A stretch of DNA of 64,000 nt from contig CAISDA010000017.1 of NCBI GenBank assembly GCA_903884005.1, positions 62,001 to 126,000 on the forward strand. Reading direction: 5' to 3'. Positions 1 to 64,000 of this stretch are shown here, one piece after another. Origin of the DNA: an uncultured Ignavibacteriota bacterium. Lineage in GTDB: Bacteria > Bacteroidota > Ignavibacteria > UBA10030 > UBA8401. Each line of letters starts with the position of its first letter. The first letter of the stretch is position 1. The notes under the pieces are model-generated. The model saw only the letters and a list, made by a program, of their open reading frames with translations. It was not told the DNA's origin and did not search any database. A program made the translations under genes and the position numbers.

Positions 1-996
1 GGGCCCGATGAATACCGAAAACTCCCCGAGCTTGTGGACGAGGCGTTTGCCGGGCATAAAGGCATCGCCGTCAAATTGTCGCGCGTTGAAAATTACGACG
101 ACATCCTGCCGCTGCGCACCGATGGGATCGGCGCGTGGATCTCTGTGATGCGCGGATGCGACAAATTTTGCACATTCTGCGTCGTGCCGTTCACACGGGG
201 ACGCGAGCGAAGCAGAAGTCTTGGAAGCGTCATCGGCGAGGTCGAACGGTTGAGCGCCGAGGGATATAAGGAGATCACGCTCCTTGGCCAAAACGTGAAC
301 TCTTATCACGACGGCACGAACGATTTTCCGGACCTGATGGCCGCTGCGGCCGCCGTGGACAGGTCGATACGGGTCCGATTCATGACTCCGCACCCGCAGG
401 ATGTATCAGACAAGCTTATCGGGGCCATCGCATCGACGCCGAATATCTGCGCGTCCATTCATCTTCCGATCCAATCCGGCTCGAACCGCGTGCTGAAGCA
501 GATGAACCGGACATATACGATCGAACAATATCTCGCGCTAGTGGCAACAATCCGCGCCGCGATCCCCGGTGTTGCATTGTCGACCGACATCATCGCAGGC
601 TTTCCGGGCGAGACGGACGACGATCATCGCGCCACGATCGACACGTTGATGCGTGTGCGGTACGACGGCGCGTTCATGTTCAAGTATTCGCCGCGCGAAA
701 ATACGAAGGCATGGGACATGGGCGACGATGTGAGCGAAGAAGTGAAGGTGAGGCGCCTGACGGATATTATTGAAGTGCAAAACACGATTGCGACGGAGAT
801 CAACGCGTTGCTCGTGGGAAGCACGGTTGAAGTGCTGGTGGAGAAAGTGAGCGCAAAATCTTCGGATGAATGGATGGGACGCACGGACAACAACAAGTTC
901 GTCGTGTTTCCCAAGGCCGGCGCTGCAATCGGCGACATGGTCAATGTAAAAATTCACAAGGCGAATTCGGCGACGCTGATGGGAACGATCGTATGA
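1..996 (+). CDS. miaB: tRNA-2-methylthio-N6-dimethylallyladenosine synthase MiaB (5' truncated by window edge)
   Basis: Radical-SAM methylthiotransferase that modifies i6A37 of tRNAs reading U-starting codons. The reading frame is open from base 1, so the N-terminal UPF0004 domain is largely outside the window. Visible are the radical-SAM cluster motif CDKFCTFC, the following VVPFTRGRERSR block and GQNVNSY, which together are characteristic of MiaB rather than of MtaB or RimO, and a C-terminal TRAM region ending near GTIV. The stop overlaps the next start (gtATGA), indicating translational coupling. In Bacteroidota relatives miaB is commonly followed by a sigma-54 activator and an LptE-like gene, as here. 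Identity is secure; only the N-terminus is missing. Confidence 0.95.
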   Translation, partial: GPDEYRKLPELVDEAFAGHKGIAVKLSRVENYDDILPLRTDGIGAWISVMRGCDKFCTFCVVPFTRGRERSRSLGSVIGEVERLSAEGYKEITLLGQNVNSYHDGTNDFPDLMAAAAAVDRSIRVRFMTPHPQDVSDKLIGAIASTPNICASIHLPIQSGSNRVLKQMNRTYTIEQYLALVATIRAAIPGVALSTDIIAGFPGETDDDHRATIDTLMRVRYDGAFMFKYSPRENTKAWDMGDDVSEEVKVRRLTDIIEVQNTIATEINALLVGSTVEVLVEKVSAKSSDEWMGRTDNNKFVVFPKAGAAIGDMVNVKIHKANSATLMGTIV

Positions 997-1793
997 CGGC
1001 GAACGCACGACATATGATCGGTGCGCTGTTGTTGTGCGCCGCATTTCCGGTGTTCGCTCAAATGACGGAACACGATGTCCGCACCCGGTTGGACGCCGTC
1101 TATGCCGGAAAAGGCGACGAGGCAGCACGGGAATTGCCGGCGCTGCTTCGGCAGCATCCGAATGATCCAGGCGTCTTATACATTCAAGCCGTGCTCACGT
1201 CCGACGGCGCGCTCGCGGTGAAACGGTATCAGGACATTGCCGATCGGTTTCCGCAGAGCGTATGGGCCGACGATGCGCTCTATAAGGTGTATCAGTATCA
1301 TTTTTCGATCGGCTTGTACAAAAAGGCAGATATGGTGATGGAGCAACTCCGCAGCCGGTATCCGCAGTCGATCTACGCGACGGGCGGAGAGATGAAAGGG
1401 CCGGCGCCGGATGTACGCACAGCGGCAGCCGTGCCTGCGCCTGCGGTTAAAAAAATTGACAAGAACATCGAACCCATGAAACCGTCGGCCGGAGGAGACC
1501 GGTCGACGCCTGCAGAGCAGACAACGGTCCGTGGAAAATATTACGTTCAGGCCGGTGTGTTTTCCGCCGAGGCCAATGCCCGCATGGCGGCCGAAAAATA
1601 CGGCACGGCTGCAGGCCGTCAAGCCGTTGTGATGCCGAGGACAACCGGCGACAAAAAGCAGTATCTCGTGCTCTTCGACGGGTTCGATTCGGCCGAGGGC
1701 GCACGCAGTTTCAGTACGGCGCTTAAGAGCGAGCATCATATTGATTCGTTCGTCTTTCCAAGCCTGCCTAACCCGAATCCGAATGGACGCTGA
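993..1793 (+). CDS. Secreted TPR-like / SPOR-domain protein
   Basis: Start chosen at the ATG overlapping the miaB stop (ATGA). An in-frame upstream codon at 870 would lie wholly inside miaB. The product (266 aa) begins with a signal peptide (hydrophobic stretch about residues 7-20, ending VFAQ). Residues about 25-130 form helical TPR-like repeats resembling the YbgF/BamD type (periodic L/A, 'FPQSVWADDALYKVYQY'). A low-complexity A/P-rich linker leads to a C-terminal SPOR domain from about residue 182 ('YYVQAGVF'). SPOR domains bind denuded septal peptidoglycan, so a periplasmic cell-wall or division role is likely (inference). It sits between miaB and the sigma-54 regulator with only a few bases of spacing. 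Confidence 0.8.
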   Translation: MTANARHMIGALLLCAAFPVFAQMTEHDVRTRLDAVYAGKGDEAARELPALLRQHPNDPGVLYIQAVLTSDGALAVKRYQDIADRFPQSVWADDALYKVYQYHFSIGLYKKADMVMEQLRSRYPQSIYATGGEMKGPAPDVRTAAAVPAPAVKKIDKNIEPMKPSAGGDRSTPAEQTTVRGKYYVQAGVFSAEANARMAAEKYGTAAGRQAVVMPRTTGDKKQYLVLFDGFDSAEGARSFSTALKSEHHIDSFVFPSLPNPNPNGR

Positions 1794-1796
1794 TCA

Positions 1797-2954
1797 ATGG
1801 TCATGAATGGTCAATCGGCAGAGTATCAAAACGGGCTCGGCATCATCGGCACATCGCTCGAGATGCAGGAGATCATCCAGGTGATCCAGAATGTCGGTCC
1901 GACCGACATTACGGTGCTTGTGACCGGTGAAAGCGGAGTGGGAAAAGAAGTCGTCGCGCACGCGATCCATCGCGCAAGCAAGCGCGCCGCGAAACCGATG
2001 GTGACCGTGAACTGCGGGGCCATACCGGAAGGCATCATCGAATCGGAATTGTTCGGGCACGAAAAAGGATCGTTCACCGGCGCCTCCGAGGCGCGAAAGG
2101 GATACTTCGAACTCGCCGATGAAGGTACGATATTTCTGGATGAGATCGGAGAGCTGCCGCTGGCGACGCAGGTGAAGTTTTTGCGAATCCTTGAAAACGG
2201 CGAGTTCAACCGTGTCGGATCATCGGTTCCCCGCAAAGTGGACGTGCGTGTGATCGCAGCGACGAACAAGATACTGGAAGAAGAGGTTCGCAACCGGCAT
2301 TTCAGGCAGGATCTGTACTACCGGCTGCGGTCCATCAACATTCGGATCCCCGCGCTCAGGGAACACAACGAAGACATCCCGCTGCTCTTCGACAAGTTTG
2401 CGAAGGAATTTTCGGAACGCAACACGATTGATTTTAAGGGCATAACGGCCGAGGCGATGCAGGCGCTGATGAATTATTACTGGCACGGCAACGTGCGCGA
2501 ACTGCGGAACGTCGTGGAAAGCCTGCTCGTGATCGAGGGCGGAAAAAATATCACCGTCGATATCGTCAACAAATATTTGCACGATTATCAATCGCCGGCA
2601 ACGGAGCGGAACCTTCCCGCCGTGGTGGCGAAGCACACGGAGTTCGACGAACGGCAGATGCTGTACCGTGCATTGATCGAGATCAAGAGCGACATCGTCG
2701 AACTGAAGACGATCCTCACGACGGCGATCGGGATGAACGAGGGCGCATTGCTCGGCGATGAGATGGCGGCCTTGCCCGGCAGAGAGATCATTCACGGCAC
2801 CGCGCACGACACGCTCTCGATCGAAGAGATGGAGCGCAAAATGATCGTCGAGGCGCTGCAGCAGTTTCACGGGAATCGCAAGCTGGCAGCAGATGCACTG
2901 AAGATCAGCGAACGCACGCTGTACAGAAAAATTAAAGAATACGGAGTATTGTGA
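1797..2954 (+). CDS. Sigma-54 interaction-domain transcriptional activator, Fis-type HTH, no sensor domain
   Basis: AAA+ enhancer-binding protein that remodels RNA polymerase-sigma54. Walker A GESGVGKE is at residues 44-51, the sigma-54-contacting loop GSFTGA at 91-96 (Ser in place of the usual Ala), Walker B TIFLDEI at 111-117, and a Fis-type helix-turn-helix occupies about the last 25 residues (LAADALKISERTLYRKIKE). At 385 aa there is no receiver, GAF or PAS domain before the AAA+ domain, so activity must be controlled otherwise. A helical linker of about 100 residues separates AAA+ from the HTH. Its position after miaB and before an LptE-like gene is a conserved Bacteroidota arrangement. 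An in-frame ATG at 1803 is an alternative start. Confidence 0.92.
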   Translation: MVMNGQSAEYQNGLGIIGTSLEMQEIIQVIQNVGPTDITVLVTGESGVGKEVVAHAIHRASKRAAKPMVTVNCGAIPEGIIESELFGHEKGSFTGASEARKGYFELADEGTIFLDEIGELPLATQVKFLRILENGEFNRVGSSVPRKVDVRVIAATNKILEEEVRNRHFRQDLYYRLRSINIRIPALREHNEDIPLLFDKFAKEFSERNTIDFKGITAEAMQALMNYYWHGNVRELRNVVESLLVIEGGKNITVDIVNKYLHDYQSPATERNLPAVVAKHTEFDERQMLYRALIEIKSDIVELKTILTTAIGMNEGALLGDEMAALPGREIIHGTAHDTLSIEEMERKMIVEALQQFHGNRKLAADALKISERTLYRKIKEYGVL

Positions 2955-3487
2955 GAACATCACGTCGCGGCTATCGGAGTTCGGTCTACCTGCATACGCA
3001 GGCTGCACTTGCCGTTGCGGTGTGTGCGTGCGCGCTGGCCCTGAACGGCTGCTATTCGTTTACCGGATCGTCCGTGCCTGTGCATATCAAAACGATCGCG
3101 ATCACGCTGTTCGACGATCAGAGCGGATTCGGCGAAGCGGGCGTGCGCGAGAAGATATCGCAGAAATTGGTCGAGCTCTTCACGAACGATAACAACCTGG
3201 AGATCGGCGCCAAGACGAATTCCGATTCGATCCTCGAGGGGGCAATCACCGCGATACGGGACGAGCCCGCGGTCATCACCGCCGGCGAACAGACGAAATC
3301 GCGGCGGATCACCATCACGGTGCATGCGGTCTATACCGACATGAAGCTGCGGAAGAAAGTATGGGAGCGCGACTTTTCACAAATGGGCGAATATACGGTC
3401 CCAGGGGACACCCGAACCTCGGCGGTCGATATCGCGATCAATAAAATTACTGAAGACATCCTGATCGAAACCGTATCGGGATGGTAA
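2951..3487 (+). CDS. lptE: LptE-like LPS-assembly lipoprotein
   Basis: 178-aa lipoprotein. The GTG start overlaps the regulator stop (GTGA). The signal peptide ends in a lipobox ALNGC with Cys34 as the lipidated residue. The mature part starts YSFTGSSVP and has the alternating strand pattern of LptE ('IKTIAITLFDD', 'LVELFTNDNNLEI', 'LEGAITAIRDEP', 'KVWERDFSQMGEY'). LptE plugs the outer-membrane LPS translocon LptD. Bacteroidota LptE proteins share little identity with the E. coli protein, so the call rests on lipobox, size, pattern and the miaB / sigma-54 regulator context. secG, often next in relatives, is not found here. Confidence 0.75.
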   Translation: MRTSRRGYRSSVYLHTQAALAVAVCACALALNGCYSFTGSSVPVHIKTIAITLFDDQSGFGEAGVREKISQKLVELFTNDNNLEIGAKTNSDSILEGAITAIRDEPAVITAGEQTKSRRITITVHAVYTDMKLRKKVWERDFSQMGEYTVPGDTRTSAVDIAINKITEDILIETVSGW

Positions 3488-3533
3488 CATACCGGACTGA
3501 CACCACACACACATAACCAACACGAGACAACAC

Positions 3534-5033
3534 ATGGAACAGATCTTACTCATATCATACATTGTCTGTCTGAGCATCCTGACAATATTCGCCTCACACG
3601 GTTTTGTGATGGTGTATCACTACATGAAACATAAGCATCAAGTCGAACCCGACCTGTCGCTGACGGAATTTCCGATGGTCACGATCCAGCTGCCGCTCTA
3701 TAACGAACTCTACGTCGTGCGCCGATTGATCGAATCTGCATGCGCGATCGAGTATCCGAAGGACAAACTTGAAATTCAGGTGCTCGACGACTCGACCGAC
3801 GAAACGGTCGAGATCGTGGATCGCGTCGTGAAGGAAATGAAAGCCAAGGGACACAACATCCACCACATCCGACGCAGCTCGCGCAAGGGATACAAGGCGG
3901 GTGCGCTCAAAGAAGGATTGAAGATCGCAGCGGGCGAATTTGTGGCCATCTTCGACGCCGACTTTGTGCCGAGAAAAGAATTTTTAATGAAAACGATCCC
4001 CTACTTTGCGACGGATCCGAAAATGGGCATGGTGCAGACGCGCTGGGAGCATTTGAACAATGAGTATTCGCTCTTGACGCGCACGCAGGCGATCATGCTG
4101 GACGGGCATTTTGTGATCGAGCAGCACTCGCGCAACCAGGCGGGCTTCTTCATCAACTTCAACGGCACGGGCGGCGTATGGCGCAAATCGTGCATCGAAG
4201 ATGCCGGCAACTGGCAGGCGGACACGCTCACGGAGGATCTGGACTTGAGCTACCGCGCACAGCTCCGCGGCTGGAGATTCAAGTACCTGAAAGACTTCAC
4301 ATCGCCGGCCGAACTTCCTGCGGACATCAACGCCCTGAAATCGCAGCAGTTCCGTTGGACAAAAGGCGCAATCGAAACATCGCGCAAGCTGCTTCCGCTG
4401 GTATGGAAATCGAAAATGCCGATGCGCATTAAAATACACTCGACGTTCCATCTGACGAATAATTTCTGCTATCCGTTCATCATCCTTGCCGCACTGCTGA
4501 ACATGCCGATGACGTTCATCAAGCACGGCGGAGAATTCAACACGTATTTCGACGTCATGTCCGTGTTCATCCTTGCATTCGCGAGTTCGTTCATGTTCTA
4601 TCTGTATTCACAGAAAGACGTGTACGAGGATTGGCGCCGGCGCATGCTGCTCTTCCCGCTGTTCATGGGCGGCAGCATGGGCTTTGCCGTGAATAATACG
4701 AAGGCCGTGCTCGAAGGGTTGTTCAAATATAAGACGGAGTTTGTCCGCACGCCGAAATACAGCATCAAAGAAAAGAAGGATTCCTGGAAAGATAAAAAAT
4801 ACGTGGGTGTGAAATTCAGCTGGGTGGTCATTGTTGAAGTGCTGCTTTCCCTGTATTGCCTCTTCGGCGTCTTTGCGTCGTTCTATTACCTGGAGATCGC
4901 CGCGATCCCGTTCCAGATCCTGTTCTCGTGGGGTTTCGGATCCATCGCCTATTTGTCCATTCAACAGGCATGGGATGCGCACAAAATGAAGGTCGAGCAG
5001 ATGGACGTCCAGACCGCGATGGTCGCCGCCTGA
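3534..5033 (+). CDS. Processive family-2 glycosyltransferase (cellulose/mannan synthase-like)
   Basis: 499-aa membrane glycosyltransferase. One N-terminal TM helix (about residues 5-27) precedes a GT-A catalytic domain with the D,D,D,QxxRW signature: DD at 85-86, DAD at 141-143, TED at 233-235 and QQFRW at 271-275. Four or five TM helices follow (about 305-330, 340-360, 375-395, 430-455, 460-485). This layout is that of cellulose-synthase / glucomannan-synthase-like enzymes that polymerise and extrude a beta-linked polysaccharide. No PilZ domain, BcsB or cyclic-di-GMP motif is visible, so the product cannot be named. It stands alone, closed by a strong terminator at 5074-5104. Confidence 0.88.
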   Translation: MEQILLISYIVCLSILTIFASHGFVMVYHYMKHKHQVEPDLSLTEFPMVTIQLPLYNELYVVRRLIESACAIEYPKDKLEIQVLDDSTDETVEIVDRVVKEMKAKGHNIHHIRRSSRKGYKAGALKEGLKIAAGEFVAIFDADFVPRKEFLMKTIPYFATDPKMGMVQTRWEHLNNEYSLLTRTQAIMLDGHFVIEQHSRNQAGFFINFNGTGGVWRKSCIEDAGNWQADTLTEDLDLSYRAQLRGWRFKYLKDFTSPAELPADINALKSQQFRWTKGAIETSRKLLPLVWKSKMPMRIKIHSTFHLTNNFCYPFIILAALLNMPMTFIKHGGEFNTYFDVMSVFILAFASSFMFYLYSQKDVYEDWRRRMLLFPLFMGGSMGFAVNNTKAVLEGLFKYKTEFVRTPKYSIKEKKDSWKDKKYVGVKFSWVVIVEVLLSLYCLFGVFASFYYLEIAAIPFQILFSWGFGSIAYLSIQQAWDAHKMKVEQMDVQTAMVAA

Positions 5034-5073
5034 TCGCTCCCGTATTGATTTTCAACGATAGTTGTTTTATAAT

Positions 5074-5104
5074 AAAGCCGGTGCACTGCGCACCGGCTTT
5101 TTAT
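5074..5104 (+). terminator. Rho-independent terminator after the GT2 gene
   Basis: A perfect 11-bp inverted repeat, AAAGCCGGTGC / GCACCGGCTTT (5074-5084 and 5090-5100), with a 5-nt loop ACTGC and followed by a T-rich tract. It lies 40 nt after the glycosyltransferase stop. Confidence 0.92.
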
Positions 5105-5120
5105 TTATACGAAGAATCAT

Positions 5121-6032
5121 ATGGATCTATCAGAACTCGACATTGAAAACCTTGGGGCCCGATTGTCCGAGAATCCCCGGTCCCCTCTTTTCGCCCGGTT
5201 AGCCGATCTGTATCTCTCGCGTCAGCGTGTCGGCGAAGCTGTCGCACTATGTGAAACCGGCGTGGGCCTGTATCCTTCATACGCCGGCGGATACATCGTC
5301 CTCGGAAAATGTTACCAGCAGCTCGGCGAGAACGGCAAAGCGCGGGCGTCGTATCGGCGCGCGCTGGATCTGTCGCCCTACAACACGGTCGTTCCCCGGC
5401 TTCTTGTGGGTCTTCCCGAATCAGGGGAACTCGCCGCCGCACCGGTCGGTGGCGCTGCCGAGACGCGACAAGCGGATGCGGTCGATCACGCCGTGAGCGG
5501 AGTGTCAACTGCGGGCAGCGGCGCACTGCCTCTTCCGACGGATGAAGCGGAGACGATCATGCCGGTGGAACCCCAATGGGTTCCGGTCTACGACCAAATG
5601 CCCCCGGCCGAATCTACGGACGCTGCACCCGTGCAGTCCTTCGAGCCGTTCCCGACGTTTGAACAATATATCGATCTCCATCCGACGACCGAGCCGACAA
5701 TGACGCTGGAAGAATATTTAAAAGGGCGCGTCCCGTCTCCGCTGTCTGAACCGTCGACCGACTTTGAATCGCTCGCTAAAAAACTCCAAAGCGCGAAACG
5801 TATCAATCCTGCCAACGCTTCCACGCCGCCTCCGCCGGAGGCGGAAGAATCAGCATCGGCCGAACAGGCGATCGTGTCGCCGACAATGGCGGAGATCTAT
5901 GCTTCGCAGAACGAGTACGAGGCCGCGATCTCCGCATACAAATCACTCATCGTCCGGCAGCCGGAACAGTCGGCAGCGTTCGGCAAACGCATTGTCGAAC
6001 TGCAAGCGCTGCTGAAGAACGGGCAACAATAA
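5121..6032 (+). CDS. Tetratricopeptide-repeat protein
   Basis: 303-aa soluble protein without a signal peptide. Residues about 13-95 contain two to three TPR-like helical pairs ('SPLFARLADLYLSR', 'AGGYIVLGKCYQQLG', 'ARASYRRALDLSP'). A long P/E/T-rich disordered middle (about 105-250) follows, and one more TPR unit ends the protein ('TMAEIYASQNEYEAAISAYKSL'). Such proteins are scaffolds; no specific partner can be inferred. It follows the terminator at 5104 by 16 nt, so its promoter must overlap the terminator region or be read through. It precedes glnD by 91 nt. Confidence 0.8.
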   Translation: MDLSELDIENLGARLSENPRSPLFARLADLYLSRQRVGEAVALCETGVGLYPSYAGGYIVLGKCYQQLGENGKARASYRRALDLSPYNTVVPRLLVGLPESGELAAAPVGGAAETRQADAVDHAVSGVSTAGSGALPLPTDEAETIMPVEPQWVPVYDQMPPAESTDAAPVQSFEPFPTFEQYIDLHPTTEPTMTLEEYLKGRVPSPLSEPSTDFESLAKKLQSAKRINPANASTPPPPEAEESASAEQAIVSPTMAEIYASQNEYEAAISAYKSLIVRQPEQSAAFGKRIVELQALLKNGQQ

Positions 6033-6123
6033 CATCCGCAGGGAAACCCCGAGGGTGCAGCGGTAGCAAAAAAAAAATTGCATCCCGCTCCTCATTGCGT
6101 ATATTAGTAGATAGACTACGTTC

Positions 6124-8799
6124 ATGGACGCAATGGCACAGACTTCCAGTACATCCGTTAAAAAAGAATACAAAGAAGAATCCGAACGCATTTTTCGTTT
6201 TCACCGGTGCGGTGCCACGGGATTCGACACCGCCACCGAACTCTCCGAATTGACAGACCGCACACTACGCGCATTGTGGAATGATATACCGTTCGAGTCC
6301 AAGCAACTCGGAGCCGTGATCGCCCTGGGCGGATACGGCCGGTACGAAATGTGCCCCCATTCCGATTTTGATCTGATGATCATCTTTCCCGATGAAAAAG
6401 CGAAGCTTGCGGGCGCTGAAAGCGCGCAGCATTTCCTCCATTCGCTTTGGAACATCGGATTCAACATCGGCCACAGCGTGCGGACGATCAGCGACTGCAT
6501 CAAATTGTATCAGACCGATGTGGACGTGTGGGCCTCTGTGCTCGAAAGCCGGTATGTGTCCGGCAACGCGCGCGTGGCGGGGGAGTACACCGCTGCCATG
6601 CTCCAGGCCGTTGCGAAAGGACACGATCTGAAATTTGTGACATCGGTGATGGAAGGGATCACCGAGCGGCATCTGAAATATGGAAATTCAGTCAGACTGC
6701 TGGAGCCGAATATAAAAAACAGCGCCGGCGGCCTCCGCGACCTCCATTCCCTTTTGTGGATGTATAGGGCGACCGATACGGAGTTTTTCGGCGCGACGCC
6801 GTTTGCGAGCAACCGTTCGGCGTGCGCCGAGATGTTCGAAATATTCGAGCGGAAAGGCGTCATAACGCGCGAGGAAATGGCCGATGCGGTGGACGCGCTC
6901 GATTTTTTGCTGCGCATCCGCCATGAAATGCATTACGGTTCCACGTCGATCAGGGACAGTCTGGAATTCGCCACACAGCGCGAGATCGCGCGGGGGCTTC
7001 GCTATACCGGCGAAGACGAGCTCCGAAGTGTCGAGCGGTTCATGCGCGATTATTTTCTTCATGCACGCGTGGTCTTCAAGATGAACCAGCGGCTGACGCA
7101 GTTCTTCCGCAAGGGTGCGCCGGCGTCGCGATGGCTGCGTCCCAAGGAGCTGCTGGTGGACGAGATGTATCTGCTGCGCGAAGGCACGATCTTCCTGCGT
7201 AACGGTGCGGTGGAATTTTCAACGCCGGCGGAACTCGTGTCTGCCTTTTATTGGAGCGGACTGCATACAGCCGAGATCGATCCGGCGCTCATGACGCGAT
7301 TGGAAAAATCCTCGCGGGTGGCGCCGCTGTTTACGCAGGAGAAGCGCGAACTGCCGGCGACGAGCGCCGCATTCCGTTCGGTGATGACCCTGCCCAACAA
7401 CGTTTCATCCTCGCTTCGCGCCATGAACGACTGCGATATTCTCGGGGCGTTGATTCCCCAATGGGCGTCTCTTGTCGCGTATGTGCAGCACAGCATGTAC
7501 CATTATTATACGGTCGACGCTCATACGCTCCTTGCGATCGAACGGGCGGAACTCTTGAGCGGCCACCCGGGGATGCTGGGCACGGTGTTTCAATCGCTGA
7601 CGCGCCGTGAGCTGTTGTATTACGCATTGCTGCTGCACGATATAGAAAAGCCCACGGGAGTTTCAGGGCACGACAGCCGCGGCGCCGAAACAGCCGCCGC
7701 CATCGTGAAGCAGCTGGCTGTCGATGATCCTTTTGACGACGTTGCCTTCTTGATCCGCAATCATCTCGTGATGGAGCAGACGGCATACCGGCGCAACTTC
7801 CATTCCCCCGAAACGATCGCCGAATTCGCATCGCTCTTCAACAGGCAGGAACAGCTGGACATGCTCTTTCTGATGACGTATTGCGACCTGTCTGCGGTGA
7901 ACAGGAATGTCTGGTCGAGCTGGAAAGAATCGGTGCTCGAAGATCTCTATGTGAGGACGAAACAGACGCTTGAGAGAAGAGGCGTCACCGAGACGACTCA
8001 TACCGAAGAGATCCGTGCCGCACTCGTGAGCGCGCTTGCGCCGCAGTTTTCGAGCGAAGAGATACTCGCGCACTGCGACTCGTTCGACAACGACTCGTAC
8101 GTGCATGTGTTCACGAAAGACGAGATCGGGCGGCACCTTGCCGCCATTCACTCACTCGGCGACTTCCGCACACTCGAGGGCATCCGGGTCACGGTCGAGG
8201 CGTCGGCGTCCTTCACCGCTGTCACCGTGATCATGCGCGACCGGCTCTCGCTCCTGTCGACGCTCTGCGGCATCCTCTCGGCGAACGATGCGAGCATCAT
8301 CGATGCGCAGATCTTCACGCGCTCGGACGGCACGGTGATCGACAGGTTCCGCATCGTGGACGGCGTCTCGAAAGAAGCGCTCACGAAGGACCAGGAGAAG
8401 AAATTGCTCGCCGATACGCACGACGTGCTGGACGGACAGGAAAGCCTCGGCATGCTCTTTGAAAAACACCATCGGCGATGGAAACGGCGCCCGAAACCGC
8501 TCATGCACTCGAACATACGCATCGACGTCCGCTTTCATGATACCGATACATATACGATCATCGACGTCTACGGTCCGGATATGACGGGGTTCCTGTACAA
8601 GGTGACGAGGGCGGTGGCGAAATTCGGCCTCATCATACACAATGCCAAGATCGGCACGCGCGGGGACGGGATCGTCGATTCCTTCTATGTCGTCGATGCG
8701 GACGGACATCCGATCACCGATCACGAGCAGAAAAAACGTATCCGCGAAAAACTCGTGCACACGATCAATCAACTGATCACCGTGCAACTGGGACAATAA
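6124..8799 (+). CDS. glnD: GlnD-type bifunctional uridylyltransferase / uridylyl-removing enzyme
   Basis: 891-aa nitrogen sensor that uridylylates and de-uridylylates PII proteins. The domain order matches GlnD: nucleotidyltransferase with GG at 69-70 and the metal-binding DFD at 81-83; a GlnD-specific helical region ('NIKNSAGGLRDLHSLLWM'); an HD hydrolase domain with LLHDIEK around residue 504; and two C-terminal ACT domains (about 695-770 and 800-880) that in known enzymes bind glutamine. The length equals that of proteobacterial GlnD. No glnB, glnK, glnA or amtB is in the window. murI follows after 14 nt, so the two probably share a transcript. An in-frame ATG at 6136 is an alternative start. 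Confidence 0.93.
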   Translation: MDAMAQTSSTSVKKEYKEESERIFRFHRCGATGFDTATELSELTDRTLRALWNDIPFESKQLGAVIALGGYGRYEMCPHSDFDLMIIFPDEKAKLAGAESAQHFLHSLWNIGFNIGHSVRTISDCIKLYQTDVDVWASVLESRYVSGNARVAGEYTAAMLQAVAKGHDLKFVTSVMEGITERHLKYGNSVRLLEPNIKNSAGGLRDLHSLLWMYRATDTEFFGATPFASNRSACAEMFEIFERKGVITREEMADAVDALDFLLRIRHEMHYGSTSIRDSLEFATQREIARGLRYTGEDELRSVERFMRDYFLHARVVFKMNQRLTQFFRKGAPASRWLRPKELLVDEMYLLREGTIFLRNGAVEFSTPAELVSAFYWSGLHTAEIDPALMTRLEKSSRVAPLFTQEKRELPATSAAFRSVMTLPNNVSSSLRAMNDCDILGALIPQWASLVAYVQHSMYHYYTVDAHTLLAIERAELLSGHPGMLGTVFQSLTRRELLYYALLLHDIEKPTGVSGHDSRGAETAAAIVKQLAVDDPFDDVAFLIRNHLVMEQTAYRRNFHSPETIAEFASLFNRQEQLDMLFLMTYCDLSAVNRNVWSSWKESVLEDLYVRTKQTLERRGVTETTHTEEIRAALVSALAPQFSSEEILAHCDSFDNDSYVHVFTKDEIGRHLAAIHSLGDFRTLEGIRVTVEASASFTAVTVIMRDRLSLLSTLCGILSANDASIIDAQIFTRSDGTVIDRFRIVDGVSKEALTKDQEKKLLADTHDVLDGQESLGMLFEKHHRRWKRRPKPLMHSNIRIDVRFHDTDTYTIIDVYGPDMTGFLYKVTRAVAKFGLIIHNAKIGTRGDGIVDSFYVVDADGHPITDHEQKKRIREKLVHTINQLITVQLGQ

Positions 8800-8813
8800 A
8801 AAAAAATATCAGA

Positions 8814-9626
8814 ATGAGTGCAGACGTTCAACAGCCAATAGGAGTATTCGATTCGGGCATCGGCGGATTAACCGTGGTGCGCGCGTTGCTCGAGCAGCTC
8901 CCGCATGAGAACATCGTGTATTTCGGCGACACGGCGCGCGTGCCCTACGGGTCGAAATCGCCGCAGGTGGTGCGCGAGTATTCGCAGGATGATGTCGATT
9001 TTCTGCTGTCGAAAAATGTGAAGATGATCGTCGTCGCCTGCAACACCGTGTCTGCCGTTGCACTCGATGTTGTGCAGAAGCGCGCCCACCTGCCGGTATG
9101 CGGCGTGATCATTCCGGGAGCGCACGAGGCGGTGCTGCGGTCCCCAACTCACCGCATCGGCGTGATCGGCACGGTTGGAACGATCGCCAGCAATGCGTAC
9201 ACGCATGCCATCATGCACGAATGTCCTCAGGCGCACGTGTTCAGCAAGGCGTGTCCGCTGTTCGTGCCCCTGGTGGAGGAAGGATGGACGGAGCACAAGG
9301 TCGCCGAAATAGTGGCGCTGGAATATCTCTTTCCCCTCTTGACGAAAAAAATAGACACGCTCGTGCTCGGATGCACCCATTATCCCCTGCTGAAACCCAT
9401 CATCCGGAGCGTCACGAAGGGGGCGGTGCACCTGATCGATTCGGGGGAGGCGACGGCAGCGGCAGTGAAGGCGATGCTGATCGAACAGGAACTCTTCAAT
9501 CCGAACAGGGAGAATCCGAACGTGCAGTTTTTTGTGAGCGACGCGCCGGACAAGTTTACTCACATCGGCGAAAAATTCCTCGGCCGGTCGCTCGGGGTCG
9601 TGAAGAAGGTGGCGATAGGGAAATAA
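8814..9626 (+). CDS. murI: Glutamate racemase
   Basis: Supplies D-glutamate for peptidoglycan. 270 aa. N-terminal GVFDSGIGGLTVVRAL, FGDTARVPYGSKS, the catalytic VACNTVS with Cys76, and the second catalytic LGCTHYPLL with Cys187 are all present, so the enzyme should be active. It lies 14 nt after glnD and is closed by the terminator at 9627-9656. The stop codon TAA runs directly into the A-tract of that hairpin. Confidence 0.96.
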   Translation: MSADVQQPIGVFDSGIGGLTVVRALLEQLPHENIVYFGDTARVPYGSKSPQVVREYSQDDVDFLLSKNVKMIVVACNTVSAVALDVVQKRAHLPVCGVIIPGAHEAVLRSPTHRIGVIGTVGTIASNAYTHAIMHECPQAHVFSKACPLFVPLVEEGWTEHKVAEIVALEYLFPLLTKKIDTLVLGCTHYPLLKPIIRSVTKGAVHLIDSGEATAAAVKAMLIEQELFNPNRENPNVQFFVSDAPDKFTHIGEKFLGRSLGVVKKVAIGK

Positions 9627-9656
9627 AAAAAGGCTGATCATGTGATCAGCCTTTTT
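9627..9656 (+). terminator. Terminator after murI
   Basis: Inverted repeat AAAAAGGCTGATCA / TGATCAGCCTTTTT around a TG centre. In practice this is an approximately 8-bp GC-containing stem with a 4-nt loop, A-rich upstream and T-rich downstream. The A and T tracts make it potentially bidirectional, which would also serve transcription arriving from typA on the minus strand. Confidence 0.88.
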
Positions 9657-9712
9657 AATGTCGCTTTTCTTTGTGCAGGCAGAGTGCAGAAGCACACCAT
9701 GCTATATAATCC

Positions 9713-9835
9713 ATGTCATTCTGAAGGAGCGAAGCGACTGAAGAATCTAAACTCTACGTGACAGCACGAACAATCGATTCGATGCTCCCACTGTCGATCA
9801 CTCTTTTAGATCCTTCGCTTCGCTACTAATGACAT
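9713..9835. repeat. 123-bp dispersed element with terminal inverted repeats, copy 1
   Basis: Begins ATGTCATTCTGAAGGAGCGA and ends with a near-complementary sequence (right end reads TTTAGATCCTTCGCTTCGCT then ACTAATGACAT). The arms pair over about 30 nt with a few mismatches. A second copy of the same length and architecture is at 33951-34073. It contains no ORF and lies between convergent murI and typA. It resembles a MITE or REP-type non-autonomous element. Confidence 0.85.
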
Positions 9836-9888
9836 GAAGATTCTTGACTTCGTCAAGAGGGTAACCTCAGATTGACAAGTATGCAGCG

Positions 9889-11733
9889 TTATTCCGCTTC
9901 GATCTTTTTCTTCGACGACCGGTTGCGTTCGATCGGATCGAGGACCTTCTTGCGAAGCCTGATGGACTTGGGCGTCACTTCCACATACTCGTCGTCGCCG
10001 ATCCATTCGATCGCCTGTTCGAGCGTGTGCAGCCTGGCCGGTTCGAGGCGTACGGATTCGTCCGTGCCCGAGGCGCGCATGTTGGTGAGCGCCTTGGCCT
10101 TGCAGACGTTCACGGTCATGTCGTGTTCGCGGTTGTTCTCGCCGACGATCATGCCGCAATACACTCTGGTGCCCGGTTCAACGAAGAACGTTGACCGTTC
10201 CGACAATTTGAACATGCCATAGGCGACGGCTTCGCCGTTTTCCATGGCCACGAGCGCTCCGCGCGTGCGGTGCGTGATATCGCCCTTGTAGGGTTCGTAG
10301 CCGTGGAAGTTGTGGTGAAGAATGCCCGTGCCGCGTGTCTGCGTCATGAACTCGCCGCGGAATCCGATCAATCCGCGCGCAGGGACGAAGAATTCGAGGC
10401 GCGTGTTGTTGTTCGATGAGATCATGTTCTTCATCTCACCCTTGCGGCGGCCCATGTTCTCGATCACGACTCCGGCGTATTCGTCCGGCACGTCGATGAT
10501 GGCGTGTTCGATCGGTTCGCAGCGCACGTCGTCGATGCGTTTCATGATCACTTCGGGGCGCGAGACCTGCAGTTCAAATCCTTCGCGGCGCATGTTTTCG
10601 ATCAACACGCCGAGATGCAGTTCGCCGCGGCCGCTCACAAGAAACGCGTCGGGTGAATCGGTCAGTTCGATGCGCAGCGACACGTTCGAGCGAAGTTCTT
10701 TCGCGAGGCGTTCGCCGAGATGGCGCGTGGTGACGTATTTTCCTTCGAGTCCGGCGAACGGCGAATTGTTCACCACAAAATTCATGGACAGCGTCGGTTC
10801 TTCGATCGCCACGAAGGGCAGCGGCGTCGGATCGGCGGCGTCGGCAATGGTTTCGCCGATATCGATGTCTTCCATGCCGGCGATCGCGATGATGTCGCCC
10901 ACGCTCGACTCCTGCACTTCGATCCGCTTCAGTCCTTCGAACGTATAGAGCTTCGAGACGCGCGCGTCTTCGACAGTGCCGTCGCGGCGGATAATTTTCA
11001 TGGAGCCGCCCAATTTCATGGCGCCGCGGGCCACTTTGCCGATGCCGAGACGTCCGAGATAATCGTTATAGTCGATCGTCGTGACGAGCATCTGGAACGG
11101 CGAGTGCGGATCGCCCTCGGGAGCCGGAATTTTATTGATGATCGCTTCGAGCAGCGGCACCAGGTTGGAACTTTCGTCCTCTAATTCATTTTTCGCAATG
11201 CCCTGCTTCGAGACCGCATAGATGGTCGTGAAATCCAATTGCTTGTCGCTTGCGCCGAGGGAGAGAAACAATTCGAACACTTCATCGAGCACTTCGTGCG
11301 GGCGCGCATCCTTGCGGTCGATCTTGTTGATGACGACAATGAGATGCAGATTCAGGTCGAGTGATTTTTTCAAGACAAATTTCGTGCCCGGCAGCGGGCC
11401 TTCGGCCGCATCGACGAGAAGAAGCACGCCGTCGACCATCTTGAGTGTCCGTTCCACTTCGCCTGCAAAATCCGAGTGGCCCGGTGTGTCCACAATGTTG
11501 ATTTTATAGGTGAGATGGTGGTCGGCCGACTTGTAGAAGACGGAGGTATTCTTCGCTAGAATGGTGATGCCGCGTTCACGTTCCTGGTCGTTCGAGTCCA
11601 TCACGCGTGTTTCAACTACTTGATTGTCGCGGAATGTGCCGGTCTGTCGTAACAGTTGATCGACCAACGTTGTCTTGCCATGATCGACGTGTGCGATGAT
11701 GGCGATGTTGCGTATGTTTTCTCTGACGTACAT
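9889..11733 (-). CDS. typA: Ribosome-associated GTPase TypA/BipA
   Basis: 614-aa translational GTPase of the EF-G-like family that binds 70S ribosomes and aids ribosome assembly under stress or low temperature. G1 is AHVDHGKT near residue 16, the switch motif ERERGITI follows, then G3 DTPGHSDF and G4 NKIDR. The length is typical of BipA (about 600 aa), and the BipA-specific C-terminal segment ('ARGLIGFRGEFMTQT') distinguishes it from LepA. It is transcribed alone on the minus strand. A stem-loop followed by a T-rich tract lies 28 nt upstream of the ATG (11747-11792). Confidence 0.97.
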   Translation of the reverse strand: MYVRENIRNIAIIAHVDHGKTTLVDQLLRQTGTFRDNQVVETRVMDSNDQERERGITILAKNTSVFYKSADHHLTYKINIVDTPGHSDFAGEVERTLKMVDGVLLLVDAAEGPLPGTKFVLKKSLDLNLHLIVVINKIDRKDARPHEVLDEVFELFLSLGASDKQLDFTTIYAVSKQGIAKNELEDESSNLVPLLEAIINKIPAPEGDPHSPFQMLVTTIDYNDYLGRLGIGKVARGAMKLGGSMKIIRRDGTVEDARVSKLYTFEGLKRIEVQESSVGDIIAIAGMEDIDIGETIADAADPTPLPFVAIEEPTLSMNFVVNNSPFAGLEGKYVTTRHLGERLAKELRSNVSLRIELTDSPDAFLVSGRGELHLGVLIENMRREGFELQVSRPEVIMKRIDDVRCEPIEHAIIDVPDEYAGVVIENMGRRKGEMKNMISSNNNTRLEFFVPARGLIGFRGEFMTQTRGTGILHHNFHGYEPYKGDITHRTRGALVAMENGEAVAYGMFKLSERSTFFVEPGTRVYCGMIVGENNREHDMTVNVCKAKALTNMRASGTDESVRLEPARLHTLEQAIEWIGDDEYVEVTPKSIRLRKKVLDPIERNRSSKKKIEAE

Positions 11734-11746
11734 AGCTTCCCTACAG

Positions 11747-11792
11747 TAAGCAAAAATGCAAAACGCTCCGATGAGTAACGACCGGAGCGTTT
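11747..11792 (-). promoter_or_regulatory. Terminator-like hairpin in the typA 5' leader
   Basis: On the minus strand, perfect 10-bp arms AAACGCTCCG (11792-11783) and CGGAGCGTTT (11770-11761) enclose a 12-nt loop, followed by TGCATTTTTG. The typA ATG is 28 nt further on. No minus-strand gene ends just upstream, so this is either a leader attenuator or a stop for stray transcription. Confidence 0.6.
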
Positions 11793-12114
11793 CAGGTTAT
11801 TTAATCGTTCTGAAAGATACGGAAAAAAAACGAGGATTCCAACAGACTGTCCCTTACGGGGGCAGATTCGGCGGTGGAATTCCGCCGGGAAGGCCGAAAT
11901 ACAGGCAAATGCCTTGATTTTCATCGAAACTTTGCGCTAATTGGAAAGTACTCGTATTATGCTGTGTTGAAATTTAGCAATGGCAGCATACTTCGTTCAC
12001 AACACGCTGAGGGGATGTATGGCATTGCGCCCCGGCTGGTCCGAATACGATTGGTAATCACACGAATTCATCATCATGCGTTGAAGCAATTGCGAAAAAA
12101 AACGGGAAACGACA
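11793..12114. other. Divergent intergenic region between typA and the MoxR gene
   Basis: About 320 bp must hold the promoters for typA (-) and the MoxR gene (+). It is less GC-rich than the genes. It includes a short palindrome GGCGGTGGAATTCCGCC at 11869-11885. No convincing ORF or RNA gene was recognised. Confidence 0.5.
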
Positions 12115-13104
12115 GTGGACAGTCAACATAATGACATTGAAACGGCAAAACGCCTGGCAGCGTCGTTTGAAGCGCTGAAAAAAGAGATCGGCAAGGTTGT
12201 GATCGGCCAGGATGCGATCATCGAGCAGATGATCACGTCGCTGCTGGCGAAAGGCCATTGCCTTTTGATCGGCGTGCCGGGGCTGGCAAAGACGCTGCTC
12301 ATCAAAACGCTCGCCGACGTGCTGGACCTGAAATTCAGCCGCATCCAATTCACGCCCGACCTGATGCCGAGCGATATCAGCGGCACAGAGATCATTGAAG
12401 ACGATAAGCTCACCGGAAAAAAAGCGTTTAAATTCGTGAAGGGGCCGATCTTCGCCAACATCGTGCTGGCGGACGAGATCAACCGCACTCCGCCGAAGAC
12501 GCAGGCTGCACTGCTCGAAGCGATGCAGGAGCACCGTGTGACCGCAGCCGGCCAGACCTATACGCTGCAGGAACCGTTCTTCGTGCTTGCCACGCAGAAT
12601 CCGATCGAACAGGAAGGCACGTATCCCCTGCCCGAAGCCCAGCTCGACCGGTTCATGTTCAATTTGTGGCTCGAGTATCCTTCGCTTGCGGAAGAGAAAG
12701 AGATCGTGAAGACGACGACGAGCCAGTTCACTCCGACAGTCGAGAAGGTCGTACATGGAGACGACATCATCGCATATCAGAAGCTGGTGCGAAGCGTGCC
12801 GGTGGCCGATGCGGTGATCGATTATGCCGTGACGCTCGTCGGCCGCACTCGGCCGAAGGAAGCGGCGGCCCCGCAATTCATCCGTGACTGGCTGACCTGG
12901 GGAGCGGGTCCCCGCGCATCACAATATTTGATCCTCGGCGCTAAGACGCGCGCCGTGCTGCACGGCCGCTTCACGCCGGACATCGACGACGTTCGCGCCG
13001 TCGCCGTACCGGTGCTGCGGCATCGGCTCATCACCAACTTCAACGCGGAAGCCGACGGCATCACGCCGCTGTCGATCGTCGAAAAACTCATGTCCGAACA
13101 CTGA
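12115..13104 (+). CDS. MoxR-family AAA+ ATPase
   Basis: 329 aa with a GTG start. Walker A GVPGLAKT, Walker B VLADEINR and sensor-1 ATQNP are in the usual MoxR positions, followed by EGTYPLPEAQLDRF, a MoxR hallmark. These chaperone-like ATPases normally act with a DUF58 protein and VWA-domain membrane proteins encoded immediately downstream. None is present here: the next genes are on the opposite strand and partly decayed, so the partners are elsewhere or lost. Family assignment is secure; the substrate is unknown. Confidence 0.93.
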   Translation: MDSQHNDIETAKRLAASFEALKKEIGKVVIGQDAIIEQMITSLLAKGHCLLIGVPGLAKTLLIKTLADVLDLKFSRIQFTPDLMPSDISGTEIIEDDKLTGKKAFKFVKGPIFANIVLADEINRTPPKTQAALLEAMQEHRVTAAGQTYTLQEPFFVLATQNPIEQEGTYPLPEAQLDRFMFNLWLEYPSLAEEKEIVKTTTSQFTPTVEKVVHGDDIIAYQKLVRSVPVADAVIDYAVTLVGRTRPKEAAAPQFIRDWLTWGAGPRASQYLILGAKTRAVLHGRFTPDIDDVRAVAVPVLRHRLITNFNAEADGITPLSIVEKLMSEH

Positions 13105-13150
13105 GCGGCGGGGAGTCGTTCATTACTCCGTTGCTCGCTGTGGGGATGCG

Positions 13151-13438
13151 TTATGTATTTTTCTTCCTGATGAACGAAAGACCCCCAAAGCCGCCGACGA
13201 GCGCGATATAAAAACCGAAATCGTACCACCAGCCGGTATTGTACACTTCGTATACGCGAACGGCGGGATTGAATAATCCGGCGATGAGAGAAATCGGTGC
13301 GATCCACCCATGCCAAATGCCGGTGAAAAAGCCTGCAGGATGTGACGCGCCGAAATCACTGTTGCCGGGCATGCAGCCCGAAATGGTTACGACTGTAACG
13401 ATGAGGATGAATCCAAATACTACGATTGTGTGCTTCAT
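13151..13438 (-). CDS. Small predicted lipoprotein / membrane protein
   Basis: 95 aa. The start at 13438 gives a signal sequence with lipobox TISGC (Cys about residue 22); an upstream in-frame start at 13534 would run through a dispersed repeat. The body carries two further hydrophobic stretches ('GWIAPISLIAGLF' and 'FGFYIALVGGFGGLSF') and a basic tail RKKNT, with aromatic-rich 'NTGWWYDFGFY' between them. This resembles the small YEYxxTGWWY-like membrane proteins found in many bacteria. Function unknown. Confidence 0.7.
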   Translation of the reverse strand: MKHTIVVFGFILIVTVVTISGCMPGNSDFGASHPAGFFTGIWHGWIAPISLIAGLFNPAVRVYEVYNTGWWYDFGFYIALVGGFGGLSFIRKKNT

Positions 13439-13471
13439 AGGTTCTCGCCTTTGATGATAGACACCGTGTAA

Positions 13472-13557
13472 CTTCCTGGTAACTCGCATCGCTTCGCGAT
13501 GTGGGAGAGATGAATCTCGCTCCTTGGATTGCACGAATGTGCTGAGGAATTCGTACG
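13472..13557 (-). repeat. Covarying-hairpin repeat, copy A (divergent)
   Basis: Read on the minus strand it carries the same ordered blocks as copies B-D: 'GAATTCCTCAGC', 'CGTGCAATCC', a central hairpin with GAGAT/ATCTC pairing, 'GCGAAGCGATGC', then 'GAGTTACCAGGAAG'. It ends 8 nt from the truncated 3' end of the S41 pseudogene, so it sits at the decay breakpoint. Confidence 0.6.
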
Positions 13558-13565
13558 ACGTACCC

Positions 13566-14895
13566 TCAGATAATGACGATTGTCATACACTCATCGACGG
13601 TGTTTGCCGCCGATTGAGGGATAGAGAAGGTGATGATCGTCGCCGGATTAGACGGGTTCGGATAGTTCTGCCCGAGCCTGAATTCAGTCGGCAACCCGGC
13701 GACAGTCGGTGCCAAGGTAAGCACCATGAATTGATAGACCTTTTCAAACTTCGTCTGTCCGAAAGAAGATTTTGACTCCACGAGGACAGTGACGACGTTA
13801 AGCGAAGGAGAAAGCAAGTTCGGACGGATGCTGAATGTGACTAGTTGTGAATCGCCAGGAGCAAGTGTAAAGATTTTCGGCAAAGCAGAAAGAGCAAAGT
13901 CGGGCTGTACACCTCCAGGATCGAGAGACACGGTGAGCGTATCGGCGGCGAAGCCGAGATTCCGAACCCAAAACGTCGTCTCGTAGTGCGGAAGAGTGAT
14001 GTCGATCGTAGGGAGATTCACCATTCGAGTATCGACGTCGATCAACGCCTTTCGTGCAAACACAACATTTGCGGCCTTTGGCAGTATCAGGGTTGTGCCC
14101 GCTGTGCGGTCGTCGGTGCGGACCGAGGCATAGAGAGCAACATCGGTGGGAGGCGAATACAGGCCGCCCCACACATTGTCACCCGCCGCCCCGTCGCCAT
14201 GGAGGCCGTCGTCGTTCAGCAAAACACTGTCGATAGGCATGCCGAGTTCATTCTTAACAATCACCGTGACACTGAGCGTATGACCGAGAGGGTTCTGGAC
14301 ATGTGCGATCGCCTGAACAGAATCCCTGCATGTCTGAGTGAGCCGGGTGTGGCACGCATAGGGCACACTGCCGATCCAGGCAAGCGCGCGCTTGACCACG
14401 TCATCTTCCCCTTTCGCCACTCCGTCGCGCGTGAGCCAGACCTCTTCATCCACGGGAAACGTTTTATGGATCATAAATGCTTCGTTGTTCACATTTGAAG
14501 ACATCGAACCGTTTTCCACCTGGCAATAATAGTTGTTTGTCGTGAACAGGGGATTCATGTCGTAATCAGCGTACGCCCCGGCGGTTGCTTTCCCGAAAAA
14601 CCGGACCATGGGATGGAATCGCATCCGGAATGAATTATAGTCGCCGGCACTTGCACAGTGCGGCCCGGTGAGCACGGCGATCTGGACCCCATGCGGAGTC
14701 GAGCAGCTGCCGCCAATTGATATGCGTGTAGTGTCCAGCGCGTTTCGGGGCAAAGGGTTGAGGTGCCGCTTTGTTCACCGAGAGCGATGGCGGTGCGGGG
14801 ACCCGTGCAGGGCGGCGATCGATGTCCGGAAGACGTTGCGCATGTATGAGAGAGAATGAGGCGCAGAAGAGAAGCATACAGAAATAAGTTTTCAT
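13566..14895 (-). pseudogene. Decayed S41-family protease with T9SS-type C-terminal domain
   Basis: An intact start at 14895 (leader CAGGGGGTGTC-ATG) gives a signal peptide (MKTYFCMLLFCASFSLIHA) and about 45 residues. The frame then goes out of register near 14755, and a second frame (13566-14753) carries the end of an S41 peptidase: VLTGPHCASAGD contains the nucleophile Ser, followed by FFGKATAGAYAD. A beta-sandwich stretch comes next, and then the beginning of a sorting domain, QNYPNPSNPATIITFSIPQS, which stops abruptly before its last about 60 residues. The N-terminal half of the catalytic domain is missing. Internal deletion, frameshift and a lost C-terminus together indicate a pseudogene. 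Confidence 0.75.
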
Positions 14896-14916
14896 GACAC
14901 CCCCTGAAAAATATTT

Positions 14917-15073
14917 TGTCGGGCCGCAGGTCTCTGATGAGCGTGAGGGCTTCGAGACCGTCGGCGGCCTGTGCGATGATCGAAAACGACATATCGCGTT
15001 CGATGGTCTTGATCAGGCCCACGCGAAAGATCTCATGGTCATCGGCAATAAGCACGCGCGTGACAACTTCCAT
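14917..15073 (-). pseudogene. Truncated response-regulator receiver domain
   Basis: Translation from the ATG at 15073 gives a NarL/LuxR-type receiver N-terminus: VLIADDHEIFRVGL, then DGLEALTLIRDLRPD. The frame continues past about 14917 but the homology ends there, just before the phospho-acceptor Asp would be expected. The rest of the receiver and the HTH domain are absent. The breakpoint lies about 20 nt from the start of the protease pseudogene. Confidence 0.75.
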
Positions 15074-15504
15074 TGTTCTCCTTTCCGCCCGGCTACAGCG
15101 ATGCTTGCTCCGGGGAATCGTTATTCTCCTTGCTGTATCATCTCTAAGCGTGAACATCGAACCTGAGTATCACGAAAATGGGATAATGATAGCTTATATC
15201 AACGGGATTGTATTTTTGGCGGTGCAGAGGTGGATGGAAGGAGGGGAGGTCAATATGTGGGGCCGGGTGTGGGATCCCAGAATCCAATTCGCCGCATGTG
15301 GTGACGATTCACGTGTATTTCTGTACAAACCTACGGGGAAAATCAGTAATTGTCAAGAAAAAAAATATTACAACAATGGATGCAGTGGCGAAGGCACACA
15401 GCGTGCGTGTCCTATGGAAGCAGCATGGGGAATGAAGGCAGACTGATATCACGACAGCGTGACTGAGAGAGGCGATCCATAACGCCTCGATACTGTACAA
15501 CGAT
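15074..15504. other. Gene-poor stretch
   Basis: About 430 bp upstream of the response-regulator fragment and downstream of the esterase. It is lower in GC than its neighbours, with A-rich runs near 15355-15372. The short ORFs here have no recognisable start context or coding pattern. It may hold the orphaned promoter of the decayed regulator. Confidence 0.4.
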
Positions 15505-16143
15505 TTACCTGTGTTCAATGCAGTCGGTCAGCCACTGTGCAACGTCGTCCAGACATTCGGGGCTGATCTCGTGTCCCATGGGGTATTCTTTATAAAAGAC
15601 CGGCGCGTTCGATTTTGCAAACAATTCTTTCGCGCGCCGCGCATGGTCGATCGTCAGCACGGGATCATAGACGCCGTGCGTGATGCAGAACCTGCAGTCC
15701 GACAAACCATCCCATTGCATCGTCAAATGGTCCGCCTGTTCAGGCACAAGGCCGCTTTGCGCGACAAGGCCTTTGAACAATTCGGGGTGCGTGAGGCCCG
15801 CGGCGAGTGCCATCATCGAGCCCATGCTGAAGCCGAGCACGTATGTGTCTGCGTTGTCGAGCTGCTTCACAAAATCAAGGAGCAGGCCGAGGCTCTTGTC
15901 GAATTCGGCGCGTCCATACGAGCCGTCCTCGTTCAACAGGAACCAGGTCCACCCGCCATACTCGAACTCGTACGGCGCGCGTATGCTGTAGATGTCGAAG
16001 CGCTTGTCGAAATGCGCGATGAGGCCGGTCAGATCGTTTTCATCGGTGCCGCGGCCGTGCAGCAGGATGAGCGCGGGCGCCTGGGCGCCCGGCTCACGGG
16101 CCGGAAAAAATTTATACACGAGTTCCGTTGTCGGTTGTTTCAT
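15505..16143 (-). CDS. Phospholipase/carboxylesterase-type serine hydrolase
   Basis: 212-aa alpha/beta hydrolase of the YpfH / carboxylesterase (Abhydrolase_2) family. The oxyanion-region motif LLHGRGTDEND follows beta-3, the nucleophile elbow is GFSMGS, the acid Asp is in GVYDPVL, and the His is in GHEISPE, so the full triad is present. No signal peptide, therefore cytoplasmic. The start at 16143 lies 5 nt after the MarC-like gene; a longer same-frame reading up to 16854 only traverses marC out of frame. It is the last gene of a minus-strand run. The natural substrate is unknown. Confidence 0.88.
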   Translation of the reverse strand: MKQPTTELVYKFFPAREPGAQAPALILLHGRGTDENDLTGLIAHFDKRFDIYSIRAPYEFEYGGWTWFLLNEDGSYGRAEFDKSLGLLLDFVKQLDNADTYVLGFSMGSMMALAAGLTHPELFKGLVAQSGLVPEQADHLTMQWDGLSDCRFCITHGVYDPVLTIDHARRAKELFAKSNAPVFYKEYPMGHEISPECLDDVAQWLTDCIEHR

Positions 16144-16148
16144 TGTCG

Positions 16149-16745
16149 TTAGAGTGGCTGGTGCATGATGTTCTGGATTCCGACGCGTATCATCATCACG
16201 GCGATCGCCACAAGGAGCAGCCATGCGACCTTGGCGAGGGCGCGCAATCCGGCGCTGCCGACGATCGTGTGTATGTAGATGGCGTTGCGGAACACGACCC
16301 AGACGAACAGTAAATTCACGATGAGCGACAGCGTGGACAGCAGGTACCCGTACGTGTCGGTCACGATGATGATGGACGTGAGTGCCGCAGGGCCCATGAT
16401 GAGCGGAATGCCGATCGGGACGATGCCGACGGACGCTTCCGGATCGCGCCGGGTCTCGTCGGGGAAGAGCAATTCGGTCACGGCCATGACCACCAGCACG
16501 ATGCCGCCGCCGATGCGGAAATCGTTTTCCGTGATCCCGAGCAGCGAAAAGATGAGCTTGCCCGAAATGACGAAGACCATCGCCACCGTTCCCGCCGTCA
16601 GCGTCGCTTCGGTGACGAGGCGACGGCGCGGTTTCGTTTCCATCTGTCCGGTCATCCCCAGAAATAAGGGGATGGATCCGAGCACGTCGATCGACACGAA
16701 GATCGGCACGATGGCCATCAAGAGTGTGTGCAGGGAGAATGGCAT
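16149..16745 (-). CDS. MarC/NAAT-family inner-membrane protein
   Basis: 198 aa with six predicted TM helices. The N-terminus LLMAIVPIFVSIDVLGSIPL and the motif GIPLIMGPAALTSII are typical of the MarC family (UPF0056). Some archaeal members transport neutral amino acids; E. coli MarC has no established function. It overlaps neither neighbour but is separated by 2-5 nt on each side, indicating a polycistron. Confidence 0.9.
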   Translation of the reverse strand: MPFSLHTLLMAIVPIFVSIDVLGSIPLFLGMTGQMETKPRRRLVTEATLTAGTVAMVFVISGKLIFSLLGITENDFRIGGGIVLVVMAVTELLFPDETRRDPEASVGIVPIGIPLIMGPAALTSIIIVTDTYGYLLSTLSLIVNLLFVWVVFRNAIYIHTIVGSAGLRALAKVAWLLLVAIAVMMIRVGIQNIMHQPL

Positions 16746-16747
16746 GA

Positions 16748-17020
16748 CTATTTAGCCGCCGTGGACACGCCTGCGCGCTCGAGCGCTTCGCCGATGATGC
16801 GGACGGCGTCGTTCTGCGCGATGAGCAGCCGGGCGCCCGAGGTTTTGACCGCACCCTCGAGTGTGCCGTTCTTTTCCGTTAAAAAATTCCATATCGAATA
16901 TCCCAAACGGAATTGGTCGTTCGGTTCGCGCGTGGGAATGTCCTTCACGCTGGTATAAGCGATCTTCTCGATGCTCGTTGCCGCAAATTCGCGGACGTTT
17001 GCCGCTGTGGATGTTGCCAT
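16748..17020 (-). CDS. Small conserved-looking protein of unknown function
   Basis: 90 aa, soluble, with no signal or TM segment. It has a mixed helical pattern with a central aromatic stretch ('FRLGYSIWNFL'). I do not recognise the family. Its stop lies 2 nt before the MarC-like start, and the DUF4032-like gene ends 52 nt upstream, so it is in the same transcript. Tight spacing and codon use like its neighbours support a real gene. Confidence 0.65.
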   Translation of the reverse strand: MATSTAANVREFAATSIEKIAYTSVKDIPTREPNDQFRLGYSIWNFLTEKNGTLEGAVKTSGARLLIAQNDAVRIIGEALERAGVSTAAK

Positions 17021-17072
17021 AGGTGTGTGTGAAAGTAATGATGATGAATTGTGAGCTTCGTCACGGAGTCCG

Positions 17073-18314
17073 TCATTGCCCGCGACGGGCCGGCGTGAAT
17101 CCGATCAGTGATTTCATGGTGTCGGTTATTTTTTTCATGAACGACTGCGTGTTTGCGACGGCGCCGAATGTGTCTGCGTAATCGTTCATCGCCTGGACCA
17201 TGCCCACGTCTGTCCCGGCCTGTGTGCTCAGGAAATATTTATGGGTCATGATCTCGATGTAGAGTTCCGCCGCGGTCTTGCCCGGGAAACACTCCAGCAC
17301 GCCTTCCGTCCGGAAGAGCTTGCAGAGCGGCGCATAGATCGCCGTAAACCAGTTCTGCGTCGCTTCGGCCAGCGTTACCTGCGTTCCCGTCCGTTCGCAT
17401 AAGTACCATTTGTGTTCCTCGATGTGTTCGAGGAACATGTCCACGTATGCCGGATTCGAAACGAGCCCCAGCACCGCGTCTATGTTGAATGTTGTTTGGC
17501 GGAAAAATAGTTTCTTCTTCTCCTCTGCGGTGAAGAGGAGGTCGTAGCGCGAGCGGAAATACTGCTTGTCGTTTTCGGTGGTCAGCGCGTCGCGCTGCAG
17601 TCCGCTGATGCGCAGATCCTCGTTCAACGAGTCCATCGAGCCGAAAAAATATCGGATCTCGGATTCGCGCTGCGCCGCGGAGAGCGTCGGGAACACTTCC
17701 ACCGTTTCGGCGTCGGCAAGATAGGCTTTCAGGAACGTTTTTTTGCCGACGAAGGGGACGTCGATCTTTTCGAATTTCACCAGCGTGTTGGCCAGCGACG
17801 CATCGCCCCACAAGATGCCGTTGGTGTGCAGCTCGACGAACAGTTCGGCGATCGCATCCCAAATGGCCTTCCTGCTCACGAACGAAAAATTTCTCTGGAA
17901 CAATTCCGAATCGGGGAGCACTTTTTCGACCAGCAGCGTGACCGTATGCGCGGTGACGGTGCGCTCGTACCGCGTGCCGATGGGCGCGCCGCTTTCGATG
18001 ACGGCTTCCTCTCTCGATACCGTGCCAACGGGGACGAGCGTGTGGATCCCGTTGAGCAAGAGCATTTCGTAGTTCGAGACTTCCTTTTTCGAGACCTCAA
18101 GGCCGATCTCCTTGATGCAGTATGAAAACCGCGGCGTCTTCACGAAGATGACGACGTGGCGCGAGACGCCCCGCTTGATCTCCAGGATGCGGACGCCGTG
18201 GAGATGCCATTCGGCGATCGGAACATGCCACGGGAGTCCCATCAAGTCTTCCACAAAGATCGGGTCGACGGAATAGTGTATCGGGGCGGTCAATGTGTGC
18301 CTGGTTGGCTGCAT
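17073..18314 (-). CDS. DUF4032-like protein with a kinase-fold catalytic loop
   Basis: 413 aa. The N-terminus ('LMGLPWHVPIAEWHL') and overall length agree with DUF4032 proteins as I remember them. Residues about 45-220 look like a degenerate lipopolysaccharide-kinase/protein-kinase fold: a glycine-poor N-lobe, 'KKEVSNYEMLLLNG', then a catalytic-loop-like HTNGILWGDASLANTL and a DFG-position LADAETVE. Asp and Asn of the loop and the metal-site Asp are all retained, so phosphotransfer is plausible but unproven. The C-terminal half is helical and charged. It lies 2 nt from dedA in an envelope-related run (murQ, uppP, dedA), which hints at a lipid or cell-wall substrate (inference). Confidence 0.6.
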   Translation of the reverse strand: MQPTRHTLTAPIHYSVDPIFVEDLMGLPWHVPIAEWHLHGVRILEIKRGVSRHVVIFVKTPRFSYCIKEIGLEVSKKEVSNYEMLLLNGIHTLVPVGTVSREEAVIESGAPIGTRYERTVTAHTVTLLVEKVLPDSELFQRNFSFVSRKAIWDAIAELFVELHTNGILWGDASLANTLVKFEKIDVPFVGKKTFLKAYLADAETVEVFPTLSAAQRESEIRYFFGSMDSLNEDLRISGLQRDALTTENDKQYFRSRYDLLFTAEEKKKLFFRQTTFNIDAVLGLVSNPAYVDMFLEHIEEHKWYLCERTGTQVTLAEATQNWFTAIYAPLCKLFRTEGVLECFPGKTAAELYIEIMTHKYFLSTQAGTDVGMVQAMNDYADTFGAVANTQSFMKKITDTMKSLIGFTPARRGQ

Positions 18315-18316
18315 CG

Positions 18317-18940
18317 TCAGTTCGAACCGTATTTTACTTGCAAATATTTGTAGATCCCTGGTATCAATGATATGAAAATAATCACAAGGATGACAATTTC
18401 AATATGCTTGTCGACGCCCGGTATGACCGAGCCGAGGAAGTATCCGATGAGCGTCATGCTCATGACCCAGAAAATAGCGCCGATGACGTTGAACCCTGCG
18501 AAGCGCAGGTACGGCATCTGTGCGATGCCCGCCACGACCGGCGCGAATGTGCGCGCGAACGGCATGAACTGCGCCATGACGATCGTGATGCCGCCGTATT
18601 TTTCGTAAAACTCCCTCGTCTTGATCAGGTGATCTTTCTTGAAGAAGCGCGAATCTTCGCGGGCGTAGAGAAGCTGCCCGCTTTTTTTCCCGATCAGATA
18701 TCCGGTGGCGTTGCCGGCGATCGCTGCGCAGATCAGCATCAGGTTGAGGTACACGATGTTGAAATATCCCTGCGAGGCGAACAGTCCGGCGGTGACGAGC
18801 ATGGAATCGCCCGGCAGGAAGAATCCGACCAGGAGGCCCGTTTCAGAGAAGACGATGATCGGCATTCCAATGTAGCCCGCCCACAGCACGAGTTCCTTGA
18901 TGTTTGTCAGCTTCGAAAAAAAATCTTTGAGTAGATCCAT
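18317..18940 (-). CDS. DedA-family (SNARE-associated/VTT) membrane protein
   Basis: 207 aa from the ATG at 18940; an in-frame ATG at 18970 would add ten charged residues. Family motifs are FFLPGDSML near residue 45, the re-entrant loop, and QFMPFARTFAPVVAG, which includes the conserved arginine. DedA proteins include undecaprenyl-phosphate flippases and proton-dependent envelope factors. Being next to uppP, which makes undecaprenyl phosphate, a role in recycling this lipid carrier is a reasonable inference. Confidence 0.93.
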   Translation of the reverse strand: MDLLKDFFSKLTNIKELVLWAGYIGMPIIVFSETGLLVGFFLPGDSMLVTAGLFASQGYFNIVYLNLMLICAAIAGNATGYLIGKKSGQLLYAREDSRFFKKDHLIKTREFYEKYGGITIVMAQFMPFARTFAPVVAGIAQMPYLRFAGFNVIGAIFWVMSMTLIGYFLGSVIPGVDKHIEIVILVIIFISLIPGIYKYLQVKYGSN

Positions 18941-19027
18941 GGTGCTTTCTTTTTTTTCCTCTGTGTGCAATATCGCAAGCGGCGCAACTGCGCGCAGCGG
19001 GCGTCGGGATGATGCTTGGGCGATCAG

Positions 19028-19878
19028 CTACAGCTCCGGGATGATCCCGCGCATCAGCAGGAATAGGAGCGCTCCGCCGACAATGAAGCGGTAGATGATG
19101 AACACATACGTGGTATGGTTCTTCAAATAGCCGAGCAGAAATGCGATCGATGCATACCCGACAATGCCGGAGACGATCGTGGCTGCAATAAGATTTTCGA
19201 TGCCCGATGTCGTCGCAAGCAGCGCATGCCGTTCCTTGACGAGCTCAAACAAACCCGCGGCGAAGACCGACGGCAGCGACAACAGAAACGAAAAGCGGGC
19301 CGCGGTGTCGCGCGTCATGCCGAACAACAATCCGCCGGTGATCGTGACACCCGAACGCGACGATCCCGGAATGAGCGCCACGGCCTGCCAGAATCCCACG
19401 CCGATCGCTTCGTACCACGACAGGTCGCCCAAGTGTTTCAGCGGCACGCCCGCCCTGCTTCTTCGGGCGGTGATGAGCTCGGCGGCCAGTAGAATGACCG
19501 CAAGGACGATCATGGAGCCGCTGATGATATAGAGCGAGCGAAGCGTGGTTTCGATCGACTTTTTAAAGAGCAGTCCGAGGACCACCACCGGCACGGTGCC
19601 CGCGGCGATCATCCATCCCATCTTCGCATCGTCCGAGCCGAGGGGCTGCCGCGCGATGATGCCGCCGGCGACCGCCTTCACGATGCGCGAGATATCGCTT
19701 GCGAAGTAGAGCAGCACGGCGACAAGAGTGCCGAACTGTATCACCGCTGTGAACGCGGCACCCGGGTCGCCCCATCCCAAGAGCGCCGGCAGTATGCGAA
19801 TGTGCGCAGTGCTGCTGATGGGTAAAAATTCGGTCAGTCCCTGTATAATGCCGTACGCGATGGCTTGAAGTAACGTCA
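19028..19878 (-). CDS. uppP: Undecaprenyl-diphosphatase
   Basis: Integral-membrane phosphatase that recycles undecaprenyl pyrophosphate to the monophosphate carrier. From the ATG at 19878 (MTLLQAIAYG) it is 283 aa, close to the family length of about 270; an upstream start at 19927 would add 16 residues. Signature motifs are QGLTEFLPISSTAH near the N-terminus and PGSSRSGVTITGGL in the centre. It lies between murQ and dedA. Confidence 0.96.
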
Positions 19879-20094
19879 TAAAAAAGCTTTCAATGTACAT
19901 CGCCAGATGCAAGAAACGATGGGACATTCGAACGTGCGAAGCGGTTGAAGAATCTTATTGCGGCGTCATTGACAGCAATTATTCACAGCTTCAAAAACGA
20001 CGGTGTACAGAGATTTTTTCGTGCGCTCAGAATGTCACATGAAAAGCATGCCGAGGAGTTACGTTTTGTGATTGTGCATACCGCATGTGATACA

Positions 20095-21054
20095 TCAGTG
20101 TATTGTGTATGGAACGCCGTCGATCGCCGCACGGACAAAGCCCGAGGCCTTCAGAAGCCGTTCCTGCGCCTCGGCGTACGAGCATCCGGCCTTGATCATG
20201 ACGAGCGCCGTCTTGACGTGCCCTTTGCTCAGCTCGAGAGACAGCGAGGCCTCGTCGTACGAGAGGCCGGTGATCGTCATGACGATCCGCTTCGAGCGCT
20301 CGACCAATTTTTTATTCGTCATCTGGAGATCGATCATCATGTTTTCGTACACTTTGCCCAGACGGATCATCGATGCGGTGGTGAGCATGTTGAGGATCAG
20401 CTTTTGCGCTGTGCCCGACTTCATGCGCGTCGATCCCATGATCACTTCGGGACCCACTTCCGCGCAGATCTTCACGTCGACCGCTTCGCCAAGGTCCCGA
20501 TATTCGGGAAGGTCGAAATGCGTGCGCGGGTTCGTGGTCACGTAGATGGTCCGCGCGCCGAGTTCCTTGGCGTGGATGACGGCGCCGATCACATACGGCG
20601 TGCGGAGGCTTGCGGCGATGCCGCAGACCACATCGGCGGAGGTGACGCCTTTGGCGTCCATGTCCCGGGCTCCATTTTCGCGCTTGTCCTCGGCGCCTTC
20701 CTGCGCGCGGAACATGGCTGCATCGCCGCCGGCGATGATGCCCTGCACCATGTCGAAGCTCACGCCGAACGTCGGCGGGCATTCGGACGCATCGAGTACG
20801 CCCATGCGCCCGCTCGTTCCCGCGCCGACATAGAGCAGACGGCCTCCGGCACTGAACGCCTTCACAATGAGTTCAACGGCCTCGGCGATACGGGGAATTT
20901 CCTTCTCGACCGCGAGTGCAACCCTCGTATCTTCGGCATTGATGATCGTCAGGATCTCGGTCACCGAACCGGCATCGATCGTCATGCTGGCGGCGTTCCG
21001 CTGTTCGGTGGTGATCTTTTGAAGCTGGTGAAAAAGTTCCTCGGTTCCGCTCAC
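20095..21054 (-). CDS. murQ: N-acetylmuramic acid 6-phosphate etherase
   Basis: 319-aa SIS-domain enzyme that splits MurNAc-6-phosphate into GlcNAc-6-phosphate and lactate during cell-wall recycling. Motifs include the sugar-binding GTSGRMGVLDASECPPTF, GGDAAMFRAQEGAEDK and GSTRMKSGTAQKL. The length is typical. No MurNAc PTS or anmK kinase is in the window. The 111-bp gap to rsmG contains a partial duplicate of the rsmG 3' end (21074-21103). Confidence 0.95.
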   Translation of the reverse strand: MSGTEELFHQLQKITTEQRNAASMTIDAGSVTEILTIINAEDTRVALAVEKEIPRIAEAVELIVKAFSAGGRLLYVGAGTSGRMGVLDASECPPTFGVSFDMVQGIIAGGDAAMFRAQEGAEDKRENGARDMDAKGVTSADVVCGIAASLRTPYVIGAVIHAKELGARTIYVTTNPRTHFDLPEYRDLGEAVDVKICAEVGPEVIMGSTRMKSGTAQKLILNMLTTASMIRLGKVYENMMIDLQMTNKKLVERSKRIVMTITGLSYDEASLSLELSKGHVKTALVMIKAGCSYAEAQERLLKASGFVRAAIDGVPYTIH

Positions 21055-21073
21055 GCTGATGCCTCCATGCGTA

Positions 21074-21103
21074 CAGATGTGCGATGATCAATTGTTTGTC
21101 CGT
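21074..21103. repeat. 30-bp direct repeat, copy 1 (duplicate of rsmG 3' end)
   Basis: Identical to 21172-21201 over 30 bases. On the minus strand it would encode the last residues of RsmG (TDKQLIIAHL). It lies in the murQ-rsmG gap, with the copies offset by 98 bp. Confidence 0.85.
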
Positions 21104-21165
21104 CTTCCGCAGTGATCGTGTGACGCTGCAGAAAAAAATCCACATCCTTCGCTGTGATGCCGCTC

Positions 21166-21879
21166 TTATTTCAGATGTGCGATGATCAATTGTTTGTCCG
21201 TGTTGACGAGCTCCTCGCTTCCGCGGAAGACAAGCGGCCGCGTCCCGATGACCGCGCGCGGAAACGCCTTGCGTGCCGCAGCGAGTTCGGTGTCGATCTC
21301 CATTCCTTTGAGTGTCACAAGAGAGGACCGGACAAGCGGAATGCCCGGATCGCCGGGCGCTGCATCGGTGCCGGGCGGGCGCTGTAAAAACGGAAGAGCC
21401 CACGTCAGGAGATGCGTCAGATCGGTCACCGACCGTGCGGTTACAATATCGTAAATATTCCTGTGTTGAGGCAAGTGATTTATTTCTTCGGCCCGCGCAT
21501 TGACGACCGTCACATTGGGAAGCCCGAGTGCGTCGACCATGGCCGAGACGGCCGCGGTCTTCTTGCGTATGGAATCCACGAGCGTAAACGAACACCCGGG
21601 AAGCATGATGCTCAGGGGGATGCCGGGGAGCCCGCCGCCGGTGCCGAGATCGAGGATCCTGCCGCCCTCCGGGAAACGGAGAAGGAACAAATACGCTACG
21701 GACAGGAGCACGTGCACGTCCCATGCGTGCTCCTGGTCCTTGCGCGAGATGAGGTTGATCTTGCCGTTCCATTCCAGCAGCAGCTCCCTGTACCGGCTGA
21801 GCTGCCGCAATTGTATGTCCGTTATTGCAAGTTTGTTGTGCGTGCAGATCGTCGAGAGCCAGAGTTCGTCGGGTGTCAA
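21166..21879 (-). CDS. rsmG: 16S rRNA (guanine-527-N7)-methyltransferase RsmG
   Basis: SAM-dependent methyltransferase (GidB). SAM-binding motif ILDLGTGGGLPGIPL, then LVDSIRKKTAAV and VNARAEE. The open frame extends to 22002, but its first 40 codons lie in a dispersed repeat (copy B). The TTG at 21879 is preceded by AAAGGA at a 7-nt spacing and gives 237 aa, close to the family length, so I choose it. It follows mnmG, the classic gidA-gidB neighbourhood, with a parS site between them. parA and parB, often next, are replaced here by murQ. Confidence 0.9.
   Translation of the reverse strand: MTPDELWLSTICTHNKLAITDIQLRQLSRYRELLLEWNGKINLISRKDQEHAWDVHVLLSVAYLFLLRFPEGGRILDLGTGGGLPGIPLSIMLPGCSFTLVDSIRKKTAAVSAMVDALGLPNVTVVNARAEEINHLPQHRNIYDIVTARSVTDLTHLLTWALPFLQRPPGTDAAPGDPGIPLVRSSLVTLKGMEIDTELAAARKAFPRAVIGTRPLVFRGSEELVNTDKQLIIAHLK
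21172..21201. repeat. 30-bp direct repeat, copy 2 (within rsmG 3' end)
   Basis: Partner of 21074-21103. It lies inside the coding end of rsmG, with the stop codon immediately after on the minus strand. After the match, the first copy continues with CTTCCGC, which also occurs 16 nt further in this copy, as if the duplicate then suffered a small deletion. Confidence 0.85.
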
Positions 21880-21972
21880 AAATGATCCTTTCAGTATGTT
21901 GTGAATTGCTTCAATGGTCCGGGCTGTGTATGAGCGCTGTCCGTGGGCCTGCGGCCTACTTTTTTCGCGGAC

Positions 21973-22075
21973 GTAACTCGCCGCCGTTGCATCGGTGTGC
22001 ATGTAGGGGCAGATGGTATCTCGCCCGCTCGAGCGAAGCGGTGCGAATTTTCCGGTTTGAGTTACCAGGGAGCGC
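21973..22075 (+). repeat. Covarying-hairpin repeat, copy B
   Basis: Contains the ordered blocks GTTGCATCGGTGTGCATGTA, a hairpin (GGGC-AGAT-GGT-ATCT-CGCCC, 22006-22025), CGCTCGAGCGAAGCGGTGC and GAGTTACCAGGGAGCGCG. Strong block-by-block match with 37490-37590 and, inverted, 52991-53072. It lies between rsmG and the parS site. Confidence 0.85.
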
Positions 22076-22154
22076 GGCTTGTGCGACTGCCTGCCGTGCC
22101 TCTCGCATGCCAGTTGTCCTCTATAATAAGTTGTACTGTATATGAACGTAACGA

Positions 22155-22170
22155 TGTTTCACGTGAAACA
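22155..22170. other. parS centromere site 1
   Basis: TGTTTCACGTGAAACA, a perfect 16-bp palindrome identical to the widely conserved ParB-binding site. It lies between mnmG (stop at 22182) and rsmG. Confidence 0.93.
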
Positions 22171-22181
22171 TCCGTGCGGTG

Positions 22182-24059
22182 TCATCTCCTGATGAATATC
22201 GAAAGGACCGTCACATCCGAATCGGTGACTCCTGAAATGCGCGATGCCTGGCCGATGGACCTGGGGCGTATCTTTGCGAGCCTCTCCCTTCCCTCTCTGC
22301 TGAGCGAGGCGAGTGCTCCATAATCGAAGCCTTCGGGAATTTCATGACTTTCCGTTTTCTCGAACCGGTCGACCTGTTCCTGCTGCCGTTTGAGATACCC
22401 TTCAAATTTCACGTCGATCTCAACTTGTCCCCTCACGTCCGGCCGGTGCAGCAGCACATCGATCGCCGGGTCCGTGATGAGAGGATGAAGATCGGCGGCG
22501 CGGATGAGCGGCCGCTTCAGCAGCTGCGAGAGCATTTCATTTTCGCTCAAGAGCGCATCGCCTTTTGCTTCGAGCACAGGATTGGCGTCGAGCGGCGAGA
22601 CGGACGAACTTTCAAAATACGAAATCACACGCGCAATCGCATGTTCCTTTTCATCCAGGCGCTCGATCATCCACCGTGCAATGAGTCCGATCTCCGCTCC
22701 GCGCCTCATGAGCCGGCGGTCTGCATTGTCCTGCCGCAACAGCAGCCTGTACTCGGCGCGCGATGTGAACATCCGGTACGGTTCGTCCGTCGACTTGTTG
22801 ATGAGATCGTCGATCATGACGCCGATGTATGCCTCGTTGCGCCGGAGTATGAACGGGTCTCGCTTCTGCGCCCTCAGCGCGGCATTGATTCCTGCTATGA
22901 GTCCCTGGCCTGCAGCCTCTTCATATCCCGACGTGCCGTTGATCTGTCCGGCAAAAAAAAGTCCCGAGACGAGTTTTGTTTCCAGCGAATGCCAGAGCTG
23001 GTTCGGCGGAAAGAAATCGTATTCCACCGCGTAGCCTGCGCGAAGCATCTGCACGCGGTCCAGGCCGGGAATGGTCTTCAGCGCCTCGAACTGGATCTCT
23101 TCCGGCAGGCTCGTTGAAAACCCGTTGACGTACACGACATCCGACTCGTAGCCTTCGGGCTCAAGAAAAATGTGGTGGCGTTCCCTCTCCGCGAACCTGA
23201 AGATCTTGTCTTCCACCGAGGGGCAGTACCGGGGGCCGATGCCCTTGATCCTTCCGGTGAAGAGCGGCGAGCGGTCGAACCCCTTTCTGAGGATCGAATG
23301 CGTGTGGAGATTTGTGTACGTGAGGTACATGGGGATCAGGCGGTTCGTGATCGCTTCGGTCTGGTACGAGAACGGCACCGGAGGATCGTCGCTAGCCTGC
23401 GCTTCGGTTTTATCGAGGTCGATGCTCGAGAGCGTCACGCGCGGAGGCGTGCCGGTCTTCAGCCTTCCCGCAATGAAACCATGTCCGGTGAGGCATTCGG
23501 TGAGGCCGCGGGACGGTGCCTCGCCGAACCTTCCCCCCTTCCTCTGCTTTTCTCCCGTGTGCATGAGACCGTTCAAAAACGTACCCGCGCAGAGCACGAG
23601 GCTCGTGCAGAAGATCGAGTGCCCGAGGTCGGTCACGATGCCGCGGACGGTTCCATCTTCGATGATGAGCCGCGCGACTGAGTCTTCCAGCACATCCAAT
23701 CCATCGGCGGTGCACGTGCGGCGCTGCGCCTCGCGCGCATACCACTCGCGGTCGCTTTGGCACCGGGGCGACCACACGGCTGGCCCCTTCGATGTGTTGA
23801 GCATGCGGAACTGGATACCGGTGGCGTCGGCGATCTTCCCCATCTCCCCGCCCAGTGCATCGATCTCCCGGACGAGGTGCCCTTTGGCGGTGCCGCCAAT
23901 GGCCGGATTGCAGGACATGCGGCCGATGGCGCCGGCGTTCAGGCTGACCAGGAGCGTGGAGCATGCCATGCGCGAGGACGCAAGGGACGCTTCAATGCCC
24001 GCGTGCCCTCCTCCGACGACGATGACATCATACTGTGTGTGCGGTGCTGTGAGGATCAT
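22182..24059 (-). CDS. mnmG: tRNA uridine-5-carboxymethylaminomethyl modification enzyme MnmG (GidA)
   Basis: 625-aa FAD- and NADH-binding partner of MnmE that makes (c)mnm5U34 in tRNAs. The dinucleotide-binding motif [14 protein letters not shown] is at the N-terminus; GIDA signatures [23 protein letters not shown] and the later [20 protein letters not shown] region are clear, as is the C-terminal [12 protein letters not shown]. mnmE is 55 nt upstream. A parS site sits 2 nt before the ATG and another just beyond the stop. Confidence 0.97.
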
Positions 24060-24061
24060 AA

Positions 24062-24077
24062 TGTTTCACGTGAAACA
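24062..24077. other. parS centromere site 2
   Basis: TGTTTCACGTGAAACA, identical to site 1 at 22155. It occupies the space immediately before the mnmG start codon (2 nt away), where a ribosome-binding site would normally be, so bound ParB could affect mnmG expression (inference). Confidence 0.93.
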
Positions 24078-24114
24078 CACGGCGCCAGCCCGTGTTGCGG
24101 GCACCGGTGTGTGT

Positions 24115-25509
24115 TTATTTTCCGATGCAAAATTTTGAAAAAATATTATTGAGTATATCATCCGGAGTCGTGATGCCGATGATCGTTCCGAGATGATCGA
24201 GCGCGTCCCTGAGGTCTACGGCAACAAAGTCACCGCTGCTTCCGGCTTCGACGGCATCGAGCGCTCGCCGGAGGCTTGCGCCCGCCAGTTCGAACGATTG
24301 CTTGTGGCGGATGTTCGTGACGGTGACGCTTTGTGCATCACCGTCGTATGCGGGAAGCACCGCTGCATACAGCATGTCTTTGAACGCGGCAATGCCCTCA
24401 TGGGTCTTACAGGAAATCGTGCAGCGGCGCGTGGGGCTCGTCCCGGTTGTGTCGGCGTCGAACACCACGTGCTTATCCGATTTGTTCAGCACATAGAGCA
24501 ACACCGTATGTCCTGAAACAGTTTCTTCGATCTTTTTATAGAGCAGCGCGTCCTCCGCTTCCGGCGGGACGGATGCATCGATGAGCACGACGACGACATC
24601 GGCGGCGGCCACATGCTGCTGCGTGCGGCGGACTCCCTCCAGTTCTATCTCATCGACGGTGTCGCGCAGTCCCGCCGTGTCGATGAACGTGAAGAGCAGG
24701 CCGTTGAGCGAGATGCTTTCCTCGATAGAGTCGCGCGTGGTGCCGGGGATGTGGCTGACGATTGCCCGATTCTCGTTCAGCAGAATGTTGAGCAGGCTCG
24801 ATTTTCCCGCGTTGGGTTTGCCGGCAAGCACCACGGTCGCGCCTTCCCTCACGAGCTTTCCGCCGGCGTACGACGCGACGGCATCATCCACGGTGCCGCG
24901 GATGCGCGCGATGGTTCGCGCCGAGGCGTCCCTGTCGGCGAGCGTGATCTCCTCTTCCGAAAAATCCAGTTCGAGTTCGAAGAGCGAACAGAGGTCCAGC
25001 AGTTCCTGGCGCAGCGTTCGGACGTACCGCGAGAGCTTCCCTTCCAGCTGCTGGAGGCTCGTGCGGTGGGCTTTTTCGGTCTTGGCATGGATGAGGTCGT
25101 TGACGGCCTCCGCCTGGGAGAGGTCCATCTTGCCGTTGAGGAACGCGCGGAGCGTGAATTCGCCGGGCGCGGCCAGGCGCGCCCCGCTCTCGAGCAGCAG
25201 GGCGAGGATCGTCTGCGAGACGAAGAATCCGCCGTGGCAGCTGATCTCCGCGACGTCCTCTCCGGTGTACGAGTGCGGCGCACGGAAGACCGAGACGACG
25301 ACGGTGTCGACGGCCTCGCCGGCGCGGACGATGGTGCCGAAGTGCAGCGTGTGCGAGGAGGCGCGCGCGGCCGTGACCGTGCCGCGGAAACTTATGTCCG
25401 TTATTGCAAAGGCGCGCGGGCCGCTCACACGGAGCACGGCGATCCCTCCCTCCCCCGCGGGGGTGGCGCAGGCGGCGATGGTGTCCGCATTGTCTCTCAG
25501 CGTCGTCAT
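24115..25509 (-). CDS. mnmE: tRNA modification GTPase MnmE (TrmE)
   Basis: 464 aa. An N-terminal formyl-THF-binding domain (IAACATPAGEGGIAVLRVSG), a central helical domain and an inserted Ras-like G domain with G1 GKPNAGKSS, G3 DTAGLRDT and G4 NKSD are in order. The C-terminus FCIGK carries the catalytic Cys of the family. It works as a complex with MnmG, the next gene. First gene of the minus-strand run, divergent from the ilv leader by about 50 bp. Confidence 0.97.
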   Translation of the reverse strand: MTTLRDNADTIAACATPAGEGGIAVLRVSGPRAFAITDISFRGTVTAARASSHTLHFGTIVRAGEAVDTVVVSVFRAPHSYTGEDVAEISCHGGFFVSQTILALLLESGARLAAPGEFTLRAFLNGKMDLSQAEAVNDLIHAKTEKAHRTSLQQLEGKLSRYVRTLRQELLDLCSLFELELDFSEEEITLADRDASARTIARIRGTVDDAVASYAGGKLVREGATVVLAGKPNAGKSSLLNILLNENRAIVSHIPGTTRDSIEESISLNGLLFTFIDTAGLRDTVDEIELEGVRRTQQHVAAADVVVVLIDASVPPEAEDALLYKKIEETVSGHTVLLYVLNKSDKHVVFDADTTGTSPTRRCTISCKTHEGIAAFKDMLYAAVLPAYDGDAQSVTVTNIRHKQSFELAGASLRRALDAVEAGSSGDFVAVDLRDALDHLGTIIGITTPDDILNNIFSKFCIGK

Positions 25510-25560
25510 AGGCGATTCCCTGGTGAATGCTAAAAAAGTAATGTACGCACAAATAATGTC

Positions 25561-25590
25561 TTGACAAAACGCACAAATTTCCTATCTTTA
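25561..25590 (+). promoter_or_regulatory. Candidate promoter of the ilv leader
   Basis: TTGACA at 25561-25566 (perfect -35) and TATCTT at 25583-25588 at 16-bp spacing. The same bases also give TAtcTTTa, close to the TAnnTTTG -7 element of Bacteroidota. It lies about 45 nt upstream of the leader-peptide ATG. Confidence 0.6.
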
Positions 25591-25635
25591 CTTAAGTATA
25601 GCAACTTCACATTTTCTTTTCTTTTGCAGAGAGCC

Positions 25636-25782
25636 ATGGCACATCCGCCTCAGACAGCCGGATCAGCAGCACACAGCGATGTCCGCATCGCCGAGGGTGC
25701 CGTGTCTCTCCTTCCCATCGCCAGCATCGTCGATATTTTGGGACTGTTCCTTATTATTCTAGGCCTACCGATTTACGGCTGA
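25636..25782 (+). CDS. Putative ilv leader peptide (attenuator)
   Basis: A 48-codon ORF, start ATG preceded by GAGAG. It is unremarkable for its first half. Residues 23-46 are dominated by branched-chain residues (VSLLPIASIVDILGLFLIIL then GLPI), including a run CTT ATT ATT CTA and two uncommon CTA Leu codons. It ends just before a complex inverted repeat with a U8 tract and about 140 bp upstream of ilvB. This is the arrangement of leader peptides through which ribosome stalling at Ile/Leu/Val codons controls termination. The peptide itself would have no other function. Confidence 0.65.
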   Translation: MAHPPQTAGSAAHSDVRIAEGAVSLLPIASIVDILGLFLIILGLPIYG

Positions 25783-25786
25783 CAAT

Positions 25787-25883
25787 AATACCGGTTTCAC
25801 CCACCATACATCATCTCTCTTATCAGTTGTTCTGATACTTGTCTGCGGGCGAAACCACCGGAGAAAAGAATGGTATTTTTTTT
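25787..25883 (+). promoter_or_regulatory. Candidate attenuator terminator before ilvB
   Basis: Left arm AATACCGGTTTCACCC (25787-25802) can pair with GGGCGAAACCACCGG (25847-25861, with a small bulge), and AATACC alternatively with GGTATT (25872-25877) immediately before the T8 tract 25876-25883. A nested hairpin TATCAG-TTGTT-CTGATA is at 25821-25837. The mutually exclusive pairings suit an antiterminator/terminator switch. Confidence 0.55.
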
Positions 25884-25925
25884 GAACAGTGGCACCTGTG
25901 TTGCCGAAAGGTTTGTGAGGGAGTA

Positions 25926-27701
25926 ATGACACCATCCAAAGAATCGTCGCCGTCCGCCGCTCATCGCACAATGACCGGGTTTGAAATATTCGTCCGCTCT
26001 CTCATCGAAGAGGGCGTCGAAGTCGTCTTCGGATATCCCGGAGGAGCGGTCATCGGCATTTACGACGCGCTCCACGACATCTCGGACATCAAGCACATCC
26101 TCACCCGCCACGAACAGGGGGCCGTCCACGCCGCCGAAGGATACGCCAAGGCGAGCGGGAAGACCGGCGTCGCCCTCGTGACCTCGGGTCCCGGCGCCAC
26201 GAATACAATAACGGGCATAGCCGACGCGTACATGGACTCGGTGCCCATCGTCGTCTTCACGGGACAGGTGCCGCTGAACCTCATCGGCAACGACGCGTTC
26301 CAGGAGGCGGATATCGTCGGCATCACGCGGCCCATCACGAAGCACAATTACCTCGTCCGCAACCTGGGCGAACTCACATCGACGATCAAGGAAGCCTTCT
26401 ACGTCGCCAGCACCGGCAGGCCCGGCCCCGTGCTGGTCGACCTTCCCAAGGATGTGCTCGGCGGGAAAACGGCATTCGAATATCCGAAAACAATTTCGAT
26501 GCGGTCGTACAATCCCCACGTGGAAGGGCATCTGAAGCAATTGGAGAAAGCCGCGGCGCTGATCGCCAGGGCGAAGAAGCCCGTCTTCTATGTCGGCGGC
26601 GGCACCATCCTCGCCAACGCGTCGGACGAGCTCCGCAAGATCGTGAAGAAGACGAACATCCCCGTTGCAACGACGCTGCACGGCCTCGGCGCGTTCCCCG
26701 AGAACGACCCGCTGTCCATGGGGATGCTCGGCATGCACGGCACCTGGTTCGCGAACACCGCGGTCCAGCACTGCGACGTGCTCATCGCCGTGGGAGCGCG
26801 TTTCGACGACCGCGTCACCGGCAAGCCCGAAGCGTTCGCGCCGAATGCAAAAAAGATCCACATCGATATCGATCCTTCGGCCATCAGCAAAAATGTGAAG
26901 TGCGACGTCCCGATCGTGGGCGACGTGAAAAACGTCCTGCACAAATTGCTGCCCATGGTGGCACCGTGCGACACGAAGGACTGGCTGAAGGACATCCGGC
27001 AGTGGAAGGCGGAACATCCGCTGCGTTATAAGAACGGGGAGCACATCCGCATGCAGCACGTCATCCAGCAGCTCGGCGCGATCACCAATGGGAATGCGAT
27101 CATCGTCAGCGATGTGGGCCAGCATCAAATGTGGACGGCGCAATTCTACACGTTCATGCATCCCCGCACGCAGATCACCTCCGGCGGCCTAGGCACCATG
27201 GGCTTCTCGCTGCCCGCCTCGGTCGGGGCCGCGTTCGCCCGCACCGACGTGCCCATCGTGTCCATCAGCGGCGACGGCGGCATCCAGATGAACATTCAGG
27301 AAATGGCGACGATCGTCCAGTATAAGCTCCCCGTGAAAATTTTTATTTTGAACAACGGGTATCTCGGCATGGTCCGCCAATGGCAGGAGCTGTTTTGGAA
27401 AAAACGGTATTCCAGTGTGGAGATGACGGGACCGAATTACGTGAAGCTTGCAGAAGCGTACGGCATGCCCGGGTATTCGGCCTCGCGCACCGAAGAGGTG
27501 GAGGGGGCCATCCGGAGGGCGCTCGACACTCCCGGCCCAGTGCTCGTGGAATTCAAGGTGGTGAAGGAAGACAATGTCTATCCGATGTGGCCGGCGGGGC
27601 AGACATACAATGAAATGATGGACGTTCCCGAGGACGAACTGTCCGGCGTGGCGGGAGAAGACCCGATATCTGAAGAGCTCGTCACATTCTCGAAAGGATA
27701 A
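25926..27701 (+). CDS. ilvB: Acetolactate synthase, large (catalytic) subunit
   Basis: 591-aa ThDP-dependent enzyme that condenses two pyruvates to acetolactate (Val/Leu) or pyruvate plus 2-ketobutyrate to acetohydroxybutyrate (Ile). The ATG at 25926 follows GAGGGAG; the upstream extension to 25839 would read through the attenuator. The PYR-domain catalytic Glu is in HEQGAVHAAEGYA, and the ThDP/Mg motif is GDGGIQMN ... 'ILNNGYLGMV'. A regulatory-subunit gene follows 7 nt later, so this is the biosynthetic AHAS rather than the catabolic ALS. Confidence 0.97.
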   Translation: MTPSKESSPSAAHRTMTGFEIFVRSLIEEGVEVVFGYPGGAVIGIYDALHDISDIKHILTRHEQGAVHAAEGYAKASGKTGVALVTSGPGATNTITGIADAYMDSVPIVVFTGQVPLNLIGNDAFQEADIVGITRPITKHNYLVRNLGELTSTIKEAFYVASTGRPGPVLVDLPKDVLGGKTAFEYPKTISMRSYNPHVEGHLKQLEKAAALIARAKKPVFYVGGGTILANASDELRKIVKKTNIPVATTLHGLGAFPENDPLSMGMLGMHGTWFANTAVQHCDVLIAVGARFDDRVTGKPEAFAPNAKKIHIDIDPSAISKNVKCDVPIVGDVKNVLHKLLPMVAPCDTKDWLKDIRQWKAEHPLRYKNGEHIRMQHVIQQLGAITNGNAIIVSDVGQHQMWTAQFYTFMHPRTQITSGGLGTMGFSLPASVGAAFARTDVPIVSISGDGGIQMNIQEMATIVQYKLPVKIFILNNGYLGMVRQWQELFWKKRYSSVEMTGPNYVKLAEAYGMPGYSASRTEEVEGAIRRALDTPGPVLVEFKVVKEDNVYPMWPAGQTYNEMMDVPEDELSGVAGEDPISEELVTFSKG

Positions 27702-27708
27702 TTGCAGC

Positions 27709-28242
27709 ATGTCGATACTCACAACTACGTCCGTTGCCGACGCCGTCTCGCGAACCCATACGATCTCGATCCTTGTCGAAAACCGTTTCGGCGCCTTCGT
27801 GCGCGTGGCGGGACTCTTCTCTGCGAAAGGGTACAACATCGACAGCATCAGCGTCGGGCCCACCGAAGACGACTCGGTAAGCCGCATGACGATCGTGACG
27901 CACGGCGACGACGGCATCATCGAACAGATCACCAAGCAGCTCAACAAGCTCATCGATACGCTGAAGGTGACGGACCTGACGTACGAGCCGTTGGTGGAAC
28001 GCGACCTGGCGCTGATCAAAGTTCAAACCACGCCCGAAACGCGTTCCGAGATCATGCAGATCGTCGAGATATTCCGGGCGAAGATCATCGACATCAGTCC
28101 CAAGACGCTGACGGTGGAAGCGGTCGGCAGCAGCGAGAAGGTTGATGCGATCATCAAGATGCTGAAGCCGTTCGTGATCAAAGAGATCGCACGCACGGGG
28201 CGCGTGGCATTGAAGAGGGAGTATTACGGCGAAGTAGAATGA
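27709..28242 (+). CDS. ilvH: Acetolactate synthase, small (regulatory) subunit
   Basis: 177 aa, close to the usual small-subunit length. The N-terminal ACT domain starts HTISILVENRFGAFVRVAGLFSAKG, including the Val-binding loop region, and the C-terminal ALS_ss_C domain ends VALKREYYGE. It stimulates IlvB and confers valine feedback inhibition in characterised enzymes. Confidence 0.96.
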   Translation: MSILTTTSVADAVSRTHTISILVENRFGAFVRVAGLFSAKGYNIDSISVGPTEDDSVSRMTIVTHGDDGIIEQITKQLNKLIDTLKVTDLTYEPLVERDLALIKVQTTPETRSEIMQIVEIFRAKIIDISPKTLTVEAVGSSEKVDAIIKMLKPFVIKEIARTGRVALKREYYGEVE

Positions 28243-28391
28243 CACCGCCGAAGCACTCCTCACAGGCGCGATAGAGAGTCTTCAGCCGTTCGGGCTCCAT
28301 CGGCGCAGCGCCGACCAAACAGAGCAGGGCGGCCATTGAACACAAGCATGAGCGTTATCATTTATTAATTTATCCGAGGAGATCAACATCA

Positions 28392-29447
28392 ATGGCACTT
28401 ATCAATTTCGGCGGCACCACGGAAGAGGTCATCACGCGCGAAGAATTTCCCCTTTCCAGGGCGCAGGACGTTTTAAAGAATGAAGTCGTCGCCATCATCG
28501 GCTACGGCCCCCAGGGGTACGGCCAGTCGCTCAACATGCGCGACAACGGCATCAACGTGATCGTCGGCCAGCGCAAAGGCGGACAGGGGTGGAACGACGC
28601 CGTGCGCGACGGATGGGTGGAAGGCACAACGCTGTTCCCGAGCATCGAAGAAGCGATCGACCGCGCCACGATCGTGCAGTATCTGCTCTCCGATGCGGGC
28701 CAGAAGGAACAATGGCCGCTGGTGAAGAAGCATCTGAAAAAAGGACAGGCGTTGTATTTTTCGCACGGCTTTTCCGTCGTGTTCAAGGACCAGACGAACG
28801 TGATCCCCCCGGACGATGTGGACGTGATCCTCGTGGCCCCGAAGGGGAGCGGCCGGACCGTGCGTTCAAATTATCTGGCCGGCAGCGGCATCAATTCCAG
28901 CTTTGCGGTGTTCCAGGATGTGACGGGACGCGCGCGCGAACGCGCCGTGGCCTGCGGCATCGCTGTCGGTTCGGGATATCTCTTCCCGACGACCTTCGAA
29001 AAAGAAGTGATGAGCGATCTCACCGGCGAACGCGGCGTGTTGATGGGAGCGATCGCAGGATTGATGAAGGCGCAATACGACGTGCTCCGCTCGATGGGGC
29101 ATTCGCCGAGCGAAGCCTTCAATGAAACGGTGGAGGAGGCCACGCAGAGCCTGTATCCGCTGGTGGGCAATCACGGCATGGACTGGATGTTCGGCGCGTG
29201 CAGCGTCACGGCGCAGCGCGGCGCGCTCGATTGGGCAAAAAAATTCGAGGCTGCCAACAAGCCGCTGTTCGAACTGCTGTACCGCGACGTGCAGTACGGC
29301 GTTGAAACCAAGCGCGTGCTCGATTCGTGCAGCGCCCCGGATTACCGGCAGACGCTCCAGGTCGAATTGGATGAATGGAAAAATTCGGAGATGTGGCAGG
29401 CCGGCGCGGCCGTCCGTTCGCTGCGTCCTGAAAACTGGAAAAAATAA
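28392..29447 (+). CDS. ilvC: Ketol-acid reductoisomerase, Bacteroidota type
   Basis: 351-aa NADPH- and Mg-dependent enzyme for the second step of branched-chain synthesis. The Rossmann motif is VAIIGYGPQGYGQSLN and the IlvC catalytic region LVAPKGSG, followed by SDLTGERGVLMGAI and GHSPSEAFNETVEE. The sequence matches the form found in Bacteroidota rather than the short class I or the long enterobacterial class II. A good RBS (GAGGAG) precedes the ATG. A 149-bp gap separates it from ilvH, so an additional promoter is possible. Confidence 0.96.
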   Translation: MALINFGGTTEEVITREEFPLSRAQDVLKNEVVAIIGYGPQGYGQSLNMRDNGINVIVGQRKGGQGWNDAVRDGWVEGTTLFPSIEEAIDRATIVQYLLSDAGQKEQWPLVKKHLKKGQALYFSHGFSVVFKDQTNVIPPDDVDVILVAPKGSGRTVRSNYLAGSGINSSFAVFQDVTGRARERAVACGIAVGSGYLFPTTFEKEVMSDLTGERGVLMGAIAGLMKAQYDVLRSMGHSPSEAFNETVEEATQSLYPLVGNHGMDWMFGACSVTAQRGALDWAKKFEAANKPLFELLYRDVQYGVETKRVLDSCSAPDYRQTLQVELDEWKNSEMWQAGAAVRSLRPENWKK

Positions 29448-29562
29448 CACCCATTGCCGGCTGCGGCGGCCGGCACCGGCGGTCGCGGTTCGGCGAACGT
29501 CCACAGCCCGGCCCCAGAGGCGGCGGCAGTGAAACGGATGGGGGAGTGAAACGATAAGGCGC

Positions 29563-31155
29563 ATGGAAAAAATATTCACATACGATACGACGCTCAGGGA
29601 CGGGACGCAGGGCGAAGATGTGTCGTTCTCGGCCGAAGACAAGGTCAAGATCGCCAAGCGCCTGGACGCCTTCGGCATCGATTACATCGAGGGCGGATGG
29701 CCCGGCTCCAACCCGAAGGACATGGAATTTTTCGAGCGCATGCAGCACGTGCCCATGACGCATGCTAAGATCGTCGCGTTCGGCTCAACGCGCAGAGCCA
29801 GGAATTCCGTGCAGGATGATCCGAACGTGCAGGCGCTCATCGCCGCCCGCACGCCGGCCGTCACCATCTTCGGCAAGACGTGGATATTTCATGTGAAGAC
29901 GGCGCTCGGGATATCGGAGGAGGAGAATCTCGAGATCATCGGCGATACGGTCCGCTATCTGAAGGAGAACGGAAAAGAGGTCATCTACGACGCCGAACAT
30001 TTTTTTGACGGGTATAAGGCCGACCCGGCGTATGCCGTGAAGACGCTCGAAGCCGCGCGCTCGGCCGGCGCAGATGTGATCGTGCTGTGCGACACCAACG
30101 GCGGCACGCTGCCCCAGGATGTCGGCGAGATCGTGAAGAGCGTGAAACAACTGGTGCCGGGGACCCTCGGCATTCATACGCATAACGATTCGGACCTTGC
30201 CGTTGCCAATGCGATCGCAGGGGTGCTCAACGGATGCACGCATGTGCAGGGCACGATGAACGGGTACGGCGAGCGGTGCGGAAATGCCAACATGTGCTCG
30301 CTCATCCCCGTGCTGCAGTTAAAAATGAACCGGCGCTGTGTCGACGACGACACGCTTCATGCGCTGACGCCGCTGTCCCATTATGTAAGCGAACTGGCAA
30401 ACGTGAAGCACCGGAAAAATCTTCCGTTCGTCGGGCAGAGCGCCTTTGCCCATAAAGGCGGCATCCACGTGAGCGCCGTCATGAAATCGCCTCTCACCTA
30501 CGAGCACATCGATCCTGCGGGTGTCGGCAATGTGCGGCGCGTGCTGGTCTCCGACCTTGCGGGCAAGAGCAATATTCTCTATAAGGCGCAGGAGTTCGGC
30601 ATCGACGTCGACGACGCATCGCTGCAGTCTGTCGTCGACGACCTCAAGGCGCTTGAACACGAAGGGTATCAGTATGAAGATGCCGAGGGATCGTTCGAAC
30701 TGCTGGTGAAAAAAGCGACGGGAAGGGTCAGGGAGTTTTTTGTGCTCGAGCGGTTCAAAGTGAGCATACACAAGGATTCAATGGACGGCCCGGCGCGCTC
30801 CGAAGCGATGATCAAAATACGCGTCGGCGGCGTTTCGGAAATTACCGCGGCCGAGGGGATCGGCCCCGTCAACGCACTGGACAGGGCGCTGCGGAAAGCG
30901 CTGGAACGTTTTTATCCGCAGGTGACACACATGCGTCTGACCGATTATAAGGTCCGCGTGCTCGACACGAAGAAGGGGACCGCCGCCAAAGTGCGCGTCC
31001 TCATCGAGACAGAGGGAGAGACGACGTCGTGGAATACCGTCGGCGTCTCGGACGATGTGGTGGATGCAAGTTGGAAGGCACTGGTCGACAGTGTCAGTTA
31101 TCATCTGCTGAAGGCGGATGAATCAGGAACGCAACAAACGGAACCGAAAGGATAG
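29563..31155 (+). CDS. cimA: (R)-citramalate synthase
   Basis: 530-aa member of the LeuA-like family making citramalate from pyruvate and acetyl-CoA, the entry to threonine-independent isoleucine synthesis. Family signature TYDTTLRDGTQGEDVSFS at the N-terminus, the metal-ligand HTHNDSDLAVAN, and a C-terminal allosteric LeuA-type dimer domain (about 400-525). The 'GEDVSFS' and 'EGGWPGSNPKD' segments are those of CimA (TIGR00977-type) and differ from the true LeuA at 32271, so both enzymes are present. Confidence 0.93.
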   Translation: MEKIFTYDTTLRDGTQGEDVSFSAEDKVKIAKRLDAFGIDYIEGGWPGSNPKDMEFFERMQHVPMTHAKIVAFGSTRRARNSVQDDPNVQALIAARTPAVTIFGKTWIFHVKTALGISEEENLEIIGDTVRYLKENGKEVIYDAEHFFDGYKADPAYAVKTLEAARSAGADVIVLCDTNGGTLPQDVGEIVKSVKQLVPGTLGIHTHNDSDLAVANAIAGVLNGCTHVQGTMNGYGERCGNANMCSLIPVLQLKMNRRCVDDDTLHALTPLSHYVSELANVKHRKNLPFVGQSAFAHKGGIHVSAVMKSPLTYEHIDPAGVGNVRRVLVSDLAGKSNILYKAQEFGIDVDDASLQSVVDDLKALEHEGYQYEDAEGSFELLVKKATGRVREFFVLERFKVSIHKDSMDGPARSEAMIKIRVGGVSEITAAEGIGPVNALDRALRKALERFYPQVTHMRLTDYKVRVLDTKKGTAAKVRVLIETEGETTSWNTVGVSDDVVDASWKALVDSVSYHLLKADESGTQQTEPKG

Positions 31156-31161
31156 CACGCC

Positions 31162-32178
31162 ATGATCGTCGTTCTCAAAGTGGGCGCCACTGAAGCGCAG
31201 CAAAAACACGTGATCGCCAAAGTCAAAGAGCTCGGTTTCAAACCGCATCCCATCGTTGGGGCAGAGCGCACGGTCATCGCCTGCATCGGCGACGATCGGG
31301 ACAAGGCGCAGTTGCAGACGCTCGGATCGCTGTCGTATGTGGACAGCGTCATGCCGATCCTGAAGCCGTACAAACTCGCCAGCAAGGAAACCACGAAAGA
31401 ACGCACCGTGGTGAAGGTGGGAAACGTCGCCATCGGCGGATCGCAGTTCGTGGTCATGGCCGGACCCTGCTCTGTCGAGTCGCGCGCGCAGATCATCAAG
31501 AGCGCTGAAATCGTGAAGGCAGCCGGTGCGCAGATCCTTCGAGGCGGCGCATTCAAGCCTCGTTCGTCCCCGTACAGTTTCCAGGGATTGGAAGAAGAGG
31601 GGCTTAGGCTGCTGGCCGCAGCGCGTGAGCGGACAGGATTGCCTTTTGTGACAGAGGTGGTCACGCCGTCCGATGTGGCCATGGTCGCCGACTATGCGGA
31701 CATGCTGCAGATCGGCGCGCGCAACATGCAGAACTTCGCGCTCTTAAAGGAAGTCGGGCGCGTGCGCAAACCGATCCTGCTCAAGCGGGGGATGTCCAGC
31801 ACGCTGAAGGAATTGCTCATGTCCGCCGAGTATGTGATGAGCCAGGGCAATTACGACGTCGTGCTCTGCGAGCGCGGAATTCGCACGTTCGAAGAGTACA
31901 CGCGCAACACGTGCGACATCTCGGCCATTCCCGCGTTGAAGGAATTGAGCCACCTGCCGGTGATCCTGGATCCGAGCCACGCCACGGGACTGCGCAGCCT
32001 CGTCATTCCGGTGGCGAAGGCGGGTGTCGCAGTCGGCGCTCACGGTCTCATCGTCGAGATGCACCCCAAACCCGAAGAGGCGGTCTCCGACGGCGCCCAG
32101 TCCCTGACCCCGCCGCAGTTCGACAAGATGATGAGCGAGATCAAAAAATATCTGGTGATCGAAGGAAAGCATCTCTAA
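31162..32178 (+). CDS. aroF: 3-Deoxy-7-phosphoheptulonate (DAHP) synthase, type I-beta
   Basis: 338-aa first enzyme of the shikimate pathway. An N-terminal ferredoxin-like regulatory domain (about residues 1-70) precedes the TIM barrel, as in the Thermotoga enzyme, where it mediates feedback by Tyr/Phe. Active-site motifs: [42 protein letters not shown] and LDPSHATG. It starts 6 nt after cimA, so an aromatic-pathway gene is embedded in the branched-chain operon. Confidence 0.95.
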
Positions 32179-32270
32179 CGCCGCGGTGCGGCCTTCGCGG
32201 GCGCATTCACAGCGCGACGAGGGAAAACATTATTCATGACGTTGAACGATGGTCGACAAATGGAGTGCGA

Positions 32271-33827
32271 ATGAACGAACGTGTGTACATTTTTGATACG
32301 ACGCTGCGTGACGGCGAACAATCGCCCGGCTGCAGCATGAACTTCGAAGAAAAGCTGCGGATGGCCCGACAGCTGGAACGTCTGCAGGTGGATGTGATCG
32401 AAGCGGGATTCCCGATCGCCAGCGAAGGCGATTTCGAATCGGTGAAGGAAATTGCAAAAGTGATACGCGGGTGCTCCATTGCGGCACTGAGCCGCGCGAC
32501 AAAGGGCGACATCGCGCGCGCATGGGAAGCGCTGCAGTTTGCCGCGCGCCCCCGCATACACACGTTCATTGCGACATCGGACATCCATCTGAAGTACAAG
32601 CTCAAGAAGAGCCGCGAACAGGTGCTCGACGATACGGTGCAGGCGGTGCGCTTTGCAAAGACGCTCTGCGATGACATCGAATTTTCGTGCGAAGACGCAT
32701 CGCGGTCGGACATCGGTTATATCTGTCAGATCGTTGAAGCGGCCATCGCCGAAGGCGCGACCGTCATCAACATCCCTGACACCGTCGGCTACGCGATACC
32801 GGAGGAATACGGCGCGATCATCCGCGCGATCCGCGAGCGCGTGCCCAATATAGAGAAGGCGGTGCTCAGCGTGCATTGCCACAACGATCTCGGCCTCGGG
32901 GTCGCCAATTCGCTCGCCGGGGTGATGAACGGCGCGCGGCAGATCGAATGCACGCTCAACGGCATCGGCGAACGCGCCGGCAACGCCGCGCTCGAGGAGG
33001 TCGTCATGGCGCTTCGCACGCGTCATGAAAAGGTCGGCCTTCATACGAACGTGAACGCCGAAGAAATTTTCAAATCGAGCCGTCTGCTCACCTCGCTCAC
33101 CGGCATGCACATACAGCGCAACAAGGCGATCGTCGGAGACAACGCATTCGCGCACGAAGCCGGCATCCATCAGGACGGCATGCTGAAAAATGCGATCACG
33201 TACGAGATCATGACGCCCGAAAGCGTGGGCATCAAGCACAGCACCCTGGTGCTCGGCAAGCATTCCGGGCGCCACGCGCTGAAGCAGCGGTTTCAGGAAC
33301 TCGGATATCAGTTGTCCGCCGAGGAACTCGAAGCGGCATACGCGGCGTTCACAACGATCGCCGACGAAAAAAAGCAGGTGTTCGACGACGATCTGATCGC
33401 CATTCTCCAGAACGAAGTGTCGGAGACGCCCGAAACGTACACGCTCGAAACGCTGCAGGTCACCAGCGGCTTGAATCTCATTGCCACCGCGACGGTCGCA
33501 TTAAAGAAGGGCGAGGAGGTCTCGCAGGACTCGGCCACCGGCGACGGTCCCGTTGACGCCGCCTATCATGCGATTGAACGCATCACCGGCATTCGCGGAG
33601 AGCTGCTCGACTATTCTATCAAATCGGTATCGTGGGGCCACGACGCCATCGGTGAAGTGCACGTGAAGATCACGATCGACGGGTACGTGTTCAACGGCCG
33701 TTCGGCAAGCACCGACGTCATCACCGGAAGCGTGAAGGCGTATCTCAATGCGATCAATCACGCATCGACCGCCCGATACAGAAAAGACAAACCGTCCGAC
33801 GTGAAGCGCGAGGGCGCGGCGGTGTGA
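32271..33827 (+). CDS. leuA: 2-Isopropylmalate synthase
   Basis: 518 aa. The ATG at 32271 is the start that gives the canonical N-terminus [20 protein letters not shown]; a same-frame extension to 31911 lies inside aroF. Motifs [17 protein letters not shown] and [18 protein letters not shown] are diagnostic. The C-terminal Leu-binding dimerisation domain (about 390-510) is intact. Condenses ketoisovalerate with acetyl-CoA. Confidence 0.96.
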
Positions 33828-33950
33828 GCCGGCGCTTGACGCAGCGGACGCACGTAGGTTGTGTGTGCTCGCCCGAGGCAAGCTTCATTTACGTACTGAT
33901 GAGTAGTTGAAGAGTGTTTTTTTGTACCTACTCAGCGTAATCTATAGTCC

Positions 33951-34073
33951 TTGTCATTCTGAGGGAGCTCGAGCGACCGAAGAATCTAAAAAACATCAGC
34001 AACGGGGAACATGAATTTAATGTCTCATGTATCGACCACTGTTTTAGATCCTTCGCTTCGCTCAGGATGACAA
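33951..34073. repeat. 123-bp dispersed element with terminal inverted repeats, copy 2
   Basis: Left end TTGTCATTCTGAGGGAGC, then CGAAGAATCTAAAA; right end TTTTAGATCCTTCGCTTCGC, then TCAGGATGACAA, nearly the reverse complement. Same length and end sequences as 9713-9835, with an unrelated-looking centre. It fills most of the 300-bp gap between leuA and leuC and lies 56 nt upstream of the leuC start. Confidence 0.88.
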
Positions 34074-34129
34074 TGATTTTGGTGCACACTGAGGAGTTAC
34101 ATTTTTTCACCATAAAGGAGTTATGTGTT

Positions 34130-35428
34130 ATGGCTATGACGATCACCGAAAAAATTCTGGCGAACCATTCAAATAAAAAAGAGGCAAAGCCCGGCGACAA
34201 CCTGTGGATCGACGTGGATGTGCTGATGACGCACGACGTCTGCGGGCCGGGCACCTTCGGCATCTTCAAAAAGGAATTCGGGCCAGGCGCCAAGGTGTGG
34301 GACCGGGACAAGGTGGTCATCATTCCCGATCATTACATCTTCACTTCCGACAAGCATGCACGGCGCAATATCGAGATCCTGCGAGACTTCGTGAAAGAGC
34401 AGGACCTTCCCCATTATTACGACGTGGATTCGCCGCGCTATAAAGGCGTCTGTCATGTCGCGCTTCCCGAAGAGGGGTTCACGCGGCCGGGCGAGGTGCT
34501 CTTTGGAACCGATTCGCACACATGCACCGCGGGGGCCTTCGGCGAATTTGCCACCGGCATCGGCAACACCGATGCGGCATTCGTGCTGGGCACCGGTAAA
34601 TTATGGGTGAAGGTGCCGGCAACGATGAAGTTTGTGTTCGAAGGAACGCTTCCGAAATATTTGATGGCGAAGGATCTGATCCTCACGGCCATCGGCGCCG
34701 TCGGCGTCGACGGCGCGACATACCGCACGATGGAATTTTCCGGTTCGACGATCGACGCGATGTCCATGGAAGACCGCATGACGCTCTGCAACATGGTGAT
34801 CGAAGCGGGCGGCAAGAACGGCATCTGCGTGCCGGACGCGACCACGATCGATTATGTCCGCGCGCGCACCCAGAAAGAATTCGAATGCTTCTACAACGAC
34901 GACGATGCGCAGTATTACAGCGTGCACCGGTTCAACGTGAGGGACATCGAGCCGACGGTGGCAAAGCCGCATTCGCCGGACAACAAGGCGCGCGTGAGCG
35001 AAGTGGCGGGCACGAAATTGGACAGGGCGTACATCGGCAGCTGCACGGGCGGAAAAATTTCGGACTTCGTGGCGGCCGCTGAGATCCTTCGCGGTCAACA
35101 CGTGGCGATCGATACGTTCATTGTGCCGGCAACGACGGACGTAGAGCGGGCCATCAACACGATCACCGTGGATGGAAAAACGATCATGCAGGTCTTCCGG
35201 GATGCCGGATGCCGCATCGGCGAGCCGTCGTGCGCAGCGTGTCTCGGCGGCCCGACCGATACCTTCGGCCGATTGAACGGCGTTGAAGTGTGCATCTCGA
35301 CCACCAACAGGAATTTTCCGGGACGCATGGGTTCGCCGAAATCGCAGGTGTATCTGGCATCTCCCTATACCGTCGCAGCATCTGCGGTGAAGGGCGTCAT
35401 AACGAATCCCCGCGAGTTTTTTGAATAA
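34130..35428 (+). CDS. leuC: 3-Isopropylmalate dehydratase, large subunit
   Basis: 432-aa [4Fe-4S] isomerase subunit, of the shorter archaeal/homoaconitase-like form (about 420 aa). Cluster cysteines are in SDSHTCTAGAFG-type context, GSCTGGKISD and SCAACLGG. The ATG at 34130 follows AAAGGAG; upstream in-frame codons to 34067 lie in the repeat element. With LeuD it also isomerises citramalate in the CimA route. Confidence 0.95.
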   Translation: MAMTITEKILANHSNKKEAKPGDNLWIDVDVLMTHDVCGPGTFGIFKKEFGPGAKVWDRDKVVIIPDHYIFTSDKHARRNIEILRDFVKEQDLPHYYDVDSPRYKGVCHVALPEEGFTRPGEVLFGTDSHTCTAGAFGEFATGIGNTDAAFVLGTGKLWVKVPATMKFVFEGTLPKYLMAKDLILTAIGAVGVDGATYRTMEFSGSTIDAMSMEDRMTLCNMVIEAGGKNGICVPDATTIDYVRARTQKEFECFYNDDDAQYYSVHRFNVRDIEPTVAKPHSPDNKARVSEVAGTKLDRAYIGSCTGGKISDFVAAAEILRGQHVAIDTFIVPATTDVERAINTITVDGKTIMQVFRDAGCRIGEPSCAACLGGPTDTFGRLNGVEVCISTTNRNFPGRMGSPKSQVYLASPYTVAASAVKGVITNPREFFE

Positions 35429-35561
35429 TAGGATGACGGTACTGCGCCTCACACTGCAACGCGGTGCACCGGTAGGCGCATTGACCGCACCCGAGCGATT
35501 GGTTTGAAATTCGAGTATATTGGAAATGAACCCCACTTATTCACTTAACTACACAAAAGCT

Positions 35562-35903
35562 ATGCGCTGGTTATTGCGTTCCAAAATACACAAAGCCACG
35601 GTCACCGAGGCTGATCTCAATTACATCGGCAGCATCACGATCGACGCCGATCTCCTGGACAAAGTCGGACTGTGGGAGGGGGAGAAGGTGCTCATCACAA
35701 GCAACACATCGGGAGCCCGGCTCGAAACCTATACGATTCCCGGCGCACGAGGTTCGGGTATCATCTGCATGAACGGTGCTTCGGCGCATTTGATCAAGGC
35801 CGGAGAAGAGATCATCATCATGGGATACGAAATGACGGATGGGCCGGTGACGCCGACGGCCATTCTTGTCGACGAAAAAAACGCGTTCGTGCGCTATCTG
35901 TAA
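35562..35903 (+). CDS. panD: Aspartate 1-decarboxylase proenzyme
   Basis: 113 aa from the ATG at 35562 ([21 protein letters not shown]), the canonical PanD start; upstream in-frame ATGs to 35520 would add 14 residues. Self-cleavage occurs at Gly24-Ser25 in YIGSITID, producing the pyruvoyl cofactor. Other conserved elements are Tyr58-type 'LETYTI' and '[12 protein letters not shown]'. Makes beta-alanine for pantothenate, whose other half derives from ketoisovalerate; it sits between leuC and leuD. Confidence 0.95.
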
Positions 35904-36022
35904 TCACACGGTGCCGCTCTTGCCTCGCCGCGTGCGGTGAATGTTGTTCGGCGCTGCTGATAAATGTCAATCTCACACTCTCCCGCCGATTGGGGGAGCT
36001 TCATGTTCACAAGACCATCATC

Positions 36023-36592
36023 ATGCTCAAACATATCATTTCCGGCAAGGCATTCGTGCTCGGCAACGACATCGATACGGATCAGATCATACCGGCGGCA
36101 CATCTGGTGTACAAACTGGATGATCCCGAGGAGAGGAAAAATTACGGGGCGTTCGCGTTGAGCGGCGTACCGGCCGCACAGTCCGGGTTGCCCGTGGGCG
36201 GCATTCCGTTCATCGGCGAAGGGACATGGCAGTCCGAGTATACCATCGTCATCGGTGGGAAAAATTTCGGCTGCGGCTCGTCGCGCGAACATGCGCCCGT
36301 GGCACTGAACATTGCCGGCATCGAAGCAGTCGTCGCGGAATCATACGCGCGTATTTTTTACCGCAATTCGGTGGACGGCGGATTCGTGGCCCCCTTCGAA
36401 ACGAGCGAACACCTATACCGGGAAATACGCACCGGCGACGATCTGACGCTCGATACGCAGGCATGCACGCTTGAAAACACGACGCAGCGGAAAACGTATG
36501 CGCTGCGGCCGCTCGGCGATATTGAGGCCATCCTGCGCGCCGGCGGCGTCTTTAATTACGCACGCGAAACGGGCATGATCGAAACGAAGTAG
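36023..36592 (+). CDS. leuD: 3-Isopropylmalate dehydratase, small subunit
   Basis: 189-aa swivel-domain partner of LeuC. Motifs GNDIDTDQIIPA and NFGCGSSREHAPVAL are diagnostic, and 'ESYARIFYRNSVD' follows. The short form matches the homoaconitase-like LeuC. The start at 36023 is chosen because the longer frame overlaps panD. Separated from leuC by panD. Confidence 0.95.
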   Translation: MLKHIISGKAFVLGNDIDTDQIIPAAHLVYKLDDPEERKNYGAFALSGVPAAQSGLPVGGIPFIGEGTWQSEYTIVIGGKNFGCGSSREHAPVALNIAGIEAVVAESYARIFYRNSVDGGFVAPFETSEHLYREIRTGDDLTLDTQACTLENTTQRKTYALRPLGDIEAILRAGGVFNYARETGMIETK

Positions 36593-36618
36593 CACATTAT
36601 TCCATCATCACTCCCTTT

Positions 36619-37452
36619 ATGTCTCCCACACATTTGAACCGCTCCATAGCCATCATCGGCGCCGGCAACATGGGAACCTCGCTCCTGCGGGGCATCCTGA
36701 ATGCCAACCTCACGCCGTCGAAGAAGATCACGATCAGCGGCACGCGCATCGACCGGCTCGAGGCGCTGGGCAAGGAATACGCCGTGCAGCATACGACGGA
36801 CAATGCCGAGGCGGCGAAAAATTCCGAGATCATCATTCTCTGCATCAAGGCATATATGATCGGACGCGTGCTCGATGAAATGCACGCCTCGCTGAACGAA
36901 CACCAGCTGATCATCTCGATCGCCGCCGGCGTGACCATGGAGTCGATACAGAAACGGACGGGAAAAAAAACGCAGGTGGTGCGCGCCATGCCGAACATCG
37001 CCTCGACGATCGGGTATGGGGTGACGGCCGTCGCCTTCGGCACCTATGTGCACGAACGCGAGCACAACGTGGCGATGAAAATTTTCGAAGCGGTGGGAGA
37101 TGTCGTGGTGGTCGACGAGCATCTTCTCGATGCGGTCACGGGATTGAGCGGCAGCGGCCCGGCCTACATCTACATGGTGATCGAATCGCTCATCGACGGA
37201 GGCGTGAAAATGGGCCTGCCCCGCGACATCGCGACGAAACTCGCCGTGCAAACAGTGCTCGGCTCGGCGATGCTCGTGAAGCAGTCCAACATCCATCCTG
37301 CCATTCTGCGCGACCAGGTGACCACGCCCGGCGGCACCACGATCAACGCGATACACGAATTGGAATCGCACGGTCTCCGCTCGATGCTGATCGATGCGGT
37401 GGCCACTGCAACCCGCCGTTCCAAAGAACTGAGCGAGTTGATAAACACATAG
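36619..37452 (+). CDS. proC: Pyrroline-5-carboxylate reductase
   Basis: 277 aa, last step of proline synthesis. N-terminal Rossmann motif AIIGAGNMGTSLLRG, then 'VVRAMPNIAS', and the C-terminal dimer region with LSGSGPAYIYMVIESL and PGGTTINAIHELE. proA and proB are not in the window. Confidence 0.95.
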   Translation: MSPTHLNRSIAIIGAGNMGTSLLRGILNANLTPSKKITISGTRIDRLEALGKEYAVQHTTDNAEAAKNSEIIILCIKAYMIGRVLDEMHASLNEHQLIISIAAGVTMESIQKRTGKKTQVVRAMPNIASTIGYGVTAVAFGTYVHEREHNVAMKIFEAVGDVVVVDEHLLDAVTGLSGSGPAYIYMVIESLIDGGVKMGLPRDIATKLAVQTVLGSAMLVKQSNIHPAILRDQVTTPGGTTINAIHELESHGLRSMLIDAVATATRRSKELSELINT

Positions 37453-37489
37453 GAGTGCAGTCTGTTCGCCAACGGCAAACTTTTTTCTC

Positions 37490-37590
37490 GAAGTTCCTCG
37501 CTGTCGTTGCATCGGTGCGCATGTAGGGCGAAACGGTATTTCGCCCGCTCGAGCGAAGCGGTGCAAGTTTTTGTGAGTTACTAGGGAGCG
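37490..37590 (+). repeat. Covarying-hairpin repeat, copy C
   Basis: Blocks in the same order as copy B: GTTGCATCGGTGCGCATGTA, hairpin GGGCGAAA-CGGTA-TTTCGCCC (37526-37546, perfect 8-bp stem), CGCTCGAGCGAAGCGGTGC, GAGTTACTAGGGAGCGCG. It lies between proC and leuB. Confidence 0.87.
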
Positions 37591-37652
37591 CGTGTGCGGC
37601 ACAGAACGAACCTCTTACCACACACTCATCACTTATTCGACACCACGCACCT

Positions 37653-38726
37653 ATGAACAAGAAGATCGCAGTCATTCCCGGAGACGGGATCGGAATAGAG
37701 GTGGTCGCAGCCGCCCTGACCGTGCTTCAAAAGATCGGGAAGACGTTCAACCATACGTTCGCCTACACGAAGGGGCTCGCCGGAGGCGCGGCCTTGGACG
37801 CACTCGGCGTGCCGCTCCCCGACGAGACGCTGGCGAAGTGCCGCGAAAGCGATGCGGTCATATTAGGCGCCGTGGGCGGACCGAAATGGGACATGAATCC
37901 CCAACAGTTGCGGCCCGAACAGGCGCTGCTGGCCCTCCGCAAAGAGCTCGGGTTGTACTCGAATATCCGGCCCGCAAAAATTTATTCGGCGCTTGTCGAT
38001 GCGTCGTCGCTCAAGAGGGAAGTGGTCGAGGGCGTGGACCTTATCGTCGTGCGCGAACTGACGGGCGGGCTGTATTTTGGGACGCCCCGCGGGATCGAGT
38101 CGCGCGACCGGGAGCTGGTCGGATTCAATACGATGATCTATTCGGAATCCGAGATACAGCGGATCGCGCGCTCGGCATTCGAGATCGCCATGGCGCGCGG
38201 GAAAAAGGTCTGCTCGGTGGACAAGGCGAATATCCTCGAGACGTCGCAGCTGTGGCGGACCGTCGTGATCGAGACCGCAAAAGAATATTCCGACATCGAG
38301 CTCACGCATATGTACGTGGACAATTGCGCGATGCAGCTCATCCGCAATCCGAAGCAGTTCGACGTCATCGTCACCGAAAACATGTTCGGCGACATCCTGT
38401 CCGACGCCGCGGCCATGCTCACCGGATCCATCGGCATGCTTGCATCGGCGAGCGTTGGCGGGAGCGTGGCGATGTACGAACCGGTGCACGGCTCGGCGCC
38501 GGATATTGCCGGACAGAACAAGGCGAACCCCATTGCAACAATCGCGTCCGTGGCAATGATGCTCCGTTTTTCGTTTTCACTCGGCCGCGAAGCCGATGCC
38601 ATCGAGAAGGCGATCGAGGATGTGCTGAGCGCCGGGTACCGGACAGGCGATATTTATACCAAAGGCACTACGCTTGTGGGTACGCGGGAAATGGCCGATC
38701 ACATCTGTCAGCGGATCGTGTCGTGA
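37653..38726 (+). CDS. leuB: 3-Isopropylmalate dehydrogenase
   Basis: 357-aa NAD-dependent beta-decarboxylating dehydrogenase, typical length. Motifs: [12 protein letters not shown], '[10 protein letters not shown]', [29 protein letters not shown] and [18 protein letters not shown]. Acts on 3-isopropylmalate and, in the citramalate route, on beta-methylmalate. Its stop overlaps the GTG of the acetyltransferase gene. Confidence 0.97.
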
Positions 38727-39244
38727 CAAGCGTGGGACTAAGCATCGGCCATTCGCTCTGCACGCTCCGCCAGTGGCGGGAGGGCGACGAGCAATCGCTC
38801 GCTGCAAATGCAAACAATAAAAAAATCTGGATGAATCTGCGCGACGTCTTTCCGTTCCCGTACACGCTCAAGAATGCCGTGCTCTGGATCGAATTGTCGA
38901 AAGAGTCGAAGACAAATTTTGCGATCGACGTGGACGGCCAGGCTGTCGGCGACATCGCGCTCACGATGCAGGGCGACCTGATGCGCCGCAGCGCCGAGCT
39001 CGGGTACTGGCTCGGGGAAGCATACTGGGGACGCGGCATCATGACTGAAGCGGTCCGTGCCATGACCGACTACGCATTCCAATCGTTCGATATCAACCGT
39101 GTCTTCGCAGGGATCCTCGAATATAATGCGGCGTCCGCCCGGGTGCTTGAAAAGAACGGTTACGTCTGCGAGGGGCGGCTCAGACAGGCGTGTAGCAAAG
39201 AAGGGAAGTTGTACGATCAATTGATCTTTGCAACGGTCCGTTGA
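38723..39244 (+). CDS. GNAT-family N-acetyltransferase (RimJ/RimL type)
   Basis: 173 aa. The GTG at 38723 overlaps the leuB stop (GTGA), indicating coupling; a much longer same-frame reading up to 37592 is leuB out of frame. GNAT acetyl-CoA motif A is seen as [22 protein letters not shown], followed by '[24 protein letters not shown]' in RimJ/L style. Probably acetylates an N-terminal amino group or small amine; substrate unknown. Confidence 0.88.
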
Positions 39245-39278
39245 GCATTCAGTAACAATCAGGAAGCGGGGAGATCCT

Positions 39279-40673
39279 ATGTTGACAATGAAATTCGGCG
39301 GAACGTCCGTGGGCGATGTGCTGCGTCTGCAGGAAGTGGTCTCTATCGTGAAAACATTTCTTCCCGAAGAGCCGGTGATCGTCGCGTCGGCGATGAGCGG
39401 TGTGACAAATATCCTCCTGGATTCCGCGCAGCGCGCGGTCGAACGGAACTCCGACGCGGTGGCGCGCAATGTGCAGACGCTGAGGGACAAACACCTCGCC
39501 ATCGCACACGCGCTCGTACACGACGATAACCGCAAAGCACGGCTCATCGCGCAGCAGGAGGTATTGATCGACGAACTCGCCAATCTCTTCCACGGCGTGG
39601 CGCTGCTGAAAGAATTGAGCCCCCGGTCGCTCGACGCCATTGCGTCGTTCGGCGAGATCCTGTCCTGTAACCAGATCAGCGCGATCCTGGAAGAAAGCGG
39701 CATACCCGCCCAAGCCATCGATGCGCGGACCATCATCCGTACGGACGATCACTTCGGCGAAGCCGCCGTCGATTTCGCAGTCACCAACCGGCTCGTCAGC
39801 GATCTGCTTGTGCCGTTGGTCGGCCGCAAGATCGTACCGGTTGTGACCGGATTCATTGCCGGCACAGAGGACGGACTGACGACAACGCTCGGACGCAGCG
39901 GATCGGATTACACCGGTTCCATCGTCGGGGCGGCCGTCGATTCGGGGGAAATTTGGATCTGGACGGATGTGGACGGCGTGATGAGCGCAGACCCGCGCTC
40001 GATCAAGAACGCCGCAGTGCTGCCGGAACTCTCGTACCGTGAGGCCGCCGAGATGAGCTACTTCGGGGCAAAGGTGATCCATCCGAAAACCATGGTGCCG
40101 GCGATCGAAAAGAACATTCCCATCCGCATAAAAAATACGTTCAATCCCGGAGCGCCGGGAACACTGATCTCCACCAAGACTCAATCGACCGCGAGCGTCG
40201 TGAAAACGGTGACATCGATCGATAATCTGAGCATCATTTCCATTGAAGGCAACGGCATGGTCGGCGTGCCCGGCATTTCGGCGCGCATTTTTTCCGCGCT
40301 CGCGCGCATGAGAGTGAATGTGATGATGATCTCGCAGGCGTCGTCCGAGCATAATGTCTGCATCGTGGTGCCGAAGTCGGACTGCGAGCGCGCCGTGAAG
40401 GAACTGCGGAATGAATTCGAGATCGACATCGCAAAAAAAATAATCGATGACATCGGGGTGCAGGAGCCGATGTCCATCGTCGCGGTTGTGGGCGAAGGCA
40501 TGCGCGGCACATGGGGCATCGCCGGAAAAACATTCGACGCGGTGGCTCGGGCGCACGTCAATATCGTCGCCATCGCCCAGGGTTCGTCCGAGCTGAACAT
40601 CTCATTCCTTGTAGAGCAGAAGGAAGCCGCCGCCGCCGTGCAGGCCGTGCACGATGCGTTCTATATCGGCTAA
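39279..40673 (+). CDS. lysC: Aspartate kinase (monofunctional)
   Basis: 464 aa. The ATG at 39279, preceded by GCGGGGAG, gives the canonical LTMKFGGTSVGD. The kinase domain includes 'TTTLGRSGSDYTGSIVGAAV' and 'DVDGVMSADPR'. Two C-terminal ACT domains (about 315-390 and 395-460) provide lysine/threonine feedback in the family. No homoserine dehydrogenase is fused. Last gene of the amino-acid block, followed by a terminator. Confidence 0.95.
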   Translation: MLTMKFGGTSVGDVLRLQEVVSIVKTFLPEEPVIVASAMSGVTNILLDSAQRAVERNSDAVARNVQTLRDKHLAIAHALVHDDNRKARLIAQQEVLIDELANLFHGVALLKELSPRSLDAIASFGEILSCNQISAILEESGIPAQAIDARTIIRTDDHFGEAAVDFAVTNRLVSDLLVPLVGRKIVPVVTGFIAGTEDGLTTTLGRSGSDYTGSIVGAAVDSGEIWIWTDVDGVMSADPRSIKNAAVLPELSYREAAEMSYFGAKVIHPKTMVPAIEKNIPIRIKNTFNPGAPGTLISTKTQSTASVVKTVTSIDNLSIISIEGNGMVGVPGISARIFSALARMRVNVMMISQASSEHNVCIVVPKSDCERAVKELRNEFEIDIAKKIIDDIGVQEPMSIVAVVGEGMRGTWGIAGKTFDAVARAHVNIVAIAQGSSELNISFLVEQKEAAAAVQAVHDAFYIG

Positions 40674-40722
40674 CAGTCCGTCGTACAGATGCAGGTTCGG
40701 TTGTCCGAACTCACCAATACTG

Positions 40723-40752
40723 AAAACCTCGAAGTGTCTGCTTCGAGGTTTT
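40723..40752 (+). terminator. Terminator after lysC
   Basis: Perfect 12-bp inverted repeat AAAACCTCGAAG / CTTCGAGGTTTT with a 6-nt loop TGTCTG, 50 nt beyond the lysC stop. The terminal A/T pairs supply the T-tract, which could be used in either direction. Confidence 0.88.
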
Positions 40753-41161
40753 ACAGTTTAAAGACAGGCAAAAACACCATTTTCATCCTCGCACAACACC
40801 CCTGAATGCTCTTTCCTCTTCCCCAAAATAGCCTAAATTTGGCTAATATTCGCCAATTGTTAAATATAGAACTGTCCATAAACACCTGCTACACCTGGAA
40901 AACTGAAAAACATTGGAAAAAAATGGAAATTTTTGAGTACTAATTCCTGGCACATAATATGCTAAATATATTCGGAACGGAAGCAGCACAATTCATCGGT
41001 TTTTACGCGGCTATTTTTGTTGAGGCACCCGAATATAATGGCACTGTGGCTGTTACTCACTGCATCGGCAACGGTTCCTCGATGATCGCACGTGTCCCGT
41101 GCAGTTTCTTCCACAATTAATGCTGTGTTTTTTTGTATTCCACTAAAATAAAAATTTTATC
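40753..41161. other. AT-rich intergenic stretch
   Basis: About 400 bp, markedly more AT-rich than its surroundings. Contains overlapping small inverted repeats at 40830-40856 (AGCC...GGCT and TTGGC...GCCAA, which share bases). No ORF with coding character. Likely carries the promoter of the small ORF at 41162. Confidence 0.5.
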
Positions 41162-41395
41162 ATGGAACAACATAATCACACCCGTGAATTCAGTATGCAC
41201 AATTTCGCTTCCACCGAAGAATTGTATTCATCGATCACGAAGGAAGGTTCGCTTGGCTTATTGGCATTAGGCAGCCAGGGACTATTAACGTGGCGCCAAA
41301 AACGCGCTGAGTTGTATGAAGTGTTTCCCCCGACGACAGAATCGGAGATGGTTGCAAAACTCACGAACCGTCTTGGCGAAAATGAGTTTGAGTAA
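41162..41395 (+). CDS. Small hypothetical protein, AT-rich
   Basis: 77 aa, soluble, acidic at the C-terminus ('NRLGENEFE'). It contains a short central hydrophobic stretch ('SLGLLALGSQGLLTWRQKRAEL'). Family not recognised. Its base composition is below that of the flanking operons and it stands alone between a terminator and a minus-strand gene. No clear Shine-Dalgarno sequence. It could be a real small gene of foreign origin or a chance ORF. Confidence 0.45.
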   Translation: MEQHNHTREFSMHNFASTEELYSSITKEGSLGLLALGSQGLLTWRQKRAELYEVFPPTTESEMVAKLTNRLGENEFE

Positions 41396-41505
41396 GCCTG
41401 CCACACCATAACCGCTGCACTTCGCATAAAACGCTGCCGCCGTGAACAGGACCTTCCCGTTTTTTAGCGGGGGTGCGTATGTACGTTCTATCCCAAAATA
41501 TTCCG

Positions 41506-42699
41506 TTACGCCTTCGGCGGTGCGCCGTTGCGCGTGAGCCTGAGTACGGTGATTTCCGAACGCGAGCCGAGCCGTATCGGCGGTCCCCAGTATCCGGTGC
41601 CCTTGCTCACGTAGATCACGGTCTTCCCGTACGTGTTGAGCCCGGAAAGGAACGGCTGGCCGATCGACGCAGCAAGATTCCACGGGATGAATTGTCCTCC
41701 GTGCGTGTGTCCTGAAAGCTGAAGATCGAAACCGAGGGGCGCCGCCTCATACAAGGAGCGCGGCTGATGCGCAAGCAATATTTTCACACCGGCCTCCGGC
41801 GCTCCCGATAATGCCTTCACCGGGCTCGACGCGTGATCCGGTGAGAATGCTCCTCCACCCACATCCGTGACGCCCGCAAGCAGCATGCGCCCCCCATTTT
41901 TTTCGATGATGACGTGTTCATTCACCAGCGTCCTGAATCCCAACAGCGTCGCCTCGCCCAGCCATTGCACTACGCCCGAATAATATTCATGATTTCCAGT
42001 GACGAAAAATTTTCCGTAGGGAGCGGACATGGACGCCATCGGCTCAACGATATGATGCAAATGTGCAACAGAACCGTCGGCAAAGTCTCCGGTGAACGCG
42101 ACCATGTCCGGCTTCAATGCATTCACCTGGTCCACAACCGATTGGATGAATGAATGCCCGACCGTCAATCCCGCGTGTATGTCCGTGATCTGTACGATGC
42201 GGAAGCCTTCAAACTCCTCCGGCAAATTCGCAAGCGGCACATCCACGGTGATGACGCCGGGACGTTTCCGCGCTTCGAAAAATCCGACCGCCGTCATTGC
42301 CGATGCGAGAGCGATAATGCCCAGAGACAAGACACGCATCAAAAACAGCCGCCGTTCCGGATCGAAGGCAGCAGTGGCCGATGCCGGATCGCCGAACATT
42401 TTTCCCCCGGTGAAAAATACCAGTCCCGCGAGATCGCGCATGACGACAGCGGTGAACAAAAACGAAAAGAAGCCCATGCTGATATAGCCGACCCACATCA
42501 ATGCCGTCGCCCAATGATTGTCGACGCGTTTCATTTGAAAATACATTGTCAGCGGGGGGATGAGCAGAAAGACGACGATGGCAATCCAGGCCACCCAATT
42601 CCATGGCGCGGGCAGCTGGGCCGGGACGATCAACCGGAAACCCATATACGTGTAGCCGGCCGAAAGGATCAGCATCGCTGCAATAAAAAATACTATCAT
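41506..42699 (-). CDS. Membrane-anchored metallophosphoesterase (YkuE/YaeI-like)
   Basis: 397 aa. Four TM helices in the first about 150 residues ('MIVFFIAAMLILSAGYTYMG', 'WVAWIAIVVFLLIPPL', 'MWVGYISMGFFSFLF', 'MRVLSLGIIALASAM') precede a calcineurin-like domain. All five metal motifs are present: QITDIHAG, FTGDFADG, TGNHEYYSG, LLAHQP and SGHTHGGQ. Members of this group include UDP-2,3-diacylglucosamine and phosphodiesterase-type enzymes; the substrate cannot be told. Transcribed on the minus strand after the aldo/keto reductase gene, 58 nt apart. Confidence 0.92.
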   Translation of the reverse strand: MIVFFIAAMLILSAGYTYMGFRLIVPAQLPAPWNWVAWIAIVVFLLIPPLTMYFQMKRVDNHWATALMWVGYISMGFFSFLFTAVVMRDLAGLVFFTGGKMFGDPASATAAFDPERRLFLMRVLSLGIIALASAMTAVGFFEARKRPGVITVDVPLANLPEEFEGFRIVQITDIHAGLTVGHSFIQSVVDQVNALKPDMVAFTGDFADGSVAHLHHIVEPMASMSAPYGKFFVTGNHEYYSGVVQWLGEATLLGFRTLVNEHVIIEKNGGRMLLAGVTDVGGGAFSPDHASSPVKALSGAPEAGVKILLAHQPRSLYEAAPLGFDLQLSGHTHGGQFIPWNLAASIGQPFLSGLNTYGKTVIYVSKGTGYWGPPIRLGSRSEITVLRLTRNGAPPKA

Positions 42700-42757
42700 G
42701 TTGTTCTTAGTTAGATGTGTGAAAGCGCGTTCGCACTCGATTGCTCAGCGCGTTGTG

Positions 42758-43744
42758 TTATCTGCCCAGGTTTGCCAGCGCTTGGGCTGGATACCGTGTG
42801 CCGGAGGCAGCCCCTGGCGGAAGGGCTTCGCTGATCCGCGCAATGTCCGCGGCCGAAAGCTGCACGTCGAGCGCATGGATGTTTTCTTCCAAATAGTTCC
42901 TGCGCTTTGTTCCGGGAATGGGAACCAGATCCGTTCCTTGCGCCAGCAGCCATGCAAGCGCCAGTTGCGCCGGCGTGCACTGCTTTTCAGCGGCAATCTC
43001 TTTCACGCGCACGACCAGTTCCATATTCTTCTGGAAATTTTCATCCTGGAAACGCGGATGATTCCGGCGTGTGTCGTCGGGTGCAAGATCGGCGATCTGT
43101 TGAAACGCTCCCGTCAGAAATCCGCGCCCCAGCGGACTGTAGGGAACGAACGTCATGCCGAGATCGCGGACCGTCGGAAGGATCTCGGCTTCCACATCGC
43201 GCGTCCACAGCGAATATTCCGTCTGGAGCGCGGCTATCGGATGAACCGCGTACGCTCTGCGAATCGTTTCCGCAGAGGCTTCAGACAATCCAAGGAAGCG
43301 CACTTTTCCCTCTTTCACCAGTTCGGCCATTGCGCCCACGGTTTCCTCGATCGGCACATTCTGATCGACGCGATGCTGATAGTAGAGGTCGATGTAGTCC
43401 ATACCGAGATGTTTCAGGCTTGCATCGCATGCCGACCGGACGTACGCCGGACTGCCGTTAATGCCGAGAAAGCTGCCGTCTGCGCCGCGCACGTTTCCGA
43501 ATTTTGTTGCGAGGATCACATCCTTGCGGCGCGGTCCCAGGAACTTTCCGACGAGTTCTTCATTCTTTCCGATGCCGTACATATCCGCAGTGTCGAAAAA
43601 ATTGATGCCGAGTTCGAGGGCGCGATCGATCGTTGCACCCGATTCGTCGTCGTTCCTGCCGCTGTAAAAATCAGACATTCCCATGCACCCCAGGCCGAGC
43701 GCCGAAAGTTGAACTCCTGTGTTTCCTAGTGAACGATAGAGCAT
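42758..43744 (-). CDS. Aldo/keto reductase (AKR13/YakC-like)
   Basis: 328-aa NADPH-dependent oxidoreductase. Catalytic Asp51 and Tyr56 are in FFDTADMYG, Lys81 in LATKFGN, and the His in [11 protein letters not shown]. The '[16 protein letters not shown]' and '[14 protein letters not shown]' segments are those of the AKR13-like group ('aldo/keto reductase, plant auxin-induced-like'). Substrate is probably broad carbonyls. Upstream of the metallophosphoesterase gene on the same strand. Confidence 0.94.
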
Positions 43745-43857
43745 TGTCGTAGTCCCTGTAAAGTGATGATCAGTTGAACGTGCGGATAGTTGTGTAAGTT
43801 GGAAAAAATAGTGAATGTAGTATCATACAACAGCGCCGGCAGGGCGAGGAGTTCCGA

Positions 43858-44508
43858 TCACTTGATGACGACGCCCAAATATTCGACCAGCGATATAGCT
43901 TCGGGCATCGAGAACTGGGCCTTCTTGATTTTGTTGCTGAGCGGATTGATCGCATACCCGCGCGCGTCGATGAACGAGGCCCGCGTCAGATTGGCATTGT
44001 TGAATTCGCTGCCGGTAAAACTGGAGTCGCTGAAATCGGCGCCCGTCAGATCCACATTGATAAAATCGGAGTCAATGATCTCGCACTGCCTCACCGACAT
44101 CTTCCGCAGCGTCAATTCCGAAAAATTGCAATTGCGCAGCATGCACTTCGTAAAATTCATGTCCACAGACAGCGTATTGCACTGCGAGAACACCACGCCG
44201 AGAATTTTACATGCAGTAAATGTAACACCGCGCATTTTTGCATCGTTCATGATGACGAGGGAAACGTTGCAGTCCGTGAACGTGCAATTTTCAAACAGGG
44301 AGCCCGAGAGATTCGCCCCGGACAGGTCGCAATTTTTAAAATGGCAGCGCGTGAATGTTTTGCCGCGTAGCACGCCGCCACGAGCGCTGACATTGGCAAA
44401 CGTCGCATTCTCAAACTCTTCTGCGGCGAACGGATCTGCTTCTGCCTCGTCGTGCGTTGTCATGGCGCGTGTGGTATCGAACAGGGTGGGGGCTGCGGTG
44501 GATTTCAT
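43858..44508 (-). CDS. Pentapeptide-repeat protein
   Basis: 216 aa made mainly of A(D/N)LxX-type five-residue repeats: 'ANVSARGGVL', 'CHFKNCDLSGANLSGSLFENC', 'CDFINVDLTGADFSDSSF' style units from about residue 35 to 190, forming a right-handed quadrilateral beta-helix. Some such proteins mimic DNA and protect gyrase (Qnr/MfpA); nothing here shows that role. Apparently monocistronic. Confidence 0.88.
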   Translation of the reverse strand: MKSTAAPTLFDTTRAMTTHDEAEADPFAAEEFENATFANVSARGGVLRGKTFTRCHFKNCDLSGANLSGSLFENCTFTDCNVSLVIMNDAKMRGVTFTACKILGVVFSQCNTLSVDMNFTKCMLRNCNFSELTLRKMSVRQCEIIDSDFINVDLTGADFSDSSFTGSEFNNANLTRASFIDARGYAINPLSNKIKKAQFSMPEAISLVEYLGVVIK

Positions 44509-44648
44509 TCGTAAAACATAGAGAAGTTGCGAATGAAATGCAACCCGCAGGCCGGATGAATCGACGTCCCAATTCTCCGTCCGCGCAAAATCAGCAGTCC
44601 ATAGACCGCGCGCATCTGCATACTAACCGGCGTCGTCATGCCTGCGCG

Positions 44649-45089
44649 TCACACAGTCCGAACCTCAACGCCTTGGGACCTCGCGAGGTCAAGGATCTTC
44701 GGTTTGACTACCCTGTGCTGCTCAAACGTGAGGTTGCCGAGGTTCATCGTGCGCCGCCTGCCGCTCTTCGTGATGAAGGTCCACAAAAACATCTGTTCCT
44801 CAATGCGGGAAATTTCATTCCATTGGTACTGCTTTTTCCATGGCCTGCCCTCTGGGCCCGCAAATCCATGCTCATCGAACGTGAATGAACGCAGACGGAA
44901 CATTCTGGGGGCTGTCAATGCAATGACAAGGGCGGCACCGCCAACGATGGAATACATATATCCAACCCAATCCCCCTTGCTGATGCCGATGATGAGATAG
45001 AAGATTCCGCTAACAACGATGATGCCCCGTTGCACCATTTGCGTTTTCGGAGTTTGTTCGGGCTGAAGGTAGAGCGTGATGGGTTCCAT
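44649..45089 (-). CDS. Small membrane protein with PH-like C-terminal part, unknown function
   Basis: 146 aa from the ATG at 45089; a longer frame to 45269 has little coding character. Two adjacent TM helices ('GIIVVSGIFYLIIGIS' and 'YMYSIVGGAALVIALTAP') are followed by a cytoplasmic domain ('FRLRSFTFDEHGF', 'YQWNEISRIEEQMFLWTFITKSG') that looks like a bacterial PH/YcxB-type fold. The family was not pinned down. Divergent from the response regulator gene (189 bp between starts). Confidence 0.65.
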   Translation of the reverse strand: MEPITLYLQPEQTPKTQMVQRGIIVVSGIFYLIIGISKGDWVGYMYSIVGGAALVIALTAPRMFRLRSFTFDEHGFAGPEGRPWKKQYQWNEISRIEEQMFLWTFITKSGRRRTMNLGNLTFEQHRVVKPKILDLARSQGVEVRTV

Positions 45090-45277
45090 AGCGTGTCCAT
45101 ACGAGTAGCCGACGATTGGCCGGGCGACGGATCCTGAAGACGCAATGGTGAATAATAAAGAACAAATCGAGGAAAGGCAAGGCGTGTGTGCGGCAGTATG
45201 CACGGCTGCGCGATGCGAAATTGAATAAAATCCGTATATTGAGAGAACATCGTTCGTTCCCTCACGCATCGGATAGC

Positions 45278-45955
45278 ATGAAATTACTCCTGATCGAAGA
45301 CGAAAAAGAGCTGTCGCGGTCCATCATCGAATATATTAAGGATGAAGGGTACGTCTGCACGTGTTCGTACAGCTTTATTGATGCTTCGAAAAATATCAAT
45401 GATTACGAATACGACTGTGTCGTCGTGGACCTCACGCTTCCCGGCGGAAGCGGCCTCGAATTGATTCGGCAATTGAAAACGGTGCAGCCGGCGACGGGCA
45501 TCATCATCATCTCCGCGAAGAATTCGCTGGACGATAAACTTGCAGGCCTCGATCTGGGCGCCGATGACTACCTCACAAAACCGTTCCACCTTGCCGAATT
45601 GAACTCCAGAATTAAATCAGTTTTGCGCCGTAGATTCTATTCCGGCAGTTCTTCCGTGATCATCAACGAATTGCGCATTGAACCGGAGAAGCACGAGGTG
45701 TTCGTGCACGACGGAGAAATTGCACTCACCAAAAAAGAATTCGACATTCTCCTGTACCTGGCGACCAACAAGGAAAAAGTGCTGACGAAAGAGGGTATTC
45801 TGGAGCATATCTGGGGGGACGATGCGGCAACGTTCGACAGCCTGGATTTTGTCTATACGCATATTAAGAACCTCCGGAAAAAATTGATTGCAGGGAACTG
45901 CGGCGATTACATCAAATCGGTGTACGGCATCGGATATAAATTTTCGGCTCTATGA
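45278..45955 (+). CDS. OmpR/PhoB-family response regulator
   Basis: 225 aa. Receiver acidic residues in LLLIEDEKE, phospho-acceptor Asp51 in VVVDLTLPGG, and Lys in YLTKPF; the C-terminal winged helix includes 'EIALTKKEFDILLYLA' and 'VYTHIKNLRKKL...YIKSVYGIGYKF'. The start at 45278 gives the canonical N-terminus. The stop overlaps the histidine-kinase start by ATGA. Likely controls the efflux operon directly downstream (inference from context). Confidence 0.95.
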   Translation: MKLLLIEDEKELSRSIIEYIKDEGYVCTCSYSFIDASKNINDYEYDCVVVDLTLPGGSGLELIRQLKTVQPATGIIIISAKNSLDDKLAGLDLGADDYLTKPFHLAELNSRIKSVLRRRFYSGSSSVIINELRIEPEKHEVFVHDGEIALTKKEFDILLYLATNKEKVLTKEGILEHIWGDDAATFDSLDFVYTHIKNLRKKLIAGNCGDYIKSVYGIGYKFSAL

Positions 45956-47217
45956 AATTATTACACTCGATCACCCGGAAATATATCGTCAGTGCAGTCT
46001 CCGTGCTCATCCTTTTCACTGTCGCGATGTACGTTCTCGTCAATACGATACTCGACAGCAGCATCAACGAACAGTTGATGGGCACCAAAGGGAGGATCGT
46101 GAGCAATTATCCCGGCGGTTCGCTGAAAGTATTCCCGTTCATCGAGATCGATGAAGTGGCGTCCATCCCCCCGCACACGGCCGATATGCTCAAGGACACG
46201 CTGATCTACAACACGGCCGAACACGAACAGGAAGTGTTCAGAGAGTACGTGTCCTATCAGGAACTGCATCATTCTCCGCACAAGATCACCCTGCGTCTGT
46301 CGCTCATCGAAAAAGAGGATTTGATCTGGGCATTCAGCGCGGCCTTCGGCTTGTTCTCGGCGCTGCTGCTCCTCGCGTTGTTCATCGTCAACAAGAAGAC
46401 CACGGCTGCTTTGTTTGCGCCGTTTTACAGAACGCTGGCCCAGATGCGGAATTTTTCGCTGCGCTCCTCAGTGCCGCTCGCCCTTGAAAATGGCGATATT
46501 GACGAATTCAAGGAATTAAACACCATTCTCTCGGAGCTGACGGCGAGAGCGCGAAAAGAATATACGGCGGTCAAGGAATTTTCAGAAAACGCGTCGCACG
46601 AGCTGCAGACGCCTTTGGCGATCGTCACGTCGAAGCTCGACCTGTTGATACAAAAGGAAAATCTGGACGACGAAGAAAAATTGCTGATCGAAGCAATGTA
46701 TCAGAATATCGGCAGACTGACGCATCTCAACAAGGCGCTTCTGCTCCTGTCGCAGATAGAGACCGCCGGATATTTCGAACCGGCCGATGTGGACTTCGCG
46801 CGGGAAGTCCGCAGTGAACTCGATGCGATGATGCCCATTGCCGAGTACAAAAATATTACGGTCACATCATCGATCGAACCGATGCGTCCCGTGACGGCGA
46901 ACCCGATGCTCGTCCATATCCTCGTGAAAAATCTTCTGTCCAACGCCCTGAAACATAATCACGACGGCGGGACCATCGCGGTGCGTGCAGAGGAAAATTC
47001 GTTCGTCATTGAAAATACAGGCGCTGCGCCGGAATCGGGTACGGAGATATTGTTCGATCGCTTTCAAAAATCGGGCGCTTCGGACGACTCGATCGGCTTG
47101 GGCCTGGCGGTTGTCAAAGAAATTTGCACGCTGTATCACTTCGGAGTCGAGTATGTCTATGCGGGCGGGATGCATACTGTGACCGTTCGCCTGACAGGCA
47201 TTCATCAGAGCAACTGA
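45952..47217 (+). CDS. Two-component sensor histidine kinase
   Basis: 421 aa. TM1 about residues 10-32, a periplasmic sensor of about 90 residues, TM2 about 126-148, then the dimerisation helix with phospho-accepting His in ENASHELQTPLA, an N-box LVKNLLSNALKHN, a shortened G1 region and G2 GLGLAVVKEI. A canonical HAMP is hard to see between TM2 and the H-box. Coupled to the regulator by a 4-nt overlap and 8 nt before the TolC-like gene. Confidence 0.94.
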   Translation: MKLLHSITRKYIVSAVSVLILFTVAMYVLVNTILDSSINEQLMGTKGRIVSNYPGGSLKVFPFIEIDEVASIPPHTADMLKDTLIYNTAEHEQEVFREYVSYQELHHSPHKITLRLSLIEKEDLIWAFSAAFGLFSALLLLALFIVNKKTTAALFAPFYRTLAQMRNFSLRSSVPLALENGDIDEFKELNTILSELTARARKEYTAVKEFSENASHELQTPLAIVTSKLDLLIQKENLDDEEKLLIEAMYQNIGRLTHLNKALLLLSQIETAGYFEPADVDFAREVRSELDAMMPIAEYKNITVTSSIEPMRPVTANPMLVHILVKNLLSNALKHNHDGGTIAVRAEENSFVIENTGAAPESGTEILFDRFQKSGASDDSIGLGLAVVKEICTLYHFGVEYVYAGGMHTVTVRLTGIHQSN

Positions 47218-47225
47218 CACTATCT

Positions 47226-48485
47226 ATGAAAATACTAACAGTGGCGCTTCTCCTTGTTGTTGTCGGTGCGCGCGCGCAAAACAACCTGGAGCATTTCCTC
47301 CGGACAGCAGAGACCAACAGTCCGCTGTTGAAAGAGTATGCAAACCAGCTGTCGTCCTCGTCGCTGCAAAAGGAGGCGATAAGATCGCAGCAGCAGCTGC
47401 CGCAGGTCTCCCTGTCGGCCGGATACCTCTTCGCTCCGTTCTTTAACAATAACGGACATATAGTCTCCGCCACTCCCGATCCTCAGGCGATCGGCTACGA
47501 CGTCGGCATCACGAACGGCGGTTTGTATTCCGCACAGATCAGCGTGGAAAAAAACATTTTTAACGGGCCGCTCATCGACGCGCTCACGGGCACACAGGAG
47601 ATACAGGAAGCATCGATCAACCATTCGCTGTCGATGACGCGGAGGGACCTTCACAAACAGGTGACGGACCTGTACCTGCAGACGTATGAATCGCAGAAAC
47701 TGTACGAGCTCGGCGCGGAAACGGCCGGCATTATGAAGGATCTCCTGCGTGTGCTCGGGAACCTCGTTGAACGCGGAGCGTCCAAACAATCGGAGTATCT
47801 GCTCTTGTCCATTGAATGCGAGGGCAAAACGATCGCAGCCGCTGACGCCCGTGTGCAATATGCGACCAATCTCAATCAGCTCAATTCGCTGTGCGGCATT
47901 GTGGATACCGCTGTGGTTCCCGTAGACTCGGTGTTCCTGGCCGTCCGTGCCGATGCGCCGGGATTCGCTTTCGCGAAAAAATACGAACTGGACAGCCTCT
48001 CCGCCCTCGTGCAGCAGCAGCTCTTTGAAACCAAATATCAGCCCCAGGTGGCGCTGTTTGTCAATACCGGACTGAACGCCGTTGAACTGGATAATATAGA
48101 GAGAAAGTTCGGCGTCAGCGCCGGGGTCAGCGTGTCGATCCCCCTGTTCGACGGGAACCAGCGGTCGATCGCGCGCCAACAAAATCAATTGTCGCTCCAG
48201 AGCATTGCCAACTACCGGGAAAATTTCGCCATTCAGGTGAAAAATCAGCGGAAGAATGCGCTCGACCGCCTGGAGGCTCAACGCGCCAACCTGGCCTCTC
48301 TGTCGCGGCAGATCGTCGGCTACGGGCAGCTCATTCGCATCACGGAAAACGAATTGCGCCTGGGACACGTGTCCATGATCGAGTACCTGACCGTCCTGAA
48401 AAATTATACAGACCTGAAAAAAAGCAGAATATCCGCCGAAGCCGATGTGCAGCGGGAAATAACGAATATCAATTATTGGAACTGA
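47226..48485 (+). CDS. TolC-family outer-membrane efflux protein
   Basis: 419 aa with signal peptide (cleavage after VGARAQ). Two long amphipathic coiled-coil halves, as in the OEP domain; the internal repeat is seen as 'SLSAGYLF' / 'AGVSVSIPLFDGNQR', the latter a TolC-family strand motif. Forms the outer-membrane channel of the pump encoded next. The start at 47226 removes an upstream extension overlapping the kinase gene. Confidence 0.92.
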   Translation: MKILTVALLLVVVGARAQNNLEHFLRTAETNSPLLKEYANQLSSSSLQKEAIRSQQQLPQVSLSAGYLFAPFFNNNGHIVSATPDPQAIGYDVGITNGGLYSAQISVEKNIFNGPLIDALTGTQEIQEASINHSLSMTRRDLHKQVTDLYLQTYESQKLYELGAETAGIMKDLLRVLGNLVERGASKQSEYLLLSIECEGKTIAAADARVQYATNLNQLNSLCGIVDTAVVPVDSVFLAVRADAPGFAFAKKYELDSLSALVQQQLFETKYQPQVALFVNTGLNAVELDNIERKFGVSAGVSVSIPLFDGNQRSIARQQNQLSLQSIANYRENFAIQVKNQRKNALDRLEAQRANLASLSRQIVGYGQLIRITENELRLGHVSMIEYLTVLKNYTDLKKSRISAEADVQREITNINYWN

Positions 48486-48490
48486 CGCAC

Positions 48491-49426
48491 ATGAAGACAC
48501 TGCATATGCAAAGCGGGAAACGCATGATCGGGATCGCCGGTGCAAGCGCGCTGTTGTTGCTCGCCTCGTGCTCGGCGCCGAAGGACAACGATGCGGCGCC
48601 TGCGGGCGGAACACCGGTGAAGATCGTTCATCCTTCCACCTCCTCGCTGGCCGAGTCGATGGAATGCAACGCAACGACGGCATTCCTGAAAAAGGAGATC
48701 GTGCGGTCGACGTTCCAGGGGTTCATTCAGAAGACGAATAAGGCGATCGGGGATAATATTCAAGAGGGGGAGATCCTCTTGTATCTGAAAACCAAAGAAG
48801 CCCCCGCGGGGGACAGTCCCGGCATTCACGTGAATGACAATCTGTTCCAGGGAACCGTTCCGCTGACGGCAAAATCCACGGGCGTGCTGACGGAAATGAA
48901 TTTTCATGCGGGCGAGTACGTGCAGGAGGGGGAACAACTGGCGGTCATCGCAAATCCGTCGTCGCTCGTGGTGATGCTCAATGTGCCATATCAAAATGCG
49001 TCGCAGATCGGCATCAACACCCGATGCACGGTGATCCTTCCGAACGGCAGGAGGATGGACGGGACGGTCGCCAGCGCGCTCCCGTCGGTGGACCCCGCGT
49101 CCCAGACACAATCATTCATCATACGGTGCGCGGACATGGCACACGTGCCGGCCAATTTGAATCTTGTCGTGACGATTCCCGTGCGCGCGATCAGGAATGC
49201 CGTTGTTCTTCCGAAGCGCGCCATACAAAGCAACGAGACGCTGGACAGCTTCTGGATCATGAAGCTGGTGAACGATTCAATTGCCGTGAAGGTGCCGATC
49301 GTGAAGGGTTCGGAAAACGACAGTCTCGTGCAGATACTCGCCCCCGTCCTGAATGCGGCCGAGAGAATAGTCTTCGAAGGCGGTTATGGTCTGCCGGACA
49401 CTGCCAGGGTAAGCATAGGGAACTGA
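48491..49426 (+). CDS. RND efflux periplasmic adaptor (HlyD/MFP family), lipoprotein
   Basis: 311 aa, short for the family because the alpha-hairpin is reduced. Lipobox LLASC, then a lipoyl-half 'QGFIQKTNKAIGDNIQEGEILLYLKTK', the second lipoyl-half 'GVLTEMNFHAGEYVQEGEQLAVIA', and a beta-barrel domain ('NTRCTVILPNGRRMDGTVASALPSVD'). It starts 5 nt after the TolC gene and ends 5 nt before the RND gene. Confidence 0.92.
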   Translation: MKTLHMQSGKRMIGIAGASALLLLASCSAPKDNDAAPAGGTPVKIVHPSTSSLAESMECNATTAFLKKEIVRSTFQGFIQKTNKAIGDNIQEGEILLYLKTKEAPAGDSPGIHVNDNLFQGTVPLTAKSTGVLTEMNFHAGEYVQEGEQLAVIANPSSLVVMLNVPYQNASQIGINTRCTVILPNGRRMDGTVASALPSVDPASQTQSFIIRCADMAHVPANLNLVVTIPVRAIRNAVVLPKRAIQSNETLDSFWIMKLVNDSIAVKVPIVKGSENDSLVQILAPVLNAAERIVFEGGYGLPDTARVSIGN

Positions 49427-49431
49427 CGACG

Positions 49432-52400
49432 ATGAACAACTTCTACGCACGCTATAAAAGTCCGATCCTCGCCATCGCGTTCATGATCCTGGCCGGGGGG
49501 ATCTTTTCCCTCCTGAAGATCCAATCGGGATTGTTCCCCGATATCACGTTTCCGAAGATCAAAATCATTGCCGACAACGGCCAGCAGCCGATCGATAAAA
49601 TGATGGTCACGGTCACCGTGCCGCTCGAAAACGCGATAAAAAAAGTGGAAGAGCTGCAAATGGTCCACAGCACCACGAGCCGCGGCAGCTGCGAGATCTC
49701 GGCGTTCCTCAATTGGAACACCGATGTCGATCTGGGCAAGCAGCGCATCGAAGCCCGCATCAATGCGATCAAGCAATTGCTGCCCGCCGATGTCAACATC
49801 ACTGTCGAAAAAATGAATCCCTCCATCCTGCCGATCATGGGGTTCTCGCTCGAGGGTGCGGGGAAGAGTCCGATAGAATTGAGGCAGATCGCTGAATATA
49901 CGATCAAGCCGTTCCTCTCGCGGATACAGGGGATTTCGGACGTGGTGGTCATCGGGGGAAAAACAAAAGAATATCATCTCATCATCGACCCGGTGAAGGT
50001 AAGCCAGCTCGGACTGACGCCGCAAACGATCATGAACGTGCTCACGCAGTCGAACATCATTGCGTCGAACGGGTATGTGCAGGACTATAACCGGCTGTAC
50101 CTTTCCATCACCGACGCCTCGATCGCATCCAAGGAAGCACTTGAAAATACGATCATCAGCAATTCTCCGAAACGGATAGTGAAGGTGAAGGATGTCGCTT
50201 CGGTCGAGATCGGGGAAGTAAAAGAGTATATCAAGATCAACGCAAACGGCTTGAATGTGCCGCTCATCGCGATCCTGAAGCAGCCGAAGGCGAATTTGCT
50301 GGAAGTGGTGGACAGTGTTCACGTGCAGCTCGGCGAACTCTCAAAGCTGCTCCCGGCCGGTGTTGTCATAAAGCCATTTTACAACCAGGCGGAATTTGTG
50401 GGAGACTCGATCAGCAGCCTGCGCGACGTGCTCTGGATCGGCCTTGTGCTCGCAATGTTCGTGACCGTCATTTTCCTGCGTTCGGTCAAGGCGAGCTCGG
50501 TGATCCTCCTCACGATTCCCGTGACGCTCGCGGCGACGGTCATCCTCCTCTACGCGTTCGGATACACGCTCAACATCATGACCATCGGAGCGATCGCCGC
50601 AGCGATCGGATTGATCATCGACGACGCCATCGTGGTCGTCGAACAGATCCACCGCACGCACGAGGAGCATCCCGAGGCGAACAGCTTCGACCTGATCTCG
50701 AAGGCGATCCGTTATCTGTTCCCTGCAATGGTCGGCTCATCGCTCAGCACGATCGTGATCTTCCTGCCGTTCGCGCTCATGAGCGGCGTTGCAGGCGCGT
50801 ATTTCAGGGTCCTCACAGACACGATGATCATCACGCTCGCGTGCTCGTTCTTCGTCACGTGGATCTGCCTTCCGGCCATCTATGTGATGTTCTCAACGGA
50901 AAAACATTTCATTCAGGAACAGTCGAAGGAAGTGCGGCAGCGTGCCTGGGTGTACTACGTCATCGAAAAACCGGTGATCTCGCTGAGTTTCGTTGCGGCG
51001 ATCATCGTGCTCTCGGCCATCGTCACGCCGAAACTCCCATCCGGTTTCCTGCCGGAGATGGACGAAGGGTCGATCGTACTCGACTATTCAAGTCCAGCCG
51101 GCACATCGCTCGAGGACACGGACGCGATGCTGCAGTATGTGGACCGCGTTCTGGCAGCAACACCCGAAGTGGAATCGTTCTCGAGACGGACCGGAACACA
51201 GATGGGATTTTTCATCACCGAACCGAACCGCGGCGACTACCTCATCCAATTGAAGAAGCGGCGGGATAAATCGACAGAGGAAGTGTCCAATGAAATACGG
51301 AAACGCATCGAGCCGGCGCTTCCCTCTCTCCGCGTGGACTTCGGCCAGGTGATCACCGACATGCTCGGCGACCTGATGAGCTCGGTCCAGCCGATCGACA
51401 TAAAAATATTCGGCGACGATTCGCACACACTCCACGCATTGGCCGAAGACGCGGCGTCGGCGGTTGAAGGCACGCCGGGCACCGCCGACGTGTTTAACGG
51501 CATCACCATCGCCGGGCCGGAGATGGCGTTCCATCCGAACATTGCGAAGCTGAGCCAATACCAGCTCTCGCCGCAGGATTTTCAGTTCCAGATGCAGACA
51601 AAAATTGAAGGAACGCGCGTCGGTTCCATGCTGGAAAAAAACCGGCTCGTGGACATACGCATGATAGAGCAATCGAAGCAGCATACGGTGCTCGACCTCC
51701 GGCGCACGTCCCTCTTCCTGCCTGACGGGAAGACAAAGCCGATCGGCGAATTTGCCGACTTCAGCATGAATGCCGGCGTCGCGGAAATTGAGAGGGAGAA
51801 CCTTCAGCAGATGGTCTCGGTGACGGCGCGATTGAACAATCGGGACCTTGGCAGCACGCTTGCCGAGATCAGGAAAAATATTTCCTCCAGGCTCCATGTG
51901 CCTTCCGGATATCAGGTCGTGTACGGCGGTTCGTACGCCGAGCAGCAGCAGGCGTTCAAGGAATTGCTTGTCATTCTGCTCTTGGCGGTGCTGCTTGTGT
52001 TCACCGTCATCCTGTTCCTGTTCAGGAAGGTGCGCGTGGCGCTGTCGATCATTTTCATCGCGGTGCTTGGCATCGGCGGATGCGTTGCAGCCTTGTTCCT
52101 GACGGGCACGCCGTTGAACGTCGGGAGCTATACGGGAATCATCATGATCATCGGCATTATCGGTGAAAACGCGATCTTCACGTACCTGCAATATTCCGAA
52201 TCGAAGCGGACCGGCCTGAAGCGGGACGACGCGATCGCCTTTGCCATTTCGACGCGGCTGCGTCCGAAGCTGATGACGGCTCTCGGGGCGATCACCGCGC
52301 TGTTTCCCCTTGCGCTCGGCATGGGGACCGGAGCGCAGATGCATCAGCCGCTGGCGATAGCGATCATCGGAGGACTGATCCTCGCGCTTCCACTCCTGCT

Positions 52401-52464
52401 CGTTGTGCTGCCGACGCTCTTGCGCATGATAGAAAAAGAGGAAGACGCTCCAGAATTTCTTTAG
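49432..52464 (+). CDS. RND-superfamily efflux transporter (AcrB/CusA family)
   Basis: 1010 aa, twelve TM helices with two large periplasmic loops. The start at 49432 is 5 nt after the adaptor stop; an extended frame to 49024 is the adaptor out of register. The proton-relay Asp pair is present in TM4 (LIIDDAIVVVEQ). In TM10 the position of AcrB Lys940 is Glu (GENAIFTYLQ), as in heavy-metal RND pumps (CusA-like), so metal or another non-drug substrate is possible. Third component of the pump. Confidence 0.94.
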   Translation: MNNFYARYKSPILAIAFMILAGGIFSLLKIQSGLFPDITFPKIKIIADNGQQPIDKMMVTVTVPLENAIKKVEELQMVHSTTSRGSCEISAFLNWNTDVDLGKQRIEARINAIKQLLPADVNITVEKMNPSILPIMGFSLEGAGKSPIELRQIAEYTIKPFLSRIQGISDVVVIGGKTKEYHLIIDPVKVSQLGLTPQTIMNVLTQSNIIASNGYVQDYNRLYLSITDASIASKEALENTIISNSPKRIVKVKDVASVEIGEVKEYIKINANGLNVPLIAILKQPKANLLEVVDSVHVQLGELSKLLPAGVVIKPFYNQAEFVGDSISSLRDVLWIGLVLAMFVTVIFLRSVKASSVILLTIPVTLAATVILLYAFGYTLNIMTIGAIAAAIGLIIDDAIVVVEQIHRTHEEHPEANSFDLISKAIRYLFPAMVGSSLSTIVIFLPFALMSGVAGAYFRVLTDTMIITLACSFFVTWICLPAIYVMFSTEKHFIQEQSKEVRQRAWVYYVIEKPVISLSFVAAIIVLSAIVTPKLPSGFLPEMDEGSIVLDYSSPAGTSLEDTDAMLQYVDRVLAATPEVESFSRRTGTQMGFFITEPNRGDYLIQLKKRRDKSTEEVSNEIRKRIEPALPSLRVDFGQVITDMLGDLMSSVQPIDIKIFGDDSHTLHALAEDAASAVEGTPGTADVFNGITIAGPEMAFHPNIAKLSQYQLSPQDFQFQMQTKIEGTRVGSMLEKNRLVDIRMIEQSKQHTVLDLRRTSLFLPDGKTKPIGEFADFSMNAGVAEIERENLQQMVSVTARLNNRDLGSTLAEIRKNISSRLHVPSGYQVVYGGSYAEQQQAFKELLVILLLAVLLVFTVILFLFRKVRVALSIIFIAVLGIGGCVAALFLTGTPLNVGSYTGIIMIIGIIGENAIFTYLQYSESKRTGLKRDDAIAFAISTRLRPKLMTALGAITALFPLALGMGTGAQMHQPLAIAIIGGLILALPLLLVVLPTLLRMIEKEEDAPEFL

Positions 52465-52538
52465 ATTCGGTTCGTACATTACCGGGGAACGATCAGCGTT
52501 CCCCGTGTTTTCCATTCACGTACACAATGAGGTTTACA

Positions 52539-52967
52539 ATGAAGGCTAAAAACATTCTACTCGCAGTGTTGTTTCTTTCTGTCGCAGCGTTCGCACAGGA
52601 ATCGAAAGTGCCGAAGATCGTGAAAGATGCCTTCGCCAAGATCCATCCGGCGGCGGCAACTATCATATGGGAAAAGGAAGGCGCAAACTCGTACGAGATC
52701 AGCTTCAAGGAAAACGGAATTGAGATCTCCGTCGTCATGGACGGAAAAGGCGCTCTGAAGGAAACAGAGACCGCCATACCGATCGCCGAATTGCCTGCGT
52801 CGATCGCGCCGTATATCGGAAAGAAGTATGCGGGTTATACGATCAACGATGGGGCGAAGATCGTCAACGACAAGGGCGTGACGACATTCGAAGCCGGGAT
52901 TTCAAAGGGAAAAATCAAAAAAGACGTCATGTTCGACAAGGATGGCGCGCCGCTGAAGAAGAAATAA
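52539..52967 (+). CDS. Secreted PepSY-like protein (DUF2874-type)
   Basis: 142 aa with a signal peptide (cleavage near AAFAQ). Two repeats of about 60 residues, each of PepSY/BLIP-like alpha-beta pattern: 'VKDAFAKIHPAAATIIWEKEGANSYEISF' and 'IAPYIGKKYAGYTINDGAKIVNDKGVTTFEAGI'. Proteins of this type are periplasmic and often neighbours of two-component systems and pumps. It ends in a lysine-rich tail. An ATG at 52527 is a second possible start. It lies 74 nt after the RND gene and may be the pump's accessory or a sensor-regulating factor (inference). Confidence 0.82.
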   Translation: MKAKNILLAVLFLSVAAFAQESKVPKIVKDAFAKIHPAAATIIWEKEGANSYEISFKENGIEISVVMDGKGALKETETAIPIAELPASIAPYIGKKYAGYTINDGAKIVNDKGVTTFEAGISKGKIKKDVMFDKDGAPLKKK

Positions 52968-52990
52968 TATTCTTCTTCGACGTTCGTTGC

Positions 52991-53072
52991 TCATCAGTAA
53001 CACGCACCGCTTCGCTCGAGCGGGCGAGATACCATCTCGCCCTACATGCGCACCAATGCTGCGTCTGCGAAA
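52991..53072 (-). repeat. Covarying-hairpin repeat, copy D (inverted)
   Basis: Same blocks as copies B and C in reverse: CAGTAACACGCACCGCTTCG, CGCTCGAGCG, hairpin GGGCGAGAT-ACC-ATCTCGCCC (53022-53042, perfect 9-bp stem), TACATGCGCACCAATGC. In the gap after the PepSY-like gene. Confidence 0.85.
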
Positions 53073-53145
53073 CGGGTTTTTTCATGCGGGGTGGCGAACA
53101 CCACATTCATGAACGCTGCTATGAACATACTCGGCGGCATCTGTG

Positions 53146-53180
53146 GTGCGTGTAGGGCGAGCTGTTAGCTCGCCCTGCGG
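53146..53180 (+). repeat. Covarying-hairpin repeat, partial copy (hairpin only)
   Basis: GTGCGTGTA then hairpin AGGGCGAGC-TGTTA-GCTCGCCCT (53154-53176, perfect 9-bp stem). The preceding bases match copies B and C. The right-hand block is absent. Confidence 0.6.
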
Positions 53181-53239
53181 TCGTTTAAGATGCAGCCCAA
53201 TCGTTGCACGGATTACAATCTATATTTCAGAGGAACAGA

Positions 53240-55666
53240 ATGAGTTTCACCCGTTACTTTTTGTTGTTCATGTGTATCATTGTTTGCGATGCCACTCTCG
53301 TTGCACAAGGCCGGATCGCCGGAAGTATTTCGGGCTCGGTCGTTTCCAGCCAGACCAAAAAACCCATCGAAATGGTGAACGTTGCCATTGTCAATGCCTC
53401 CACTGGTGCGATCGTCACCGGCAGCGTCACCGATGCAAAAGGGAAGTTCACGATCGCGGACGTGCCCGCCGGGAACTATCGCGCCAAGGCAAGCATTCTG
53501 GGGTATCACGCGGAGCTGTCAAAGGTATTCGTTCTTGACGCGGCACACACCGATGTGCGCCTGGCGGTGTTCGCGCTTGCTGAATCAGAAGTCAATCTCA
53601 ATGAGGTGACGATCACCGGAACGAAAACGGCGCTCAATACGGCGATCGACCGGAAAGTGTACAACGTCCAGCAGGATATCATGAGCCAATCCGGCACGGC
53701 CAGCGATCTGCTGCAGAATATCCCGTCGGTGCAGGTCGATATCGACGGAAATGTGAGCCTGCGCGGATCGACGGATGTGATGATCCTCATCAACGGGAAA
53801 AAATCGCCGCTCATGGGGGCAAACCGCGCAGACGTGCTCGCGCAGATGCAGGCGAGTTCGATAGAACGCATCGAAGTCATCACGAACCCTTCGGCGAAGT
53901 ATAAACCGGATGGAACCTCCGGCATCATCAACATTGTGATGAAGAAAAACGCCGGCACCGGACTCAATGGCACGCTCATCGGCAATGCGGGAAATCAGAG
54001 CCGCTATAACGGCAGCGCATCGCTCACGTACAATCCCGGCACATTCAATATCTTCGGCAGCGTCAGTTACCGGCAGGACGACCGTACCAGCCTCACCACA
54101 GACACGCGCACGCAGCGCGACGGACTGACGGCAGTAACGGGGTACTTCAACGACAACGCGCGCTCCACGTCACGGCCGTCGTCCGAAGTGATCACACTGG
54201 GCGGCGAAGCGACAATCGACGCGGCGAACGCAGCCGGACTCTCGGGCAACTATCATCACCGGGGGTTCACGAGAACCGACGTCTCGGACAAGGTGCAGCG
54301 CGATGCAGCCTTCGTTATTACGGAGCGGTACGAGCGGGTACGCTACGATCCCGAGTATGAAAATGAAATCGGCATGGATGCATACGTGCAGCATGCCTTT
54401 GCGGGGGAGGATCACAAACTGCGGCTTGAATTCAAAGCCTCGCACAAGCCCGAAGTGGAAGACAATCATTACACGAACCTCTACACGTTGCCGGGCGCGC
54501 TGGTGAATTACGACAACACGCTGATCAAACAGACGGAAGATCAAAACGAGGCGGCCGCCGAGTATTCGTATAAAATTGACGACAAGAACACGTTCGAAGC
54601 GGGGTATGCGGGCGAATTCAATAAACGGGATATGGAGTACCTCGGATCGTTCTTCGATCCGATGCGTTCGCAATTCATCACCGATACGATCAAGACCAAT
54701 CACTTCCTCTACAACGAAACGATACACGCCCTCTATGCGACATATGAAACGGGTGCGGGAGCGTTCAGGCTTCTCGGCGGACTGCGGGCAGAGCAGGCGT
54801 CAATGAAAGCGGACCTGGTGTCGAAAGATTCGATCGTCACCAACGATTATGTGTATCTGTACCCGACGCTTCACCTTGGCTATAAATTCAGCGAGGCAGT
54901 GGAACTGCAGCTCAATTACAGCCGCCGCGCCCGCCGTCCCGAAGGCGACGACCTGAACCCCTTCCCCGAATACCAGGATCCGCGCAACGTCCGCGCCGGC
55001 AACCCCTTGCTGCGTCCCGAGCTGATCCATTCTGTGGAATTCGGCTGCCAGCTGCAGAACGACAACGTGACGGTCGTGCCGAGCCTGTTCTACCGGAATG
55101 CGTACGACCGGTTCACATCCGTGACCACAGCGTTGAACGACACGACGCTGCTGTCGACGATGAAAAATTTATCATCCGAACAATCGGCCGGGTTCGAACT
55201 CGTTGCGGCAGGGAATATCGCGAAGATCGTGACGGCAAATTTCAGCCTGATGTCTTTTTACGAGGAGATCGACGCGTCGAATTTGGGATTCAGCGCAAAA
55301 CAATCGACATGGACGTGGAATGGATCGCTCAACTGCAATGTGACGCTGCCGTTCGCGATGATGGTGCAGGTAAATTCGAATTATCGTTCGGCCCGTCTGA
55401 CGCCGCAGGGCCAGACCCGCCCGACCTTTGTGATGAATCTCGGGCTGCGCCAGGACCTTCTGGACGACCAGCTGTCTGTCGTTCTCACGGTGTCCGATCT
55501 CTTAAAGACGCTCGACAGACGGAACGAAGTGAATGCGCCGTGGCTGAGTCAGCTCACGGTCAACAATCGCGATGCGCAGATCATCTATCTGGGCATCGCT
55601 TATCACTTCGGACAGCCAACCAAGAAGCAGAAGGAAAAGTCGCTGCAGTACGACAACCAATTGTAA
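53240..55666 (+). CDS. TonB-dependent outer-membrane receptor (OMP_b-brl_3 type)
   Basis: 808 aa. Signal peptide to about residue 23 (LVAQ). Carboxypeptidase-regulatory-like domain about 30-110 ('GSISGSVVSSQTKKPIEMVNV'), TonB plug about 125-230 ('LLQNIPSVQVDIDGNVSLRG', 'VMILINGKKSPL') and a 22-strand barrel to the C-terminus, including 'NYSRRARRPEGDDLNPFPEY'. No SusD follows, so a polysaccharide-uptake system is not indicated. The start at 53240 follows AGAGGAACAG. Substrate unknown. Confidence 0.92.
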   Translation: MSFTRYFLLFMCIIVCDATLVAQGRIAGSISGSVVSSQTKKPIEMVNVAIVNASTGAIVTGSVTDAKGKFTIADVPAGNYRAKASILGYHAELSKVFVLDAAHTDVRLAVFALAESEVNLNEVTITGTKTALNTAIDRKVYNVQQDIMSQSGTASDLLQNIPSVQVDIDGNVSLRGSTDVMILINGKKSPLMGANRADVLAQMQASSIERIEVITNPSAKYKPDGTSGIINIVMKKNAGTGLNGTLIGNAGNQSRYNGSASLTYNPGTFNIFGSVSYRQDDRTSLTTDTRTQRDGLTAVTGYFNDNARSTSRPSSEVITLGGEATIDAANAAGLSGNYHHRGFTRTDVSDKVQRDAAFVITERYERVRYDPEYENEIGMDAYVQHAFAGEDHKLRLEFKASHKPEVEDNHYTNLYTLPGALVNYDNTLIKQTEDQNEAAAEYSYKIDDKNTFEAGYAGEFNKRDMEYLGSFFDPMRSQFITDTIKTNHFLYNETIHALYATYETGAGAFRLLGGLRAEQASMKADLVSKDSIVTNDYVYLYPTLHLGYKFSEAVELQLNYSRRARRPEGDDLNPFPEYQDPRNVRAGNPLLRPELIHSVEFGCQLQNDNVTVVPSLFYRNAYDRFTSVTTALNDTTLLSTMKNLSSEQSAGFELVAAGNIAKIVTANFSLMSFYEEIDASNLGFSAKQSTWTWNGSLNCNVTLPFAMMVQVNSNYRSARLTPQGQTRPTFVMNLGLRQDLLDDQLSVVLTVSDLLKTLDRRNEVNAPWLSQLTVNNRDAQIIYLGIAYHFGQPTKKQKEKSLQYDNQL

Positions 55667-55785
55667 CCATTAAAATCAATTGCTAAATACCGATTAATGC
55701 GCTTTGTATTATTGGATGTGGCAGATCATTTGGCAGATGTGCGTCCATGCGGTTGGGTGACGATGTTCGTAAACGATGAGCGAGG

Positions 55786-56727
55786 TTAGAACAGCTCGTC
55801 CGGTTCATCGGTCATCGAAAAATAGAACCGAAGTCCGACCGAAATAAAACCGCACGAATTGACTGACGAGGAAAAAAGCGTTGCATCTCCCGCGGTGATT
55901 TTCAGATTCCTGTGCGCCAGCACACCCGCTTCCACGTCCATGCGGAAATCGTTCGAAATTTTTCCGAGGAAGAACAGCGATCCTTTTATTCCTGTTGTGC
56001 GCATCTGCAGTGCGGACGGCGCTTCGGCATAATCATTATCGTTGGCGATGCGCGTTCGTTGACCCGATGCCCTGACGGCAGCCTTCACTATGAGATCCCT
56101 GCGTGGTGCATAGCGCACGGACAGTGAAAACGGAAGGATCAGCGAACCCGTCCACTCGGTGTCCATTTTCCAGTTCACACCGATGATGGGCAGCAGCAAA
56201 TCCCGCCCGAAGAGCGCTGAAAAATTTGCTCCGTAGAGCAGCAGTACCGGCTCGGAGAAACGATACGAACCGAGAGCTGTCAGGCGGAATCGTGCTTCCG
56301 GCGATCCGGTGATCAGTCTGTCTTCTGTAATGCCGATACCACCTGAAACCGAATACACTTGGCGTGATCCGCTCAACATGGTCCAGGATGCTCCCAGCGA
56401 AAGTGATGAGATGGTGCGCTGAGAGGTGGTCAGAGGCAGTTCCATCGTGTTTTTCCGGACTGAGCCCGTCAGTGCCAATTGATTCAGGGATCCTCCCTCA
56501 GCCTCAGCCGAAAAGGAGCGGAACACGGGGACAACTGCGTTGATGCCTCCCCATTGCGATCCAAATATACCGGGAAGATTGTCCACGTTGCTGCGAGGCG
56601 TATTCCCAAACGACAGTGTGACCAAACCCCGCGACGGCGTGACTTCGAATGATTCTTGTGCAGACGCAGTGGACGAGCATGCAAGCAACAGGCAGAAAAA
56701 GAGAGTAGAAAATATTTTCATAATCAC
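55786..56727 (-). CDS. Putative outer-membrane beta-barrel protein
   Basis: 313 aa with signal peptide (cleavage after SSTASAQ); ATG at 56721 is an alternative start. The rest is all alternating amphipathic strands with aromatic girdles, ending FISVGLRFYFSMTDEPDELF. It resembles DUF6268-like barrels, but the family is not certain. Transcribed alone, convergent with the TonB receptor. Confidence 0.72.
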   Translation of the reverse strand: MIMKIFSTLFFCLLLACSSTASAQESFEVTPSRGLVTLSFGNTPRSNVDNLPGIFGSQWGGINAVVPVFRSFSAEAEGGSLNQLALTGSVRKNTMELPLTTSQRTISSLSLGASWTMLSGSRQVYSVSGGIGITEDRLITGSPEARFRLTALGSYRFSEPVLLLYGANFSALFGRDLLLPIIGVNWKMDTEWTGSLILPFSLSVRYAPRRDLIVKAAVRASGQRTRIANDNDYAEAPSALQMRTTGIKGSLFFLGKISNDFRMDVEAGVLAHRNLKITAGDATLFSSSVNSCGFISVGLRFYFSMTDEPDELF

Positions 56728-56860
56728 GTGTGAAGAGTGGGTAATAACAACGATAGAAGTGGAATAATGTCTTCACCGAATGAGCGTCTCTCGGCATATC
56801 GGCATACTACCATTTAGATTAGACACCGGTGGTGATGGAAGGGTTTAATAGCGTGCGCGG

Positions 56861-56908
56861 TCTGTTCGCCCGCAGTGCAAGTTTTTCTGAGTTACTAGGG
56901 AGGGGTTA
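56861..56908 (+). repeat. Covarying-hairpin repeat, 3' fragment (copy E)
   Basis: TGTTCGCCCGC, AGTGCAAGTTTTT, GAGTTACTAGGGAG closely match the right end of copy C, but the palindrome is deleted between TTCGCCCGC and GTGCAA. Confidence 0.7.
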
Positions 56909-56926
56909 ATTTTGTTTGCGTCCTGC

Positions 56927-57469
56927 TCATCCTTTTAGAGCGAAGGGCCGGAGGGCGTCGAACCCGAGAGCCTCGCCTGTGCCCAGTGCGTTGAGCGCAT
57001 GGACCATGATCGACGCGCATGCGAGCGTGTCGCTGGCGGCGTCGTGATGGTTGAGCGGTATGCCGAAATGAGAGCAGACATTCGGCAGCGCGGCGGGTTT
57101 CAAGTGCCAGAGCTTGCGCGAAATCCGAACGGTACAGACGAAGGGATGCGCCGGAGGCGCAATGCCTGCGTTGCCGCAGCAGGCTCGCAGCACGCCGCGG
57201 TCGAAGGAAGCGTTGTGTGCCACACATACCTCTGCGCGGCTGAACCACGGTTCCAATCCTTTCCAATGTTCGGCGAATGTGGGCTGGCCCTTTACGTCTT
57301 CCCATGTGATGCCGTGAATCGACGTGAACTGAAAGTAGCGCCGAGGGGGCCGAATGAGGATGGAATGCGTGTCCGTGATACGGCCGTCTTCGATCATCGC
57401 CAATCCGAGCGCGCATGCGCTGTCGCGTCCGAAGTCCGCTGTTTCAAAATCGAGTGCGAGTATATTCAT
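56927..57469 (-). CDS. DnaQ-like 3'-5' exonuclease (DEDDh)
   Basis: 180 aa. ExoI motif LALDFETA with Asp7 and Glu9, ExoII region HNASFDRGVL, ExoIII HDAASDTLACA, giving the DEDDh set. Related to the polymerase III epsilon-type single-domain exonucleases and to RNase T-type proteins found in Bacteroidota. No polymerase domain. Confidence 0.9.
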   Translation of the reverse strand: MNILALDFETADFGRDSACALGLAMIEDGRITDTHSILIRPPRRYFQFTSIHGITWEDVKGQPTFAEHWKGLEPWFSRAEVCVAHNASFDRGVLRACCGNAGIAPPAHPFVCTVRISRKLWHLKPAALPNVCSHFGIPLNHHDAASDTLACASIMVHALNALGTGEALGFDALRPFALKG

Positions 57470-57606
57470 AAACGTAATATACGGAAGTACGAGGGCAGGC
57501 GAAAGAGAATGATTTTTTTCATGTTGCTCCTTATGATTATGACTAGTACATTTACCAGTACTGAAAACGATGCGACTCCCCGGTACTTTATTCGAAGGAA
57601 AAAATC

Positions 57607-57957
57607 ATGGGCCAGAATACCGAAATTGAAAAATACAGGGAACAATATTCCGAATCATCGTTTTGGAAAAAAGTGAAGAACACGGCGTTCGCCGCCGGCC
57701 GTGAACTGATCGAACATGCGCTCTGGCTTTTTTATGCGATCATGGACAGCGATACGCCCACGAAAGCCAAACTCATCATCGCCGGCGCCCTGGGATATTT
57801 CATTTCTCCCATAGACCTCATCCCCGATTTTATTCCATTCATCGGCTATACTGATGACCTTGCCGTGTTGGCCGCAGCCGTCGTCACGGTTGCATCTCAT
57901 GTGAAAGAAACGCACAAAGAAATGGCGGCCACTCGCTTGAAGGAATGGTTTGGCTGA
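57607..57957 (+). CDS. YkvA-family (DUF1232) membrane protein
   Basis: 116 aa. The DUF1232 core is ALGYFISPIDLIPDFIPFIG followed by YTDDLAVLAAAV, hallmark of YkvA. One to two hydrophobic helices. Function unknown; the family is often linked with cell-envelope genes. Confidence 0.92.
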   Translation: MGQNTEIEKYREQYSESSFWKKVKNTAFAAGRELIEHALWLFYAIMDSDTPTKAKLIIAGALGYFISPIDLIPDFIPFIGYTDDLAVLAAAVVTVASHVKETHKEMAATRLKEWFG

Positions 57958-58358
57958 TGTGTGTTCAGAGGGGGTGACGCATCATTGAACGCAGGTATTC
58001 GGAGTAAAATGAATGTTAATTTACCCCCGTTTCACGTGCTCTCAGTCCTCTCTGCAGGACTGGAGTATCTGGTGCATCGATCAAGGCGGGGAGCATATTC
58101 CTTTAATAATGGGAAATTTAAGCCTCTTCGGCGCGACATTCCCCATTCATCGTTAAATCCGACAGTAATTAACCCCTAAAGAACAGTTTTTATCTTGTGT
58201 ATCCTGCCTAACATCGTTTAATTGCATCCGCCTTTAGTGTGGGGCAGAATACTGTTTTTCGTATTTTCTGGAAATTATCGTACAGTCAGGCACTCTGCCT
58301 GCTGGTGGAGAAATAGAATTCCGTTTGTAGCTATGGATTCTATCATTATGGAGGCTTC
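57958..58358. other. Intergenic region upstream of the giant receptor
   Basis: About 400 bp, AT-richer than the genes. Includes a half match to parS (GTTTCACGTG at about 58029-58038, right half not conserved). Ends with GGAGG just before the ATG at 58359. Presumably carries the promoter of the following gene. A 72-codon ORF at 57961 has no coding character. Confidence 0.45.
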
Positions 58359-61300
58359 ATGAAGCTGTGGTTACCGTTAGTTCTCTGCGGAATAGTACTA
58401 TTGAGCGCCGGGACGGTTGATGCGGGAACAACCGGAAAATTATCTGGAAGAGTGATCGATAAAAGCACAAAGGAGCCGCTGATCGGAGCCAACGTTCTTA
58501 TCGAAGGGACGTCGCTTGGCGGATCGACCGATATCAACGGCGATTATTTTGTATTGAATATCCCTCCGGGAACATACCGCGTTATCGGATCCTCCGTTGG
58601 GCACACGAGGCTGACTCAATCCGAAGTGAAGGTGCGCATCGACCAGACAACACCATTGAATTTTGCACTCACAGAGGAACTGATACAGGGCGAGGGCGTC
58701 ACCGTCCTGGCTGAGAAGCCCAGAGTGGAACTCGATCTGACCGCAAGCAAAGAGGCAATGTCGCAGGAGGAAATCTCGGGCACATGGGCAAAGACGCTGC
58801 AGGATATGGTGTCCGACGTTTCGGGCACCAATATCAACGGCGGTGTGCGCGGCAGCTTCGGCGGCGATGTCTCGTACCGCATGGATGGAATGGATCTTCG
58901 CGACGCCGGTTCAAATACAAATTTTTCTTCCGTCAACATGTCCACGATCCAGGAAGTCGAAGTCTTAAAGGGAGGATGGAACGCAGAGTACGGACAGGCG
59001 AACGGCTCGATCGTCAACATTGTGACGCGCAAAGCAACAGACAGGCTTCACGTGATCGGGACGTATAAGGAACGTCCCGCCGGCCAATACCATTGGGGTC
59101 CCAATATCTACGACAAGAACGACGTCTTTCATACAACCATGGCCACGCGCGAGTTTTGGGATACGTCCAAGACATGGAGAACACGGTGGATGGCGCCCGG
59201 TGAATCGCAAAAAGGAAATGCCGTACCCACGGCATACCTCAAAGCATTCGGCCGCGTGCCTGATACAGCTCAGGCAATGGCCGATTGGTGGAAGCAATTT
59301 GTGAACGACGATAAACGTTTTCCGCAATTCGATTATACCAGCCGCAGGGAATGGGAGCAGGAAGTCACACTCTATGGACCGGTGGTGCCCGGAGTGAGCT
59401 TTTTACTTTCCGGCAGATACAAAGAGTCTGTGCCGATCTATCCCTCTGCCTACAAATATAACCCCGACATGACATTTCAAGGGTCATTCGAATGGAGCGG
59501 CCTTCAGAATACCATCCTGAGCATGAGCGGAATGTACACGAAGTTCATCAATTCCGGCGACCCTCGAACGAATTACCAGACCACGGAAACAACCGTGAAC
59601 GATATTGCAACACAGGCGCTTCCCTACATCTCTAATCCGTACGACCAGATGAAATATTGGCTGCTCGGACCGTCGATCAACGGGGGCAGCGCGGGAAATT
59701 CGGGCAACACCACGATCAGGCCGCCCGAGCACGCAGAAATGAATAATTTTCAGGCCAAGCTGAAGCAGGTCTTCAGCGACAAGACATACATGGAAATGGC
59801 GCTTCAGTACAGCGATGTAAAATACGGGCTCGACTTTCGGGACATTGCGCAGACATCGAACAGCTTTTGGAACGGCACGTCGTACCAAACGTATAACGGT
59901 CTGCCGTCCCCCACAGACAGCATCACGCTGTACGGCATCCGGCTCCCGGCGTTCGGCCAGCCGCCGGTGTCGAATTTATTTTCGACAACGCGCTACGGAT
60001 TTCCCGGCGACGTGTGGATGAGCGAATCGGAAACGAAAAGCTACAGCGTGAAGGCCGATCTGACGAGCCAGATACTGAAAAACCATCTCGTCCAAACCGG
60101 CGTTATTTTTTCGCTCTACCAGATGAACGCCTTCACGCACGAGGGCAACAATCTCACCAGCCAGACGCCGTACATTCAGGTGAACGATATGGTGCCCATA
60201 GACAATAAGCCGTACGAAGGCGCGGCCTATGTGCAGGACAAGATCGAAGTCGGCGGAATGGTGCTCAATGTGGGTGCGCGTGTCGACATGTATAATGCCA
60301 ACAAGAACGTGTCCTCGAATTTTTTCGATCCGCTGATGCTTTCTCAATATACCACCGGCAATTCGGGGCGTACCGGACTCGCCGGCTACCGTCAGGATGG
60401 CACGGGTCCCGGATACACACGCACTCCGACGCAAGTCGCGGTGTCTCCGCGCATCGGCATCTCGCATCCGATCACCGAGACCACGGTGCTGCATTTCATG
60501 TTCGGCGTCTTCAATCAGCGTCCGGCGTGGGTCAAGATCCTCGCCAATCCGGTGGTGTGGACGGACAACAGGGCAACCGGCAACTTGGACGATGTGATCA
60601 AGGCGGGGTTGTTGAATTCGGATTTCAAGGTTCCCGATTCCCTTCTTGTCACCTATCGGTATTATGGCGCGAAGACCGGGAACCCCGCGTTGACGTTTGA
60701 ACGGATGACGCAATTCGAAGTCGGACTGGAACAGAACATCGAAGACATCCTCTCGCTCAACATGACGATGTATTACAAAGAAGGAACCAATTTAACATCG
60801 CTGGGTATCAATCGCGGAACGGACATGTCGAACGTCACATCCTCCGGCGCGGGCGTTGAAGTGCGGCTGTACGGAGAGCCGACAACATTCACCAATTCGG
60901 ACAATCGCGTGCCGGGATCCTACATCGGCAATTTCACGACTACCGTGAACGGTGCCTGGGCGAATGTGCGCGGCATCGAAGCGACGCTCAAGTCCAGATT
61001 CCGCTACGTCAATTTCCAGTTGAACTATACGCTCTCGTACCTGGCCACCGGCCGGTATTACGACAGCAAGATCTTCGCCAATTCCGTGTACACGAGTTTG
61101 CCTGTGGCGGACAACACATTTAACGGCCCCAACAATTCGGACGGCGGCGGCATAGGCGTCGATGACGCAGTGTGGAACCCGCATAACTCGGTGATACTGA
61201 AATTGTCCGCCACGAGCCCTTCGGATTTCGGGCCCGAAATCGGCACCATCTTCCCGCTTGCCGACTGGTCGCTGACAACCTCATCGCGCTGGGTGCAGGG

Positions 61301-61619
61301 ACAGGATTTTACCTGGTATCCGACGGATTATATCGGCACGCAATATCCCAACAACCAGCGCTGGAAGGACAGATGGAATACGAATCTGAATCTTTCGAAG
61401 ACCATTGCGTTGCACAACGACGTGAAATTGAAACTCTTCGTTCAAATCACGAATCTCTTTAATAACAAGGATCTGCGTCTGTTTACCGGCACCGATCTGG
61501 ATCAATATATGTCTAGCGGCACATTGCCATTCCAGGCCGTCACGAAACAACCGACGGAGTGGAACTGGTATACGAACGACCCGCAGCAATTCTATTTCGG
61601 TACGACTGTTGAATTTTAA
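58359..61619 (+). CDS. Large TonB-dependent receptor with carboxypeptidase-regulatory-like domain
   Basis: 1086 aa. Strong SD (GGAGG) 8 nt before the ATG. Signal peptide to about residue 24 (GTVDAG), CarboxypepD_reg-like domain about 25-105 ('GKLSGRVIDKSTKEPLIGANV'), a TonB plug ('LQDMVSDVSGTNINGGVRG', 'YRMDGMDLRDAGSN', 'VLKGGWNAEYGQANGS') and an extended barrel ending FGTTVEF with the expected C-terminal Phe. Similar proteins precede PorV-like and sorting-domain proteins in Ignavibacteria. No SusD partner. Confidence 0.92.
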   Translation: MKLWLPLVLCGIVLLSAGTVDAGTTGKLSGRVIDKSTKEPLIGANVLIEGTSLGGSTDINGDYFVLNIPPGTYRVIGSSVGHTRLTQSEVKVRIDQTTPLNFALTEELIQGEGVTVLAEKPRVELDLTASKEAMSQEEISGTWAKTLQDMVSDVSGTNINGGVRGSFGGDVSYRMDGMDLRDAGSNTNFSSVNMSTIQEVEVLKGGWNAEYGQANGSIVNIVTRKATDRLHVIGTYKERPAGQYHWGPNIYDKNDVFHTTMATREFWDTSKTWRTRWMAPGESQKGNAVPTAYLKAFGRVPDTAQAMADWWKQFVNDDKRFPQFDYTSRREWEQEVTLYGPVVPGVSFLLSGRYKESVPIYPSAYKYNPDMTFQGSFEWSGLQNTILSMSGMYTKFINSGDPRTNYQTTETTVNDIATQALPYISNPYDQMKYWLLGPSINGGSAGNSGNTTIRPPEHAEMNNFQAKLKQVFSDKTYMEMALQYSDVKYGLDFRDIAQTSNSFWNGTSYQTYNGLPSPTDSITLYGIRLPAFGQPPVSNLFSTTRYGFPGDVWMSESETKSYSVKADLTSQILKNHLVQTGVIFSLYQMNAFTHEGNNLTSQTPYIQVNDMVPIDNKPYEGAAYVQDKIEVGGMVLNVGARVDMYNANKNVSSNFFDPLMLSQYTTGNSGRTGLAGYRQDGTGPGYTRTPTQVAVSPRIGISHPITETTVLHFMFGVFNQRPAWVKILANPVVWTDNRATGNLDDVIKAGLLNSDFKVPDSLLVTYRYYGAKTGNPALTFERMTQFEVGLEQNIEDILSLNMTMYYKEGTNLTSLGINRGTDMSNVTSSGAGVEVRLYGEPTTFTNSDNRVPGSYIGNFTTTVNGAWANVRGIEATLKSRFRYVNFQLNYTLSYLATGRYYDSKIFANSVYTSLPVADNTFNGPNNSDGGGIGVDDAVWNPHNSVILKLSATSPSDFGPEIGTIFPLADWSLTTSSRWVQGQDFTWYPTDYIGTQYPNNQRWKDRWNTNLNLSKTIALHNDVKLKLFVQITNLFNNKDLRLFTGTDLDQYMSSGTLPFQAVTKQPTEWNWYTNDPQQFYFGTTVEF

Positions 61620-61638
61620 GTCTTTGCGAAGGAATGAA

Positions 61639-63759
61639 ATGAAGAACATATTTGCTGGAAAGAACATCGTGCTGCTGTTGCTCTTTGTGCTGGGAACGAT
61701 CGGCGCGCCATCGGCGCTCAGGGCGCAGACGCAGGGAACCATGGAGCCGTTGAAACTGACGCGCGGAAAATATTGGATCAAGTGTCTGCCCAACGGGGCG
61801 CTCGACCGCGAAACGACCCCGAACCAATGGGAATCGCTCTATCCCGGCGACTACAATGGACTGACCGAATCTGCGGGAGGGTGGGATAATTCGGCCATCT
61901 ATAACGGAGCGATCGTTGCCGGCGAGCATGTGGCATGGTATTATCGGGCCGCGCAATTTAATAGTTCCAATGTGTACGCTATTACGCCGACATCGGTCGC
62001 GAAAAACTACGATCTCGTGAACTTCCAGCGCGCAGAGGAGACATTAACGGGCACCATCGGTTCGTTCAAAATGGACGCGTCCGGCAGGCGCCATATGTCG
62101 TATTCACTCGACGGCACAGTGCGTGTGTGGAGCCAACCGGGGTTCGATGCGTTTGTGATCATGGACTGCACGCTGACCAACACGGATGATTCCACATTCA
62201 ACGATTTTTATTATGCGCGCATGGTGAGTCCCAATGGCCCCTACCGGCCGTCGTCGGTCTCGAGCGGGTGGGACAAGGAATACGAATGGGATGCCGTGAT
62301 GGCCGATTCGATCGGATTCATTTTTTACGACGGTACCACGCTTCCGCCAACAACACCCGCTCCGGTGTATTCGATACCCCCGGGCGACTCAACGGGCAAC
62401 GCCGGCGATCCCGGCAATATCGGCATACAGGGATCGCAGGACAAAAAATTATACTCGCCGTATGTATACGGCTATACATTCGATCTCTCGACGCTTCCGG
62501 CGAACAAGAACGGACAGAAAAAAATCTGGAGAAAGATCGTATCGTTGAATACGAGTCCGGCTGATCCGCTGGAATTGCTGCCGTCGCGTTACGATCAGCT
62601 CGGGCAATACGACCAGCTCGTACCGTTTCTTACGACCAACGAGCAGCCGAAACTCGGATGGAAAGCGGCCTACGATTCCATACAGCGAGGCGCTTCCGTT
62701 CCGGGAGCAGGCAGCCTGTGGGAAAGAAATCCGCGCTATGTGTACGGGATCGGACCGTACACCATACCGCCGGGCGGCACGCTGAAATGGAAAGAAATAT
62801 TCGTGGCCGGCCAGATGGATCGGAATGTGAGCATGCTGGGCGGGTACGAAGCCACGCGCCGATTTAAAAGCGAAGGCATCGCGGAACTGAAAAAAAATCT
62901 CCGGTCCGCCTCTGCGCTCATCAAAGGGAGCTACGTGCTTCCCAACGCCATTCGCGGAGCGATACCGCCGCCGACGCCGTGCACGACGCCGCGCACGCTC
63001 GATGTCGATTCATCCGAATTGAAAGCCGTTCCCTTCGCCGTCTATCCGAACGGACAGCGCACGGGCGGCGTGCAGTTGACGTGGCGGGCCGTTCACAGGG
63101 GATATGTGGACCCGTTTACGAAGAAGGCGGACTTTGCCGCCTATAAAATTTATCGCTCGAACAATTCGATCGAGGGTCCCTGGACGCTCATCGACTCAAT
63201 CGCCGTGTCCCGCCTTCGTCCCGACTCGCTTCGTGTATCGAAAGACAACCTGGTCCTCTCTCTGGACTCGGTCACCAGTACGAGCGGTTGGGGCAGCGTG
63301 AAATATTTTTTGCCGGCCGAACCGAATGTTCCCTATCGGTATTGCGTGACGAGCATCGATACCAGCAGAAATGAAAGCGCCATGACCGGGTATTGTTTCT
63401 ATCCGGTGTCGGCAGAGCCGGCCCCGAGCAACACGCAAAGCGAGGTGCGCGTTGTGCCCAATCCGTTCCGTCAGCAAAGCGGTTATGCGGAACCCGCAGA
63501 GGCGAAGCGCCTCGCGTTCGTGAATATACCGGGGCTCTGCACCATCCGCATCTATACGCTCATGCTGGACCTGGTCAAGACGCTCGAGCACACGAATAAC
63601 GGCGGCATCCAAACCTGGGGATCACAGTCCGGCAAGGATTATATGCTGACGGATTTCGCGCAGAACATACAGCCGGGAATCTATATCTATCGGATCGAAT
63701 CCCATGTGCCGGGCCATGAAGGCGAATCGTCTGTCGGAAAAATTGCAGTGATAAAATGA
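61639..63759 (+). CDS. Secreted protein with C-terminal sorting-like domain
   Basis: 706 aa from the ATG at 61639 (leader GAAGGAATGAA). Signal peptide cleaved after LRAQ. The main part is beta-rich with fibronectin-like modules ('AYKIYRSNNSIEGPW', 'YRYCVTSIDTSRNES'). The last about 85 residues start RVVPNPFRQQSGYAE and end QPGIYIYRIE...VGKIAVIK, a shape close to T9SS type-A C-terminal signals. Probably secreted and cell-surface attached. It follows the giant receptor by 19 nt, so they are co-transcribed. Precise role unknown. Confidence 0.82.
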   Translation: MKNIFAGKNIVLLLLFVLGTIGAPSALRAQTQGTMEPLKLTRGKYWIKCLPNGALDRETTPNQWESLYPGDYNGLTESAGGWDNSAIYNGAIVAGEHVAWYYRAAQFNSSNVYAITPTSVAKNYDLVNFQRAEETLTGTIGSFKMDASGRRHMSYSLDGTVRVWSQPGFDAFVIMDCTLTNTDDSTFNDFYYARMVSPNGPYRPSSVSSGWDKEYEWDAVMADSIGFIFYDGTTLPPTTPAPVYSIPPGDSTGNAGDPGNIGIQGSQDKKLYSPYVYGYTFDLSTLPANKNGQKKIWRKIVSLNTSPADPLELLPSRYDQLGQYDQLVPFLTTNEQPKLGWKAAYDSIQRGASVPGAGSLWERNPRYVYGIGPYTIPPGGTLKWKEIFVAGQMDRNVSMLGGYEATRRFKSEGIAELKKNLRSASALIKGSYVLPNAIRGAIPPPTPCTTPRTLDVDSSELKAVPFAVYPNGQRTGGVQLTWRAVHRGYVDPFTKKADFAAYKIYRSNNSIEGPWTLIDSIAVSRLRPDSLRVSKDNLVLSLDSVTSTSGWGSVKYFLPAEPNVPYRYCVTSIDTSRNESAMTGYCFYPVSAEPAPSNTQSEVRVVPNPFRQQSGYAEPAEAKRLAFVNIPGLCTIRIYTLMLDLVKTLEHTNNGGIQTWGSQSGKDYMLTDFAQNIQPGIYIYRIESHVPGHEGESSVGKIAVIK

Positions 63760-63780
63760 TGAATGTGTGTTAATGAGACT

Positions 63781-64000
63781 ATGGAGGGTTTCGGTGTGAA
63801 TTGGAAATCGAGTGTTCATCCCGTACTGCTGTGTATTGTTTTCGCTCTCTCGGCCGAATGCTACGGCCAGGTTGCGAGCAATACCGTGGATTACGGCGTC
63901 AATCCGCTGCCATTCAGCCGCGCCGGCAGCGCGGGATGGCAATTCTTAAAATTGCCGACCGATGCGCGAAGCGCCGGCATGGGCGACATGAAATCAGCAG
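63781..64000 (+). CDS. PorV/PorQ-like outer-membrane protein (3' truncated by window edge)
   Basis: Only 73 codons are inside the window. A GTG at 63796 with GGAGG 8 nt upstream is a good alternative start to the ATG at 63781. Signal peptide 'PVLLCIVFALSAECYG', then a mature start leading to AGWQFLKLPTDARSAGMGD, which is the conserved N-terminal block of PorV/PorQ family barrels (UPF0164-like). PorV is the T9SS shuttle that receives sorting-domain cargo, agreeing with its neighbour. Confidence 0.8.
   Translation, partial: MEGFGVNWKSSVHPVLLCIVFALSAECYGQVASNTVDYGVNPLPFSRAGSAGWQFLKLPTDARSAGMGDMKSA

Follow-up and report, generated by a model that had tools for sequence, protein, structure and literature searches.

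Most descriptions of leader-peptide attenuation come from Proteobacteria, Actinobacteria and Firmicutes, and the ilv, leu and trp operons of enteric bacteria carry leader-peptide transcription attenuators. Upstream open reading frames (uORFs) of the branched-chain amino acid (BCAA) type are also known from the Corynebacterium ilvB-II, ilvB-OMG and Leptospira ilvB motifs (PMC10272879). In mycobacteria, cysteine uORFs (Canestrari 2020) are described as translational attenuators by PMC13236596 and PMC9031893, and PMC9723704 reports leader-peptide candidates in Flavobacterium psychrophilum. The open-access literature searched, with subscription papers outside its reach, contains no described element of the lineage studied here. 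No leader scored at or above the gathering threshold of Rfam 15 models, which cover ilvB-associated motifs, T-box, riboswitches and other known leaders, and identity with a known Rfam leader or riboswitch was rejected for lack of a match.

We analysed the region before ilvB in a 64-kb stretch of DNA, referred to as the window. From sequence comparison and structure modeling we propose a ribosome-mediated attenuator that would sense charged Ile, Leu and Val tRNAs and act chiefly by controlling where translation of the first gene is initiated, a reading to which we assign a probability of about 0.68. The region starts with a promoter on the forward strand, TTGACA at 25561-25566 and TATCTT at 25583-25588 around a 16-nt spacer, which matches the consensus at 10 of 12 positions. 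The leader ORF at 25636-25782 (+) runs for 48 codons from ATG at 25636 to TGA at 25780-25782 and encodes MAHPPQTAGSAAHSDVRIAEGAVSLLPIASIVDILGLFLIILGLPIYG. Its final 24 codons, 25708-25779 (+), form the putative control-codon block, with 14 codons for Ile, Leu or Val, two CTA and four ATT among them. This count ranks first among 1343 stop-terminated 24-codon tails in the six frames of the window, the runner-up having 11, and was reached in 1 of 2000 dinucleotide shuffles of 25510-25925. CTA accounts for 2/7 of leucine codons in the leader versus 1/189 in the six downstream genes, and ATT for 4/7 of isoleucine codons versus 20/169. The promoter, the 48-codon ORF with its BCAA-rich second half and the rare CTA codons had all been pointed out in an earlier note on this DNA, and each is borne out.

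The first gene predicted to be regulated is ilvB (acetolactate synthase large subunit, 25926-27701, TIGR00118), with the Shine-Dalgarno sequence GAGGGAG at 25917-25923. On the same forward strand follow ilvN (acetolactate synthase small subunit, 27709-28242, TIGR00119), ilvC (ketol-acid reductoisomerase, 28392-29447, TIGR00465), cimA (citramalate synthase, 29563-31155, TIGR00977), a DAHP synthase (31162-32178, NF006421, TIGR01361) and leuA (2-isopropylmalate synthase, 32271-33827, TIGR00973). The DAHP synthase, which belongs to the aromatic pathway, lies inside the BCAA block, flanked by citramalate synthase and leuA. A second acetolactate-synthase-like protein of this genome (G000:C33:232966-234651) shows 37% identity to the IlvB of the window. 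No leader was found upstream of the genome's own ilvD (G000:C57) or of its gltB, which lies on another contig (G000:C33).

The family of the window genome is represented by 22 genomes, 16 of which have an operon-leading ilvB with readable upstream sequence. All 16 loci have an ORF of 48-52 codons ending like LLPLSGIIILLGITFAILRLTIIG, the promoter elements CTTGAC[AT] and TATCTT, and a stem right after the leader stop. Over all pairs of eight relatives (L007-L012, L016, L027), the final 24 codons differ by 133 synonymous and 55 nonsynonymous codon changes and the part of the ORF before them by 107 and 324; the BCAA block, with its synonymous excess, is under selection as protein code. Counted from the stop, positions -2, -3, -5, -7, -8, -14 and -15 are occupied by I, L or V in 81-95% of 57 leaders.

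In families of the order other than that of the window, the operon begins with ilvD and the leader is placed before ilvD. A covariance model built from ten ilvD-led leaders, R1, detects a covarying homologue in 37 of 98 genomes of the order, in most cases upstream of ilvD and occasionally upstream of gltB, and has no match outside the order in a 391-genome sample of the class. Among 41 R1 loci examined, 37 precede ilvD and 4 precede gltB. The ilvD genes so detected fall into two subfamilies, with 74-83% and about 44% identity to the query, and a promoter TTGAC..TAnnnT precedes 40 of the 41 leaders. An ORF scan found a fifth leader before gltB, L203, for which leader ORF and promoter are the features checked. 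The gltB-led leaders (L154:526-798, L157 at G093:C362, L162:558-818, L164:542-807 and L203) represent five genomes of the order. Going by coordinates, many members of the order have gltB a short way downstream of ilvB/ilvN (e.g. G031:C15, G009:C209), and separate gltB genes therefore seem to have retained or copied the BCAA leader control. Run over whole genomes, R1 misses the ilvB-led leaders of the window's family, and it matches some known ilvB-led loci weakly (E 0.016 to 0.81), the window's copy not among them; the case for homology of ilvB-led and ilvD-led forms is therefore built on ORF pattern, promoter and stem position together with these weak matches. SAM riboswitches (RF00162) occur near ilv loci in two relatives (L133:2098-2220, +; L160:110-229, -).

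The inverted repeat reported earlier past the ORF is present. Strand A (GGTTTC-A-CCC, 25793-25802, +) can pair with strand B (GGG-C-GAAACC, 25847-25856, +), making a candidate anti-sequestor (or antiterminator) stem whose strand A would be reachable by a ribosome paused on the stop codon of the leader. The homologous strand A begins 3-8 nt, mostly 5-7, past the stop in relatives. From the general geometry of ribosomes, the beginning of A would be covered when a ribosome stands on the stop codon and would stay uncovered when it stalls at the conserved Ile/Leu at -3 or further upstream. The stem reads CAGAGGTTAC/GTAACCTCTG in the family and GCCAGAGG..AACC/GGTT..CCTCTGGC in the order, with a pair exchange between the window (GGTTTC/GAAACC) and its family (GGTTAC/GTAACC). 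On 40 ilvD/gltB-led leaders, 97.1% of alignment cells are paired versus 90.7 +/- 0.6 after shuffling, the covariation score is 0.188 versus 0.080 +/- 0.009, and slid versions of the stem reach at most 48% paired. One pair is seen as A-U, G-C, C-G and U-A, and RNAalifold recovers the identical stem unaided. For the ilvB-led alignment taken alone, covariation does not exceed that of shuffles, because the stem hardly varies there and MAFFT places the window row two columns off.

In ilvD/gltB-led leaders, strand B (GGTTCACCTC) is complementary to the Shine-Dalgarno region of the first gene, and the pairs GTTCACCT/AGGTGAAC in L133 and GTTCGCCT/AGGCGAAC in L139 represent a compensatory difference. 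On average, B pairs with its own Shine-Dalgarno region at -9.27 kcal/mol and with regions swapped between species at -8.10 (P=0.00015, 31 dereplicated ilvD/gltB-led leaders), the mean with shuffled partners being -5.36 kcal/mol. In the ilvB-led leaders L007-L016 and L027, a strand located between A and B pairs with a region reaching the Shine-Dalgarno sequence, and B:C forms at the tip of the predicted fold. There the sequestor strands score -16.2 with their own partners and -12.6 when swapped, the best of 5040 permutations over seven dereplicated leaders; kinship among the sequences, which come mostly from assembled metagenomes, inflates permutation statistics. Coevolution is thus seen between B and the Shine-Dalgarno region in ilvD/gltB-led leaders and between sequestor strands in ilvB-led ones. 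With A covered in silico up to an assumed boundary of stop+16/17, and with leader start codons partly guessed, the mean unpaired probability of the Shine-Dalgarno sequence drops from 0.50 to 0.32 in the 40 ilvD/gltB-led leaders (null 0.41 +/- 0.03) and from 0.38 to 0.27 in a set of 16 (null 0.35 +/- 0.04); in L002, L003, L007 and L008 it closes little or not at all. A Shine-Dalgarno sequence of -4 kcal/mol or below precedes 77% of leader-controlled genes versus 28% after shuffling, with -6.1 in the window. Counting against a translational output, genes in the window show little Shine-Dalgarno signal by a crude test, ribosomes of Bacteroidia do not recognise Shine-Dalgarno sequences, and most mRNAs of Chlorobia are without one (PMC9976891).

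Conservation in the family and in the order, a point on which the earlier note had let its proposal stand or fall, strongly supports BCAA leader-peptide attenuation. ORF, promoter and post-stop stem are kept in the family, the ORF is under purifying selection and A:B covaries in the order; that the leader is an attenuator of BCAA genes is, on these comparisons, very probable. A chance hydrophobic ORF beside a chance inverted repeat, for which nothing speaks except the short length, has a negligible probability and was ruled out by conservation, covariation and the statistics of the Ile/Leu/Val tail. The ORF might instead encode a functional small membrane protein, the RNA stem being unrelated to its translation, since the 24 C-terminal residues match a transmembrane helix in hydrophobicity and show conservation across the family. 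However, the residues are specifically Ile, Leu and Val and replace each other, rare codons are preferred, the stem keeps its fixed distance of 3-8 nt from the stop, and the leader unit precedes BCAA genes or gltB, all of which make this explanation highly improbable.

Explanations of the output deserve more weight. In classical transcription attenuation as in enteric ilv and leu operons, B would pair downstream under BCAA excess, so that a hairpin and the T8 tract terminate transcription before ilvB, while starvation would favour A:B as antiterminator. The window does present a leader ORF, A:B and T8 in this layout, and terminator-like hairpins with T tracts occur in 6 of the 56 homologous leaders other than the window's, against 0.65 expected, as in G045 (L126), where CCUCU..AGAGG is followed by U8. 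Yet two scans found no intrinsic terminator in the window, 50 of the 56 leaders are without one, Shine-Dalgarno pairing coevolves, and strand B has no U tract after it. The T8 tract itself is there, at 25876-25883, about 42 nt upstream of the ilvB ATG at 25926, but it is specific to the window genome within the family and aligns with the 3' arm of a closed hairpin, AGAGAAA..TTTCTCT, in L004/L006 (a hairpin arm in relatives L004-L006), which favours a role as hairpin arm over one as terminator tract. In the window it probably serves likewise as an arm of a predicted A/T-rich hairpin between B and ilvB (25859-25884, +), in which 25859-25867 pairs with 25876-25884. We consider classical attenuation unlikely. 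What remains of the enteric layout proposed in the earlier note is a BCAA leader peptide with conserved ORF, promoter and stem; its competing stems remain as A:B and an alternative Shine-Dalgarno pairing that coevolves in the order, and an intrinsic terminator is not supported. A combined control, in which Shine-Dalgarno masking uncouples translation and Rho is proposed to terminate within the leader or ilvB, fits all comparative data and requires no intrinsic terminator; it overlaps the translational model and is compatible with it, and we rate it as possible, though on the unlikely side. The coevolution of B with the Shine-Dalgarno region, the accessibility shift and the Shine-Dalgarno enrichment lead us to prefer translational attenuation, and for the order as a whole a translational output appears likely.

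Under translational attenuation, the leader ORF would be translated, and with BCAA-tRNAs plentiful the ribosome would arrive at the stop and cover A a few nucleotides beyond, leaving B free to join the structure that keeps the Shine-Dalgarno sequence of the first gene closed. When a BCAA-tRNA is scarce, the ribosome would stall within the Ile/Leu/Val block and expose A; A:B would then form, the Shine-Dalgarno sequence would open and the block would be expressed. The window's divergent copy may end in the same way as the leaders of the order. It retains promoter, ORF and A:B and is otherwise divergent from the family. Its post-stop stem has a z score of -2.3 against shuffles, the mean of its order being -4.5. 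Its Shine-Dalgarno region pairs with upstream sequence no better than in shuffles (P=0.69), and predicted accessibility of the Shine-Dalgarno sequence changes little, from 0.36 to 0.23, when A is covered. For this copy we would give a translational output about an even chance.

A similar BCAA-rich ORF with a post-stop stem stands before ilvD at loci of Melioribacter, Ignavibacteria, Caldithrix/Calditrichaceae, Chlorobium/Chlorobiaceae and Balneolales. The stem sequence often differs, as in GGTCAATCCC/GGGATTGACC and, in L111 of Balneolales, GCCAGAGGTCAT/ATGACCTCTGG; the mean z score against shuffles over 23 loci of the phylum sample is -4.2, to be compared with the order mean given above. Such ilvD leaders of Ignavibacteria, Calditrichota, Chlorobia and Balneolales are L035-L044, L067, L078, L111 and L208-L235. 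At many Ignavibacteria loci, a second hairpin would pair TCTGAA with the Shine-Dalgarno region TTCAGAGG. From these sequences one may tentatively, at a little under even odds, picture an ancient family of BCAA leader attenuators with members in Ignavibacteria, Chlorobia, Rhodothermia/Balneolales and Calditrichota, as a rule placed upstream of ilvD. Its geometry (the BCAA-rich end of the ORF, the stop codon, the strand after it, a loop of 40-70 nt, the partner strand and the gene start) would have been kept while the stems were rewritten, its output would be translational through a Shine-Dalgarno sequence that these lineages retain here and elsewhere largely dispense with, and gltB would have been tied in. 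If so, glutamate synthase, and with it amino-donor supply, would be linked to BCAA-tRNA charging in five genomes of one order. The leader before gltB suggests that some bacteria set glutamate supply by reading BCAA-tRNA charge; E. coli couples BCAA and glutamate supply with the protein Lrp. The covarying BCAA leader, which has no Rfam family, is traced here through an order of Bacteroidota, and more loosely related leaders occur in Chlorobia, Ignavibacteria and Calditrichota. Should the output be translational, the leader would do for BCAA what the mycobacterial attenuators do for cysteine, in a phylum that seldom uses Shine-Dalgarno sequences, and would therefore predict which genes keep a Shine-Dalgarno sequence and why.

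Compared with the enteric ilv, leu and trp systems, the present leaders share an ORF rich in codons of the pathway and mutually exclusive pairings, and strand A past the stop resembles region 2 of trpL. They differ in having no intrinsic terminator in the window and in 50 of the 56 homologues, in an alternative pairing that masks the Shine-Dalgarno sequence, and in a length of 41-52 codons with a conserved C-terminal pattern. With ilvB-II, ilvB-OMG and the Leptospira ilvB motifs they share a BCAA-rich uORF upstream of ilvB, whereas they have no Rfam 15 match and the intrinsic terminator is a feature of ilvB-II (PMC10272879). The actinobacterial LEU element before leuA likewise combines a leucine-rich uORF with pairing of the Shine-Dalgarno box, but there the run of Leu codons itself pairs with the Shine-Dalgarno sequence and a pseudoknot is predicted, while in the present leader the post-stop strand B pairs (PMC1262725). 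The candidates of Flavobacterium psychrophilum are also from Bacteroidota and upstream of amino-acid biosynthesis operons; they differ in coming from class Bacteroidia, in being ascribed to control of transcription elongation and, in the available portion of that paper, in being named with no ilv gene (PMC9723704). The erm and cat leaders and the mycobacterial cysteine uORFs resemble the present system in the proposal that a ribosome stalled within a short ORF frees the Shine-Dalgarno sequence of the next gene. Unlike these, the present leader is predicted to sense BCAA, stands before ilvB, ilvD or gltB, has its ORF away from the extreme 5' end of the RNA, and possesses a separate post-stop A:B stem as putative anti-sequestor.
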